This document shows positions 1 through 64,000 of a stretch of DNA of 64,000 nt, one piece after another. The notes under the pieces were generated by a model, which saw nothing but the letters and a program-made list of their open reading frames with translations, did not search any database and was not told the origin of the DNA. Source of the DNA: Sorghum bicolor (lineage: Eukaryota > Streptophyta > Magnoliopsida > Poales > Poaceae); the NCBI RefSeq assembly GCF_000003195.3, contig NC_012879.2, forward strand, positions 39,328,565 to 39,392,564. The letters are read 5' to 3'. Position 1 is the stretch's first letter. Each line of letters opens with the position of its first letter. The position numbers and the translations under genes are program-made.

Positions 1-667
1 ATAATAATTAGAGACATAATGCAATTAGAACAATAGAATTAGAGAAAGATATGAATAATACCAATCTTTATTACCGAAGATCCGAATCCAGAGCGTAGTG
101 CTCTACTTCTCTAATTGCTATCTAATCAACCTCTAAACTTGAAGGATTAGGGAGTAGCTAATTCTAATTCTCTGTGGGAGAGAAGCTCTAAACCCTAACT
201 TTGATGGCTACCTCTGAATAATGATTTATCCTCTTCTCCTCCAGGGGCCAGGGGGTCTGGTTTTATAGTCCCTTCAAGTGAACGTGAGCCATTGGATCAA
301 ACCGACATAGATTGTATGGTTTAGATTGATCCTTTAGGTCGGTGGAGTCTTGCCCTGAAGCAGAGTCCTGTTTGGACTCCTACCCTGGGCGGGCGCCCTG
401 CCCCCGAGCCCGAATCCCTTCTCGTTCGTTCCCGTGGCTTCTGGACCCTTCTAGTTGAGGAAAATTGCGCGGCACGTAATTATCTCGTTGTAAACATGAC
501 ATGTGGGCCTTCTCTCCATATTTTCTGATAAACCCTTGCAGAAATAGATAAACACCAAAACTCGTGGAATTCTGTCAGATAAAACCCTAATTCTAGATGT
601 TTGTTTCATATTGATCCTTTTTCATGTTTATTTGATTATTAATTTTAGTACTTAAGGACCGTCAACA
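1..667 (-). repeat. A1 3' LTR, D-type, truncated by window edge
   Basis: The reverse complement opens with TGTTGACGGTCCTTAAGTA, the same start as the LTRs at 23046 and 41260. It continues with the D-type 5' portion, including the conserved stretch read through 520-600. A TATAAAA box lies at 261-267 on the minus strand, and one GGGCGGGCGCCC motif lies upstream of it at about 388-400. The LTR 3' end is outside the window, so the target duplication cannot be checked. Confidence 0.85.
261..267 (-). promoter_or_regulatory. TATA box of A1 3' LTR
   Basis: TATAAAA on the minus strand in the context ACTATAAAACCAGACCCCCT, identical to the TATA context of the D LTRs (23447 and 41661). It is the probable Pol II core promoter of this LTR family. 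Confidence 0.65.
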
Positions 668-861
668 AAGAATACCCGAAGGGATATTTTTACAATTATC
701 CTTATATGCTCAACATACAAGGTAATGTTGCAAATAATTAAAAGCTCATGTTACGGTCTGATCAGTGCTTATTTTAGGACACTAAGCTTGTCCTTGGGAA
801 ACCATCAATTTATGTCTCCGAAGTGGTTTCCCCTCCAACGCTGACCTATATCAAGATCAAC

Positions 862-1074
862 TCAACGAGATCTGCAATATTTAATATAGACATATGCATC
901 GACAACCGCCCTTTTAAAATTTTTATAAATAGAAAGGAAGAGGGGGTTGGAGATCTCGAATGTGGTGACGTTGGAGAGACCAAAAGATTGGAAAGATGTT
1001 GCATATGAGCATGGAGTAAACGAAGTGGCTATGAAATAAATTCCATGCTCATTAATGCTTGGAGTGAAATCCAT
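862..1074 (-). pseudogene. Fused gag remnant in A1
   Basis: About 70 codons starting at the ATG at 1074. The first few residues (MDFTP) match the start of gag in element C (58126). The remainder, from NEHGIYF to the end CRSR, matches the last part of the gag ORF of element D (near 25728 and 43922). The gag core and everything else between are missing. The join falls near 1054-1061 with at most a few bases of shared sequence. An upstream in-frame extension to 1167 corresponds to the leader of C. Such a short fusion is unlikely to act as a capsid protein. Confidence 0.75.
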
Positions 1075-1167
1075 GTGGTGTGGTGAAAATGGTAAGGTGA
1101 GTGTGGTAAAAAAGGAAAAGAAAAAGGATACACGGACGACTTGGTTCGAAACTAGCACAACTACCAT

Positions 1168-1185
1168 TCCCCGGCAATGGCGCCA
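1168..1185 (-). other. Primer binding site, tRNA-Asp type (A1)
   Basis: The minus strand reads TGGCGCCATTGCCGGGGA, seven bases after the LTR end. It complements the 3' end of plant tRNA-Asp, with one mismatch to the D1 site at 24374. This is the usual primer of Athila-clade elements. Confidence 0.8.
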
Positions 1186-1854
1186 GAAAGCTTGTTGGGT
1201 ATTTTAAACGCAAACAGAAAAATCCGCAAGCGCACGGATACCGATGTAGCTTTCACCCGGGAGTATTCCAGAGTATCGATTTTCCATAGAGAACGTGAGT
1301 GTACTAGTTAAGATTCAAGATCGCCCAAGGATAACTATATAATTATTTTTGGTGGGAAGAGAGGAACTTTCCTGAGAGTTCTCTAGTTGATCTAAGAATC
1401 AAGAATTACTTCAAAGATTATTTATATCGGGACATTAGAGCACTAACCATAGAAAGAGATGAGAAGGGGGCTAGGAAGGTCTGACTACGGTCCTACAAAC
1501 ACCAATCCGAACGAGGTAGAATACGTCGACCGTTAGGGCTGTCACTAATCTAGGGCTACCAAAACAATCCGCAGGATTGGGTGCAATTTCAGATAATTGC
1601 AAGACTAAACACCATGTCTAATCTATTAATTACTACTCTAATGTTTCAAAGGTTAGAGCACTTGATGCAAGCGGTAATCCAATAAATAACTTGAATGTAA
1701 ATAAAAGTAATTAAAGAACTCAGGAATTATGAATTGAAGAACCTAGAGAACGATGAAGAACGAACCAGTTGCTGCAAAAGTACAATGTTGAGGAAGATCC
1801 GACAGATCCGGCTCCTCCTTCGCTCTCCTCTTCTCTCTCCCTATTTTTCTAGAT

Positions 1855-1965
1855 TACAACTAGAACTAACTAGAACTAAAACTAGAGGAACTAGCACTAG
1901 AACTAGATGAACTAGAACTAGATCTAGATGAACTAGAGGTAGAACTAGAAGAACTAGAGGGATCC
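1855..1965 (-). repeat. CTAGTT-type minisatellite in A1 LTR
   Basis: Irregular tandem array of AACTAG/CTAGTT units (plus strand ACTAGA and GAACTAG). It lies downstream of the TATA box, so probably in the transcribed leader. The same array is in the C LTR at 15506-15600 with a different unit order. Confidence 0.8.
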
Positions 1966-2044
1966 TCTCTACTTGGATGAAGAATTGAAACCCTAGCGTT
2001 GATTCTGTAGAAGAGGTATGATCTCCAGGGGCCAGGGGGCCTTG

Positions 2045-2052
2045 CTTATATA
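2045..2052 (-). promoter_or_regulatory. TATA box of A1 5' LTR
   Basis: TATATAAG on the minus strand in the context AAAAGACTATATAAGCAAG, matching the C LTR at 15413-15420. Confidence 0.65.
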
Positions 2053-2475
2053 GTCTTTTCAGATGAATCTAGACCGTTGGATCAAACCGATATTGATTGA
2101 ACGGTTATCCTTCATCCTTTAGGTCGGTGGAGCATGATCCCCGAGTTGTACCCTGATTGGGCAGAATAGGAGGGCGGGCGCCCTAAGGACTTGGGCGGGC
2201 GCCCTGTCCCTGAGCCCTCTCGGCCTCCGCTTCGGTCATGTGGCTTCTGGAGTCTTCTAGATGATAGAAAATTGCGTGACACGTTAATATCTCTATGTAA
2301 ACCTAACGTGTGGGCCTTTCTTCCGTATTTCTTGATAACCCCCCAGCAGAAATAGACAAACACCAAAACTCATGGAATTCTGTCAGATAAAACCCTAAGT
2401 CTGGGTGTCAGTTCCATTTAGATCCTTTTCCGTTATTAGTTGACGGTTAAATGTGAGCATTAAGGACCGTCAACA

Positions 2476-2574
2476 CTACCCGATTCAAACGTTAAGGCGT
2501 GCCAGCCGATTTGATCTTACAATCGACAAAGGTGGTAACTTGAACACTTTGGTACCGACAACAGCTATGCGCCC
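2476..2574. other. 99-bp unassigned spacer between A1 and F
   Basis: Sequence between the outer end of the A1 5' LTR and the start of the F LTR. It matches nothing else in the window that I can see. It may be host DNA for both insertions, possibly the same old Tat-like element whose remains lie at 11610-12458, but I cannot show that. Confidence 0.4.
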
Positions 2575-5500
2575 TGTAACACCCTAGGTGTTAAGCATGC
2601 ACTTAGTCTCACAAAATTATCCATAAGCATTCTCATCAAGCATAGCATTGCATGAACATGTCCATAATTCAAAGTGTGATTTTATATGCTTTATTTTATG
2701 TGAATTAAATCTGGTAAAAATATTATGCTTGCTTCTAAATTCTTGAATTGCGCAAATTAAGTTGAAATAAGTGTTAGAAGATTTATGAGTAATTTTGTGA
2801 TATTTTTAGAGCTGTAGAAATTGAGAAATTGATTTTATACAAAAATTCCCAAAATAGATTTATTTGAAAACCTATAACTAGTTTTGATTTGTATTTCAAA
2901 ATCTATTTGAAATTTGTGAATTCAACCTAAAGCAAAGTTGTAGGGTTTTTAATTTAGAACAACTTTTATTTTGGGGCGAAAAGGTGAAAATGAATTTAAA
3001 ATAGTCCAAATGAATTTAGAAAGTGTTTGAGAAAAGAAATTAAAAAAAAATGGAAAAGGGAAAGGGGGGCGCTAGCAGGCCGCGGCCTCACTTCTGGCCC
3101 GCTAGCCGAAGCTAGCCTAGCCCGCTCGCGCTCACCTCCTTCCCCGGGCCCGCGCCGTGCCCGTGCGCGGACGGCCGCGCCGTGCCGCCGTGGCGCGCCG
3201 GCAGAGCTCGGCCGCCGCGTGCCGAGCATGCGGCAGCCTGGACGCGCCCCGGTCGGCCACCAGGAGCGCCCGGCCGCATCCGCCTCTGCCTCCGCTGCCA
3301 TTTGCGCTCCTCCACTCACGCTCTCGCCCTTCGCTCGCCCGCGCGCCGCAGCTGCCGCTCCGCCGCGCGCCATCGTCGCCGACGACTTGGAGCTTCCCTC
3401 CCGGCCAGCTCCGGCCTCCTCCTTCCTCTCCGCGACCGCCAACAGCTCCACCTCGTCCTTCCGTGTCGCGTGCTCGCGCTCAACTGCGCTCGGTGAGTCC
3501 CCGCGTGCCCGGGAGAGCTCACCGGAGTTAGTCGGGACTCCGGCGATCCCTCGGTCCGCGCGGTTCTCCCCCTCTACTCCGCCATTTCTTGTGCTTTTAG
3601 GCGCGTTAGCTTCGCCTCGGCCTCGTGCACCTATTCCGGCCATTAGCGCACGCTCTACCGCCGCGTGGTGGCCGGACCGCGGCGAGCAGTGCCGCCGTTC
3701 CACCATGGCCGCTGGCGAGGTTGCTCCCGTCCGTTTCAGGCCGCGCAAGTAGGTTCGCTGAGTTCGCCTTGAGCAGTAGAACGCGTAGAGCCACTTGGTT
3801 CGCTGAGAGAGGACGTCGGCGGTGAGCTCCAGCTCGCCGGAGTCGCCCCCTCTCTGTGTTCTAGCCAGCGGGCCCGGCTGGCAGGCGGGTTCGCTCGTCA
3901 GTGGCCGCGGGTGCACTGCACCGGGTGCACCCAGCTGGTCCCGGGGGTGGATTTGAATTGGTTTTTTACAAAATATTTTCCAGAAAATAGTTTAAATGAT
4001 ATAAAATACATATCTTGAGATATATAGCTCCAAAAATGAAGAAATAAATTGTGGAGTGTTCCATAATCTCAGATCTATAGTTTGGTGTGGTTGCATGTCA
4101 TGTTTGAACAACTTTTCTGTACAAATATATTTAATCCATGTTTTTGTTGAAAGTTGGAAAATGCATAGTAATTAAAATATAGCTCAAAAAATATGAAACT
4201 TGTTTTGTTGGCTCTGCATAGATGATTAGGCTCTCGCAAAATATGTTACACATTATTTGCTGTATGAATTAATTTATGGTGATTTAAATGCTTGCATGGC
4301 AGTGGTTTATGATTTTTAATAAATAATTGGATCATGCAATTAATCTGGAAATTTTTGTGGGTGTTTCTTATGTTATTAAGTAAATTATAAAAATATGAAA
4401 TCTGTTGTTTGACACTTACACAACAGTAGGATGATTATACTTGCTTATATAGATTAATCTTGTGATTTTTGCAGCTCAAAATAAATGTCTAAATATTATG
4501 AGAAATTTATGGTAGACTTTACGATTGATTAGTAGTCTCCTGTAATTTTTGTGGAATTTATTGATAAACAGACATATATGCTACTATTGTAGGCCTAAAA
4601 GTGGATAGATGAAATATGAATTGTTATACATAGATTAAATAAAGTAAGAGGATGTTTGGTGTATCTTTGAAGCATCATGTGAGCTTGCTGGTTAACCTTG
4701 AAGGCAACTTGTAGAAGAGAATGTAATAGATGTTTAGTTCGATTACATGTTCTTGGATGATGTTGACTATCTTGTAAAAGTGACCACCTATATCATCTAT
4801 ACACCATGTCATAGTCATCGGTTACCCACTTGCATAAGCATTGCATCCCGGGCATCTCGCACTCCACTCATGAGCATACATACATCATACAAGCTCGCAG
4901 GAGAACGAGGTGGGACCCGAGGAGCCGGAGGAGACCTAGGAGCAGGAACCTCTGGGAGGACCGGAGCTCGGAGAAGAGCTACAGGAGTGCCCGGATCACA
5001 AACCGAGCACATTTGAGAAAGGCAAGCCCCGGAGCATTCTAAGTCTCCCTATTCTCGCTAACTTAAATGATATATTATGTTTGTTCTACTATGTTGCATT
5101 TAAGTGATAGGAATTGCTTGATACCGTTAATGCATAAGTACTCCTTGCTATCACCACTTGTTTCTCTACCTTGACCTATGTAGATAGGCATGGAGTCCAT
5201 GCTTAGTTTTCTTAGTCCGGTAGAAGTCGGGTGATTTCCATTCATCTACGAGATATAGGTGGACACCTGTTTGATTAGCTGTAATTGCTATGGGGAAGGA
5301 TAACCAAGTGTGGAAAGGAATTTGAGACCGGGCAGGGTCTTATGGTGGGTTGATCATAGTGCCCCTGCCTGTGTCGATTAAGGACCGATCGTTGACGGCC
5401 CTCTTGTCATGTTGAACGCATGCCCCACACTTAGCTGGAAGGATAAGTCGTTCCGACCGCGAAGCCTGAACAATATCCGGGCCAGGAGTGGAGCCGCCAT

Positions 5501-6526
5501 GTGCTGTATTGGTGATGGTTGAGGAGAACGACGAGGGCGCGGCGCGCAACCTTGGTATACCTTGGATACCTCGGTCATCGGAACGGTCCTCGGGTACTGG
5601 CGGTGCCTGCCGAACCCCCGATTTAGTCCTGGATAGTGTAACATGGTGATCTGTAGCTCACTTGATCAGTGAGTGTGGTTTGTGTGGGGAATAACTCGCC
5701 AGCTGGTCAGAAATCGATTCGAATCGCCATCGCTCCTTGATAGTGAGCACTTGACATGAGCCCTGTCCTCGTAGTAAGGACTATAGAACACTTGGGTTAT
5801 GATGATAATTGCTTTATGAATGCTATGATGAGGTACCATCATATTACTACACTTGTTTGTAATAGTACAGGTGCAAACCTAGTTAATAGGTAATGATATT
5901 ATCAAACTTGAGCTAATTAAAAGAAGAAAGGTCCGTAGACTATGTGTTAGTGGAACAGTGCTTTTAGGCAAAAAGTCTAAGCTACCCCACTATACAGCCT
6001 TCATGATCCTTGAAGAGTCTTTATTTTTGGTTTATGACGGGTAAGTCTAGCTGAGTACATTCTCGTACTCAGGGTTCTATTTCCCATGTTGTTTTGCAGA
6101 TGGTCAAATGTACTATGGTTATTGCATCCTCTGCTTGTACCCAGCCATGGGCGATGACTAGACCAAGGGCGATGGTTACTCTACCTTCTCTTTTGCTTTT
6201 GTGGGAATGACCGAACTATGGCACTGTACCAAACTGAATGTGTGTGTGTGTGTTACTTTCAAACTATGAAGCTTCCGCTACTTGAGAACTTGGTTTGTAA
6301 TATTTTTAAGTACTCCGATGTATTTGATGAATGTTGTAAACTGGATATAACTATGGATGGTAGCCGCTAAACTTATTACGATCTTGGTTGTATGTGTGAT
6401 ATGTTGTTTGAAATCCTTCGAGATTTCACGGACTACCAGGATTATATGGGCTTAAGCTCGATGGTTTGACTGTGCAAATGGTCACTATTAGGCTTAATCT
6501 CTTATAATTTGGGTGGTTCTGTTACA
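2575..6526 (+). repeat. F 5' LTR, 3.95 kb
   Basis: Starts TGTAACACC and ends TGTTACA, a perfect 7-bp terminal inverted repeat, and is followed by the primer site. The first 19 bases form a hairpin (see findings). It contains AT-rich flanks, a very GC-rich block at about 3060-3940, and a short (TG)n tract at 6239-6253. Long LTRs are typical of the Tekay/Del lineage. Long ORFs on both strands of the GC-rich block are composition artefacts. I could not place a TATA box with confidence. Confidence 0.85.
3060..3940. other. CpG-dense block within F LTR
   Basis: A sharply bounded GC- and CpG-rich segment in an otherwise AT-rich LTR. Equivalent blocks lie in the B LTRs (about 18960-19730, 37150-37920 and 56190-56960) and in the G LTR (about 13250-14040). 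Several GT-rich donor-like sites, such as CGGTGAGT at 3490-3497, occur inside. It may hold the promoter and leader start; that is inference. Confidence 0.5.
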
Positions 6527-6528
6527 GC

Positions 6529-6544
6529 TGGCATCGGAGCAAGG
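6529..6544 (+). other. Primer binding site, initiator tRNA-Met type (F)
   Basis: TGGCATCGGAGCAAGG, two bases after the LTR end. It resembles the TGGTATCAGAGC site complementary to plant initiator tRNA-Met, with two mismatches. Element B has TGGCATCAGAGC, so the T-to-C change is shared. Confidence 0.7.
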
Positions 6545-7351
6545 TTTAGCGAGTTACTGTTCATAAGTATGTTCCAAACTAAACTTAAACCGATTTAACA
6601 GAAGATTATTATTAATCAAATGGTAATCAAGGTGTCAAACTAAGTTTTTGGAAAACTATCTGGTGTGCCATGGTCATATCCTTTATGCCCAGTTAAGGAC
6701 TCTAAGGTGGCTAGTTAAGTACTGACTTGGGGGTTAATGCATCATATTTCTATTTCGTCGCTCATAAGGCGTGCAATAGTATGAGTACCATTCATTTGAG
6801 TGGTAATGTATGGATCAATTCTTCCTCTACGCCTCGGTAAGTGGGAGCTGTGAGAGCATGATCAGATACACTGCCGATCTAGGGAAGTGTTGTTAGGTGC
6901 TGTGTCATGCACACATGTTTGGTGTGCCTGGGAACAGTACCGCATGTTGGGAGATTCCGTCCTGAGAGGCGATGCCGTCACTAGGGCGATGATGTGGGTA
7001 GTAACACGTCATATGCATGGACGGGGTGTCTATGTGTGTGGGGTGTATAGCTTTAAATTCTTGTTCTGCATGTTCATACTATGGTTGGGCTGAAATGAGT
7101 TTTCTGCAGGTACACTAACCACGTTCCCACCTAGAACGCTAGTTACGTTATGAGAGAACGTTGTGTGCCACCGCATATACCGATTAGTGTTAACTTTTGT
7201 TTCTAGGTTTGTGAGATCATAAGTTCGTGCATGCATCATGTTCATTTCATATCATTGCTTACTTCCTCCCCTTAATTTAATCTGTCCCAATTCCAAATAA
7301 GATAATTAAAGATATTCCTCAATCTTACCTAAGGTATTCTCTTTGCAGCAG
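6545..7351 (+). other. F leader, no gene
   Basis: Untranslated region between primer site and ORF0. I see no supported coding sequence. It ends in a pyrimidine-rich tract and AG (ATTCTCTTTGCAG at 7336-7348) three bases before the ORF0 start codon, a good candidate 3' splice site. Confidence 0.6.
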
Positions 7352-8395
7352 ATGGGACGCACTAGGCTCACCGCTCGCAAGTCCACTGGTGGGTGGGCCC
7401 CTCGCCATCAGTTGGCAGCCAGGACCTCGCATCATAAGAGCAAGTTCCTGGAGGAGTTTGGGATGCCCACCTTGCTTTGGAGGGTGCTCAGTTCGATGGG
7501 GTATCTCAAAGGAAGGGAACCTCGCTACTATTGGAACAAGGAGTAGCTTGGTGACGGGACCCTGGTGGGGATCGAGGCAGTGGTCCCTACCAGTGGAGGT
7601 GACCCTGCCTGGGGCGGCTGGGTGTACGAGTCCCGAGGTACCACGCCTTTCCACGGTGCCTGCAGAGCAGCTTTTGCAGTTCTGAGGGACCTCATGGAGA
7701 GGTTTTCACAGGAGCTGGCCCACGCCTTCGCTGGGGTGTTTCCCCGGGGTGACCCCTACACTTTGGTGTGGGATCAGTCCAAGGTGAATGCTCTTGAGAG
7801 GAGTGCGGACGAGGACCAGCACAGTGACAGTTCAGCTATGAGTGCTATGTTCGCCTTGATGAAGACCTATGGGGGTCTGGAGCGTTGTTTGGGACGCTTG
7901 TCTGGGTCCCTTCTCACAATTCAGGAAGAGAAGCGCCAGCTGCAGTGTGAGTTTGACACTGAGGTTGAGAGGTTGCAGGCAGAGTTGGCCTGCATGACCC
8001 GAGAGAGTGATCAAGCGTTCCAGAAGAATAGTGAGCTGAGTCAGGACCTGCTCGCAATGATAGAGCAGAGGGACAGGGTGACTACTACTCACAGGAACTG
8101 TGAGCGCATGCTAGTTCATGTGCTTGGTCAGAGGAATGAAGCCTGGCACGAGGAGGACACCCTGAGGGCCCGACAGCTAGAGCTCGAGCAGCAGCTAGCT
8201 AATGCTGAGGAGTACAACGAGAACCTGCATGAGGAGATTCACCAGCTGCATAACCAGCTCCACCCTCACCACCTGCCTGGAGCAGCTGAGTTAGACTCTG
8301 AGGACGAGATGGATGAGGATCCAGAGTTGGAGGCAGCTGCTAGTGGAGACGAGGACGAGGAGGGCTCCGGCATGGACAGTGACCATAGCGAGTAA
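7352..8395 (+). pseudogene. ORF0 with histone H3-tail-like N terminus, upstream of gag (F)
   Basis: One open frame of 347 codons, broken only by an in-frame TAG at 7544-7546. Residues 2-31 resemble the histone H3 N-terminal tail: GRTRLTARKSTGG, then APR, then QLA. Against H3 positions 2-21, 16 of 20 residues agree. R2, T3, T6, A7, R8, K9, S10 and T11 are kept; K4 is R, K14 is W, K18 is H. Next comes a region shared with B's ORF0 (PTLLWRVLSS near residue 38; a GW-TP segment near 88; SAMSAM near 155), then a coiled coil (about 175-305) and a very acidic tail. I recognise no enzyme motif. A role in chromatin interaction is inference. The start follows a splice-acceptor-like CAG. Confidence 0.75.
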
Positions 8396-8715
8396 ACGCT
8401 AGAGCTCTAGAGCTAGTCCTTCTTTTGTTGTGGTTGTTGCATGGCATGTCTTGTAATCTGTGGATCTGGGCTGTGTATAACTTTATGTGATAACGCTGAA
8501 AGTCCAGTGTATGTATGCTGGCAATTTTGGATGTATGCGAACCTTGTTGCTTGAATGTTAAGTAATTCGTTAGTGATGTTGTGTGGATGATGAATTGTTG
8601 TACCTCTGTTTATTGTGCGAATTTATTTTCCTCAGTAAATTCAGTACGACATAATTCTACATATGTCTACCGTTGATGGCAACTCCTAATGACTACTTAT
8701 CATTGACGCGTGCAG
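8396..8715 (+). other. Spacer between ORF0 and gag (F), no gene
   Basis: 320 bp of AT-rich, non-coding sequence ending in GCGTGCAG immediately before the gag ATG. The same NNGTGCAG-ATG arrangement precedes gag in B (50890). It is a possible splice acceptor that would let gag be made from a spliced RNA. Confidence 0.5.
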
Positions 8716-9866
8716 ATGGTGCAAACACGTGGCGGGGGTAACAGCAACCCCAGGCTTGGAGCAGGTACTTCCGGAAGTGGGGCTCAATGGAATGAGGAAA
8801 GAGCACCATCACTGCCACCACCACCGCCTCCTCCGTACACTGCGGACGTGTTTTCTCGCAGTTTCTGGGGAGCTAATGCAACATGGAGCAGATGCAGCGC
8901 AACATGGAAGAAGCCCTGTGCAATATCGCTGACAATACCCGCCGTGGGGATAACCAGGGCGGCCGTTAAGCCAATCAGTATAGCTCTTTCAAGGACTTCA
9001 TGGATACTAAACCACCTGTCTTTAAGGAGGCCTTAGAACCGCTCGAGGTAGATGAGTAGATCAACACCATGGAGCAAAAGTTCCGTCTTCTTCGGATGAC
9101 TGAAGAACATAAGGCTGAGTATGCAGCGCATCAGTTGTAGGGACCTGCTGGGATATGGTGGTCCCATCACCGTACCACCTACCTAGAGGGAACCCCTATC
9201 ACCTGAAACTGCTTCACCACTGCCTTATGAGGAAATTACATTCCTCCGGGTGTGGTGGAAATGAAGGTTGGGGAATTCATGAGGCTGTTCGAGGGAACGA
9301 AGTCTGTGAAGGAGTACCTACACGCTTTTAACAATCTTGCTCGTTACGCCCCCGAGTATGTGAACACGGAAGCCAAGAAGATCGCTAGTTTTCAGAGAGG
9401 CCTGATCCCAAAGATGCTGAAGACCATGGGTACAGGAGCCCGGGCTACCTTCAATGCTTACATCAGTGACTGTCTGACCTAGGATAACAATAACAACAAC
9501 TACAGTGCGTCCAAGTCTCGTAAGAGGGCTTTTGAAGCTGGGTCATCTCAGTCTAGGGCACCGGTGACAGGTCGACAGCAGTATCGTCCTCCTACCCCAG
9601 GTGCTAGGTTCTGACCGCCGCAGAGAAAGAACACCGGGCATCCAACGCAGCAAAAGCCGTACAAGGTAGCAAGAGCTCCCGCCAAGCCAAAGGCAATTCA
9701 AGCTGCAGCACCCGCCGTCAACAATATGACCAAAGGACCGTGCTACAACTGCCACAAAATGGGGCACTTTGCTAAGGAATGTCCCTACCCCAAGAGGCAG
9801 CAGACGACCTACCCAGCTCGAGTGCACCATACCTCGATAGAGTAGATCTCGGAAGGAGAACCGGTA
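8716..9866 (+). pseudogene. gag: gag pseudogene of F (Tekay-like)
   Basis: Starts at the ATG after GTGCAG with a proline-rich segment, then shifts frame before about 8880. The gag core follows ([19 protein letters not shown], then ARYAPEYV) and a CCHC zinc knuckle, CYNCHKMGHFAKEC, near 9739-9780. In-frame stops are at about 9056, 9138, 9205, 9227, 9480, 9613 and 9843; most are single-base changes from W, Q, R or E codons found in B gag. The knuckle keeps all four metal ligands, unlike B. The protein would have formed the nucleocapsid. No intact product is possible. Confidence 0.85.
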
Positions 9867-11609
9867 ATGGCTGGTATGTTTCCTGTCAACCAACATCTTG
9901 CAGTTGTTTTGTTTGATTCTGGATCATCACATTCATTCATGAGCCAAGCATTTGCACAAAAGCATAACCAAGCAATTACGGATCTGGGTTATGTCTATCG
10001 CATCAGCTCAGCAGGGGCAGATGTGTTGACAAATAGAGTGGTCCGAGGGGCAACCTTGGATATAAGTAACTGGGTGTTTCGAGTAAATCCGGTAGTCATG
10101 CCTGGGTTAGTTTTGGATGTTATCACGGGCATGAACTGGATGAAAGAGTGGGATACTGTCATAGATCTGGGAAGAGGGTGTTATCTCTTAGAGAACCTCA
10201 GGGCAGTGGATCTTTTCAAGTACCTCCGCCTCATCGGCTTGACTTTGCTAGCATCTGTTGTGCTACACATGTGGTTCCTCTACCACAGATCCCAGTAGTC
10301 TGTGAGTTTCCTGATGTTTTTCCTGAGGAATTGCCAGGACTTCCCCCAGATTGGGAAGTAGAGTTTGCAATAGAGTTGATACCACGTACAGCACCGATAT
10401 CTAGAAGGCCGTACCGAATGCCACCCAATGAACTCGCTGAGTTGAAGAATCAACTAAAAGAGTTACTGGATAAAGGGTTCATCCGGCCAAGTTCGTCGGA
10501 GTGGGGTTGTCCAGCGTTGTTTGTGAAAAAGAAGTATCAATCGCTGCGCATGTGCGTGGACTATCGTCCACTCAATGCGGTGACAATCAAAAATAAGTAT
10601 CCATTGCCAAGGATTGACATCTTGTTTGATCAGTTGTCCAAGGCCAAAGTGTTTTCCAAGATAGATTTGAGGTCCGGGTATCACTAAATCAAATCCGTCC
10701 ACAAGATATCCCAAAGACTGCTTTTTCCACCAGATATGGGTTGTATGAGTATCTTGTCATGTCCTTTGGGTTGACAAATGCTCCAGCATACTTCATGTAT
10801 CTGATGAACTCGGTCTTTATGCCAGAGTTAGACAAGTTTGTTGTGGTGTTCATCGATGACATTCTGGTTTATTCAGAGAATGAGCAAGATCACGCCGAGC
10901 ATCTAAGAGTCGTGCTGACACGACTGCGAGAGCATCAATTATATGCAAAGTTCAGCAAGTGTGAGTTTTGGCTGAAGAAAGTTCCTTTCCTAGGGCATAT
11001 TCTGTCTGAAGAAGGGATTGTTGTGGATCCGTCAAAGGTACAGGAAGTCATGGACTGGAAGGCACAAACTTCTGTCTCGGAAGTTCGAAGCTTTCTAGGT
11101 CTAGCCGGATAATACCGCCGTTTCATACCCGACTTCTCCAAGATTGCTAAGCTAATGACCAGTTTGCTACAAAAGGATCATAAGTTTGTCTAGACAGAAG
11201 GGTGTGAACTAGCCATCCGCACCTTACGAAAGTTGCTAACCACCGCCCCCGTTCTAGCGCAACCCAATACCGAGAAGCCTTTTGATGTGTTTTGTGACGC
11301 ATCGAAAAGTGGTTTAGGATGTGTGCTGATGCAAGACGGCGAGTAATAGCTTATGCTTCATGACAGCTGAGAGAGCACGAAGTCAACTACCCAACTCATG
11401 ACCTCGAGTTAGCAGTAGTGGTGCACGCTCTGAAGATTTGGAGGCACTATTTGCTGGGAAACAAGTGTCATATCTACACAGATCATAAAAGTCCGAAATA
11501 CATCTTCACTCAGTCTGAGCTTGATATGAGGCAACGAAGATGGTTAGAGCTGATCAAGGACTACGAACTGGAAGTCCATTATCATCCAGGCAAGGCTAAT
11601 GTGGTCAGC
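9867..11609 (+). pseudogene. pol: pol pseudogene of F: protease, RT, RNase H; integrase lost
   Basis: Protease lies at about 9880-10150, active site F-D-S-G-S-S, in the same frame as gag. The frame then shifts near 10150-10200 into the RT. RT motifs include [32 protein letters not shown] and FVVVFIDD (10841-10864). Stops at 10685, 11110, 11192 and 11361 and further frameshifts near 10690 and 11343 break it. RNase H is seen as FDVFCDAS and [13 protein letters not shown]. Homology to B pol stops abruptly after HPGKANVV near 11609. Integrase and chromodomain are gone. Confidence 0.85.
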
Positions 11610-11753
11610 ACTGGTCATCGGCACGAACGCATCACCACTCCTGGACTTTGTCGTATTCGGTGATTGTCCCATCAGTACCAACCTTCATCGGTAACTCCCC
11701 TGTAGACTAGTCACCATTGCCCCACCTGCCAATCTACACTTCATTAACTCCAG

Positions 11754-12010
11754 GTGCGTATCCAAAGATATGTGACCAAAAACGGTGTCAACAAAATCAC
11801 TTTAAAGCAAGTAAGTCATCCACTTCACTAGACTTCGTACTGTTAATATTTAATTTTGAGTAACTTATTTTCTTCCTTCTCCAGGAGCAACATTCTCTAG
11901 ATAGCCTATTCTCCTTTGCTATCGACATCTCTGATGACGAAGGTGAAGAAGCAAGCTCCTCACAGGCAGTTGGAATCACATCGGCGGAGAGGATTGTTAT
12001 CAGCACTTAA
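11754..12010 (+). pseudogene. Spliced-looking terminal exons of an antisense ORF in the Tat-like remnant
   Basis: An exon at 11754-11810 begins after the acceptor CTCCAG and ends at the donor CAA-GTAAGT. A 74-bp intron (11811-11884) ends in a pyrimidine-rich tract and CCAG, and the second exon runs from 11885 to the TAA at 12008-12010. Joined, the frame stays open: the first exon encodes QRYVTKNGVNK and the second SLFSFAIDISDDEGEE. I do not recognise the family. It could be the end of the extra antisense gene reported in some Tat elements or a captured host gene. Upstream exons are not evident in this window. Confidence 0.5.
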
Positions 12011-12014
12011 ACTC

Positions 12015-12458
12015 TTACACGTCAATCCAGATACTGGTGTAATATATCTTTAAATATTTTCCATTCAATGCTCTGAGAAATTCAACTCCTTCAAGAGTTT
12101 CTAAAATATAAGCATTGCCAGGAGCAGATCGATTTATCCGATAGGGACCCTCCCAATTGGGAGACCATTTTCCAAATTTTGAACCTTTAGTCCCATTCAG
12201 CAGAATCAGCTTCCATAATAAATCTCCATTGGCAAACTCTTTGGTCTTTACTTTCTTGTCATACCATCTAGCTACTCTCTTTTCATTCTCCTCTATGCTG
12301 ATTAAAGCTCTTAATCGATGCTGTGCTAAAACATCCAACTCATATTTCATCAAAGTAGCATTGTCATCGGCAGTTAGCTGATCCTGAGAAAATATCCGTT
12401 TAGAACCAGTTTTAATCTCCCAACTACATCTTGTCCATATTCCAATTGATAGGGTGAT
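12015..12458 (-). pseudogene. Integrase C-terminal fragment (Tat-like pol)
   Basis: The minus-strand frame ending at 12015 holds RVARWYDKKVKTKEF, then KFGKWSPNWEGPYRI and NGKYLKIYY. These are typical of the region after the integrase core in plant Tat-type polyproteins. The beginning is frameshifted: the PYQLEYGQD motif is read in another frame near 12425-12450. The catalytic core is absent. Confidence 0.7.
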
Positions 12459-14990
12459 TGTAACATCAGTGATGTTACAGTTACTAAAACTGGACCATGT
12501 CATCATTAGCATTGCATAGCATATTGGTTAAGCACAACTTGATGCACCAACTCAAAACAAGTTTACTCTAGTTGCTTGTGCTTGGGGAATTAAAGTGTGC
12601 TTACATTGTTAATTGAGGCTAGTGTGGTTGTGAAATCATTAGTGTGGAAGGTTTCCGAGAAAATGGGGGGGAAACCGTGATTTTAAAACCCTAGTTTTGC
12701 CCCCTTTTTGTGCAATTTAAAAACTAAGCAAAATTTGAGGTTGAGTTCAAAAGCGAAGTTGTAGATCTTGTCAAGATGTACAACTTTGGTGTTTTGAGTT
12801 TTTGAAGTTTCAATACAAATTTCAAAGTAATTTTGAAAATACAGATTTCCAGAAATTGTCCCCTTTTCAAATTTGAATCCCTAATTCAAAATCTTTTGGA
12901 ATTTTGAAAAGTGACCAACATGAAAGTTGTAGAGCTCATCAAAATGAACAACTTTTATTTTGGGAGTTTTTCAAGTTATTGAGAAAAATCAAAAGTAATT
13001 TTGGAAATTCTAATCTGCCCCATTTCAAATTGGAATTTTTCCCCAAATTGGAATTTTGAAAATTCAAACTGTTTTGCCAAATTCACACTCTTCCACTCAG
13101 AATCAGCTTTGGACACTTAAAGATGTTTTGTAGCTTTTAAAATTCTGAACAACTTTTGTTTTGGTGAAAATTTGACTTCAATTTAACTTTTGGGAGTAAT
13201 TTGCAAAAGACAAAAGGGGTTGGATAGGGATTGCTATAGTGTCACGATGAGGATCACTAGCCCCTGTCCAGCGCGGCCACAGAGCGGGCAGGCGCCGCCT
13301 TCACGCGCGCCGCCACGCGACCAGCCACGCAGCTGCTTGGCTGCGCGAGCTCGCCATGAAGTAGACGAGCCCCCGACGTGCTCATCCCTTTCCCTCAATG
13401 ACCACACTGCACGGCCGCCTCGTTTTTCTTCTTTCCGCTAAACGCCGATGAGCTTGCCGCGCCTGCGAAATTCGTCGCCCTCGCTCCCTTCCCAAGCCAC
13501 CTGAGCACACCAGCAGCTTCGCCAAGACCCTAGCAACCGTTTGCGCCCCCTAGCGCATGCTCTAGCCCCTTTTAGCCCCCAACCGAGCAGTTCTTCTCCA
13601 AACCCGGCCGAAACGCCGCCGCAAGCGCCTCACCGCGGCTAGCTCTTCTCCGAGCTTCTCAACTGTCGCTGTTTGCTTCGCTGAAGTCGCGGTGAGCCCC
13701 TGATGCTTTTGCGCTCTTCGGTTCACGTTCTACTTGCTTGTGGAGGCCGGTGCTCGTGCGGCCGACGTTATCGTCCGCTATGGATGCGGCCGGGGGGCTA
13801 GAAGGGAGTAGGGTGTGGCCTGAGTGTCCCAGGGGATGCGCGAGGAGCTGGAGGTGCTTGATCGCTCCGCCACAAGAGCTAGAGGCTCACCGACGGCGTG
13901 CCGAAGGTCAGCCGAGCCGGTGGCGGGAGGTTGAAGAAAGGCCTGACGGGTGGGACCTCTCCGTCAGCGACCTTCAGAGAGGGAAAGGAGGGCGGGTTCA
14001 GCGCGAGTGGGCCGGCCTGCGGGCCAGTTAGCTGGGCCTGTCCCGGTTTCAAAGTGTTTTTCCCTTTTCTTTTTTTTAAAAAAAATGCTTGATGTTTGAA
14101 TTTGTCCAGAAAATTGAATGCTGGTCCAAAAATAGTGAAAATATTAGGATGTGTTCTATGCAGTGTGTACAACACAGGAAAAAATGCTAGGTTTCATTTT
14201 CTGGCAGTTTACACATGTATACAAATTGTAGCCTTTATTTAGTAAATAACACTTTCATGAATTTTAATAATTTATTGATATGTCCAAAAATCACCAAAAT
14301 TTGTGGGATGCCTCTGAATATTATTCCCTAACTCCACACAAAATTTGCTGGCATTTGGATAATGTTTAAAGAAATTATTAATACACCCTTAATTAGTAAT
14401 TTAATAATAATCCCAAAATAATTAAATAATAATTAGCTTAATCTCAAACTAGGCTTTGAGTGCTTTTGGGATTGTGTGATGACCTGAGGTCATTATCCTT
14501 AATGACCTTTGACATTTAATTATTGTTTGATATTAATACTTAATTACTACCATTAATACTTAATTAAGAATTAATTAAGATAAAAAGGACTAATAATTAG
14601 TTAATTAAGACTAATTGTAAATTAAGGGAAGTCTTAGCTTATTGATGCAACCTCTTGGGTAAAAACACAAAAACAATAAACAAATTTAATTATTGTTTCC
14701 TCTGTCCTTGCATCGAGAAGGCAAGTTGTACTCGACTCAGTCCTTCTTAAATATTTGTCATACGCATATCATGAGCATCCATCATTCTACGTATAGTGCA
14801 CGTGACCGAAGGAGCGACCGTTGAACCGAACCCCGAGGTCGGTGTTCCGTTCGAGGAAGTAGGATCCGAGACTTGGTAAGTCTCCGAGGAACCCACTCAG
14901 CTCTGCAACCAAGGCAAGCCCCGGATGCATTAACCCCTCCTTGAATGTTTTAAATCTTTTATCACTTGTGGATTTAAAATGCTGCAGTAA
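12459..14990 (+). repeat. G: 5' part of another long Tekay-like LTR, interrupted by C
   Basis: Starts TGTAACATC with a 7-bp-stem hairpin like the F and B LTRs. Its layout follows theirs: an AT-rich start with a 'gcgaagttgtag' stretch (12751), a CpG-dense block (about 13250-14040), AT-rich sequence, and a GGCAAGCCCCGGA motif (14913) also found in F (5022) and B. Element C enters at 14991 and the rest of G is beyond the window. The base composition gives long spurious ORFs. The flank GTGAT (12454-12458) is a candidate target duplication. Confidence 0.7.
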
Positions 14991-15412
14991 TGTTGACGGT
15001 CCTTAATGCTCACATTTAACCGTCAACTAATCATGGAAAAGGATCCAAATGCAACTAACACCCAGACTTAGGATTTTATCTTATAGAATTCCACGAGTTT
15101 TGGTGTTTGTCTATTTCTGCAGGGGATTATCAGGAAATATGGAAGAAAGGCCCACGTGTCGGGATTACATAGAGATATTAACGTGCCGCGCAATTTTCTA
15201 CCATCTAGAAGACTCTAGAAGCCACGGGAACGAACATGAAGGCAATCGGGCTCAGAGGCAGAGCGCCCGCCCTACTCTACTGGGCACCCGCCCACCTTCT
15301 GAGTCCAATCATGACTCTCTTTCACGATCGTGCTCCACCGACCTAAGGGATCAAGGAAAACCGTGCGATTAATGTCGGTTTGATCCGACGGCCCAGATTC
15401 ATATGAAAAGAC

Positions 15413-15420
15413 TATATAAG
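15413..15420 (+). promoter_or_regulatory. TATA box of C 5' LTR
   Basis: TATATAAG in the context AAAAGACTATATAAGCAAG. The minisatellite and leader follow downstream. The B insertion lies about 500 bp downstream of it and would block transcription through C. Confidence 0.65.
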
Positions 15421-15505
15421 CAAGGTCCCCTAGCCCCTGGAGATCATACCTCTTCTACAGAATCAAAGTTAGGGTTTCAATTCTTCATCCAAGTAGAGAG
15501 GATCC

Positions 15506-15600
15506 CTCTAGTTCGTCTAGTTCTAGTTCTAGTTCCTCTAGTTCTAGTTCTTCTAGTTCTAGTTCTGCTAGTTCTAGTTCCAGTTAGTTCTAGTTGTAAT
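15506..15600 (+). repeat. CTAGTT minisatellite in C LTR
   Basis: Irregular array of CTAGTT and TTCTAG units in the transcribed part of the LTR. It is homologous to 1855-1965 but with different unit number and order. The 110-codon ORF across it is an artefact of the repeat. Confidence 0.8.
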
Positions 15601-15913
15601 CTAGAAAATAGGGAGAGAGAAGAGGAGAGCGGAGGAGGAGGAGCCAAATCTGTCGGATCTTCCTCAACATTGTACTTTTGCAGCAACTGGTTCGTTCTTC
15701 ATCGTTCTCCAGGTTCTTCAATTCATAATTCCTGAGTTCTTTAATTACTTTTATTTACATTCAAGTTATTTATTGGATTCCCGCTTGCATCAAGTGCTCT
15801 ACTCTTTGCAACATTAGAGTAGTAATTAATAGATTAGACGTGGTGTTTAGTCTTGCAATTACCTAGAATTGCACCCAATCCTGCGGATTGTTTTGGTAGC
15901 CCTAGGGTAGTGA

Positions 15914-15918
15914 CAGCT
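15914..15918 (+). repeat. Target site duplication of B, left copy
   Basis: ACAGC directly before the B array. The same five bases follow the array at 57657-57661, and the uninterrupted A1 LTR has the sequence once. This fixes the outer limits of B as one insertion. Confidence 0.9.
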
Positions 15919-18900
15919 GTAACAGAACCGTCCAATTTATAAGAATTCAAGTGAATTAGTGACCACAGAGGCAGTCAAGCCAATGGACTTGAACCCATAT
16001 AAACCCGGTAGTCCGACGAAATCTCAAAAGACCTCGATTCAACCAACATACAACCAAGATCGTACATGATCAAACATCACCATCACAGATTACAACATCC
16101 ATCACACAACATAGTTTTACATCACATCAGAGTTTAAAAGAGGTTATTACAAACCATAGCAGTAGCGGAAACAAAGTAGTTTTGAAACAACACCAACAGT
16201 TATATTACATGCCAGCTCTATGGTCAAGTCCCAACAAAAGCATAACTGAAGATAAAGAAGTGATCACGCCCATGATCTACTCATCATCCGCAGCTGGGTG
16301 ATGACAGTTAGCGCAATAGCCGTGATAGAGGACATCATCTGCAACAGAGGTAAATAAAACCCTGAGTACGAGAATGTACTCAGCTAGACTTACCCGTCAT
16401 AAACCAGAAATAAAGTGACACTAAGGAGTATGCAAGGCTGATCTTTGTGGACTGGTTTGACTCACTTTTTGCATAAAAGCCTTTATTGTAAGTAAATCAT
16501 TTATTATATTTCAGCAGCAAGTTCATTACTTAGCAACTATCCACTAGATTAGCACCTGTTCTAAGCATGCACTTGAGTAATTAAGCATTTCAATAATAAC
16601 CATATCAGGATCATCACTTTGCTATCAACATTCTCATCATAACCATTATGTTTGCTTAGTGAATTCTACGTTGCCGCTGCCCAAGTCAAGTTCTCACTAT
16701 CCGGGAGAGACGACAATTCGAATCGATTCCTATCCAGCTGGAGGGGTATTCCTAACACTCACCCAAGCATACTTCATGACGGCAGCTCGGATCACCTTTA
16801 GCACAACTCCGGACCAAGTCGCGGGTCCGTCCAGCGCCGCACCCCCAGGGACCGCCAATCTGCCAGGGCAGGACTCTAACCTGACACCTGGGCTTACGCC
16901 ATTGACTCCCCGCACATCCTTACTACCAACCGGGGTGCGCACTCATACAGAACGGGGTATCCGGCCTGAGTTGCACTCGTAGGCTTCGCGGTCGGAACGA
17001 CTTATCCGGCCAACTAAGTGATAGGCATGCGTTCAACATGACACGGGGACGTACAGCGATTCGGTCCTTAAACGACACAGACGGGGATAGATTCACACCC
17101 AAGACCTCCATGCCTTGTTGCTGCACTATCGTCATCCCGTCCGGTCTCAAATTCATTATTAACACATGGTTATTTCCACGATAGCAAATATAGCCAACCG
17201 TGATCATCATCCACCTAACTCTCGCAGGTGACAGGAAATCACCCGGCTTCTACCGAGCTAAGCATGGCTAAGCATTACTTCGATCCTGGACCTACTTTAT
17301 TAATGTTTAAGGTGGACAAGGTAGTCATTATGCAGCAAGGGTGTCATATCAACGCCTACCACTTAATGCAACAATATATAACCATAGTCATTTGATAGCT
17401 GAACATGATAATCAAAATAGTAGGAGGCTTATAATTCTCCGGGGCTTGCCTTTAACGTAGGTAGAGGGACGGTGGTCAGGGCACTCCGGCAAATCCTCCT
17501 CCTCCTCAGCTCCTTGAGGTGGCTCCCCTTGCTGACCTTCCGGCTCCGGCAACTCGAACTCCAGCACCGTCACTCCCTTGGGTACACCTATGGATGCATG
17601 ACAAGGAGATGAATATAGGGAATGCACATATGATGCATGATGTCATGATGAGGAGCCAAATAGACATAAAACAAGGTATAACATGAGTGCAAACTTCTAA
17701 GATTAAGTGAATCATGGAATAACAAGTAAGTGCATACTTCTTCTCTGGTAGAGAGACTAATTAGACAAGTTAAACAATTCTAGCTACTCCTACTCAGCCA
17801 CTGGTTTAGTAGACAAGCCAACCAGTCACAAGTTTTAGCCATAACTTAAGCATCAGTTAACCAAACTAAGCAAGTAAGTACTTTCTGGAAAGCTTAGCAA
17901 ATTGTCTACAATTCATTTTTAGACATCTCAGCATGATTCCCAACCGAAATATGCTAAAACATACAAAGTTGGCTGACTGCTCTGGGAATTCCAGAGAGCA
18001 AGCACTTTGCAGCAGCTACTTGAAATATGCATAACGTTTAAACTACTCAACCAATTGCCATGAAATTTGGACACGAAGTAGATCAGTAAGTTAGCTACAG
18101 GTTTGTTGTAGACAAGTTTCCCAGAAAATAACATCTTTAATTAGTTCTCAAGCATTTGCTATCAGCTACACAGAAATGCTCTAGGAAAGGCATAAATAGC
18201 CAAAAATAATATTTTGCACATATTGAGAATGTATCACAGGGATAAACCAATTGCACCAGTAGATAGAACATATCTAAGAAACACCAGAAAACATCATGGC
18301 AAGGTCTAAAACTATTTCTATCATCACCTTTTCCATTTATTTAATTATTAAGGTGATTAAATGAACATATACTCCAAGTGTTCCAAAAATACTAAGGAAA
18401 TTACAGCAAGATACTTATGCTAACATAAGATCACTGTAAAATTTTCAGAACATTTGCATGTACACATTGTGAGGTATAAAAAATAACAAGCTAGTAAAGG
18501 CATGCAAGGCATAAATGTGAAACCCTATCAAAAAGTGTCAAACAACAGATTTCAGATTTTTCCTAGCTTTATCCACACATAAGTACAACACTCAGCAAGT
18601 TTCACCATAAAAGGAGTTATACTTTAATTATCAAAAATACCACAAGATTCTCCTATTTAAGCAAGGATTAATTATAACTTCCCAACCAGGCTTCCAAAAA
18701 TCATGAAAAATTTATCAGAGCCTAATCATAACATAAGTAACAACTCCCCAAATTTGCATGGCCAGCAGATCAATAGATCTCAAGATAAAATTACCCACCG
18801 AAAATCCAAGATTGATTTATATCTATTTATTTCTGCAAAAACATGGTATGTTTCATATTTTTATTAAAAACTAGAATTCTGCTGGAACCTAGCAAAATTG

Positions 18901-20426
18901 GAATCACCACATTTGGATCTCTAAAACTCCAGATATGAATTTTACAAAAACAGCTTTGGCTCTGCACAACAGTGAACCAGATGGGGGTGACACAGAGAGG
19001 CTGACATCCGGGACCCACGCGTCAGTGAGACGGGGACAGGGGAGATGCTCGTCGCCGTCGAAGCTCGACGACGACGAGTTCTTGGCCGGATCCAAGGGCA
19101 CCTACGTGTTCCTCTCATTAAGGCGACTCTGTTGAACTACTTTACCCGCGCTCTACTGGACTCTAGGGTGCTCGCCGTCGGGAATGGCGGAGCGGCGGCG
19201 CTGCGCGGCGATACGCCGGCGGATCCAGGTAACGGCGACGCGGTAGAGGTTGCGGACGAGCAAGAGCAGCTCAAGGCGAAGCTAAAGGAAGAAGAATCAC
19301 GGCCAGAGCTGAACCAGAGAGGTCTGGCCACGTTGCCGGTGATCTCTGTGAACTCCGGCGAGGTGAAGCTCGCGACGGAGATGACAATGTGACCTCACCG
19401 GTGCTCGGCTAAGGGAATGGAGTGGACGTCGAGGTAGAGGACGTCAAGGCGGAGCTCTGGGCGGGCTGGCTTGGCCGGAGACACGGTGGAACGGCCGGAG
19501 AAGCTCGCCGAAGCGCGGCGGAGCTCACCGAGGCGACGGCGGAGCGAAATGTGCTGCGCTGAGCGAGTGGAGAGCGCGTCTGAGGCGCCCACTCGGTGCT
19601 TGGCGACTTGGAGACGCCGTGGGAGCTGACAGGCGGGGTCGTCGATGGCGTACGGTCGACAGGTGGCCGGACACGCGGCGGCGGGCGGCGTCTGTCCAAA
19701 CTGAATCGGGCGATTCAGTCGCCATGGCCAGTGACTGAATCCCGAAGTTCGTCGACGTTTTACTCTCAGCTCACTCGGTGGTTTTGGCTGGGATTTGATC
19801 CTCTGGATAGAGCTACATGAGTTCTACAACTTTGATTACAAGATCAAAGCCTAACTCGGTCTGGATTTCAAACTACATAGATCCAAACAACACTACCTCG
19901 AAACTGCGTGACTCAATACTTAGCCAAATTTGGCTAAGTATGGAATCAGCCCTGATTTTTGGCTTGTGAGCAGTTTGTGGATGTGTTATAAGCTTTTTCA
20001 TAAAAATTCATCAACATAACTTTTGTAGCTTATGAAATTCTCTACAACTTTGTTTCAGGTGTCAAAGACATGCAAGGTCTCTAACGCCAGTTTCATAAAA
20101 CATCTTTGAAAGGAGGTCTAGGGGGTCAATTAAGCCATTCTAGGTTTAACCCTAACCTAGGGGCATTTTTGGCCAAAACCTTCAACATGAACTTTGTTCC
20201 AAATGATATTCTAAACATGATTGAAGTATTTTGGAAGACAATGTACACTTGTTTGCATTGGTTACCCCTTATAGTCACACAATTCAAGTCACACAAGCAA
20301 TTCAATCATACATGGTATACATAAGATGACATGTGATCCTGATAGATGCTTATGAATGAGCACGATGATGCTTGTGTTGATGCAATGCTCATGGTTAACA
20401 TTCAAGCTAACACTAGGAGTGTTACA
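15919..20426 (-). repeat. B LTR1 (outer 3' LTR), 4508 bp
   Basis: On the minus strand it starts TGTAACACT and ends TGTTACA. It is nearly identical to LTR2 and LTR3, with scattered base changes. A CpG-dense block lies at about 18960-19730. Small ORFs on either strand (for example near 16659-16982 and 19045-19392) recur in all three LTRs only because the LTRs are copies. Confidence 0.9.
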
Positions 20427-20440
20427 GCCCTCCCCCCTTA
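20427..20440 (-). other. Polypurine tract of B copy 1, inside the pol reading frame
   Basis: AAGGGGGGAGGGC on the minus strand, directly before the LTR start. It primes plus-strand DNA synthesis. In this copy it is also translated: the pol frame runs through it and stops at the TAA inside the first bases of the LTR. Confidence 0.85.
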
Positions 20441-20443
20441 CAA

Positions 20444-20462
20444 AAATCTCGTCCCGAGATTT
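20444..20462 (-). other. Hairpin just upstream of the polypurine tract (B copy 1)
   Basis: Perfect 8-bp stem AAATCTCG/CGAGATTT with loop GGA on the minus strand, about four bases before the tract. It recurs at 38633-38651. A hairpin with a similar CTC-GGGAC-GAG core precedes the tract of Athila-like C and D. Confidence 0.7.
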
Positions 20463-23040
20463 GAAAGATGTACAACTTTTCGTAGAATGAGGGATAAGTT
20501 ACTTGTAAATAGTCTTCCCTTTCCCAAGTGGCATCTCTCTCATTTTGACGGTTCCACAAAATTCTAAAAAGTTTGATCACTTTTCCACGAGTAACTCGTT
20601 CTTTGACATCAAGAACTTGTACAGGCTTTTCTTCATAAGATAGATCTGACTGCAACTTGATATCTCTTGATTCAACTCTCTCTTCGGGCACACGAAGACA
20701 CTTCTTAAGTTGAGATACGTGGAATTCAGGGAAAATAGCTCTCATTTCGGGAGGTAGTTGCACTTTGTAAGCTACCTTACCACTCTTCTCAATGATTTGG
20801 TAGGGACCCACATACCTAGGGGCAAGCTTTTTTTTAACACCAAAGCGATTTACTCCTTTCATGGGCGATACCTTTAGGTACACAAAGTCACCTAATTCGA
20901 ACTCGATTGGCCTTCTTCTTTGGTCAGCATAGCTTTTCTGCCTAGCTTGGGCGGCTCTCATGTGTTGTTGGATAACGAGAACTTGCTTTTCGGCTTCCTT
21001 GACAAAGTCAATTCCGTAGTACCTCCTTTCACCAGGTTCGACCCAGTTTAAAGGAGTTCCACATTTGCGGCCATACAAAGCTTCGAAAGGAGCCATTTGG
21101 ATACTCTCTTGATAACTATTGTTGTATGGCCGCACCCTTGGAAGATATAACACAGGCCCTCAACATATCCTCTAGAATTTGATTCACACGCTCAGTTTGA
21201 CCGGAGGTTTGGGGATGATAGGCTGAACTGCGAACCAATTTTGTACCAAGGAGTGAATGCAGATGCTCCCAAAAGCAGGCAGTGAACTGAGGACCTCTAT
21301 CAGAAATAATAGTGCAAGGCACTCCGTGCAATTTAACTATCTGAGAGAAGTACAACTCAGCATAGTCGGTTGGCCAGTATGTAGAGTGTACAGGAATAAA
21401 ATGAGCTGACTTGGTTAAACGGTCAACAATCACCCATATAGAATTGTGTCCTTTTTGAGTAAGGGGAAGTCCAACAATGAAATCCATGCTGATTTCTTCC
21501 CACTTCCAACCTGGAACCGACAAGGGTTGCAATAAACCTGCAGGTTTGAGGTGAACTGCCTTCACCCTGCAGCAAGTATCACACCTAGCAACATAAGCTG
21601 CTATCTCTTTCTTCATTTTGGTCCACCAGAAACGAGGTCTCAAGTCTTGGTACATTTTGCTACTGCCCGGATGAATGGACAACTTGGAAGAATGAGCTTC
21701 TTCTAAGATCTTGTTGCGTAGGTCACGGTCTTTGGGTACAACTAGTCGATCGTCAAACCACAGTACACCTTTCTCATCTACCTTGAAATGCTTGGTGTCT
21801 TGCTCTTGCATTTTTCTTTTTATATGATAAATACCAGGATCAGATTTTTGGAGCTCTATGATTTGACTTTCTAACGAGCAGCTGACTATGATGTTGTGTA
21901 AGACCACAGGATGCAATAAATTGAAGCCTTCCTCTAGGAGAGGTCTAACATGTTGTTTCCGACTGAGAGCATCAGCTACAACATTGGCTTTGCCTGGATG
22001 ATAGTGTACTTCTAAATTGTAGTCTTTTATCAATTCTAGCCATCTTCTTTGTCTCATATTCAGCTCGGGTTGTGTAAAGATATATTTGAGGCTCTTATGG
22101 TCAGTGTAGATGTGACATAGATTACCCAACAGATAATGTCTCTAGAGCTTCAATGCATGTACAACTGCTGCTAACTCTAGATCATGAGTAGGGTAGTTGG
22201 CTTCATGTTTCCTCAGCTGCCGAGAAGCATAGGCAATAACTCGGCCTTCTTGCATAAGTACACAACCTAGGCCAGTGCCAGATGCATCACAAAAGACATC
22301 AAATGGCTTTTCAATGTCAGGCTGTGCCAGAACAGGAGCGGTTGTCAGCAAATGGCGTAAAGTGGTGAAAGCAACTTCACACTCCTCGGACCACACAAAC
22401 TTCACATCCTTTTGCAGTAGCTTGGTCATAGGCTTAGCTATTTTGGAGAAGTCTGGAATAAAATGCCGATAATATCCAGCTAGGCCGAGAAAACTCCGGA
22501 CTTCATGCACTGAAGTCGGGGCCTTCCAGTCTAGAACCTCTTGCACCTTTGACGGGTCAACAGAAATACCCTCTTCGGATAAAATATGGCCTAAGAAAGT
22601 CACTTTCTTCAGCCAAAACTCACACTTGCTGAACTTGGCATAGAGCTGATGTTCTCGCAATCTAGTGAGTACAATCCGAAGGTGCTTCTCATGTTCTTGT
22701 GCATTTTCAGAATACACCAATATATCATCGATGAACACCACCACAAACTTATCCAGTTCAGGCATGAACACCGAATTCATCAGGTACATGAAATGAGCAG
22801 GGGCATTAGTCAGACCAAAGGACATGACTAAATACTCATACAACCCATACCTGGTAGAGAAAGCCGTTTTAGGAATGTCTTCAGGTCGGATCTTGATTTG
22901 ATGATACCCAGATCGCAGATCAATTTTGGAGAATACTTTGGCCTTAGCTAATTGATCAAATAGGATATCAATGCGAGGCAGTGGGTACTTGTTTTTGACA
23001 GTCACGACATTCAGCGGACGATAGTCTACACACATACGTA

Positions 23041-23045
23041 GAGAC
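23041..23045 (+). repeat. Target site duplication of D1, left copy
   Basis: GAGAC before D1. The right copy of D1 was lost in a deletion, but D2 has GAGAC on both sides (41255-41259 and 49134-49138). Confidence 0.85.
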
Positions 23046-24365
23046 TGTTGACGGTCCTTAAGTATCAAATTTAACTATCAAATAAACAAAGAAAAGGATC
23101 CAAATGAAATCAACATCGAGACTTAGGGTTTTATCTGACAGAATTCCACGAGTTTTGGTGTTTGTCTATTTCTGCAGGGGGTTATCAGGAAATAAGGAAG
23201 AAAGGCCCACACGTCGGGTTTACATAGAGGTATTAACGTGCCGCGCAATTTTCTACCATCTAGAAGACTCCAGAATCCACGGGAACGAACGGGAGGCCGA
23301 TCGGGCCCAGGACCAGGGCGCCCGCCCACCTCCTGTGGCCAATCACGCTCAATCTCGCGGATTATGCTCCACCGACCTAAAGGATCAAGAATAACCGTTC
23401 AATCAATGTCGGTTTGATCCGACGGCCCAGGTTCACTTGAGGGGACTATAAAACCAGACCCCCTAGCCCCTGGAGGAGGCAACCCCTTGATCATTATTCA
23501 TTATTCATAGACAGAGCAAAAGCTAGGGTTTAGAGATGAGAGCTCTCCTCTCTTCTCTAAACTAGAGTAGATCTAGATAGTAGCGAGATGGAGAGCGAAG
23601 GAGGATTAGAGGAGAGGCCGGCCTGTCAGTTCTTCCTCCGGTTGTACTTCGCCATGATCAAGCTCTAATCAAGCTTGCTCATGGGATGACTCTGGTAATC
23701 TACTTCTAATTCATTATGCAATTACTAATTATGTATGTTCTGGTTCACAACTCTTTTGAGTACTTCTAATCTATAGGACCCTATAGGTTAGAGTTGTAGT
23801 ATAGGTGTAAGCGTGGTGCTTAGACCTAGATTACTTGTGGATATCCCCTGACTAGCTGGATCGTGTGGTAGGCCGCGTAGGTGACAGTTACGTTGGTCCC
23901 CTGTAGTCCACCTCTCGTTAGCAGGATGGGTAGGGTTTATCGGCCTATGGATAAGCATCCTTTGTGGTGTACTCTTATCACGTGGTTCGTCCCAGACATA
24001 GACATACCCCTTTGAAGTAGAGAAACCATAGTTATCCTCTCTATTTTGCTACCATCGCCCATATACTAGAATTGCTCTACTCTCTATTCCCATATTATTA
24101 CCCAATGTTATCTTACCTTTAATATTGTTCTTATTCGATTCTATCATCTTTCCTATTTACACCTATCTATCTATCTTGGTTAAGTTAGAGCGTAGTTGGT
24201 TCTCCCGTTTCCCTGTGGATACGATAAAATCTTTAACCGGTTAAAAGCTTCAACGGTATCCGTGCGCTTGCAGATTATCTGTGTGCGTATAAATACCATA
24301 GTACACTCTAGTGCCATGCTGGGAATGACAACCTAGTATTCAAGTGGTGTTAGCAAGTGTCAACA
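23046..24365 (+). repeat. D1 5' LTR
   Basis: 1320 bp, from TGTTGAC to GTCAACA (7-bp inverted ends). One GGGCGCCCGCC motif lies at about 23318-23328, where the 3' LTR has two. TATAAAA is at 23447-23453. Confidence 0.92.
23447..23453 (+). promoter_or_regulatory. TATA box of D1 5' LTR
   Basis: TATAAAA in the context GGGGACTATAAAACCAGACC. It is the likely core promoter and is conserved in all D-type LTRs here. Confidence 0.65.
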
Positions 24366-24373
24366 AGCATTTT

Positions 24374-24391
24374 TGGCGCCGTTGCCGGGGA
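24374..24391 (+). other. Primer binding site, tRNA-Asp (D1)
   Basis: TGGCGCCGTTGCCGGGGA, eight bases after the LTR. It complements the 3' end of plant tRNA-Asp exactly as I know it. It is followed by an AT microsatellite at about 24430-24471. Confidence 0.85.
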
Positions 24392-24542
24392 AACGGTTGC
24401 TGAGTTGACTACGAACTAGTTTAATCATTTTATATAAAAATATATATATATATATATATAAATATATATATTTTTTCCTTTTATCCTTTGCCTCATCTCT
24501 GCTATTCTTTCTTCTTATCTAATCCTTGATCTCTGGTCTATT

Positions 24543-25913
24543 ATGAATTCAAACATGTCTATCTATGAATTTCATAAACCTATGGGCACACATCTCGAAC
24601 CACCAAAATCTTCAAAGCCTATCATAGCATCTAGTTTTGAGATAGACCCCGAATACATAGAATTTATTCAAAAACAACCTTTCTCAGGAGAAGGTGAGGA
24701 AAACCCATACACACACCTAAGAGAGTTTTATCGAGTCTGTGACCTCCTTCGCATAGAAGGCATGTCCGATGAGACCCTTAAATGGAAGCTCTTTCCGTTC
24801 TCTTTAACGGGAAAAGCTAGACATTGGTATAAACTCAAAGTAGGGAGTGTTCATGGAGATTGGAAGGAGTTATATAGTAGTTTTCTTTCTAAATATTTTC
24901 CAATCTCCAAAGTGGTGGAACTTCGGCGTGAGATTCTTTCTTTTAGACAATTGGAAGAAGAATCTCTTGGCAAATCATGGGACCGCTTTATTAACCTTAC
25001 TCTCACTGGCCCAAGACTTTCTATTCCAGAAGAAGTTCTTCTAATTCACTTTTTTGAGGGCCTTAGTAAGGAAGATAAGCAAACCCTTCATGCGGCCTCT
25101 GGAGGATCTTTCCACCACCTATCCGCTAGTGAAGCTTGGAATTTGATTGATTTAATGAGCGGAAAGTCTCCTAGCTTTTATATCCCTGAGAAAGAGAAAG
25201 AACCAGTTCCTAGACAAGAAGAAGAAGTTTCGATAGCCAGATTACAACCACTTCAATCCCAAACTTTAGCTATCGATCCTAAACCATCAATACCCCAAAA
25301 TTCTCCAAGGGAGGAAGGAATTCCGACCTTAAATCTTTTAGATGCTGATGGTTTAGACTTCTAGTTCTATAAGAGACCTTCAAGCAGGGATAATTCAAAT
25401 CATTGCAATAATGTTTCTCTTAGAGAATGTCCTCATTCCTGTTATGAAGAAGTCGAGGATGACATATCAAGTGAAGGAGAGCTAAGCCATATTGAAAATT
25501 CTAACACCTCCCCTTTCCTAATCACAAGTTCTAAATGGCTAGAATGTGTAGAATGGATGGATAAGGAAGAAGCCTTAATGGATTCTGACTTTGGCTCAAT
25601 TTCAAATGGTGAGTTCTTGACTCCCTTTGAAGATGAGATTCATCCAACTATAGAAGAGGACATAAGTGAGACCAATCCAAGAGAAACTCTGAACATTCAG
25701 ATTGGAGACGAAGATAACATTAATGAGCATGGAATTTATTTCATAGCCACTTCGTTTACTCCATGTTCATATGCAACATCTTCCCAATCTATTGGTCTCT
25801 CCGACATCACCACACTTGAGATCTCCAACCCCCTCTTCCTTTCTATTTATAAAAACTTTAAAAGGGCGGTTGTCGATGCATATGTCTATAATAAATATTG
25901 CAGATCTCGTTGA
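24543..25913 (+). pseudogene. gag: gag ORF of D1, one premature stop
   Basis: 456 codons in one frame with a TAG at 25362-25364 where D2 has TGG (W). The start ATG follows an AT-rich leader. The core includes PFSGEGEENPYTHL, then KWKLFPFSLTGKARHWY and the FFEGLSKEDKQTLH region, as in Athila-type capsid proteins. The C-terminal third is acidic and has no zinc knuckle that I can see. The last 60 or so residues (NEHGIYF to CRSR) are also in A1. The truncated form would keep the capsid-like core (273 residues). Confidence 0.85.
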
Positions 25914-28900
25914 GTTGATCTAGATATAGGTCGGCGTCGGAGGGGAAACCACTTCGCCAACATAAACTGATGGTTTCCCAAGGACAAGCTTAGTGTCTTA
26001 AAATAAGCATTGATCAGATCGTATCATGAGCCTTTAATTATTTGCAACATTACCTTTTGTATTGAGCATATAAGGATAATTGTAAAAAAAAATATTCCTT
26101 CGGGTATTCTTGTCACTAACCTTTCTAAGATTGGAGCAAGAAGATCGGATGAATGACAAGCACAAGGTATGTCCAACCAATCATCATACAACATTGAATT
26201 AAATTCATCCAAACTTGAATTTTGCAAAATTCAAGCTTGGGGGAGTACTTTACATAAAAACATCCTTTACCATGTTGCTATGCTGGTTGTCCCTACCTTT
26301 GAGACATGCTCAATTTGTTAAATACTAATCACACTACTTCATCTCCACTTGAGTAGATCTCTATAAATGTTGTCATGCTACCTTTGTCTATTTACTAGCA
26401 AGTGTTGGTTTGGAAGTACTCGCCATACTTCCATTGGCATTTAAATTAAGCATGGTGCTTAGGTTAAATAGCCTTCCTTAATCTGATTAGACATGGAGTC
26501 TAGTTTGGTTATTGAACTAAAAAAAACTGCTTGAGTAGATATTGGTATATTTTGTCGGACTAACCCCTGCAGAAAAACTTTCAATATTGATTTGGGAAGT
26601 CTTGAGATAAACTCACATCAGAGACGAAGAGAGTGACACATGAAGTTTAACAATTTGCACAAGAAGGACATAGCTCATTCATCATAGAGAGATGATCTAT
26701 GGAGGGTGCCACAAACACGACGCACAACCGCTAAGAAAGGAAAGCTTCCACAAGATGATACTGTACCATCACTCTTCGAGCAAGGTAACATCTTAAGATA
26801 CTTGACTATCACTTTTATAAGCTTCTCCTTGGTTCTGGCGTTCATATAAATAAAAGAGACAAACGTGTATGATTTACAACTCTAGATTAACCAACCCAAC
26901 TGATTCAACATGTTTAGTCCTTTAATCCTTGTTCTTAGTACTACCTCCATGATCCCACACTCCTAATCATATGAGCTAAAATGTTACACATTCAATCATT
27001 GAGAGATATAAAGAAAAAGACATATACATAGATAGATTATCTTTCCATAAGGTTGAGCGATCTGATCTGACAAATGTTATAAGTGCTACACTCATGAACT
27101 TATCATCCATCAACTTTGTCTTGCTCACTATGCTTAAGGTTAGAGAAGAACAAATACACTTTTGGTTCTGTTGGTGTTTTCCACCAACAGGGCCCATGCA
27201 CTTGATCTCTGCCTTGTCTCTATGAGCAGGTACACTACGAGCACAAACACACTGAGTAAGATACTGCTAACACCTCACTTCGAACTGCTGGGCAAACGAA
27301 GAACATGGGTGACACCGTATTAAAAGGTGCAGACGTCAAGGTCCGCACCTGAATCAAATGACGCACCTGAAGAATGAACACGGTGAGAAGTCTTGTCAAG
27401 AAGACTTAAAACATTGAACCCTCGCCGAAAGGTAAGATTGGTAGTTATCCATATTTATCCTTTCTGCATTCCCTTTTCCCTTTAATTATTTACTTGCCTT
27501 AAATAGATTATTAGTTAATCATGCTATCTTGAAAAGAAAATAAAAATGTTAAAAAAATACTAAACCCCATGTGAGTATACGAGTGGCATAAAACCCATAA
27601 GTACCTTCACTGTGGTGGCATAAAAATAAAATAAATATTTCTTTTTTTACTTTATAAAATAAAAATATAAAAACAGGGAGTAATATTTATTGAGGAAGTT
27701 CAACGTGATGAAGGCTAGATATTTATGCAAACACTTAATTAGTTCCACAAGCTTTGTTGTCTATTTGAGCTCCACAGAATTTAAGAATCAAGAAGACTAG
27801 CAGATGGAGGACATTCTAATCGCTGTCAGAATGCTGCTGACTTTCAAATACACATCTGCCACCTGCTAGCTACATCAAGAGAAATTACGTCAAAATTCAG
27901 CTTGGGGGAGAGCACCCCTATTTATCTCGCTAAGTATTTCTACCTATCTTTATACTTATATTATATTAGAATATTAAAATACATAAACTATGAAAAACCA
28001 AATAAAGATTTTATGCTTATATATATATATATATATATCTTTTCTTAGTTTGCTAAATAAATAAATAAATAAATAAATAAAGTTTGCTATGAATCTTAAT
28101 AATAAAACTCTAGCATGGATATGATGAATAGTTGCTCTACCTAATTTGCAAATTTAAAGTTCTCTCTCAAGTTTAGACATAACTGTTATAATTTAAAGCT
28201 TGCTCTAGATCTAAACTTGTGGGATGAAAACTTGATGTGAAATCTAAGTTGTTAACGGATAAGATATGGGAAGGTTGAGCTGCTGTTTATCTGTTCCTAG
28301 AGATGCTACAATTCTGGAGAATTTTATCTTTGAAAATCTTTAAAATGTTGCATGATGAGTTCCTGTATGATGAGAGTTTAAATTCCTACCACAGCTATAT
28401 ATACATGCTTGCTAGACTTTGAGCCACACATTTATTTACTGCTTATGAGCATTGAGTGTGGTCAAACTGTGTAGACCCTTAGGAGCTTGTCATGTGGTTA
28501 AATCAAGATTCACTTGCACGTTCACTCATATATGCTACTTCTACTCCGGAAGTACCATCCACATATATCCATCCATTTCCATCTCCAGTTTCATCCAAAT
28601 ATATTCTGCTCCTAATCCGGGAGAGAATAACCAAAAATATTTTTGTTTTCCTTTGTGAAATAAATGCTCAAGTTATCTTGCTACTACCACTTGCTATATT
28701 ATCTCAAGAGATGAGTGCTCTAAAAAAAGAAAAGAGAAGAAAAGAAAAAAAATAATAAACGAGGAAATAAAAAGGGGCAAGTGCCCGGAACCTCGAAAGA
28801 AAGAGAAAGTGAGACGAGAGGTAAAAATGGACAAGTGTCCGACAGTAGAATTAGGGGTACAAGATACCCACCTGAGAGGAAAGAAAAAGAAGAGCATCTC

Positions 28901-29590
28901 ATTCTCCTCATAAAGTTTCAAAAAGCATGGAAGGTATGTATCCCCTCAAAAGAGCAAAAGTAGAATTAGACTTTCACCATTGTTATCACCATCATCACCA
29001 TGCACCATTCATTCGCCACACATGCACATCTTGATTTAGCTTATTGATTTGTTTCTTTGGATCCATGGTTTGACTACACAATAAATGTCTTGTAAGTATG
29101 TATACTTTATCTCCCACCTATAAGCTCCAGATATTAAAGCCTTATTAGAGTAGGGTGAGAGAGAAGGCAATGTCACTATGCCTTATACCACAAATACCAC
29201 ATATCTTGAGAGAAGGCATATACCATCACTACTTGGTAAGGATCCAGAAATACCACAAAAGAGAGATTTAGAGAGTCATACAAGGAATCTCTGAGTTTTA
29301 TTTGAAAATCTACAAAAACTCCAGAGCTATAGCTGATCAAGAATAAGAGACATGGCACTTGGCTAGACTGTTCTATCTTTTAACTACTCAAGACAGAAGT
29401 GACGGTTACAAGTCCCATGGTGAAGGTAAAGTAAGCAAGTTTTAGTTCTTGACAGTTTACTCTAACTCAGAGATGAGATCTTATTTAAAAGCATGTGTAC
29501 CGTCAAATTTTTAAGATATTGCAACAACTTCTGATCCATTGCTAAGTCTATCCTTGCTCAGGGACGAGCAAGAGGTAAGCTTGGGGGAGT
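25914..29590 (+). other. D1 3' internal region, non-coding
   Basis: About 3.7 kb of AT-rich sequence with no retroviral enzyme motif on either strand. It contains two internal polypurine-tract-like motifs (AAGCTTGGGGGAG at 26233-26245, AGCTTGGGGGAG at 27899-27910), an (AT)n tract at about 28019-28038, an (AAAT)n tract at about 28050-28081, hairpins at 28775-28869, a pre-tract hairpin at 29553-29572, and the real polypurine tract at 29578-29590. Small ORFs here differ little from chance. Confidence 0.75.
28775..28869 (+). other. Conserved hairpin cluster in D1 3' region
   Basis: GGGCA-AG-TGCCC (28775-28786), GGACA-AG-TGTCC (28829-28840) and GGGTA-CAAGA-TACCC (28855-28869). The last two recur in order, twice, in element C (63286-63386), inside otherwise diverged sequence. 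The first two stems differ by a paired base change. Confidence 0.6.
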
Positions 29591-30652
29591 TGTTGACGGT
29601 CCTTAAGTATCAAATTTAACTATCAAATAAACAAAGAAAAGGATCCAAATGAAATGAACATCGAGACTTAGGGTTTTATCTGACAGAATTCCATGAGTTT
29701 TGGTGTTTGTCTATTTCTGCAGGGGGTTATCAGGAAATAAGGAAGAAAGGCCCACACGTCGGGTTTACATAGAGATATTAACGTGCCGCGCAATTTTCTA
29801 CCATCTAGAAGACTCCAGAAGCCACGGGAACGAACGGGAGGCCGATCGGGCCCAGGACCTGGGCGCCCGCCCTGTCCTACTGGGCGCCCGCCCACCTCCT
29901 ATGGCCAATCACGCTCAATCTCGCGGATTATGCTCCACCGACCTAAAAGAACAAGAATAACCGTTCAATCAATGTCGGTTTGATCCGACGGCCCAGGTTC
30001 ACTTGAGGGGACTATAAAACCAGACCCCCTGGCCCCTGGAGGAGGCAACCCCTTGATCATTATTCATTATTCATAGACAGAGCAAAAGCTAGGGTTTAGA
30101 GATGAGAGCTCTCCTCTCTTCTCTAAACTAGAGTAGATCTAGACAGTAGCGAGATGGAGAGCGAAGGAGGATTAGAGGAGAGGCCGGCCTGTCGGTTCTT
30201 CCTTCGGTTGTACTTCGCCATGATCAAGCTCTAATCAAGCTTGCTCATGTGATGACTTTGGTAATCTACTTCTAATTCATTATGCAATTACTAATTATGT
30301 ATGTTCTGGTTCACAACTCTTTTGATTACTTCTAATCTATAGGACCCTATAGGTTAGAGTTGTAGTATAGGTGTAAGCGTGGTGCTTAGACCTAGATTAC
30401 TTGTGGATATCCCCTGACTAGCTGGATCGTGTGGTAGGCCGCGTAGGTGACAGTTACATTGGTCCCCTGTAGTCCACCTCTCGTTAGCAGGATGGGTAGG
30501 GTTTATCGGCTTATGGATAAGCATCCTTTGTGGTGTACTCTTATCACGTGGTTCGTCCCAGACATAGACATACCCCTTTGAAGTAGAGAAACCATAGTTA
30601 TCCTCTCTATTATGCTACCATCGCCCATATACTAGAATTGCTCTACTCTCGA
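29591..30652 (+). repeat. D1 3' LTR, truncated
   Basis: Starts TGTTGACGG after the polypurine tract and has two GGGCGCCCGCC motifs (about 29862-29893). It stops near 30652, where the sequence jumps into B's protease region. Compared with D2 about 280 bp of LTR end, the right target duplication and about 560 bp of B RT/protease are missing (about 845 bp in all). Confidence 0.88.
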
Positions 30653-31844
30653 GGTCAATGACATGTTGCCCATGCTTAGATGCGAATGCTTGACTCATAA
30701 ATGAATGTGAAGCTCCCGAATCAAATAAGACAACTGCAGGGTGTTGATTTACAAGGAACATACCAGCCGTGACCACTTCACCTTCAGGAATTTCTTCAAT
30801 GGTGGTATAGTGCACTCGGCCAGGACGTGTAGTAACCCCAGCAGCAGAAGTCCTCCTAGGGTAAGGGCAATCTCTCGCCCAATGACCAACTTGTTTGCAA
30901 TTAAAGTAGGGGCGGTTATCAGGAGGATTCTTGGGACTCCCTTGACCCGTGGCAGCTCTTGGGAGAGCAACTGTGAAAGACTTGCGAACTCCCGTCTTCA
31001 CATTTGACTTTTTCTGCGGTGGCCTATACCTTGTCACAGCATTGGGTGGGCGATAGGCCGGCTTGCTTGGCACTGGAGCCTTGGACTGCGAAGCACCTGC
31101 CTCATAGGCCCTCTTGCGGTTCTTGGATGCAGCATACACAGCATTAGAATTTTCCTGAGTCAATGCATCACTCACAAACTCGTTGAAGGTGGTACTCTTG
31201 TTACCACCCATGTTCTTGGACAACTTGGGTCCCAACCCTCTCTTGAAACTAGCGAGTTTCTTGGCTTCGGTGTCAACCATTTCAGGAGCATAGCGAGACA
31301 AACTGTTAAAAGCATGAAGATACTCAGTCAAGCTTTTAGTGCCTTGCGTTAGGTTCATGAACTCGGTGTGCTTGATAGTCATTAAGCCTTGGGGAATATA
31401 AGTATTCCTGAAAGCAGTTGTGAACTGGTCCCAGGTTACAACAGCATTGGCAGGCAAGCTGGTCCTGTAATGACTCCACCAGACACCTGCTCTGCCCTCC
31501 AACTGGTGGGCTGCATATTCCGCCTTTAGCTCTTCGGTCACCCTCAGCAAGCGGAACTTCTGCTCGAGAGTGTTGAGCCATTCATCAGCTTCTAGAGGTT
31601 CGATAGCCTCCTTGAAAAGCGGTGGTTTTGTGTCTTGGAAATCCTTGAAACTGTTGTACTGATTTGCCTCTCCGCCTTGGCGGGCATGGCGACCACCCCG
31701 ATTCTGCTGTGCCATAGTTTGCATAGCCTCATTGAGCATACGCTGGCCCTCAACAAGAGCTGCCAATAGTTCAGTAGGCGTAGGCGGGGGAGGAGGTGGT
31801 GGCGATGGCACCTCGTTGTGACCGGAGCGAGTATTGCGAGCCAT
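30653..31844 (-). pseudogene. gag: B copy 1 gag and start of protease
   Basis: Starts at ATG 31844 (MARNTRSG), just after a GTGCAG acceptor-like site. The N-terminus is proline-rich, followed by the gag core ([32 protein letters not shown]). The zinc knuckle reads [14 protein letters not shown]: its first cysteine codon is TAC (30906-30908), as also in copy 2. The protease starts with an intact FDSGAS but is cut by the deletion within 20-30 codons, ending in unrelated LTR sequence. The gag part (about 370 residues) is otherwise open. Confidence 0.85.
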
Positions 31845-32316
31845 CTGCACAAGGCATACCAAGCGATTGTTTCAGGCGACAGATATAATTGTCATGAACT
31901 TCAATTGTTGCCCTACGGAATTTAATGAAGTAAATTCACATAAATCAAGCCGCAGTAATCCATGTACAATAATAAAATATCTGCCATGACACTTGGTTAA
32001 TCTCGCGATCAATCATAGCCACACCTTCTCAAAGATTAAAGACATTGCAGAGAATTATTTAGGCTCAACATAAAACATGGAGCATCACAAATAAGTGCAT
32101 AGGGTTACATAGAGTTATTGTCACAACTTAAGGGTTTACAGGAGGGGCACCATGGCCAAATACATAGAGTCTCAACTAAAATTCAGATTACATGTCCATT
32201 GCACAAAGAGATGGAAACTGATACATGATCATAAAATCATCGCTAGGATAAATATCTTCCTCGGATTCTCCATTAGAAATGATGCCATCATCCTGATCTT
32301 CCTCACTAGGAGCTTC

Positions 32317-33171
32317 TTAATGATTAAAAGGGGCTGGATGTGGAATAGGATTTATGATATTATTTAAGCGGTGGACATCTAATTGCAGCTCAGCAATCCT
32401 AGTAATCAGCTCTTCCTCTCTCATTTCAGCATGGAACAAGGCTCTAACTCTAGCAGCTTCTCTATTTTCAGCCAAGCGCAAAGCCTCATCTCTCTCTCTA
32501 GTCATTTGCATCATGCAGGCTTGTGCTTCATTGCGCTCTCTAACTGCGTTCGCAACTTGATTGCGGCGGGCTTGCAAAGCGGTGTGATAGTTTTGGATTT
32601 CAGCTTGTGCATCCATAAAAGCCTTGCGGTGCTTGCGCACTCTCTTGCGCAGTTTGCGCTGCCCAACCTGAGCTTGCTGAAGCGCTAGCATGGCATCTAT
32701 GTAGGTGTCCTGGCGCACATAGTACAGCTTAAGTATCGCTAGCATGGCACTCATGGCAGGGCTAGAACTATACCCTAGCAAGGTTTCTCTCATCTCTAAA
32801 GACTCATTCCCAACCTGGGACACAAATGTGTCAGTCACACTCACTCTGGGAACGGATCCCGCTGGGCCATTCACCAGCTCATCACCATGCTCTTGGCAAA
32901 TCTCTAGCAAAACCTCCAGGGCTGCTACCTGGGCACCCTCCCAAGGAGTTTGGCCATCACAGTCAACTAACCAACCTAGCCAGTGTGGGTTATTCAGACA
33001 AGTGGGAACTGTAATTTGAACATCTACCCAAGGTAAGGCCCCTGCATGCTCAGCCTCGGTCCAAGTGTACTTAGGTGGTTCCTCATATCCAACTGAACTT
33101 AGCACCCTCCACAACAAAGTAGGAGTGCCAAACATGTCCAGGAAAGTCTCACTCGCGTGCGGGGCTGCCAT
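32317..33171 (-). pseudogene. B copy 1 ORF0 (coiled-coil protein upstream of gag)
   Basis: 284 codons from the ATG at 33171. Homologous to F ORF0 beyond the H3-like tail: PTLLWRVLSSVGY near residue 16, a GW-TPWEG region near 65-80, and SPAMSAML near 135. A charged coiled coil (about 150-265) follows. It ends early at a TAA where copy 2 has GAA, losing the acidic tail of about 22 residues. It has no H3-like N-terminus. The ATG is preceded by TTTCTATAG, a possible splice acceptor. Function unknown. Confidence 0.7.
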
Positions 33172-34105
33172 CTATAGAAAGACCACATTTGAGTACGGGA
33201 GATCAATTACAAGGAGAGATGAAGAAATATGTTTTCAGAATTTAATACCCAAGTAGTGCATAAAGAATATATGAATGATTCATGATGCATGCACGTTCCA
33301 TACGTCCTTTCCAATCCTAGAAGAACGTTCTAACGGTATAGTCGGTGGCATACATACGTGCACTCTTTATACGCATCTACACGGTCTAAACGTTTCGTTA
33401 TTAGTGTACCTGCAGAAGATTTCATTTCAGCCCAGCCCCACAGTAGTATAAGTGCAGAAATGTAAATCTAATCAACAATCAATCAAGCTAGGTACTCCGG
33501 TATATATTCCCGAACATATACCGCAGCACACTACCCATTTGGGATACACCCACATATACATCAAATATGTACACATGGCTGCACCTACTACCCACAATTA
33601 AGTACCTTCATATATACATGTGTGAAACATGTAAATATTCCAGTAACCACAGCTAACACTCCCCTAGACCGACGGTTGGACGGTCATGCTCTCACAGCTC
33701 ACACTTACCGTAGCGTAGAGGCATATAGATCCATACATTACCACTCAAGCAAGTGGCATCCATACAATTTCACGCCGTGTGGACGACGAAAGAAAACAAA
33801 CAATGCTTACCATGGCGTAGAGGTATGTGAACCATTTATTACCACTTAAGTAAGCGGTATCCATATAATTACACGCCATATAGACGACGAAAGGAAAAAC
33901 CCCCATGTTGGTAATATTAAGCAACCTAGAAGTCCTTATATGGGCATAAAGGGTATGACCACTGGCATGGTATAAGTTATCAAAACATTTTTAAAACAGC
34001 CCTACATATAGCCTAATTTTGCCAAATTAGCTTAGGAAAACCAAATTCATTTGTTTTTAAATACATCTATGATGGTTAAATGCTTAATCTTGCTCTGATG
34101 CCAAC
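33172..34105 (-). other. B copy 1 leader and primer binding site
   Basis: About 930 bp without a supported gene between LTR2 and ORF0. The primer site lies at 34088-34103 (minus strand TGGCATCAGAGCAAGA), two bases from LTR2, and resembles the initiator tRNA-Met complement with one mismatch in the first 12 bases. Confidence 0.7.
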
Positions 34106-37100
34106 TGTAACAGAACCGTCCAATTTATAAGAATTCAAGTGAATTAGCGACCACAGAGGTAGTCAAGCCAATGGACTTGAACCCATATAAACTCGGTAGT
34201 CCGACGAAATCTCAAAAGACCTCGATTCAACCAACATACAACCAAGATCGTACATGATCAAGCGTCACCATCACAGATTACAACATCCATCACAGAACAT
34301 AGTTTTACATCACATCAGAGTTTAAAAGAGGTTATTACAAACCATAGCAGTAGCGGAAACAAAGTAGTTTTGAAACAACACCAACAGTTATATTACATGC
34401 CAGCTCTATGGTCAAGTCCCAACAAAAGCATAACTGAAGATAAAGAAGTGATCACGCCCATGATCTACTCATCATCCGCAGCTGGGTGATGACAGTTAGC
34501 GCAATAGCCGTGATAGACGATATCATCTGCAGCAGGGGTAAATAAAACCCTGAGTACGAGAATGTACTCAGCTAGACTTACCCGTCATAAGCCAGAAATA
34601 AAGTGACACTAAGGAGTATGCAAGGCTGATCTTTGTGGACTGGTTTGACTCACTTTTTGCATAAAAGCCTTTATTGTATGTAAATCATTTATTATATTTC
34701 AGCAGCAAGTTCATTACTTAGCAACTATCCACTAGATTAGCACCTGTTCTAAGCATACACTTGAGTAATTAAGCATTTCAATAATAACCATATCAGGATC
34801 ATCACTTTGCTATCAACATTCTCATCATAACCATTATGTTTGCATAGTGAACTCTACGTTGCCGCTGCCCAAGTCAAGTTCTAACTATCCGGGAGAGACA
34901 GCGATTCGAATCGATTCCTATCCAGCTGGAGGGGTATTCCTAACACTCACCCAAGCATACTTCATGACGGCAGCTCGGATCACCTTTAGCACAACTCCGG
35001 ACCAAGTCGCGGGTCCGTCCAGCGCCGCACCCCCAGGGACCGCCAATCTGCCAGGGCAGGACTCTAACCTGACACCTGGGCTTACGCCATTGACTCCCCG
35101 CACATCCTTACTAACAACCGGGGTGCGCACTCATACAGAACGGGGTATCCGGCTTGAGTTGCACTCGTAGGCTTCGCGGTCGGAACGACTTATCCGGCCA
35201 ACTAAGTGATAGGCATGCGTTCAACATGACACGGGGACGTACAGCGATTCGGTCCTTAAACGACACAGACGAGGATAGATTCACACCCAAGACCTCCATG
35301 CCTTGTTGCTGCACTATTGTCATCCCGCCCGGTCTCAAATTCATTATTAACACATGGTTATTTCCACGATAGCAAATATAGCCAACCGTGATCATCATCC
35401 ACCTAACTCTCGCAGGTGACAGGAAATCACCCGGCTTCTACCGAGCTAAGCATGGCTAAGCATTACTTCGATCCTGGACCTACTTTGGTAATGTTTAAGG
35501 TGGACAAGGTAGTCATTATGCAGCAAGGGTGTCATATCAACGCCTACCACTTAATGCAACAATATATAACCATAGTCATTTGATAGCTGAACATGATAAT
35601 CAAAATAGTAGGAGGCTTATAATTCTCCGGGGCTTGCCTTCAACGTAGGTAGAGGGACGGTGGTCAGGGCACTCCGGCAAATCCTCCTCCTCCTCAGCTC
35701 CTTGAGGTGGCTCCCCTTGCTGACCTTCCGGCTCAGGCAACTCGAACTCCAGCACCGTCACTCCCTTGGGTACACCTATGGATGCATGACAAGGAGATGA
35801 ATATAGGGAATGCACATATGATGCATGATGTCATGATGAGGAGCCAAATAGACATAAAACAAGGTATAACATGAGTGCAAACTTCTAAGATTAAGTGAAT
35901 CATGGAATAACAAGTAAGTGCATACTTCTTCTCTGGTAGAGAGACTAATTAGACAAGTTAAACAATTCTAGCTACTCCTACTCAGCCACTGGTTTAGTAG
36001 ACAAGCCAACCAGTCACAAGTTTTAGCCATAACTTAAGCATCAGTTAACCAAACTAAGCAAGTAAGTACTTTCTGGAAAGCTTAGCAAATTGTCTACAAT
36101 TCATTTTTAGACATCTCAGCATGATTCCCAACCGAAATATGCTAAAACATACAAAGTTGGCTGACTGCTCTGGGAATTCCAGAGAGCAAGCACTTTGCAG
36201 CAGCTACTTGAAATATGCATAACTTTTAAACTACTCAACCAATTGCCATGAAATTTGGACACGAAGTAGATCAGTAAGTTAGCTACAGGTTTGTTGTAGA
36301 CAAGTTTCCCAGAAAATAACATCTTTAATTAGTTCTCAAGCATTTGCTATCAGCTACACAGAAATGCTCTAGGAAAGGCATAAATAGCCAAAAATAATAT
36401 TTTGCACATATTGAGAATGTATCACAGGGATAAACCAATTGCACCAGTAGATAGAACATATCTAAGAAACACCAGAAAACATCATGGCAAGGTCTAAAAC
36501 TATTTCTATCATCACCTTTTCCATTTATTTAATTATTAAGGTGATTAAATGAACATATACTCCAAGTGTTCCAAAAATACTAAGGAAATTACAGCAAGAT
36601 ACTTATGCTAACATAAGATCACTGTAAAATTTTCAGAACATTTGCATGTACACATTGTGAGGTATAAAAAATAACAAGCTAGTAAAGGCATGCAAGGCAT
36701 AAATGTGAAACCCTATCAAAAAGTGTCAAACAACAGATTTCAGATTTTTCCTAGCTTTATCCACACATAAGTACAACACTCAGCAAGTTTCACCATAAAA
36801 GGAGTTATACTTTAATTATCAAAAATACCACAAGATTCTCCTATTTAAGCAAGGATTAATTATAACTTCCCAACCAGGCTTCCAAAAATCATGAAAAATT
36901 TATCAGAGCCTAATCATAACATAAGTAACAACTCCCCAAATTTGCATGGCCAGCAGATCAATAGATCTCAAGATAAAATTACCCACTGAAAATTCAAGAT
37001 TAATTTATATCTATTTATTTCTGCAAAAACATGGTATGTTTCATATTTTTATTAAAAACTAGAATTCTTCTGGAACCTAGCAAAATTGGAATCACCACAT

Positions 37101-38615
37101 TTGGATCTCTAAAACTCCAGATATGAATTTTACAAAAACAGCTTTGGCTCTGCACAACAGTGAACCAGAGGGGGGTGACACAGAGAGGCTGACATCCGGG
37201 ACCCACACGTCAGTGAGACGGGGACAGGGGAGATGCTCGTCGCCGGCGAAGCTCGACGACGACGAGGTCTTGGCCGGATCCAAGGGCACCTACGTGTTCC
37301 TCTCATCAAGGCGACTCTGTTGACCTACTTTACCCACGCTCTGCTGGACTCTAGGGTGCTCGCCGTCGGGAATGGTGGAGCGGCGGCGCTGCGCGGCGAT
37401 ACGCCGGTGGATCCAGGTAACGGCGACGCGGTAGAGGTTGCGGATGAGCAAGAGCAGCTTAAGGTGAAGCTAAAGGAAGAAGAATCACGGCCAGAGCTGA
37501 ACCAGAGAGGTCTGGCCACGTTGCCGGTGATCTCTGTGAACTCCGGCGAGGTGAAGCTCGCGACGGAGATGACAATGTGACCTCACCGGTGCTCGGCTAA
37601 GGGAATGGAGTGGACGTCGAGGTAGAGGACGTCAAGGCGGAGCTCTGGGCGGGCTGGCTTGGCCGGAGACGCGGTGAAACGGCCGGAGAAGCTCGCCGAA
37701 GCGCGGCGGAGCTCACCGAGGCGACGGCGGAGCGAAATGTGCTGCGCTGAGCGAGTGGAGAGCGCGTCTGAGGCGTCCAATCGGTGCGTGGCGACTTGGA
37801 GACGCCGTGGGAGCTGACAGGCGGGGTCGTCGATGGCGTATGGTCGACAGGTGGCCGGACACGCGGCGGCGGGCGGCGTCTGTCCAAACTGAATCGGGCG
37901 ATTCAGTCGCCATGGCTAGTGACTGAATCCCGAAGTTCGTCGACGTTTTACTCTCAGCTCACTCGGTGGTTTTGGCTGGGATTTGATCCTCTGGACAGAG
38001 CTACATGAGTTCTACAACTTTGATTACAAGATCAAAGCCTAACTCGGTATGGATTTCAAACTACATAGATCCAAACAACACTACCTCGAAACTGCGTGAC
38101 TCAATACTTAGCCAAATTTGGCTAAGTATGGAATCTGCCCTGATTTTTGGCTTGTGAGCAATTTGTGGATGTGTTATAAGCTTTTTCATAAAAAGTCATC
38201 AACATAACTTTTGTAGCTTATGAAATTCTCTACAACTTTGTTTTAGGTGTCAAAGACATGCAAGGTCTCTAACACAAGTTTCATAAAACATCTTTGAAAG
38301 GAGGTCTAGGGGGTCAATTAAGCCATTCTAGGTTTAACCCTAACCTAGGGGCATTTTTGGCCAAAACCTTCAACATGAACTTTGTTCCAAATGATATTCT
38401 AAACATGATTGAAGTATTTTGGAAGACAATGTACACTTGTTTTGTATTGGTTACCCCTTGTAGTCACTCAATTCAAGTCACGCAAGCAATTCAATCATAC
38501 ATGGTATACATAAGATGACATGTGATCATGATAGATGCTTATGAATGAGCATGATGATGCTTGTGTTGATGCAATGCTCATGGTTAACATTCAAGCTAAC
38601 ACTAGGAGTGTTACA
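34106..38615 (-). repeat. B LTR2 (middle, shared by both internal regions), 4510 bp
   Basis: Same ends as LTR1 and LTR3. It serves as 5' LTR of copy 1 and 3' LTR of copy 2. Under unequal exchange it should be a mosaic of LTR1- and LTR3-like variants. By eye it carries private changes (for example near 34750 and 34850) as well as shared ones. No target duplication surrounds it. Confidence 0.9.
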
Positions 38616-38632
38616 GCCCTCCCCCCTTACAA

Positions 38633-38651
38633 AAATCTCGTCCCGAGATTT
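38633..38651 (-). other. Hairpin upstream of polypurine tract (B copy 2)
   Basis: Same 8-bp stem and GGA loop as at 20444-20462. The polypurine tract follows at 38616-38629. Confidence 0.7.
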
Positions 38652-38687
38652 GAAAGATGTACCACTTTTCGTAGAATGAGGGATAAG

Positions 38688-41259
38688 TTACTTGTAAATA
38701 GTCTTCCCTTTCCCAAGTGGCATCTCTCTCATTTTGCGGTTCCACAAAATTCTAAAAAGTTTGATCACTTTTCCACGAGTAACTCGTTCTTTGACATCAA
38801 GAACTTGTACAGGCTTTTCTTCATAAGATAGATCTGACTGCAACTTGATATCTCTTGATTCAACTCTCTCTTCGGGCACACGAAGACACTTCTTAAGTTG
38901 AGATACGTGGAATACAGGGAAAATAGCTCTCATTTCGGGAGGTAGTTGCACTTTGTAAGCTACCTTACCACTCTTCTCAATGATTTGGTAGGGACCCACA
39001 TACCTAGGGGCAAGCTTTCTTTTAACACCAAAGCGATTTACTCCTTTCATGGGCGATACCTTTAGGTACACAAAGTCACCTAATTCGAACTCGATTGGCT
39101 TTCTTCTTCGGTCAGCATAGCTTTTCTGCCTAGCTTGGGCGGCTCTCATGTGTTGTTGGATAACGAGAACTTGCTTTTCGGCTTCCTTGACAAAGTCAAT
39201 TCCGTAGTACCTCCTTTCACCAGGTTCGACCCAGTTTAAAGGAGTTCCACATTTGCGGCCATACAAAGCTTCGAAAGGAGCCATTTGGATACTCTCTTGA
39301 TAACTATTGTTGTATGAGAATTCAGCTAAGGGTAACCATTTCTCCCACGCACCCTTGGAAGATATAACACAGGCCCTCAACATATCCTCTAGAATTTGAT
39401 TCACACGCTCAGTTTGACCGGAGGTTTGGGGATGATAGGCTGAACTGCGAACCAATTTTGTACCAAGGAGTGAATGCAGATGCTCCCAAAAGCAGGCAGT
39501 GAACTGAGGACCTCTATCAGAAATAATAGTGCAAGGCACTCCGTGCAATTTAACTATCTGAGAGAAGTACAACTCAGCATAGTCGGATGGCCGGTATGTA
39601 GAGTGTACAGGAATAAAATGAGTTGACTTGGTTAAACAGTCAACAATCACCCATATAGAATTGTGTCCTTTTTGAGTAAGGGGAAGTCCAACAATGAAAT
39701 CCATGCTGATTTCTTCCCACTTCCAACCTGGAACCGACAAGGGTTGCAATAAACCTGCAGGTTTGAGGTGAACTGCCTTCACCCTGCAGCAAGTATCACA
39801 CCTAGCAACATAAGCTGCTATCTCTTTCTTCATTTTGGTCCACCAGAAATGAGGTCTCAAGTCTTGGTACATTTTGCTACTACCCGGATGAATGGACAAC
39901 TTGGAAGAATGAGCTTCTTCTAAGATCTTGTTGCGTAGGTCACGGTCTTTGGGTACAACTAGTCGATCGTCAAACCACAGTACACCTTTCTCATCTACCT
40001 TGAAATGCTTGGTGTCTTGCTCTTGCATTTCTCTTTTTATATGATAAATACCAGGATCAGATTTTTGGAGCTCTATGATTTGACTTTCTAAGCAGCTGAC
40101 TATGATGTTGTGTAAGACCACAGGATGCAATAAATTGAAGCCTTCCTCTAGGAGAGGTCTAACATGTTGTTTCCGACTGAGAGCATCAGCTACAACATTG
40201 GCTTTGCCTGGATGATAGTGTACTTCTAAATTGTAGTCTTTTATCAATTCTAGCCATCTTCTTTGTCTCATATTCAGCTCGGGTTGTGTAAAGATATATT
40301 TGAGGCTCTTATGGTCAGTGTAGATGTGACATAGATTACCCAACAGATAATGTCTCCAGAGCTTCAATGCATGTACAACTGCTGCTAACTCTAGATCATG
40401 AGTAGGGTAGTTGGCTTCATGTTTCCTCAGCTGCCGAGAAGCATAGGCAATAACTCGGCCTTCTTGCATAAGTACACAACCTAGGCCAGTGCCAGATGCA
40501 TCACAAAAGACATCAAATGGCTTTTCAATGTCAGGCTGTGCCAGAACAGGAGCGGTTGTCAGCAAATGGCGTAAAGTGGTGAAAGCAACTTCACACTCCT
40601 CGGACCACACAAACTTCACATCCTTTTGCAGTAGCTTGGTCATAGGCTTAGCTATTTTGGAGAAGTCTGGAATAAAATGCCGATAATATCCAGCTAGGCC
40701 GAGAAAACTCCGGACTTCATGCACTGAAGTCGGGGCCTTCCAGTCTAGAACCTCTTGCACCTTTGACGGGTCAACAGAAATACCCTCTTCGGATAAAATA
40801 TGGCCTAAGAAAGTCACTTTCTTCAGCCAAAACTCACACTTGCTGAACTTGGCATAGAGCTGATGTTCTCGCAATCTAGTGAGTACAATCCGAAGGTGCT
40901 TCTCATGTTGTTGTACATTTTCAGAATACACCAATATATCATCGATGAACACCACCACAAACTTATCCAGTTCAGGCATGAACACCGAATTCATCAGGTA
41001 CATGAAATGAGCAGGGGCATTAGTCAGACCAAAGGACATGACTAAATACTCAGACAACCCATACCTGGTAGAGAAAGCCGTTTTAGGAATGTCTTCAAGT
41101 CGGATCTTGATTTGATGATACCCAGATCGCAGATCAATTTTGGAGAATACTTTGGCCTTAGCTAATTGATCAAATAGGATATCAATGCGAGGCAGTGGGT
41201 ACTTGTTTTTGACAGTCACGACATTCAGCGGACGATAGTCTACACACATACGTAGAGAC
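38688..41259 (-). pseudogene. pol: B copy 2 pol 3' part: RT, RNase H, integrase; C-terminus frameshifted
   Basis: 853 codons are open from the first M after the D2 insertion. [24 protein letters not shown] (near residue 95). RNase [12 protein letters not shown] and [13 protein letters not shown]. Integrase: an H-H-C-C region before CDTCCRVKA, then the D, D, E triad in [17 protein letters not shown] and SGQTERVN. One base missing near 38736 relative to copy 1 shifts the frame in the chromodomain-like tail and ends it at 38688 instead of at the LTR. RT is split from its N-terminal part by D2, between KSL and RMCVDYR. Confidence 0.88.
41255..41259 (+). repeat. Target site duplication of D2, left copy
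   Basis: GAGAC, matching 49134-49138 after D2. Confidence 0.92.
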
Positions 41260-42578
41260 TGTTGACGGTCCTTAAGTATCCAATTTAACTATCAAATAAA
41301 CAAAGAAAAGGATCCAAATGAAATCAACATCGAGACTTAGGGTTTTATCTGACAGAATTCCACGAGTTTTGGTGTTTGTCTATTTCTGCAGGGGGTTATC
41401 AGGAAATAAGGAAGAAAGGCCCACACGTCGGGTTTACATAGAGGTATTAACGTGCCGCGCAATTTTCTACCATCTAGAAGACTCCAGAAGCCACGGGAAC
41501 GAACGGGAGGCCGATCGGGCCCAGGACCAGGGCGCCCGCCCACCTCCTGTGGCCAATCACGCTCAATCTCGCGGATTATGCTCCACCGACCTAAAGGATC
41601 AAGAATAACCGTTCAATCAATGTCGGTTTGATCCGACGGCCCAGGTTCACTTGAGGGGACTATAAAACCAGACCCCCTAGCCCATGGAGGAGGCAACCCC
41701 TTGATCATTATTCATTATTCATAGACAGAGCAAAAGCTAGGGTTTAGAGATGAGAGCTCTCCTCTCTTCTCTAAACTAGAGTAGATCTAGATAGTAGCGA
41801 GATGGAGAGCGAAGGAGGATTAGAGGAGAGGCCGACCTGTCGGTTCTTCCTCCGGTTGTACTTCGCCATGATCAAGCTCTAATCAAGCTTGCTCATGGGA
41901 TGACTCTGGTAATCTACTTCTAATTCATTATGCAATTACTAATTATGTATGTTCTGGTTCGCAACTCTTTTGAGTACTTCTAATCTATAGGACCCTATAG
42001 GTTAGAGTTGTAGTATAGGTGTAAGCGTGGTGCTTAGACCTAGATTACTTGTGGATATCCCCTGACTAGCTGGATCATGTGGTAGGCCGCGTAGGTGACA
42101 GTTACGTTGGTCCCCTGTAGTCCACCTCTCGTTAGCAGGATGGGTAGGGTTTATCGGCCTATGGATAAGCATCCTTTGTGGTGTACTCTTATCACGTGGT
42201 TCGTCCCAGACATAGACATACCCCTTTGAAGTAGAGAAACCATAGTTATCCTCTCTATTCTGCTACCATCGCCCATATACTAGAATTGCTCTCCTCTCGA
42301 TTCCCATATTATTACCCAATGTTATCTTACCTTTAATATTGTTCTTATTCGATTCTATCATCTTTCCTATTTACACCATCTATCTATCTTGGTTAAGTTA
42401 GAGCGTAGTTGGTTCTCCCGTTTCCCTGTGGATACGATAAAACCTTTAACCGGTTAAAAGCTTCAACGGTATCCGTGCGCTTGCGGATTATCTGTGTGCG
42501 TATAAATACAATAGTACACTCTAGTGCCATGCTGGGGATGACAACCTAGTATTCAAGTGGTGTTAGCAAGTGTCAACA
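41260..42578 (+). repeat. D2 5' LTR
   Basis: 1319 bp, TGTTGAC to GTCAACA, with one GGGCGCCCGCC motif and TATAAAA at 41661-41667. It is 23 bp shorter than the 3' LTR, largely through loss of one motif unit. Confidence 0.92.
41661..41667 (+). promoter_or_regulatory. TATA box of D2 5' LTR
   Basis: TATAAAA in the same context as at 23447. It would drive the intact D2 gag. Confidence 0.65.
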
Positions 42579-42586
42579 AGCATTTT

Positions 42587-42604
42587 TGGCGCCGTTGCTG
42601 GGGA
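42587..42604 (+). other. Primer binding site, tRNA-Asp (D2)
   Basis: TGGCGCCGTTGCTGGGGA, with one change (C to T) from D1. Confidence 0.83.
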
Positions 42605-42747
42605 AACGGTTGCTGAGTTGACTACGAACTAGTTTAATCATTTTATAAATATATATATATATATAAATATATATATATTTTCCTTTTATCCTTTGCCTCA
42701 TCTCTGCTATTCATTCTTCTTATTTAATCCTTGATCTCTGGTCTATT

Positions 42748-44118
42748 ATGAATTCAAACATGTCTATCTATGAATTTCATAAACCTGTGGGCACACATCT
42801 CGAACCACCAAAATCTTCAAAGCCTATCATAGCATCTAGTTTTGAGATAGACCCCGAATACATAGAATTTATTCAAAAACAACCTTTCTCAGGAGAAGGT
42901 GAGGAAAACCCATACACACACCTAAGAGAGTTTTATCGAGTCTGTGACCTCCTTCGCATAGAAGGCATGTCCGATGAGACCCTTAAATGGAAGCTCTTTC
43001 CGTTCTCTTTAACGGGAAAAGCTAGACATTGGTATAAACTCAAAGTAGGGAGTGTTCATGGAGATTGGAAGGAGTTATATAGTAGTTTTCTTTCTAAATA
43101 TTTTCCAATCTCCAAAGTGGTGGAACTTCGGCATGAGATTCTTTCTTTTAGACAATTGGAAGAAGAATCTCTTGGCAAATCATGGGACCGCTTTATTAAC
43201 CTTACTCTCAGTGGCCCAAAACTTTCTATTCCAGAAGAAGTTCTTCTAATTCACTTTTTTGAGGGCCTTAGTAAGGAAGATAAGCAAACCCTTCATGCGG
43301 CCTCTGGAGGATCTTTCCACCACCTATCCGCTAGTGAAGCTTGGAATTTGATTGATTTAATGAGCGGAAAGTCTCCTAGCTTTTATATCCCTGAGAAAGA
43401 GAAAGAACCAGTTCCTAGACAAGAAGAAGAAGTTTCGATAGCCAGATTACAACCACTTCAATCCCAAACTTTAGCTATCGATCCTAAACCATCAATACCC
43501 CAAAATTCTCCAAGGGAGGAAGGAATTCCGACCTTAAATCTTTTAGATGCTGATGGTTTAGACTTTTGGTTCTATAAGAGACCTTCAAGCAGGGATAATT
43601 CAAATCATTGCAATAATGTTTCTCTTAGAGAATGTCCTCATTCCTGTTATGAAGAAGTCGAGGATGACATATCAAGTGAAGGAGAGCTAAGCCATATTGA
43701 AAATTCTAACACCTCCCCTTTCCTAATCACAAGTTCTACATGGCTAGAATGTGTAGAATGGATGGATAAGGAAGAAGCCTTAATGGATTCTGACTTTAGC
43801 TCAATTTCAAATGGTGAGTTCTTGACTCCCTTTGAAGATGAGATTCACCCAACTATAGAAGAGGACATAAGTGAGACCAATCCAAGAGAAACTCTGAACA
43901 TTCAGATTGGAGACGAAGATAACATTAATGAGCATGGAATTTATTTCATAGCCACTTCGTTTACTCCATGCTCATATGCAACATCTTCCCAATCTATTGG
44001 TCTCTCCGACATCACCACACTTGAGATCTCCAACCCCCTCTTCCTTTCGATTTATAGAAACTTTAAAAGGGCGGCTGTCGATGCATATGTCTATAATAAA
44101 TATTGCAGATCTCGTTGA
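42748..44118 (+). CDS. gag: gag-like protein of D2, intact
   Basis: 456 residues, uninterrupted. The capsid-like core lies at about residues 45-200 (PFSGEGEENPYTHL, WKLFPFSLTGKARHWY, then a DRFINLTL and FFEGLSKEDKQ region). It is followed by a KEKEPVPRQEEE linker and an acidic C-terminal half of unknown role ending in CRSR. I see no zinc knuckle or protease motif. Gag assembles the particle that packages element RNA. In this element it is the only protein, so D may supply capsid or keep the frame for RNA packaging, while pol comes from an Athila-like relative such as C. It ends cleanly before non-coding sequence, with no hint of a pol remnant. Confidence 0.85.
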   Translation: MNSNMSIYEFHKPVGTHLEPPKSSKPIIASSFEIDPEYIEFIQKQPFSGEGEENPYTHLREFYRVCDLLRIEGMSDETLKWKLFPFSLTGKARHWYKLKVGSVHGDWKELYSSFLSKYFPISKVVELRHEILSFRQLEEESLGKSWDRFINLTLSGPKLSIPEEVLLIHFFEGLSKEDKQTLHAASGGSFHHLSASEAWNLIDLMSGKSPSFYIPEKEKEPVPRQEEEVSIARLQPLQSQTLAIDPKPSIPQNSPREEGIPTLNLLDADGLDFWFYKRPSSRDNSNHCNNVSLRECPHSCYEEVEDDISSEGELSHIENSNTSPFLITSSTWLECVEWMDKEEALMDSDFSSISNGEFLTPFEDEIHPTIEEDISETNPRETLNIQIGDEDNINEHGIYFIATSFTPCSYATSSQSIGLSDITTLEISNPLFLSIYRNFKRAAVDAYVYNKYCRSR

Positions 44119-47100
44119 GTTGATCTAGATATAGGTCGGCGTCGGAGGGGAAACCACTTCGCCAACATAAACTGATGGTTTCCCAAGGACAAGCTTAGTG
44201 TCTTAAAATAAGCATTGATCAGATCGTATCATGAGCCTTTAATTATTTGCAACATTACCTTTTGTATTGAGCATATAAGGATAATTGTAAAAAAAAAATA
44301 TTCCTTCGGGTATTCTTGTCACTAACCTTTCTAAGATTGGAGCAAGAAGATCGAATGAATGACAAGCACAAGGTATGTCCAACCAATCATCATACAACAT
44401 TGAATTAAATTCATCCAAACTTGAATTTTGCAAAATTCAAGCTTGGGGAGTACTTTACATAAAAACATCCTTTGCCATGTTGCTATGCTGGTTGTCCCTA
44501 CCTTTGAGACATGCTCAATTTGTTAAATACTAATCACACTACTTCATCTCCACTTGAGTAGATCTCTATAAATGTTGTCATGCTACCTTTGTCTATTTAC
44601 TAGCAAGTGTTGGTTTGGAAGTACTCGCCATACTTCCATTGGCATTTAAATTAAGCATGGTGCTTAGGTTAAATAGCCTTCCTTAATCTGATTAGACATG
44701 GAGTCTAGTTTGGTTATTGAACTAAAAAAAAACTGCTTGAGTAGATATTGGTATATTTTGTCAGACTAACCCCTGCAGATAAACTTTCAATATCCATTTT
44801 TGAAGTCTTGAGATAAACTCACATCAGAGACGAAGAGAGTGACACATGAAGTTTAACAATTTGCACAAGATGGACATAGCTCATTCATCATAGAGAGATG
44901 ATCTATGGAGGGTGCCACAAACACGACGCACAACCGCTAAGAAAGGAAAGCTTCCACAAGATGATACTGTACCATCACTCTTCGAGCAAGGTAACATCTT
45001 AAGATACTTGACTATCACTTTTATAAGCTTCTCCTTGGTTCTGGCATTCATATAAATAAAAGAGACAATCGTGTATGATTTACAACTCTAGATTAACCAA
45101 CCCAACTGATGCAACATGTTTAGTCCTTTAATCCTTGTTCTAAGTACTACCTCCATGATCCCACACTCCTAATCATATGAGCTAAAATGTTACACATTCA
45201 ATCATTGAGAGATATAAAGAAAATGACGTATACATAGATAGATTATCTTTCCATAAGGTTGAGCGATCTGATCTGACAAATGTTATAAGTGCTACACTCA
45301 TGAACTTATCATCCATCAACTTTGTCTTGCTCACTATGCTTAAGGTTAGAGAAGAACAAATACACTTTTGGTTCTGTTGGTGTTTTCCACCAACAGGGCC
45401 CATGCACTTGATCTTTGCCTTGTCTCTATGAGCAGGTACACTACGAGCACAAACACACTGAGTAAGATACTGCTAACACCTCACTTCGAACTGCTGGGCA
45501 AACGAAGAACATGGGTGACACCGTATTAAAAGGTGCAGACGTCAAGGTCCGCACCTGAATCAAATGACGCACCTGAAGAATGAACACGGTGAGAAGTCTT
45601 GTCAAGAAGACTTAAAACATTGAACCCTCGCCGAAAGGTAAGATTGGTAGTTATCCATATTTATCCTTTCTGCATTCCCTTTTCCCTTTAATTATTTACT
45701 TGCCTTAAATAGATTATTAGTTAATCATGCTATCTTGAAAAGAAAATAAAAATGTTAAAAAAATACTAAACCCCATGTGAGTATACGAGTGGCATAAAAC
45801 CCATAAGTACCTTCACTGTGGTGGCATAAAAATAAAATAAATATTTCTTTTTTTACTTTATAAAATAAAAATATAAAAACAGGGAGTAATATTTATTGAG
45901 GAAGTTCAACGTGATGAAGGCTAGATATTTATGCAAACACTTAATTAGTTCCACAAGCTTTGTTGTCTATTTGAGCTCCACAGAATTTAAGAATCAAGAA
46001 GACTAGCAGATGGAGGACATTCTAATCGCTGTCAGAATGCTGCTGACTTTCAAATACACCTCTGCCACCTGCTAGCTACATCAAGAGAAATTACGTCAAA
46101 ATTCAGCTTGGGGGAGAGCACCCCTATTTATCTCGCTAAGTATTTCTTCCTATCTTTATACTTATATTATATTAGAATATTAAAATACATAAACTATGAA
46201 AAACCAAATAAAGATTTTATGCTTATATATATATATATATCTTTTCTTAGTTTGCTAAATAAATAAATAAATAAATAAATAAAGTTTGCTATGAATCTTA
46301 ATAATAAAACTCTAGCAAGGATATGATGAATAGTTGCTCTGCCTAATTTGCAAATTTAAAGTTCTCTCTCAAGTTTAGACATAACTGTTATAATTTAAAG
46401 CTTGCTCTAGATCTAAACTTTTGGGATGAAAACTTGATGTGAAATCTAAGTTGTTAACGGATAAGATATGGGAAGGTTGAGCTGCTGTTTATCTGTTCCT
46501 AGAGATGCTAGAATTCTGGAGAATTTTATCTTTGAAAATCTTTAAAATGTTGCATGATGAGTTCCTGTATGATGAGAGTTTAAATTCCTACCACAGCTAT
46601 ATATACATGCTTGCTAGACTTTGAGCCACACATTTATTTACTGCTTATGAGCATTGAGTGTGGTCAAGCTGTGTAGACCCTTAGGAGCTTGTCATGTGGT
46701 TAAATCAAGATTCACTTGCACGTTCACTCATATATGCTACTTCTACTCCGGAAGTACCATCCACATATATCCATCCATTTCCATCTCCAGTTTCATCCAA
46801 AAATATTCTGCTCCTAATCCGGGAGAGAATAACCAAAAATATTTCTGTTTTCCTTTCTGAAATAAATGCTCAAGTTATATTGCTACTACCACTTGCTATA
46901 TTATCTCAAGAGATGAGTGCTCTAAAAAAAGAAAAGAGAAGAAAAGAAAAAATAATAAACGAGGAAATAAAAAGGGGCAAGTGCCCGGAACCTCGAAAGA
47001 AAGAAAAAGTGAGACGAGAGGTAAAAATGGACAAGTGTCCGACAGTAGAATTAGGGGTACAAGATACCCACCTGAGAGGAAAGAAAAAGAAGAGCATCTC

Positions 47101-47791
47101 ATTCTCCTCATAAAGTTTCAAAAAGCATGGAAGGTATGTATACCCTCAAAAGAGCAAAAGTAGAACTAGACTTTCACCATTGTTATCACCATCATCACCA
47201 TACACCATTCATTCGCCACACATGCACATCTTGATTTAGCTTATTGATTTGTTTCTTTGGATCCATGGTTTGACTACACAATAAATGTATTGTAAGTATG
47301 TATACTTTATCTCCCACCTATAAGCTCCAGATATTAAAGCCTTATTAGAGTAGGGTGAGAGAGAAGGCAATGTCACTATGCCTTATACCACAAATACCAC
47401 ATATCTTGAGAGAAGGCATATACCATCACTAACTTGGTAAGGATCCAGAAATACCACAAAAGAGAGATTTAGAGAGTCATACAAGGAATCTCTGAGTTTT
47501 ATTTGAAAATCTACAAAAACTCCAGAGCTATAGCTGATCAAGAATAAGAGACATGGCACTTGGCTAGACTGTTCTATCTTTTAACTACTCAAGACAGAAG
47601 TGACGGTTACAAGTCCCATGGTGAAGGTAAAGTAAGTAAGTTTTAGTTCTTGACAGTTGACTCTAACTCAGAGATGAGATCTTATTTAAAAGCATGTGTA
47701 CCGTCAAATTTTTAAGATATTGCAACAACTTCTGATCCATTGCTGAGTCTATCCTTGCTCAGGGACGAGCAAGAGGTAAGCTTGGGGGAGT
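44119..47791 (+). other. D2 3' internal region, non-coding
   Basis: Same content as in D1, with no enzyme motif. It has polypurine-like motifs at about 44439-44450 (one G shorter than D1) and 46104-46116, (AT)n near 46225-46240, (AAAT)n near 46255-46281, hairpins with GGACA-AG-TGTCC at 47029-47040 and GGGTA-TACCC at 47055-47069, a pre-tract hairpin at 47754-47773 (CTTGCTC/GAGCAAG, loop AGGGAC), and the polypurine tract at 47780-47791. The 139-codon ORF at 46694-47113 does not stay open in D1, so I leave it out. Confidence 0.75.
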
Positions 47792-49133
47792 TGTTGACGG
47801 TCCTTAAGTATCAAATTTAACTATCAAATAAACAAAGAAAAGGATCCAAATGAAATCAACATCGAGACTTAGGGTTTTATCTGACAGAATTCCACAAGTT
47901 TTGGTGTTTGTCTATTTCTGCAGGGGGTTATCAGGAAATAAGGAAGAAAGGCCCACACGTCAGGTTTACATAGAGATATTAACGTGCCGCACAATTTTCT
48001 ACCATCTAGAAGACTCCAGAAGCCACGGGAACGAACGGGAGGCCGATCAGGCCCAGGACGTGGGCGCCCGCCCCGTCCTACTGGGCTTCCCGCCCACCTC
48101 CTGTGGCCAATCACGCTCAATCTCGCGGATTATGCTCCACCGACCTAAAGGATCAAGAATAACCGTTCAATCAATGTCGGTTTGATCCGACGGCCCAGGT
48201 TCACTTGAGGGGACTATAAAACCAGACCCCCTGGCCCCTGGAGGAGGCAACCCCTTAATCATTATTCATTATTCATAGACAGAGCAAAAGCTAGGGTTTA
48301 GATATGAGAGCTCTCCTCTCTTCTCTAAACTAGAGTTGATCTAGATAGTAGTGAGATGGAGAGCGAAGGAGGATTAGAGGAGAGGCCGGCCTGTCGGTTC
48401 TTCCTCCGGTTGTACTTCGCCATGATCAAGCTCTAATCAAGCTTGCTCATGGGATGACTATGGTAATCTACTTCTAATTCATTATGCAATTACTAATTAT
48501 GTATGTTCTGGTTCACAACTCTTTTGAGTACTTCTAATCTATAGGACCCTATAGGTTAGAGTTGTAGTATAGGTGTAAGCGTGGTGCTTAGACCTAGATT
48601 ACTTGTGGATATCCCCTGACTAGCTGGATCGTGTGGTAGGCCGCGTAGGTGACAGTTACGTTGGTCCCCTGTAGTCCACCTCTCGTTAGCAGGATGGGTA
48701 GGGTTTATCGGCCTATGGATAAGCATCCTTTGTGGTGTACTCTTATCACGTGGTTCGTCCCAAACATAGACATACCCCTTTGAAGTAGAGAAACCATAGT
48801 TATCCTCTCTATTCTGCTACCATCGCCCATATACTAGAATTGCTCTACTCTCTATTCCCATATTATTACCCATTGTTATCTTACCTTTAATATTGTTCTT
48901 ATTCGATTCTATCATCTTTCCTATTTACACCTATCTATCTATCTTGGTTAAGTTAGAGCGTAGTTGGTTCTCCCGTTTCCCTGTGGATACGATAAAACCT
49001 TTAACCGGGTAAAAGCTTCAACGGTATCCGTGCGCTTGCGGATTATCTGTGTGCGTATAAATACCATAGTACACTCTAGTGCCATGCTGGGGATGACAAC
49101 CTAGTATTCAAGTGGTGTTAGCAAGTGTCAACA
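47792..49133 (+). repeat. D2 3' LTR
   Basis: 1342 bp, complete, ending GTGTCAACA and followed by GAGAC. It has two GGGCGCCCGCC-like units, the second altered (GGGCTTCCCGCC at about 48083-48094). Confidence 0.92.
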
Positions 49134-50889
49134 GAGACTTGTCCTTCTTCTTGACAAAGAGAGCCGGACAACCCCATGGAGAAGTGCTAGGCCGAATAAG
49201 ACCCTTCTCTAGGAGTTCTTGCAATTGCTTTTTCAACTCTGCCAATTCATTGGGTGGCATTCGGTATGGCCTTCTAGAGATAGGTGCGGTACCCGGAATT
49301 AGATCAATTTTAAACTCGATGTCCCTGTCCGGTGGCAACCCGGGCAGATCCTCTGGAAAGACATCCGGAAACTCACACACTACCGGAATCTCTGCCAAAG
49401 TGAGTGGTCGAATAGCATTGGCTGCGTGACGGATGTCGTTGCTTCTAGGGAGTTGAACTAAGAAAGCTTCTTTACTATCAGGCTCCCTCAACATGATGAC
49501 CCTAGTTGAAGTGTCTATTAGCACTCCATGATCGCTCATCCACTTCATTCCTAGTATAACATCTATCCCCAAGCCTGGTAGAACCACGAGATTTGCTGAA
49601 TACTTACGCCCTTCTATGGTAATATGTACATCCCTCACTACTTGATTGGTAGCAATTTGATTACCAGCAGCACTAATGCAAGATTTTCCACTATCAAGGT
49701 CAATGACATGTTGCCCATGCTTAGATGTGAATGCTTGACTCATAAATGAATGTGAAGCTCTCGAATCAAATAAGACAACTGCAGGGTGTTGATTTACAAG
49801 GAACATACCAGCCATGATCACTTCACCTTCAGGAATTTCTTCAATGGTGGTATAGTGCACTCGGCCGGGACGAGTAGTAACCCCAGCAGCAGAAGTCCTC
49901 CTAGGGTAAGGGCAATCTCTCGCCCAATGACCAACTTGTTTGCAATTGAAGTAGGGGCGGTTATCAGGAGGATTCTTGGGACTCCCTTGACCCGTGGCAC
50001 CTCTTGGGAGAGCAACTGTGAAAGACTTGCGAACTCCCGTCTTCACATTTGACTTTTTCTGCGGTGGCCTGTACCTTGTCACAGCATTGGGTGGGCGATA
50101 GGCCGGCTTGCTTGGCCCTGGAGCCTTGGACTGCGAAGCACCTGCCTCATAGGCCCTCTTGCGGTTCTTGGATGCGGCATACACAGCATTAGAATTTTCC
50201 TGAGTCAATGCATCACTCACAAACTCGTTGAAGGTGGTACTCTTGTTACCAGCCATGTTCTTGGACAACTTGGGTCCCAACCCTCTCTTGAAACTAGCGA
50301 GTTTCTTGGCTTCGGTGTCAACCATTTCAGGAGCATAACGAGACAAACTGTTAAAAGCATGAAGATACTCAGTCAAGCTTTTAGTGCCTTGCGTTAGGTT
50401 CATGAACTCGGTGTGCTTGATAGTCATTAAGCCTTGGGGAATGTAAGTATTCCTGAAAGCAGTTGTGAACTGGTCCCAGGTTACAACAGCATTGGCAGGC
50501 AAGCTGGTCCTGTAATGACTCCACCAGACACCTGCTCTGCCCTCCAACTGGTGGGCTGCATATTCCGCCTTTAGCTCTTCGGTCACCCTCAGCAAGCCGA
50601 ACTTCTGCTCGAGAGTGTTGATCCATTCATCAGCTTCTAGAGGTTCGATAGCCTCCTTGAAAAGCGGTGGTTTTGTGTCTTGGAAATCCTTGAAACTGCT
50701 GTACTGATTTGCCTCTCCGCCTTGGCGGGCATGGCGACCACCCCGATTCTGTTGTGCCATAGTTTGCATAGCCTCATTGAGCATACGCTGGCCCTCAACA
50801 AGAGCTGCCAATAGCTCAGTAGGCGTAGGCGGGGGAGGAGGTGGTGGCGATGGCACCTCGTTGTGACCGGAGCGAGTATTGCGAGCCAT
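49134..50889 (-). pseudogene. gag-pol: B copy 2 gag, protease and N-terminal RT
   Basis: Open from ATG 50889 for about 590 codons to the D2 insertion. Gag core is as in copy 1; the knuckle again has Y for the first cysteine (codon at 49951-49953). Protease: the active site reads F-D-S-R-A-S, where copy 1 has D-S-G; the G-to-R change is GGA to AGA at 49759-49761. A second protease-type region, [15 protein letters not shown], follows. RT begins with [25 protein letters not shown] and [11 protein letters not shown]. The frame then runs into D2. The element was inactivated by D; the protease change may have come earlier or later. Confidence 0.87.
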
Positions 50890-51292
50890 CTGCACAAGGC
50901 ATACCAAGTGATTGTTTCAGGCGACAGATATAATTGTCATGAACTTCAATTGCTGCCCTACGGAATTTAATGAAGTAAATTCACATAAATCAAGCCGCAG
51001 TAATCCATGTACAATAAGAAAATATCTGCCATGACACTTGGTTAATCTCGCGATCAATCACAGCCACACCTTCTCAAAGATTAAAGACATTGCAGAGAAT
51101 TATCTAGGCTCAACATAAAACATGGAGCATCACAAATAAGTGCATAGGGTTACATAGAGTTATTGTCACAACTTAAGGGTTTACAGGAGGGGCACCATGG
51201 CCAAATACATAGAGTCTCAACTAAAATTCAGATTACATGTCCATTGCACAAAGAGATGGAAACTGATACATGATCATAAAATTATCGCTAGG

Positions 51293-52213
51293 CTACATAT
51301 CTTCCTCGGATTCTCCATTAGAAACGATGCCATCATCCTGATCTTCCTCACTAGGAGCTTCTTCATGATTAAAAGGGGCTGGATGTGGAATAGGATTTAT
51401 GATATTATTTAAGCGGTGGACATCTAATTGCAGCTCAGCAATCCTAGTAATCAGCTCTTCCTCTCTCATTTCAGCATGGAACAAGGCTCTAACTCTAGCA
51501 GCTTCTCTATTTTCAGCCAAGCGCAAAGCCTCATCTCTCTCTCTAGTCATTTGCATCATGCGGGCTTGTGCTTCATTGCGCTCTCTAACTGCGTTCGCAA
51601 CTTGATTGCGGCGGGCTTGCAAAGCGGTGTGATAGTTTTGGATTTCAGCTTGTGCATCCATAAAAGCCTTGCGGTGCTTGCGCACTCTCTTGCGCAGTTT
51701 GCGCTGCCCAACCTGAGCTTGCTGAAGCGCTAGCATGGCATCTATGTAGGTGTCCTGGCGCACATAGTACAGCTTAAGTACCGCTAGCATGGCACTCATG
51801 GCAGGGCTAGAACTATACCCTAGCAAGGTTTCTCTCATCTCTAAAGACTCATTCCCAACCTGGGACACAAATGTGTCAGTCACACTCACTCTGGGAACGG
51901 ATCCCGCTGGGCCATTCACCAGCTCATCACCATGCTCTTGGCAAATCTCTAGCAAAACCTCCAGGGCTGCTACCTGGGCACCCTCCCAAGGAGTTTGGCC
52001 ATCACAGTCAACTAACCAACCTAGCCAGTGTGGGTTATTCAGACAAGGGGGAACTGTAATTTGAACATCTACCCAAGGTAAGGCCCCTGCATGCTCAGCC
52101 TCGGTCCAAGTGTACTTAGGTGGTTCCTCATATCCAACTGAACTTAGCACCCTCCACAACAAAGGAGTGCCAAACATGTCCAGGAAAGTCTCACTCGCGT
52201 GCGGGGCTGCCAT
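51293..52213 (-). CDS. B copy 2 ORF0, complete coiled-coil protein with acidic tail
   Basis: 306 residues from ATG 52213, the fullest version in the window. Order: a conserved N-terminal region (LLWRVLSSVGY near residue 17, WLGWLVDCDGQTPWEG near 60-75, ALEVLLEICQEHGDEL, SPAMSAML near 135), a basic stretch (RKLRKRVRKHRK near 165), a long heptad-rich helix to about residue 262, and an acidic end (EEAPSEEDQDDG). It lacks the H3-like tail of F. It sits between primer site and gag, 403 bp before gag, in the same orientation. The ATG follows TTTCTACAA, where copy 1 has an AG. Function unknown; I do not recognise a named domain. Confidence 0.72.
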   Translation of the reverse strand: MAAPHASETFLDMFGTPLLWRVLSSVGYEEPPKYTWTEAEHAGALPWVDVQITVPPCLNNPHWLGWLVDCDGQTPWEGAQVAALEVLLEICQEHGDELVNGPAGSVPRVSVTDTFVSQVGNESLEMRETLLGYSSSPAMSAMLAVLKLYYVRQDTYIDAMLALQQAQVGQRKLRKRVRKHRKAFMDAQAEIQNYHTALQARRNQVANAVRERNEAQARMMQMTRERDEALRLAENREAARVRALFHAEMREEELITRIAELQLDVHRLNNIINPIPHPAPFNHEEAPSEEDQDDGIVSNGESEEDM

Positions 52214-53147
52214 TTGTAGAAAGACCACATTTGAGTACGGGAGATCAATTACAAGGAGAGATGAAGAAATATGTTTTCAGAATTTAATACCCAAGTAGTG
52301 CATAAAGAATATATGAATGATTCATGATGCATGCACGTTCCATACGTCCTTTCCAATCCTAGAAGAACGCTCTAACGGTATAGTCGGTGGCATACATACG
52401 TGCACTCTTTATACGCATCTACACGGTCTAAACGTTTCGTTATTAGTGTACCTGCAGAAGATTTCATTTCAGCCCAGCCCCACAGTAGTATAAGTGCAGA
52501 AATGTAAATCTAATCAACAATCAATCAAGCTAGGTACTCCGGTATATATTCCCGAACATATACCGCAGCACACTACCCATTTGGGATACACCCACATATA
52601 CATCAAATATGTACACATGGCTGCACCTACTACCCACAATTAAGTACCTTCATATATACATGTGTGAAACATGTAAATATTCCAGTAACCACAGCTAACA
52701 CTCCCCTAGACCGACGGTTGGACGGTCATGCTCTCACAGCTCACACTTACCGTAGCGTAGAGGCATATAGATCCATACATTACCACTCAAGCAAGTGGCA
52801 TCCATACAATTTTACGCCGTGTGGACGACGAAAGAAAACAAACAATGCTTACCATGGCGTAGAGGTATGTGATCCATTTATTACCACTTAAGTAAGCGGT
52901 ATCCATATAATTACACGCCATATAGACGACGAAAGGAAAAACCCCCATGTTGGTAATATTAAGCCACCTAGAAGTCCTTATATGGGCATAAAGGGTATGA
53001 CCACTGGTATGGTATAAGTTATCAAAACATTTTTAAAACAGCCCTACATATAGCCTAATTTTGCCAAATTAGCTTAGGAAAACCAAATTCATTTGTTTTT
53101 AAATACATCTATGATGGTTAAATGCTTAATCTTGCTCTGATGCCAGT
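52214..53147 (-). other. B copy 2 leader and primer binding site
   Basis: No gene supported. The primer site at 53130-53145 (minus strand TGGCATCAGAGCAAGA) lies two bases from LTR3. Confidence 0.7.
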
Positions 53148-56100
53148 TGTAACAGAACCATCCAATTTATAAGAATTCAAGTGAGTTAGCGACCACAGAG
53201 GCAGTCAAGCCAATGGACTTGAACCCATATAAACCCGGTAGTCCGACGAAATCTCAAAAGACCTCGATTCAACTAACATACAAACAAGATCGTACATGAT
53301 CAAGCATCACCATCACAGATTACAACATCCATCACAGAACATAGTTTTACATCACATCAGAGTTTAAAAGAGGTTATTACAAACCATAGCAGTAGCGGAA
53401 ACAAAGTAGTTTTGAAACAACACCAACAGTTATATTACATGCCAGCTCTATGGTCAAGTTCCAACAAAAGCATAACTGAAGATAAAGAAGTGATCACGCC
53501 CATGATCTACTCATCATCCGCAGCTGGGTGATGACAGTTAGCGCAATAGCCGTGATAGACGATATCATCTACAACAGGGGTAAATAAAACCCTGAGTACG
53601 AGAATGTACTCAGCTAGACTTACCCGTCATAAACCAAAAATAAAGTGACACTAAGGAGTATGCAAGGCTGATCTTTGTGGACTGGTTTGACTCACTTTTT
53701 GCATAAAAGCCTTTATTGTAAGTAAATCATTTATTATATTTCAGCAGCAAGTTCATTACTTAGCAACTATCCACTAGATTAGCACCTGTTCTAAGCATGC
53801 ACTTGAGTAATTAAGCATTTCAATAATAACCATATCAGGATCATCACTTTGCTATCAACATTCTCATCATAACCATTATGTTTGCTTAGTGAATTCTACG
53901 TTGCCGCTGCCCAAGTCAAGTTCTCACTATCCGGGAGAGACGGCGATTCGAATCGATTCCTATCCAGCTGGAGGGGTATTCCTAACACTCACCCGAGCAT
54001 ACTTCATGACGGCAGCTCGGATCACCTTTAGCACAACTCCGGACCAAGTCGCGGGTCCGTCCAGCGCCGCACCCCCAGGGACCGCCAATCTGCCAGGGCA
54101 GGACTCTAACCTGACACCTGGGCTTACGCCATTGACTCCCCGCACATCCTTACTACCAACCGGGGTGCGCACTCATACAGAACGGGGTATCCGGCCTGAG
54201 TTGCACTCGTAGGCTTCGCGGTCGGAACGACTTATCCGGCCAACTAAGTGATAGGCATGCGTTCAACATGACACGGGGACGTACAGCGATTCGGTCCTTA
54301 AACGACACAGACGGGGATAGATTCACACCCAAGACCTCCATGCCTTGTTGCTGCACTATCGTCATCCCGTCCGGTCTCAAATTCATTATTAACACATGGT
54401 TATTTCCACGATAGCAAATATAGCCAACCGTGATCATCATCCACCTAACTCTCGCAGGTGACAGGAAATCACCCGGCTTCTACCGAGCTAAGCAAGGCTA
54501 AGAATTACTTCGATCCTGGACCTACTTTGGTAATGTTTAAGGTGGACAAGGTAGTCATTATGCAGCAAGGGTGTCATATCAATGCCTACCACTTAATGCA
54601 ACAATATATAACCATAGTCATTTGATAGCTGAACATGATAATCAAAATAGTAGGAGGCTTATAATGCTCCGGGGGTTGCCTTCAACGTAGGTAGAGGGAC
54701 GGTGGTCAGGGCACTCCGGCAAATCCTCCTCCTCCTCAGCTCCTTGAGGTGGCTCCCCTTGCTGACCTTCCAGCTCCAGCAACTCGAACTCCAGCACCGT
54801 CACTCCCTTGGGTACACCTATGGATGCATGACAAGGAGATGAATATAGGGAATGCACATATGATGCATGATGTCATGATGAGGAGCCAAATAGACATAAA
54901 ACAAGGTATAACATGAGTGCAAACTTCTAAGATTAAGTGAATCATGGAATAACAAGTAAGTGCATACTCCTTCTCTGGTAGAGAGACTAATTAGACAAGT
55001 TAAACAATTCTAGCTACTCCTACTCAGCCACTGGTTTAGTAGACAAGCCAACCAGTCACAAGTTTTAGCCATAACTTAAGCATCAGTTAACCAAACTAAG
55101 CAAGTAAGTACTTTCTGGAAAGCTTAGCAAATTGTCTACAATTCATTTTTAGAAATCTCAGCATGATTCCCAACCGAAATATGCTAAAACATACAAAGTT
55201 GGCTGACTGCTCTGGGAATTCCAGAGAGCAAGCACTTTGCAGCAGCTACTTGAAATATGCATAACTTTTAAACTACTCAACCAATTGCCATGAAATTTGG
55301 ACACGAAGTAGATCAGTAAGTTAGCTACAAGTTTGTTGTAGACAAGTTTCCCAGAAAATAACATCTTTAATTAGTTCTCAAGCATTTGCTATCAGCTACA
55401 CAGAAATGCTCTAGGAAAGGCATAAATAGCCAAAAATAATATTTTGCACATATTGAGAATGTATCACAGGGATAAACCAATTGCACCAGTAGATAGAACA
55501 TATCTAAGAAACACCAGAAAACATCATGGCAAGGTCTAAAACTATTTCTATCATCACCTTTTCCATTTATTTAATTATTAAGGTGATTAAATGAACATAT
55601 ACTCCAAGTGTTCCAAAAATACTAAAGAAATTACAGCAAGATACTTATGCTAACATAAGATCACTGTAAAATTTTCAGAACATTTGCATGTACACATTTT
55701 GAGGTATAAAAAATAACAAGCTAGTAAAGGCATGCAAGGCATAAATGTGAAACCCTATCAAAAAGTGTCAAACAACAGATTTCAGATTTTTCCTAGCTTT
55801 ATCCAGACATAAGTACAACACTCAGCAAGTTTCACCATAAAAGGAGTTATACTTTAATAATCAAAAATACCACAAGATTCTCCTATTTAAGCAAGGATTA
55901 ATTATAACTTCCCAACCAGGCTTCCAAAAATCATGAAAAATTTATCAGAGCCTAATCATAACATAAGTAACAACTCCCCAAATTTGCATGGCCAGCAGAT
56001 CAATAGATCTCAAGATAAAATTACCCACTGAAAATCCAAGATTAATTTATATCTATTTATTTCTGCAAAAACATGGTATGTTTCATATTTTTATTAAAAA

Positions 56101-57656
56101 CTAGAATTCTGCTGGAACCTAGCAAAATTGGAATCACCACATTTGGATCTCTAAAACTCCAGATATGAATTTTACAAAAACAGCTTTGGCTCTGCACAAC
56201 AGTGAACCAGAGGGGGGTGACACAGAGAGGCTGACATCCGGGACCCACGCGTCAGTGAGACGGGGACAGGGGAGATTCTCGTCGCCGGCGAAGCTCGACG
56301 ACGACGAGGTCTCGGCCGGATCCAAGGGCACCTACGTGTTCCTCTCATCAAGGCGACTCTGTTGACCTACTTTACCCGCGCTCTACTGGACTCTAGGGTG
56401 CTCGCCGTCGGGAATGGCGGAGCGGCGGCGCTGCGCGGCGATACGCCGGTGGATCCAGGTAACGGCGACGCGGTAGAAGTTGCGGATGAGCAAGAGCAGC
56501 TTAAGGCGAAGCTAAAGGAAGAAGAATCACGGCCAGAGCTGAACCAGAGAGGTCTGGCCACGTTGCCGGTGATCTCTGTGAACTCCGGCGAAGTGAAGCT
56601 CGCGACGGAGATGACAATGTGACCTCACCGGTGCTCGGCTAAGGGAATGGAGTGGACGTCGAGGTAGAGGACGTCAAGACGGAGCTCTGGGCGGGCTGGC
56701 TTGGCCGGAGACGCGGTGGAACGGCCGGAGAAGCTCGCCGAAGCGCGGCAGAGCTCACCGAGGCGACGGCGGAGCGAAATGTGCTGCGCTGAGCGAGTGG
56801 AGAGCGCGTCTGAGGCGTCCACTCGGTGCGTGGCGACTTGGAGACACCGTGGGAGCTGACAGGCGGGGTCGTCGATGGCGTACGGTCGACAGGTGGCCGG
56901 ACACGCGGCGGCGGGCGGCGTCTGTCCAAACTGAATCGGGCGATTCAGTCGCCATGGCCAGTGACTGAGTCCCGAACTTCGTCGACGTTTTACTCTCAGC
57001 TCACTCGGTGGTTTTGCCTAGGATTTGATCCTCTGGACAGAGCTACATGAGTTCTACAACTTTGATTACAAGATCAAAGCCTAACTCGGTCTGGATTTCA
57101 AACTACATAGCTCCAAACAACCCTACCTCGAAACTGCGTGACTCAATACTTAGCCAAATTTGGCTAAGTATGGAATCAGCCCTGATTTTTGGCTTTTGAG
57201 CAATTTTTTGATGTGTTATAAGCTTTTTAATAAAAAGTCATCAACATAACTTTTGTATCTTATGAAATTCTCTACAACTTTGTTTCAGGTGTCAAAGACA
57301 TGCAAGCTCTCTAACACCAGTTTCATAAAACATCTTTGAAAGGAGGTCTAGGGGGTCAATTAAGCCATTCTAGGTTTAACCCTAACCTAGGGGCATTTTT
57401 GGCCAAAACCTTCAACATGAACTTTGTTCCAAATGATATTCTAAACATGATTGAAGTATTTTGGAAGACAATGTACACTTGTTTGCATTGGTTACCCCTT
57501 ATAGTCACTCAATTCAAGTCACACAAGCAATTCACTCATACATGGTATACATAAGATGACATGTGATCATGATAGATGCTTATCAATGAGCATGATGATG
57601 CTTGTGTTGATGCAATGCTCATGGTTAACATGCAAGCTAACACTAGGAGTGTTACA
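53148..57656 (-). repeat. B LTR3 (outer 5' LTR), 4509 bp
   Basis: Original 5' LTR of the insertion, with TGTAACACT and TGTTACA ends, CpG-dense block at about 56190-56960, and the right-hand ACAGC duplication at 57657-57661. Its outer 120 bases differ from LTR1 at about three positions by eye. Confidence 0.9.
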
Positions 57657-57661
57657 ACAGC
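57657..57661 (+). repeat. Target site duplication of B, right copy
   Basis: ACAGC, the partner of 15914-15918. Confidence 0.9.
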
Positions 57662-58006
57662 CCTAACGGTCGACGTATTCCACCTCGTTCGGATCGGTGT
57701 TTGTAGGACCGTAGTCAAAGCTTCCTGGCCCCCTTCTAATCTCTTTCTGTGGTTAGTGTTCTGATGTCCCAAAATAAATAATCTTTGAAGTAATTCTTGA
57801 TTCTTAGATCAACTAGAGAACTCTTAGGAAACTTCCTCTGTTCCCACCAAAAAATAATCATATAGTTATCCTTGGGCGATCTTGAATCTTAATTAGTACA
57901 CTCACATTCCCTGTGGAAAATCGATACTCTAGAATACTCCCGGGTGAAAGCTACATCGTATCCGTGCGCTTGTTGATTATTTTGCTTGCATTTAAAATAA
58001 CCAACA
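57662..58006 (+). repeat. C 5' LTR, right part
   Basis: Resumes exactly where 15918 broke off, by comparison with the A1 LTR (complement of 1193-1540), and ends ACCAACA. Confidence 0.88.
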
Positions 58007-58013
58007 AGCTTTC

Positions 58014-58031
58014 TGGCGCCGTTGCAGGGGA
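58014..58031 (+). other. Primer binding site, tRNA-Asp type (C)
   Basis: TGGCGCCGTTGCAGGGGA, seven bases after the LTR, one mismatch to the D1 site. Confidence 0.82.
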
Positions 58032-58065
58032 ACGGTAGCTGTGCTAGTTTCGAACCAAGTCGTCC

Positions 58066-59958
58066 ATGTATCCTTTTTCTTTTCTTTTTTTTACCACACT
58101 CACCTTACCATTTTCACCATACCACATGGATTTCACTCCTATCTATAAATTCTTTGCTACAAAGGGCGAGTTATTAGAGCCACCACCATCATCACATCCA
58201 ATTCTTACAGATGGCTACGACCTCGGCCCTGATCTAATAGCCATGATTCAAGAGCAACCATTCTCTGGGCAAGTAGATGAAGATCCATACACCCACCTTA
58301 GAGAATTTGAGCAGTTGTGCTCTTGCCGATCTATTTCCGGCATGACACAAGAAACCCTTAAATGGAAATTATTTCCATTCTCCCTTTTAGGAAGAGCAAA
58401 AAAGTGGTATGCTCATTCTGTAGGAGGCGTTAATGGAAGTTGGGATCAACTTCGGAACAACTTTTATCTCGCTTTCTTCCCACTTTTACGAATCGCTGAC
58501 CTTAGAATAGAAATTCTTACATTCAAACAAAGAGAGAAGGAAACTTTAGGAGCAGCTTGGGCTAGGTTCACAAGCCTTACCAATTCCGGTCCAAACCTTT
58601 CCCTGCCTAGCCACGTACTGTACTACCACTTTTATCGTGGTCTAAACAAGGAAGCTGCTCTTCACCTCGACATTGCTTCAGGAGGCTCATTCACACACAA
58701 ACTCACAGATGACGGGAGAGCTATCCTAGAGAGAATCCTTGAAAATACCCCTTACACAGGCATTTATGATGAGTTTCCTGAAAAAGAAAAAGAAGTCGAG
58801 CCTGATCCTAAACCAAAAGATGAGGGACTTGCAACCGAGTTAGAAATTCCATCTGACCCATCTATTAATTTGGTTGTAGAGAAACTTCCTGATAAGGGAA
58901 TGCAAAACCAACTAAGGTATGATGAACCACCACCTTTAGAGCATCCTTTCGAATTCGAGGAAGATCTTTTTGAAGACTATGGAAACACCTCGAATTTTCC
59001 CATCCAAACACGACCTCTAGCAAGGACCACTCAATCCGTTCTAAGAGTAGAATTTGTTGACATAGAACACATCAAAAGCCTTTCGGCTATTCTGAGTTAT
59101 GAATGGCTAACAGAAGCAGAGCTGTCTCCTGAGGTAGCTCGAATCATCACTCCTTCAACCATTCTTCTATGCCAAATTAGAAGGTCCGCTAGGAAAGTCC
59201 ACTACAATCCATATATTGGGATAAATTTTATTTCCAAGGAGTTAGCTGACACTCTTTATCCCAACGAGTCCATAACCCCATCTCAAAAACTTTTACAAAG
59301 TCCATCTGGATTAATTGTAGAAGGCCATGGGGTATTAAGGGCAGTTCTTGTTAGAATCAAGGACTCTGGAGTATGTCTAGATTTTCACATTTTTGACATA
59401 TCGGAGATTCCTCTCTTGATTGGCAGACCAATCATGAAACTTCTACAAGAACAACCACAACAAGGTCATTTAGACTTCAAGGTTGGGAATTCCACTATTA
59501 TTGTTCCTCTTGCTAGATCAATTAACACGATAGTGGAACCCAAACTTGAACCAGATCCTATTGAGGAGATCTTGATTCTAACTCAAGAGGAGATGACCCA
59601 ACCATTCTTTAATTATGAACACTTTGTTCAAGAAGAAGAAGAGTTGGTAGAACCCGTTGAGCTAGACAAAAATGAACAACCTTCACTTCCTTCGATAGAA
59701 TTAAAACCTCCTCATTCTAGCCTTAGATATGTCTTTTTGCACAACAACCCAAAAACTCCAGTAATTATCAATGACAAGCTTTCCAATTATGAAATACAAC
59801 AACTTGTCACTATTCTTGAAAGGCATAGATCAGCATTTGGCTACTCTCTCGAAGATCTCATGGGCATTAGTCCCATTCTCTGCACTCATCGTATCCCTAT
59901 TGATCCCAATTTTACACCTTCAAGGGAACCACAACGGAGACTTAACAATGCTATGTGA
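58066..59958 (+). pseudogene. gag: C gag and protease-like region
   Basis: 630 codons ending at an in-frame TGA (59956-59958) that interrupts an otherwise continuous gag-pol frame. The second M (58126, MDFTP) is a plausible alternative start. The gag core is at about residues 60-220 (PFSGQVDEDPYTHL, KWKLFPFSLLGRAKKWY), close to D gag. An acidic linker follows. A protease-like fold region is at about 380-480 (IGINFISKELADTLYP, then FDISEIPLLIGRPIMKLL), but I see no D-S/T-G triad. The frame continues into the N-terminal part of RT (EPQRRLN). Confidence 0.85.
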
Positions 59959-62590
59959 GAGGTTGTTAAGAAAGAGGTCCTCAAACTCTATCGTGCTGGG
60001 ATTATTTATCCTGTGCCACATAGTGAGTGGGTTAGCCCTGTCCAAGTAGTGCCAAAGAAAGGAGGAATGACGGTCGTTAGGAATGAGAAGAATGAACTCA
60101 TCCCTCAACGAATTGTCACTGGGTGGCGTATGTGTATTGACTATCGAAAACTCAACAAGGCTACAAAGAAAGATCACTTTCTGTTACCCTTCATTGATGA
60201 AATGTTGGAACGGCTTGCAAACCACTCTTTCTTTTGTTTCCTTGATGGTTATTCTGGATATCACCAAATCCCAATCCATCTAGATGACCAAGAAAAGACT
60301 ACCTTTACATGCCCGTATGGAACTTATGCATACCGACGAATGTCGTTCGGGTTGTGCAATGCTCCAGCTTCTTTCCAACGGTGCATGATGTCTATTTTCT
60401 CGGACATGATTGAGAAGATCATGGCGGTTTTCATGGATGATTTTACCGTCTATGGCAAAACCTTCGATCATTGTTTGGAGAATTTAGATAGAGTCTTGTA
60501 GCGATGTGAAGAAAAGCACTTAATCTTGAGCTGGGAGAAATGCCATTTTATGGTTCAGGAAGGAATAGTGCTAGGACATAAAGTGTCCGAACATGGTATA
60601 GAGGTGGACAAAGCAAAGATTGAAGTTATTGAAAAACTTCCACCTCCCACGAATGTGAAAGGAATCCATAGCTTTTTGGGACATGCAGGGTTCTATAGAC
60701 GCGTTATCAAGAACTTCTCTCAAATTGCAAGACCCCTAACTAGTCTCCTAGCTAAGGATGCACCTTTCATCGTTAGTGATGAGTGTCATGAATCTTTTCA
60801 AACTCTTAAGAAAGCACTCATCTCAGCCCCGATTATCCAACCACCTGATTGGAATCTTCCTTTTGAGATCATGTGTGATGCTAGCGATTTTGTGGTTGGC
60901 GCCGTTTTAGGACAAATCAAGGATAAAAAGCATTATGCCAGATTCTACGCTAGCAAAACCTTGTCTGGACCACAGCTCAATTACACTACAACTAAAAAAG
61001 AGCTTTTGGCTGTTGTCTTTACTGTAGACAAGTTTAGATCTTACTTAGTGGGGGCAAAGATAATCATCTATTCAGACCATGCTGCTCGCAAATACCTCCT
61101 CACTAAGAAAGATGCTAAGCCTCGTCTAATTCGATGGATTCTTCTACTCCAAGACTTTGATATAGAAATCCGAGATAGGATGGGAGTTGAGAATTCCGTA
61201 GCCGACCACTTATCTAGGCTTCAATATAAGGAAACACATGATGAGCTTCCCATAAATGACTACCTAAGGGATGACACCCTGCTTAAGATAACACATGCAG
61301 ATCCATGGTATGCAGACATCGTAAACTTTATAGTAAAAGGCTATGTCCCACCTGGTACAAACAAAAGCAAGTTGCTTCACGATAGTCGTTTCCACCTTTG
61401 GGACGAGCCATATCTTTTCCGAGTTTGCTGATGGACTCTTGAGAAGGTGTGTTCCTATGGCTGAGGCTACTCAAATTATGGAAAGATGTCATGCCTCGCC
61501 ATATGGAGGACACTATGGAGCATTCCGGACACATGCTAAAATTTGGCAAAGTGGCTTTTTCTGGCCAATGATGTATGAAGATACAAAGGACTTTGTCAGA
61601 AGATGCCACCGATGTCAAAAACATGGGAATATCAACTCACGAAATGAAATGCCTCTCACAAATAATCTTCAAGTAGAACTTTTCGATGTATGGGGCATTG
61701 ATTTCATGGGACCATTCCCTATATCTGGAAATTGTGAATATATGTTAGTAGCTGTGGACTATGTGTCCAAATGGGTAGAAGCCCTACCTTGTCAATCAAC
61801 TGATTCAAATCATGCCAAGAGAATGTTCCATGAAGTAATCTTTCCTCGCTTTGGTATACCCCGAATAGTTATAAGCGATGGAGGTTCCCACTTCATCGAC
61901 AAAATCTTCCCGAAGTACCTAGCCGATCATGGAGTTCGACACAACGTCGCAACACCATACCATCCTCAGACTAGCGGTCAAGCCAAAACATCTAACAAAC
62001 AAATCAAAAATATTTTACAAAAGACCATAGATGAGATGGGTAAGGGGTGGAAGGACAAACTTCCTGATGCACTTTGGGCATATAGAACTACATTCAAAAC
62101 ACCCATAGGCATGTCACCTTATCAACTTGTATATGGAAAAACTTGTCACTTGCCTGTGGAAGTAGAGTTTAAGGCTCACTGGGCACTCAAGAAATGGAAC
62201 ATGGATCACCACCTTGCTAGTGAGAATCGTGTGATGCAACTATCTAAGCTAGAAGAATGGAAAGAGAAATCCTACCACGATTCAAGGATCTATAAAGAGA
62301 GAACTAAACGATGGCATCATAAGAGAATCAAGCACAACGAGTTGAAGCCTGGAGATAAGGTTCTACTATTCAATTCAAGAGTTAAGCTCTTTGGGCATGG
62401 TAAGCTACGAAGTAAGTGGGATGGACCATACAAGGTTATTGACACTTCAACACATGGAGCCATTACCATCCAAGACGACATAGGTAACACTTTTAAGGTA
62501 AATGGTCAACGCTTGAAAATCTATCTTGAGCCACAAAACAACCTGGTAGAGGAACTTGATGTGATTGAGTTCATAGAATTCTCATATTAA
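59959..62590 (+). pseudogene. pol: C pol: RT, RNase H, integrase (Athila-like)
   Basis: RT: WVSPVQVVPKKGG, CIDYRKLN, FGLCNAPASFQRC and VFMDDF (60427-60444), interrupted by TAG at 60499-60501. RNase [16 protein letters not shown] and [11 protein letters not shown] single frameshift near 61425 moves into the frame of integrase, which runs open to 62590. Integrase has the C-C of its zinc region (RCHRCQKHG), then GIDFMGPFP and ISDGGSHF with two catalytic aspartates. The third acid, expected 36 positions after the second, is K (AAA at 61985-61987, SGQAKTSN). The C-terminus ([16 protein letters not shown]) lacks a chromodomain, as usual in Athila. No env-like ORF follows. Confidence 0.88.
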
Positions 62591-63816
62591 GCTCTCATAA
62601 GCTCTAGACAATTACCTAACAATTAACATGCTCCACGAGTTTTGTTGTCTATTTGGGTTGTGCAGGATTTTGAGGCTTAAGAAGAGTGAGACCAAACATG
62701 CAGGCCACAAGAGTGAACGACTATGTCAACATCCAGCTTGGGGGAGGCACCCCCACGTGTATCTAGATAAGTATTACTTTTCTTTCTTGGTTTTATTTAC
62801 TAGTATTTGGAAAAAAATAAAAAAAATGCACAACCATGAAACCAAACAAAGTTTTTCTTTTGAGTAATATACAATAGTTTTGTGTAATCCTATGTTTTAA
62901 ATAAAATAAAAAGAAAGTTTGATCCAAGTCTAGGTAATTGACAAACTAGATATGAGAAGGTCTGAGCTACTATTTAACTTGTTCCAAGTTTCGCTAGGGT
63001 TCTGGAGATTTTATCTTTTGAAAAACTAAAAATTCACAAAAAAATGAGATCATAATACCTAGAGTCTTAATAGATATAAATATTAAAACTGTGGGCTCTT
63101 GCTTTGTTCAAGCCATTGTTAAATTCTTGTAGTTTTGGTTGAGAGAATTATCATGCTCCAAAGATCAAGATCTTTTTTGTTTAAAAAATATAAAAGATTC
63201 ACTCTTCTGAAGTATTATTGCGTTAGAGGCATGGGACTATGCAAACAATTGATTCAAAAGAAAGAGTGAGACGAGAGGTAAAAATGGACAAGTGTCCGAA
63301 GTAGAATTAGAGGTACAAAGATACCCACCTGAGTGAAAAAAAGATGGACACGTGTCCGACAGTAGAATTAGGGGTACTTGCTACCCACTTAAAAAAAGAA
63401 AAAAAATGATAGCCCATGGTCCCTCTAATAAGCAATATGCCAGTAAGAGATGACAAACTTTTCAAAAAGGTCAAAGGTTTTGATCTAGGAGTATGACATT
63501 CCTCTCCCTTGCTCCTTGCTTTGACATAGCAAAATGCAAAGTAAGTATGCTAAAACTTTTAAAGCTCTACTTATATATCTTTCGAGAAGAAGGCAAATAC
63601 CTTAGTTTTATTTTGGAAACTTATAAAAACTCTAGAACAAAGGTAAGACAGAAGAACTTGAGACATAGTGCTTGACTTGATCGTTCTGTTTCTCAATCAC
63701 TTAAGACCTTAGTGATAACTTAAAAACCATATAGTAAGAAGCATAAAAGTAACCCCTATTTTCTTGCTGATTTTAGCTTTGCTCAGGGACGAGCAAAGGT
63801 TAAGCTTGGGGGAGCT
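62591..63816 (+). other. C 3' untranslated internal region
   Basis: No gene supported. It contains a polypurine-like CAGCTTGGGGGAG at 62734-62746, two tandem hairpin units at 63286-63386, a pre-tract hairpin at 63777-63798 (CTTTGCTC/GAGCAAAG, loop AGGGAC), and the polypurine tract AAGCTTGGGGGAGCT at about 63802-63816. Confidence 0.78.
63286..63386 (+). other. Two tandem copies of a hairpin pair in C 3' region
   Basis: Unit 1: GGACA-AG-TGTCC (63286-63297) and GGTA...TACC (63312-63325). Unit 2: the palindrome GGACACGTGTCC (63346-63357) and GGGTA-CTTGC-TACCC (63372-63386). D1 and D2 share this order. Confidence 0.6.
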
Positions 63817-64000
63817 TGTTGACGGTCCTTAATGCTCACATTTAACAGTCAACTAATCATGGAAAAGGATCCAAATGCAACTAACACCCAGACTTAGGGT
63901 TTTATCTGACAGAATTCCACGAGTTTTGGTGTTTGTCTATTTATGGAGGGGGTTATCAGGAAATATGGAAGAAAGGCCCACATGTCAGGATTACATAGAG
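63817..64000 (+). repeat. C 3' LTR, first 184 bp
   Basis: Starts TGTTGACGGTCCTTAATG and is cut by the window end. It is nearly identical to 14991-15174, with a few changes such as AACAGTCAAC instead of AACCGTCAAC, so the two C LTRs have begun to diverge. Confidence 0.88.

Follow-up and report, generated by a model that had tools for sequence, protein, structure and literature searches.

A conserved histone H3 tail mimic at the N terminus of ORF0 in a Tekay/Retrosat2-type retrotransposon lineage of sorghum, and its possible action as an H3K9 decoy

Why should a protein encoded by a retrotransposon begin like histone H3? The question is raised by element F in the 64-kb stretch of the Sorghum bicolor genome analysed here (the window), in which the reading frame upstream of gag, ORF0, opens with MGRTRLTARKSTGGWAPRHQLA as codons 1-22. 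Codons 2-22 read GRTRLTARKSTGGWAPRHQLA. Compared with H3 residues 2-21, 16 of 20 positions were identical; the mismatches were K4R, Q5L, K14W and K18H, and A1 was replaced by Gly. A residue count thus reproduced the identity reported in the first-pass annotation, including K4R and the loss of K14 and K18, and the tail lies, as stated there, at the exact start of the protein, with the H3 register running from residue 1 behind the ATG at 7352. In a six-frame scan of the window, the tail scored 78 (BLOSUM62), whereas the next best 26-residue stretch scored 29. A phmmer search of PDB chains with ORF0 residues 1-64 placed H3 at the top (E 6.5e-5), and all 60 matches listed, of 130, were H3 or H3-like entries. 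The binomial estimate for at least 16 of 20 identities at one position, with 7.5% per site, was ~4e-15. The match is therefore very unlikely to be accidental, as had been supposed. On these grounds, and given the exact N-terminal register and the recurrence described below, the idea that a short basic peptide resembles H3 by chance or convergence was rejected, with a practically negligible probability. ORF0 is a non-histone protein carrying an extended histone-tail match and is, in its sequence, a histone mimic.

Table 1. Features of element F and of the related element E in the window.
Feature	Position	Strand	Basis and remarks
5' LTR of element F	2575..6526	+	Putative, 3,952 bp; starts TGTAACACCC, ends TGTTACA; end directly before primer binding site
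Primer-binding-site-like TGGCATCGGAGC	6529..6540	+	Read in sequence
Polypyrimidine tract and AG, 3' splice acceptor-like, abutting ORF0 ATG	7335..7351	+	Acceptor use presumed
ORF0 Met and 21 residues, histone H3 tail mimic	7352..7417	+	Sequence, six-frame scan, phmmer
Linker, ORF0 residues 23-37	7418..7462	+	
dsRBD-fold domain (predicted), residues 38-118	7463..7705	+	AF2 models of homologue P0013 and E-type ORF0; VIA-align matches
In-frame TAG, codon 65; window ORF0 copy broken	7544..7546	+	
Coiled coil (predicted), about residues 161-300	7832..8251	+	AF2 helix 160-296 in homologue P0013; alignment
Acidic C-terminus and stop of ORF0	8252..8395	+	
gag-PR-RT-RNaseH remains of element F	8716..11609	+	tblastn with element E gag and pol
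Tail-less ORF0, element E copy 1	32317..33171	-	
Tail-less ORF0, element E copy 2	51293..52213	-	Also AF2 model

Element F is a Ty3/gypsy chromovirus of the Tekay/Retrosat2 type. The sense ORF0 (7352-8395) lies ahead of gag (from 8716), the putative LTR of 3,952 bp exceeds 3 kb, and an F-type copy with an open ORF0 (L034, with the integrase end in L098) has an integrase C-terminal chromodomain with the TWE motif. The chromodomain of the lineage was read in these copies, F itself breaking off upstream of that region, where its matches to the related element E stop after RNase H (11609). Another window element (20422-21096) likewise carries a Tekay-like chromodomain (Pfam Chromo, E 0.0064, 16.8 bits, under the cut-off of 25.1), in agreement with the earlier assignment of F to a chromodomain-bearing lineage. 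The 5' LTR of F is putative, its second LTR being absent from the window; its start, TGTAACACCC, differs by one mismatch from the Retrosat2/RIRE8 terminus, TGTCACACCC. It is followed by TGGCATCGGAGC (Table 1), which we take to be of the initiator tRNA-Met type. The ORF0 ATG lies immediately 3' of the splice-acceptor-like tattctctttgcagcag, and the gag ATG of F likewise directly follows an AG, in gtgcag. In the two window copies of E, ctatag precedes the ORF0 ATG in one and ctacaa in the other; since the former is a tail-less copy with an acceptor-like site, the acceptor at the ATG is possibly older than the tail. Stretches of 5-9.5 kb, namely chromovirus E copies and their neighbours, are repeated at ~98% identity in nested or duplicated order over window positions 15911-57656. 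The first-pass annotation did not include the TAG at codon 65, the acceptor-like site at the ATG, the probable capture of an exon, the predicted dsRBD fold, the existence of a sister clade without the tail or the alternative of a histone-type import signal.

Behind the tail, ORF0 is predicted to consist of a dsRBD-fold domain and a coiled coil. The AF2 model of the tail-bearing homologue P0013 comprised a low-confidence, disordered-like tail, a dsRBD fold with the alpha-beta-beta-beta-alpha topology, and a long helix; the model of E-type ORF0 also gave the dsRBD fold. The RNA-contact motif of dsRBDs is the basic KKxAK at helix 2. It was not found in any aligned ORF0 row, where the site reads, for example, TPFHGAS, TPKEGAG or TPWEGAQ, and canonical dsRNA binding by the middle domain is disfavoured by its absence. 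When the ORF0 sequence profile was searched against the PDB, 29 weak matches appeared, with no dsRBD entry by name among them. As for a histone fold after the tail, no Pfam histone model matched P0001 at E up to 1, and the model of the tail-bearing homologue shows the dsRBD fold and coiled coil in that place. ORF0 is known from Retrosat2, RIRE3 and RIRE8 and is described as confined to grasses and fast-evolving, with hydrolase-type enzymes proposed by homology modelling (Gao et al. 2012, PMC3485330). The concrete architecture predicted here would supersede such enzyme assignments.

The tail is not peculiar to the window copy. An ORF0 protein search returned 41 homologues, and two profile searches returned 70 and 614 (best 120 of 614). 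Counting as a tail at least 10 of 22 identities from a Met within the first 40 residues, we found it in 41 of 214 proteins (the window copy and 40 database proteins), which belong to two subfamilies; those inspected among the proteins below the threshold lacked the N-terminus or were E-type. Scans of viral-contig and genome-contig collections found no relatives. In the 41 protein tails, G13 and L20 were invariant, K9 and S10 were each kept in 40, K4 in 37, R2 and A15 in 33, R23 in 32 and R8 in 30. Thr was present at position 11 in 13 tails and Ala in 26, and Q5 remained in only one. K14 and K18 were kept in none, with R14 in 39 and H18 in 40, and identity to H3 ended at residue 21. Every loss of R8 was to Cys or His, as were nearly all losses of R2, R8 and R17, a pattern that would be expected from the decay of methylated CpG.

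Two tail-bearing architectures were observed, a long one (326-347 aa if complete, with the dsRBD region) and a short one (~190-210 aa, tail then coil). In a tree of the dsRBD region, from which the tail was excluded, the six rows showing a tail fell into one clade (100/100) and spanned its first split, with P0067 (99/97) on one side and P0001, P0013, P0056, P0054 and P0094 (99/99) on the other. The clade holds 14 further rows that start too late in the recorded protein to show the tail region, and the short subfamily, being without the region used, stands outside the tree. The E clade occupies the opposite side (100/100), and none of its 15 visible N-termini (13 proteins and the two window copies; the count omits P0100, an odd-start row missed by the pattern) has the tail. 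The tail was more alike than the rest of ORF0 in 14 of 15 long-long pairs and in 35 of 36 long-short pairs, the latter drawn on 18 short proteins above 150 aa, and less alike in five of five hand-picked short-short pairs; shared ancestry and the choice of rows with a recognisable tail favour the tail in these counts. We must also note an annotated protein attributed to Miscanthus floridulus (P0042), a single chain with an integrase SH3 domain and, at its C-terminus, the coiled coil of ORF0; it may be a fusion of gene models or of elements.

In the sorghum genome itself, 78 ORF0 loci were examined, counting the window copy, and 74 of them have the tail. The search with a tail-containing query, in which 150 of 2167 candidates were scored and all 150 aligned from query residue 1 or 2, supplied 48 of these 74 loci and biases the set towards intact tails. 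A coil-based search, with a short protein query whose matches fell nearly all in the coil, found the tail in 26 of 30 loci; in the other four, the ORF0 match begins only at nt 53, 169, 262 or 362, and one has masked bases. T3 was kept in all 74 genome tails, K9, S10 and T11 in 73 each, R8 in 71, R2 in 70 and A1 in 69. Residue 4 was Arg, not Lys, in 72, and residue 14 was Arg in 48, Trp in 19, Gln in six and Leu in one, the window copy being atypical in its G1 and W14. Two outcomes named in the first-pass annotation as speaking against its reading, a tail confined to one copy by recent fusion with a histone gene and a lack of conservation at R8-K9-S10, were both contradicted by these counts. 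A one-copy fusion is rejected by the 40 database proteins and the 74 genome loci. The H3 tail mimic of ORF0 is real, old, abundant and conserved. Many of the genomic copies have open frames, and an AG lies directly ahead of the start codon position in all 74 tail loci. One copy (L010, C4:27028537-27028989) has lost most of the dsRBD region by an in-frame internal deletion, leaving tail, coil and acidic end in 173 aa, and may serve as a model of how the short type arose.

Selection was compared among 23 intact copies of 342-347 codons, excluding L017 and L078, which have longer open frames. Outside the tail, dN/dS was 0.14 (253 non-independent pairs), and this part of ORF0 is a selected protein under strong purifying selection. 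Within it, the acidic C-terminus (residues 301-347) had a dS of 0.27, compared with 0.137 for residues 23-347. The tail gave a dN/dS of 1.08, because its dS was only 0.034 (0.137 elsewhere) and replacement changes occur at residues 14, 18 and 19. With synonymous divergence some fourfold lower in the tail than in the remainder of ORF0, an RNA signal may cover the start region, and within this genome, where the tail core is nearly fixed, a nucleotide-level signal may account for part of the tail conservation. Taken to its end, this would make the tail a relic: the captured exon supplied a start codon and an exon edge, and mainly the RNA around the splice acceptor is conserved, not the H3-like peptide. 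The acceptor-like site immediately before the ATG, the dispensability of the tail in the sister clade and third-position diversity over the 74 copies (0.044 in the tail vs 0.147 in the linker and 0.166 in the dsRBD region) would agree with this. However, those copies are skewed to intact tails by the tail-containing query, and the difference shrinks when only the 23 intact copies are compared (tail 0.030, residues 1-13 0.049, vs 0.073 and 0.069 elsewhere). Moreover, it is residues 5, 11, 14, 18 and 19 that differ between subfamilies, the peptide core being retained, and a constraint on the RNA gives no reason for K9 and S10 to be favoured. We consider a relic of this kind distinctly unlikely.

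The H3 genes of the host bear on the origin of the tail. Eight were matched unbroken over residues 1-135 and several others exon by exon. In three intron-containing genes (L087, L088 and L089), GTTCGT, GTTTGT or GTAACA comes directly after AAG, the 23rd codon, and the downstream exons also match, so that residue 23 is the probable end of their first coding exon. In L089/L093, the H3 ATG lies directly 3' of gcag. The end of H3 identity in ORF0 at residue 21, close to this exon end, together with R23 and the acceptor-like AG before both ATGs, suggests capture of a first coding exon. The tail is almost certainly of H3 origin, and its probable source is a first coding exon among the H3 genes of the host, captured long ago. 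Codon agreement with the ORF0 tail was 6-8 of 16 for the three canonical intron-containing genes, 3-5 of 16 for the eight intronless ones, and 1/14, 3/12 and 3/15 for three divergent H3-like genes. For the four H3 genes that were tested, agreement did not exceed the expectation from ORF0 codon usage (P 0.10-0.38; best 8/16, P 0.10), so the codons single out no donor, and either the capture is old or synonymous sites are saturated. The divergent H3-like host genes L095, L096 and L097 (on C1 and C2), with tails such as MARTKSTARNSTGG and MARTKCWARRSTGG and an ATG right after AAG, are perhaps H3 variants or decaying copies.

What might such a tail do? In histone H3, K14 and K18 are acetylation sites in active chromatin. 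We propose that a grass Tekay-type lineage (Retrosat2/RIRE3/RIRE8-like) placed a host H3 exon, the first coding one, at the start of ORF0; the donor gene was perhaps of the intron-containing H3.3 type. The ORF0 mRNA probably arises by splicing to the acceptor that abuts the ATG. Removal of the Met would expose an H3-like N-terminus with A1, R2, T3, T6, A7, R8, K9 and S10 mostly retained and with K4 retained or replaced by Arg, and the loss of K14 and K18 would make these sites non-acetylatable. By multimerising, the coiled coil would present several tails together on the dsRBD-fold core. Such a soluble decoy would have its K9 methylated by, or its tail bound to, the H3K9 machinery (SUVH writers; SHH1, AGDP1/ADCP1 and CMT readers), and the machinery thus engaged would silence the element less effectively. 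From the sequence evidence, we regard a decoy of exon-capture origin that counteracts H3K9-based silencing as the most likely action of the tail, with slightly less than even confidence.

AGDP1 is described as contacting H3 A1, R2, K4, A7, R8 and K9me2, with no specific contact to T3, Q5, T6 and S10, and SHH1 as accommodating K4me0 and K9me2 (PMC6208443). In ORF0, the AGDP1-contact residues are kept (except K4, which is Arg in this genome), Q5 is nearly always lost, and K14 and K18 are gone, which suggests a bait for H3K9 writers or readers. AGDP1 alone is insufficient as an explanation, since T3, T6 and S10 are kept though it does not contact them. Several observations argue against a decoy: K4, an AGDP1 contact, is Arg in 72 of 74 genome tails; T11 is Ala in 26 of 41 protein tails; the tail dN/dS in this genome is 1.08, with residues 14, 18 and 19 varying; and the hand-picked short-short pairs are less alike in the tail than elsewhere. 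In addition, R14 and R23 are equally compatible with an import signal of the histone type.

This last point leads to the main alternative, which we consider rather unlikely: the tail would act as a histone-type nuclear localisation signal, so that ORF0, perhaps with RNA or VLP components, is imported by H3 importins and the mimicry serves transport, not silencing. Within H3 1-28, Kap123 is reported to read K14 and K23, positions 13 and 15 being occupied by small residues, and K14R to have a minor effect (PMC5677370). The protein tails keep G13 (41/41), R14 (39/41), A15 (33/41) and R23 (32/41), and R23 is present in all 23 intact genome copies, as import would predict. However, the Kap123 data are from yeast, residue 14 is Trp or Gln in 25 of 74 genome copies, including five of the 23 intact ones, and import leaves the conservation of residues 1-10, above all K9 and S10, unexplained; the nearly fixed 6-10 block speaks against import alone. 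Returning to the H3K9 decoy, a tentative extension, which we put well below an even chance, is that the stolen exon serves as an H3K9 bait, multivalent and proof against acetylation, and is coupled to a fold like that of Dicer-partner dsRBDs. ORF0 could then interfere with silencing at two levels, transcriptional (H3K9/DNA methylation) and RNA-based.

The earlier interpretation is supported in that the tail is real and N-terminal, and the tail recurs beyond the window copy; its suggestion that the tail could bind the chromodomain of its own element is not supported. The chromodomains of the related window element and of the F-type copy keep only the middle cage aromatic (judged by eye against HP1), and in plant group II chromodomains the first cage residue, and usually also the third, is reported to be missing (PMC6317226, PMC3350952). 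Binding to the own chromodomain is disfavoured by this incomplete aromatic cage. The same incompleteness would favour a different role, in which host HP1-like or other reader proteins hold the methylated tail and thereby guide ORF0, together with the integration complex, to heterochromatin, the tail standing in for the cage-less chromodomain; the partners of group II chromodomains are given as not identified in PMC6317226. Against such docking, no sign was seen of ORF0 travelling with integrase, and the tail-less window relative has the same type of chromodomain. We judge it very unlikely.

Histone mimicry is known in viruses, influenza NS1 being a histone mimic, and the mimic motifs of NS1 and of G9a/GLP are only a few residues long. 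In contrast, the ORF0 tail extends over ~21 residues in exact N-terminal register and was apparently taken from a host gene by a transposon. With the automethylated motifs of G9a/GLP, ORF0 shares an H3-like lysine context in a non-histone protein (PMC9768651). VANC of the Arabidopsis VANDAL elements is a transposon-encoded anti-silencing protein, a role that is proposed here for ORF0; as described, VANC recognises DNA motifs of related elements, with no histone tail mentioned in the portions of these sources drawn on here (PMC10398659, PMC5735166, PMC13317346). Host genes captured by plant transposons (PMC13317346) are a parallel in the captured coding sequence proposed for ORF0, and the additional ORFs of plant LTR elements (PMC7264820) in the presence of an extra ORF; the word 'histone' does not occur in the main text of either source. 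The closest relatives by description are Retrosat2, RIRE3 and RIRE8, grass elements that, like F, have an extra sense ORF ahead of gag-pol and LTRs of about 3 kb or more (PMC3485330). They were likened to F by this description and by the LTR terminus, not by ORF0 sequences, and the hydrolase proposals for their ORF0 differ from the H3-tail, dsRBD-fold and coiled-coil protein predicted for F; 'histone' has no occurrence in the text of that report. Full-text searches of the open-licence literature, read at the level of titles and abstract starts, revealed no retrotransposon protein that begins with a host H3 tail. If the tail does act as bait, it might help to explain why large grass LTR elements are so successful, it would separate H3-tail functions in a natural setting (K9 kept, K14 and K18 gone), and it would give transposons a testable means of answering H3K9 methylation. 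Histone mimics have been described among histone enzymes, as have anti-silencing proteins among DNA transposons; the H3 tail reported here belongs to a retrotransposon protein.
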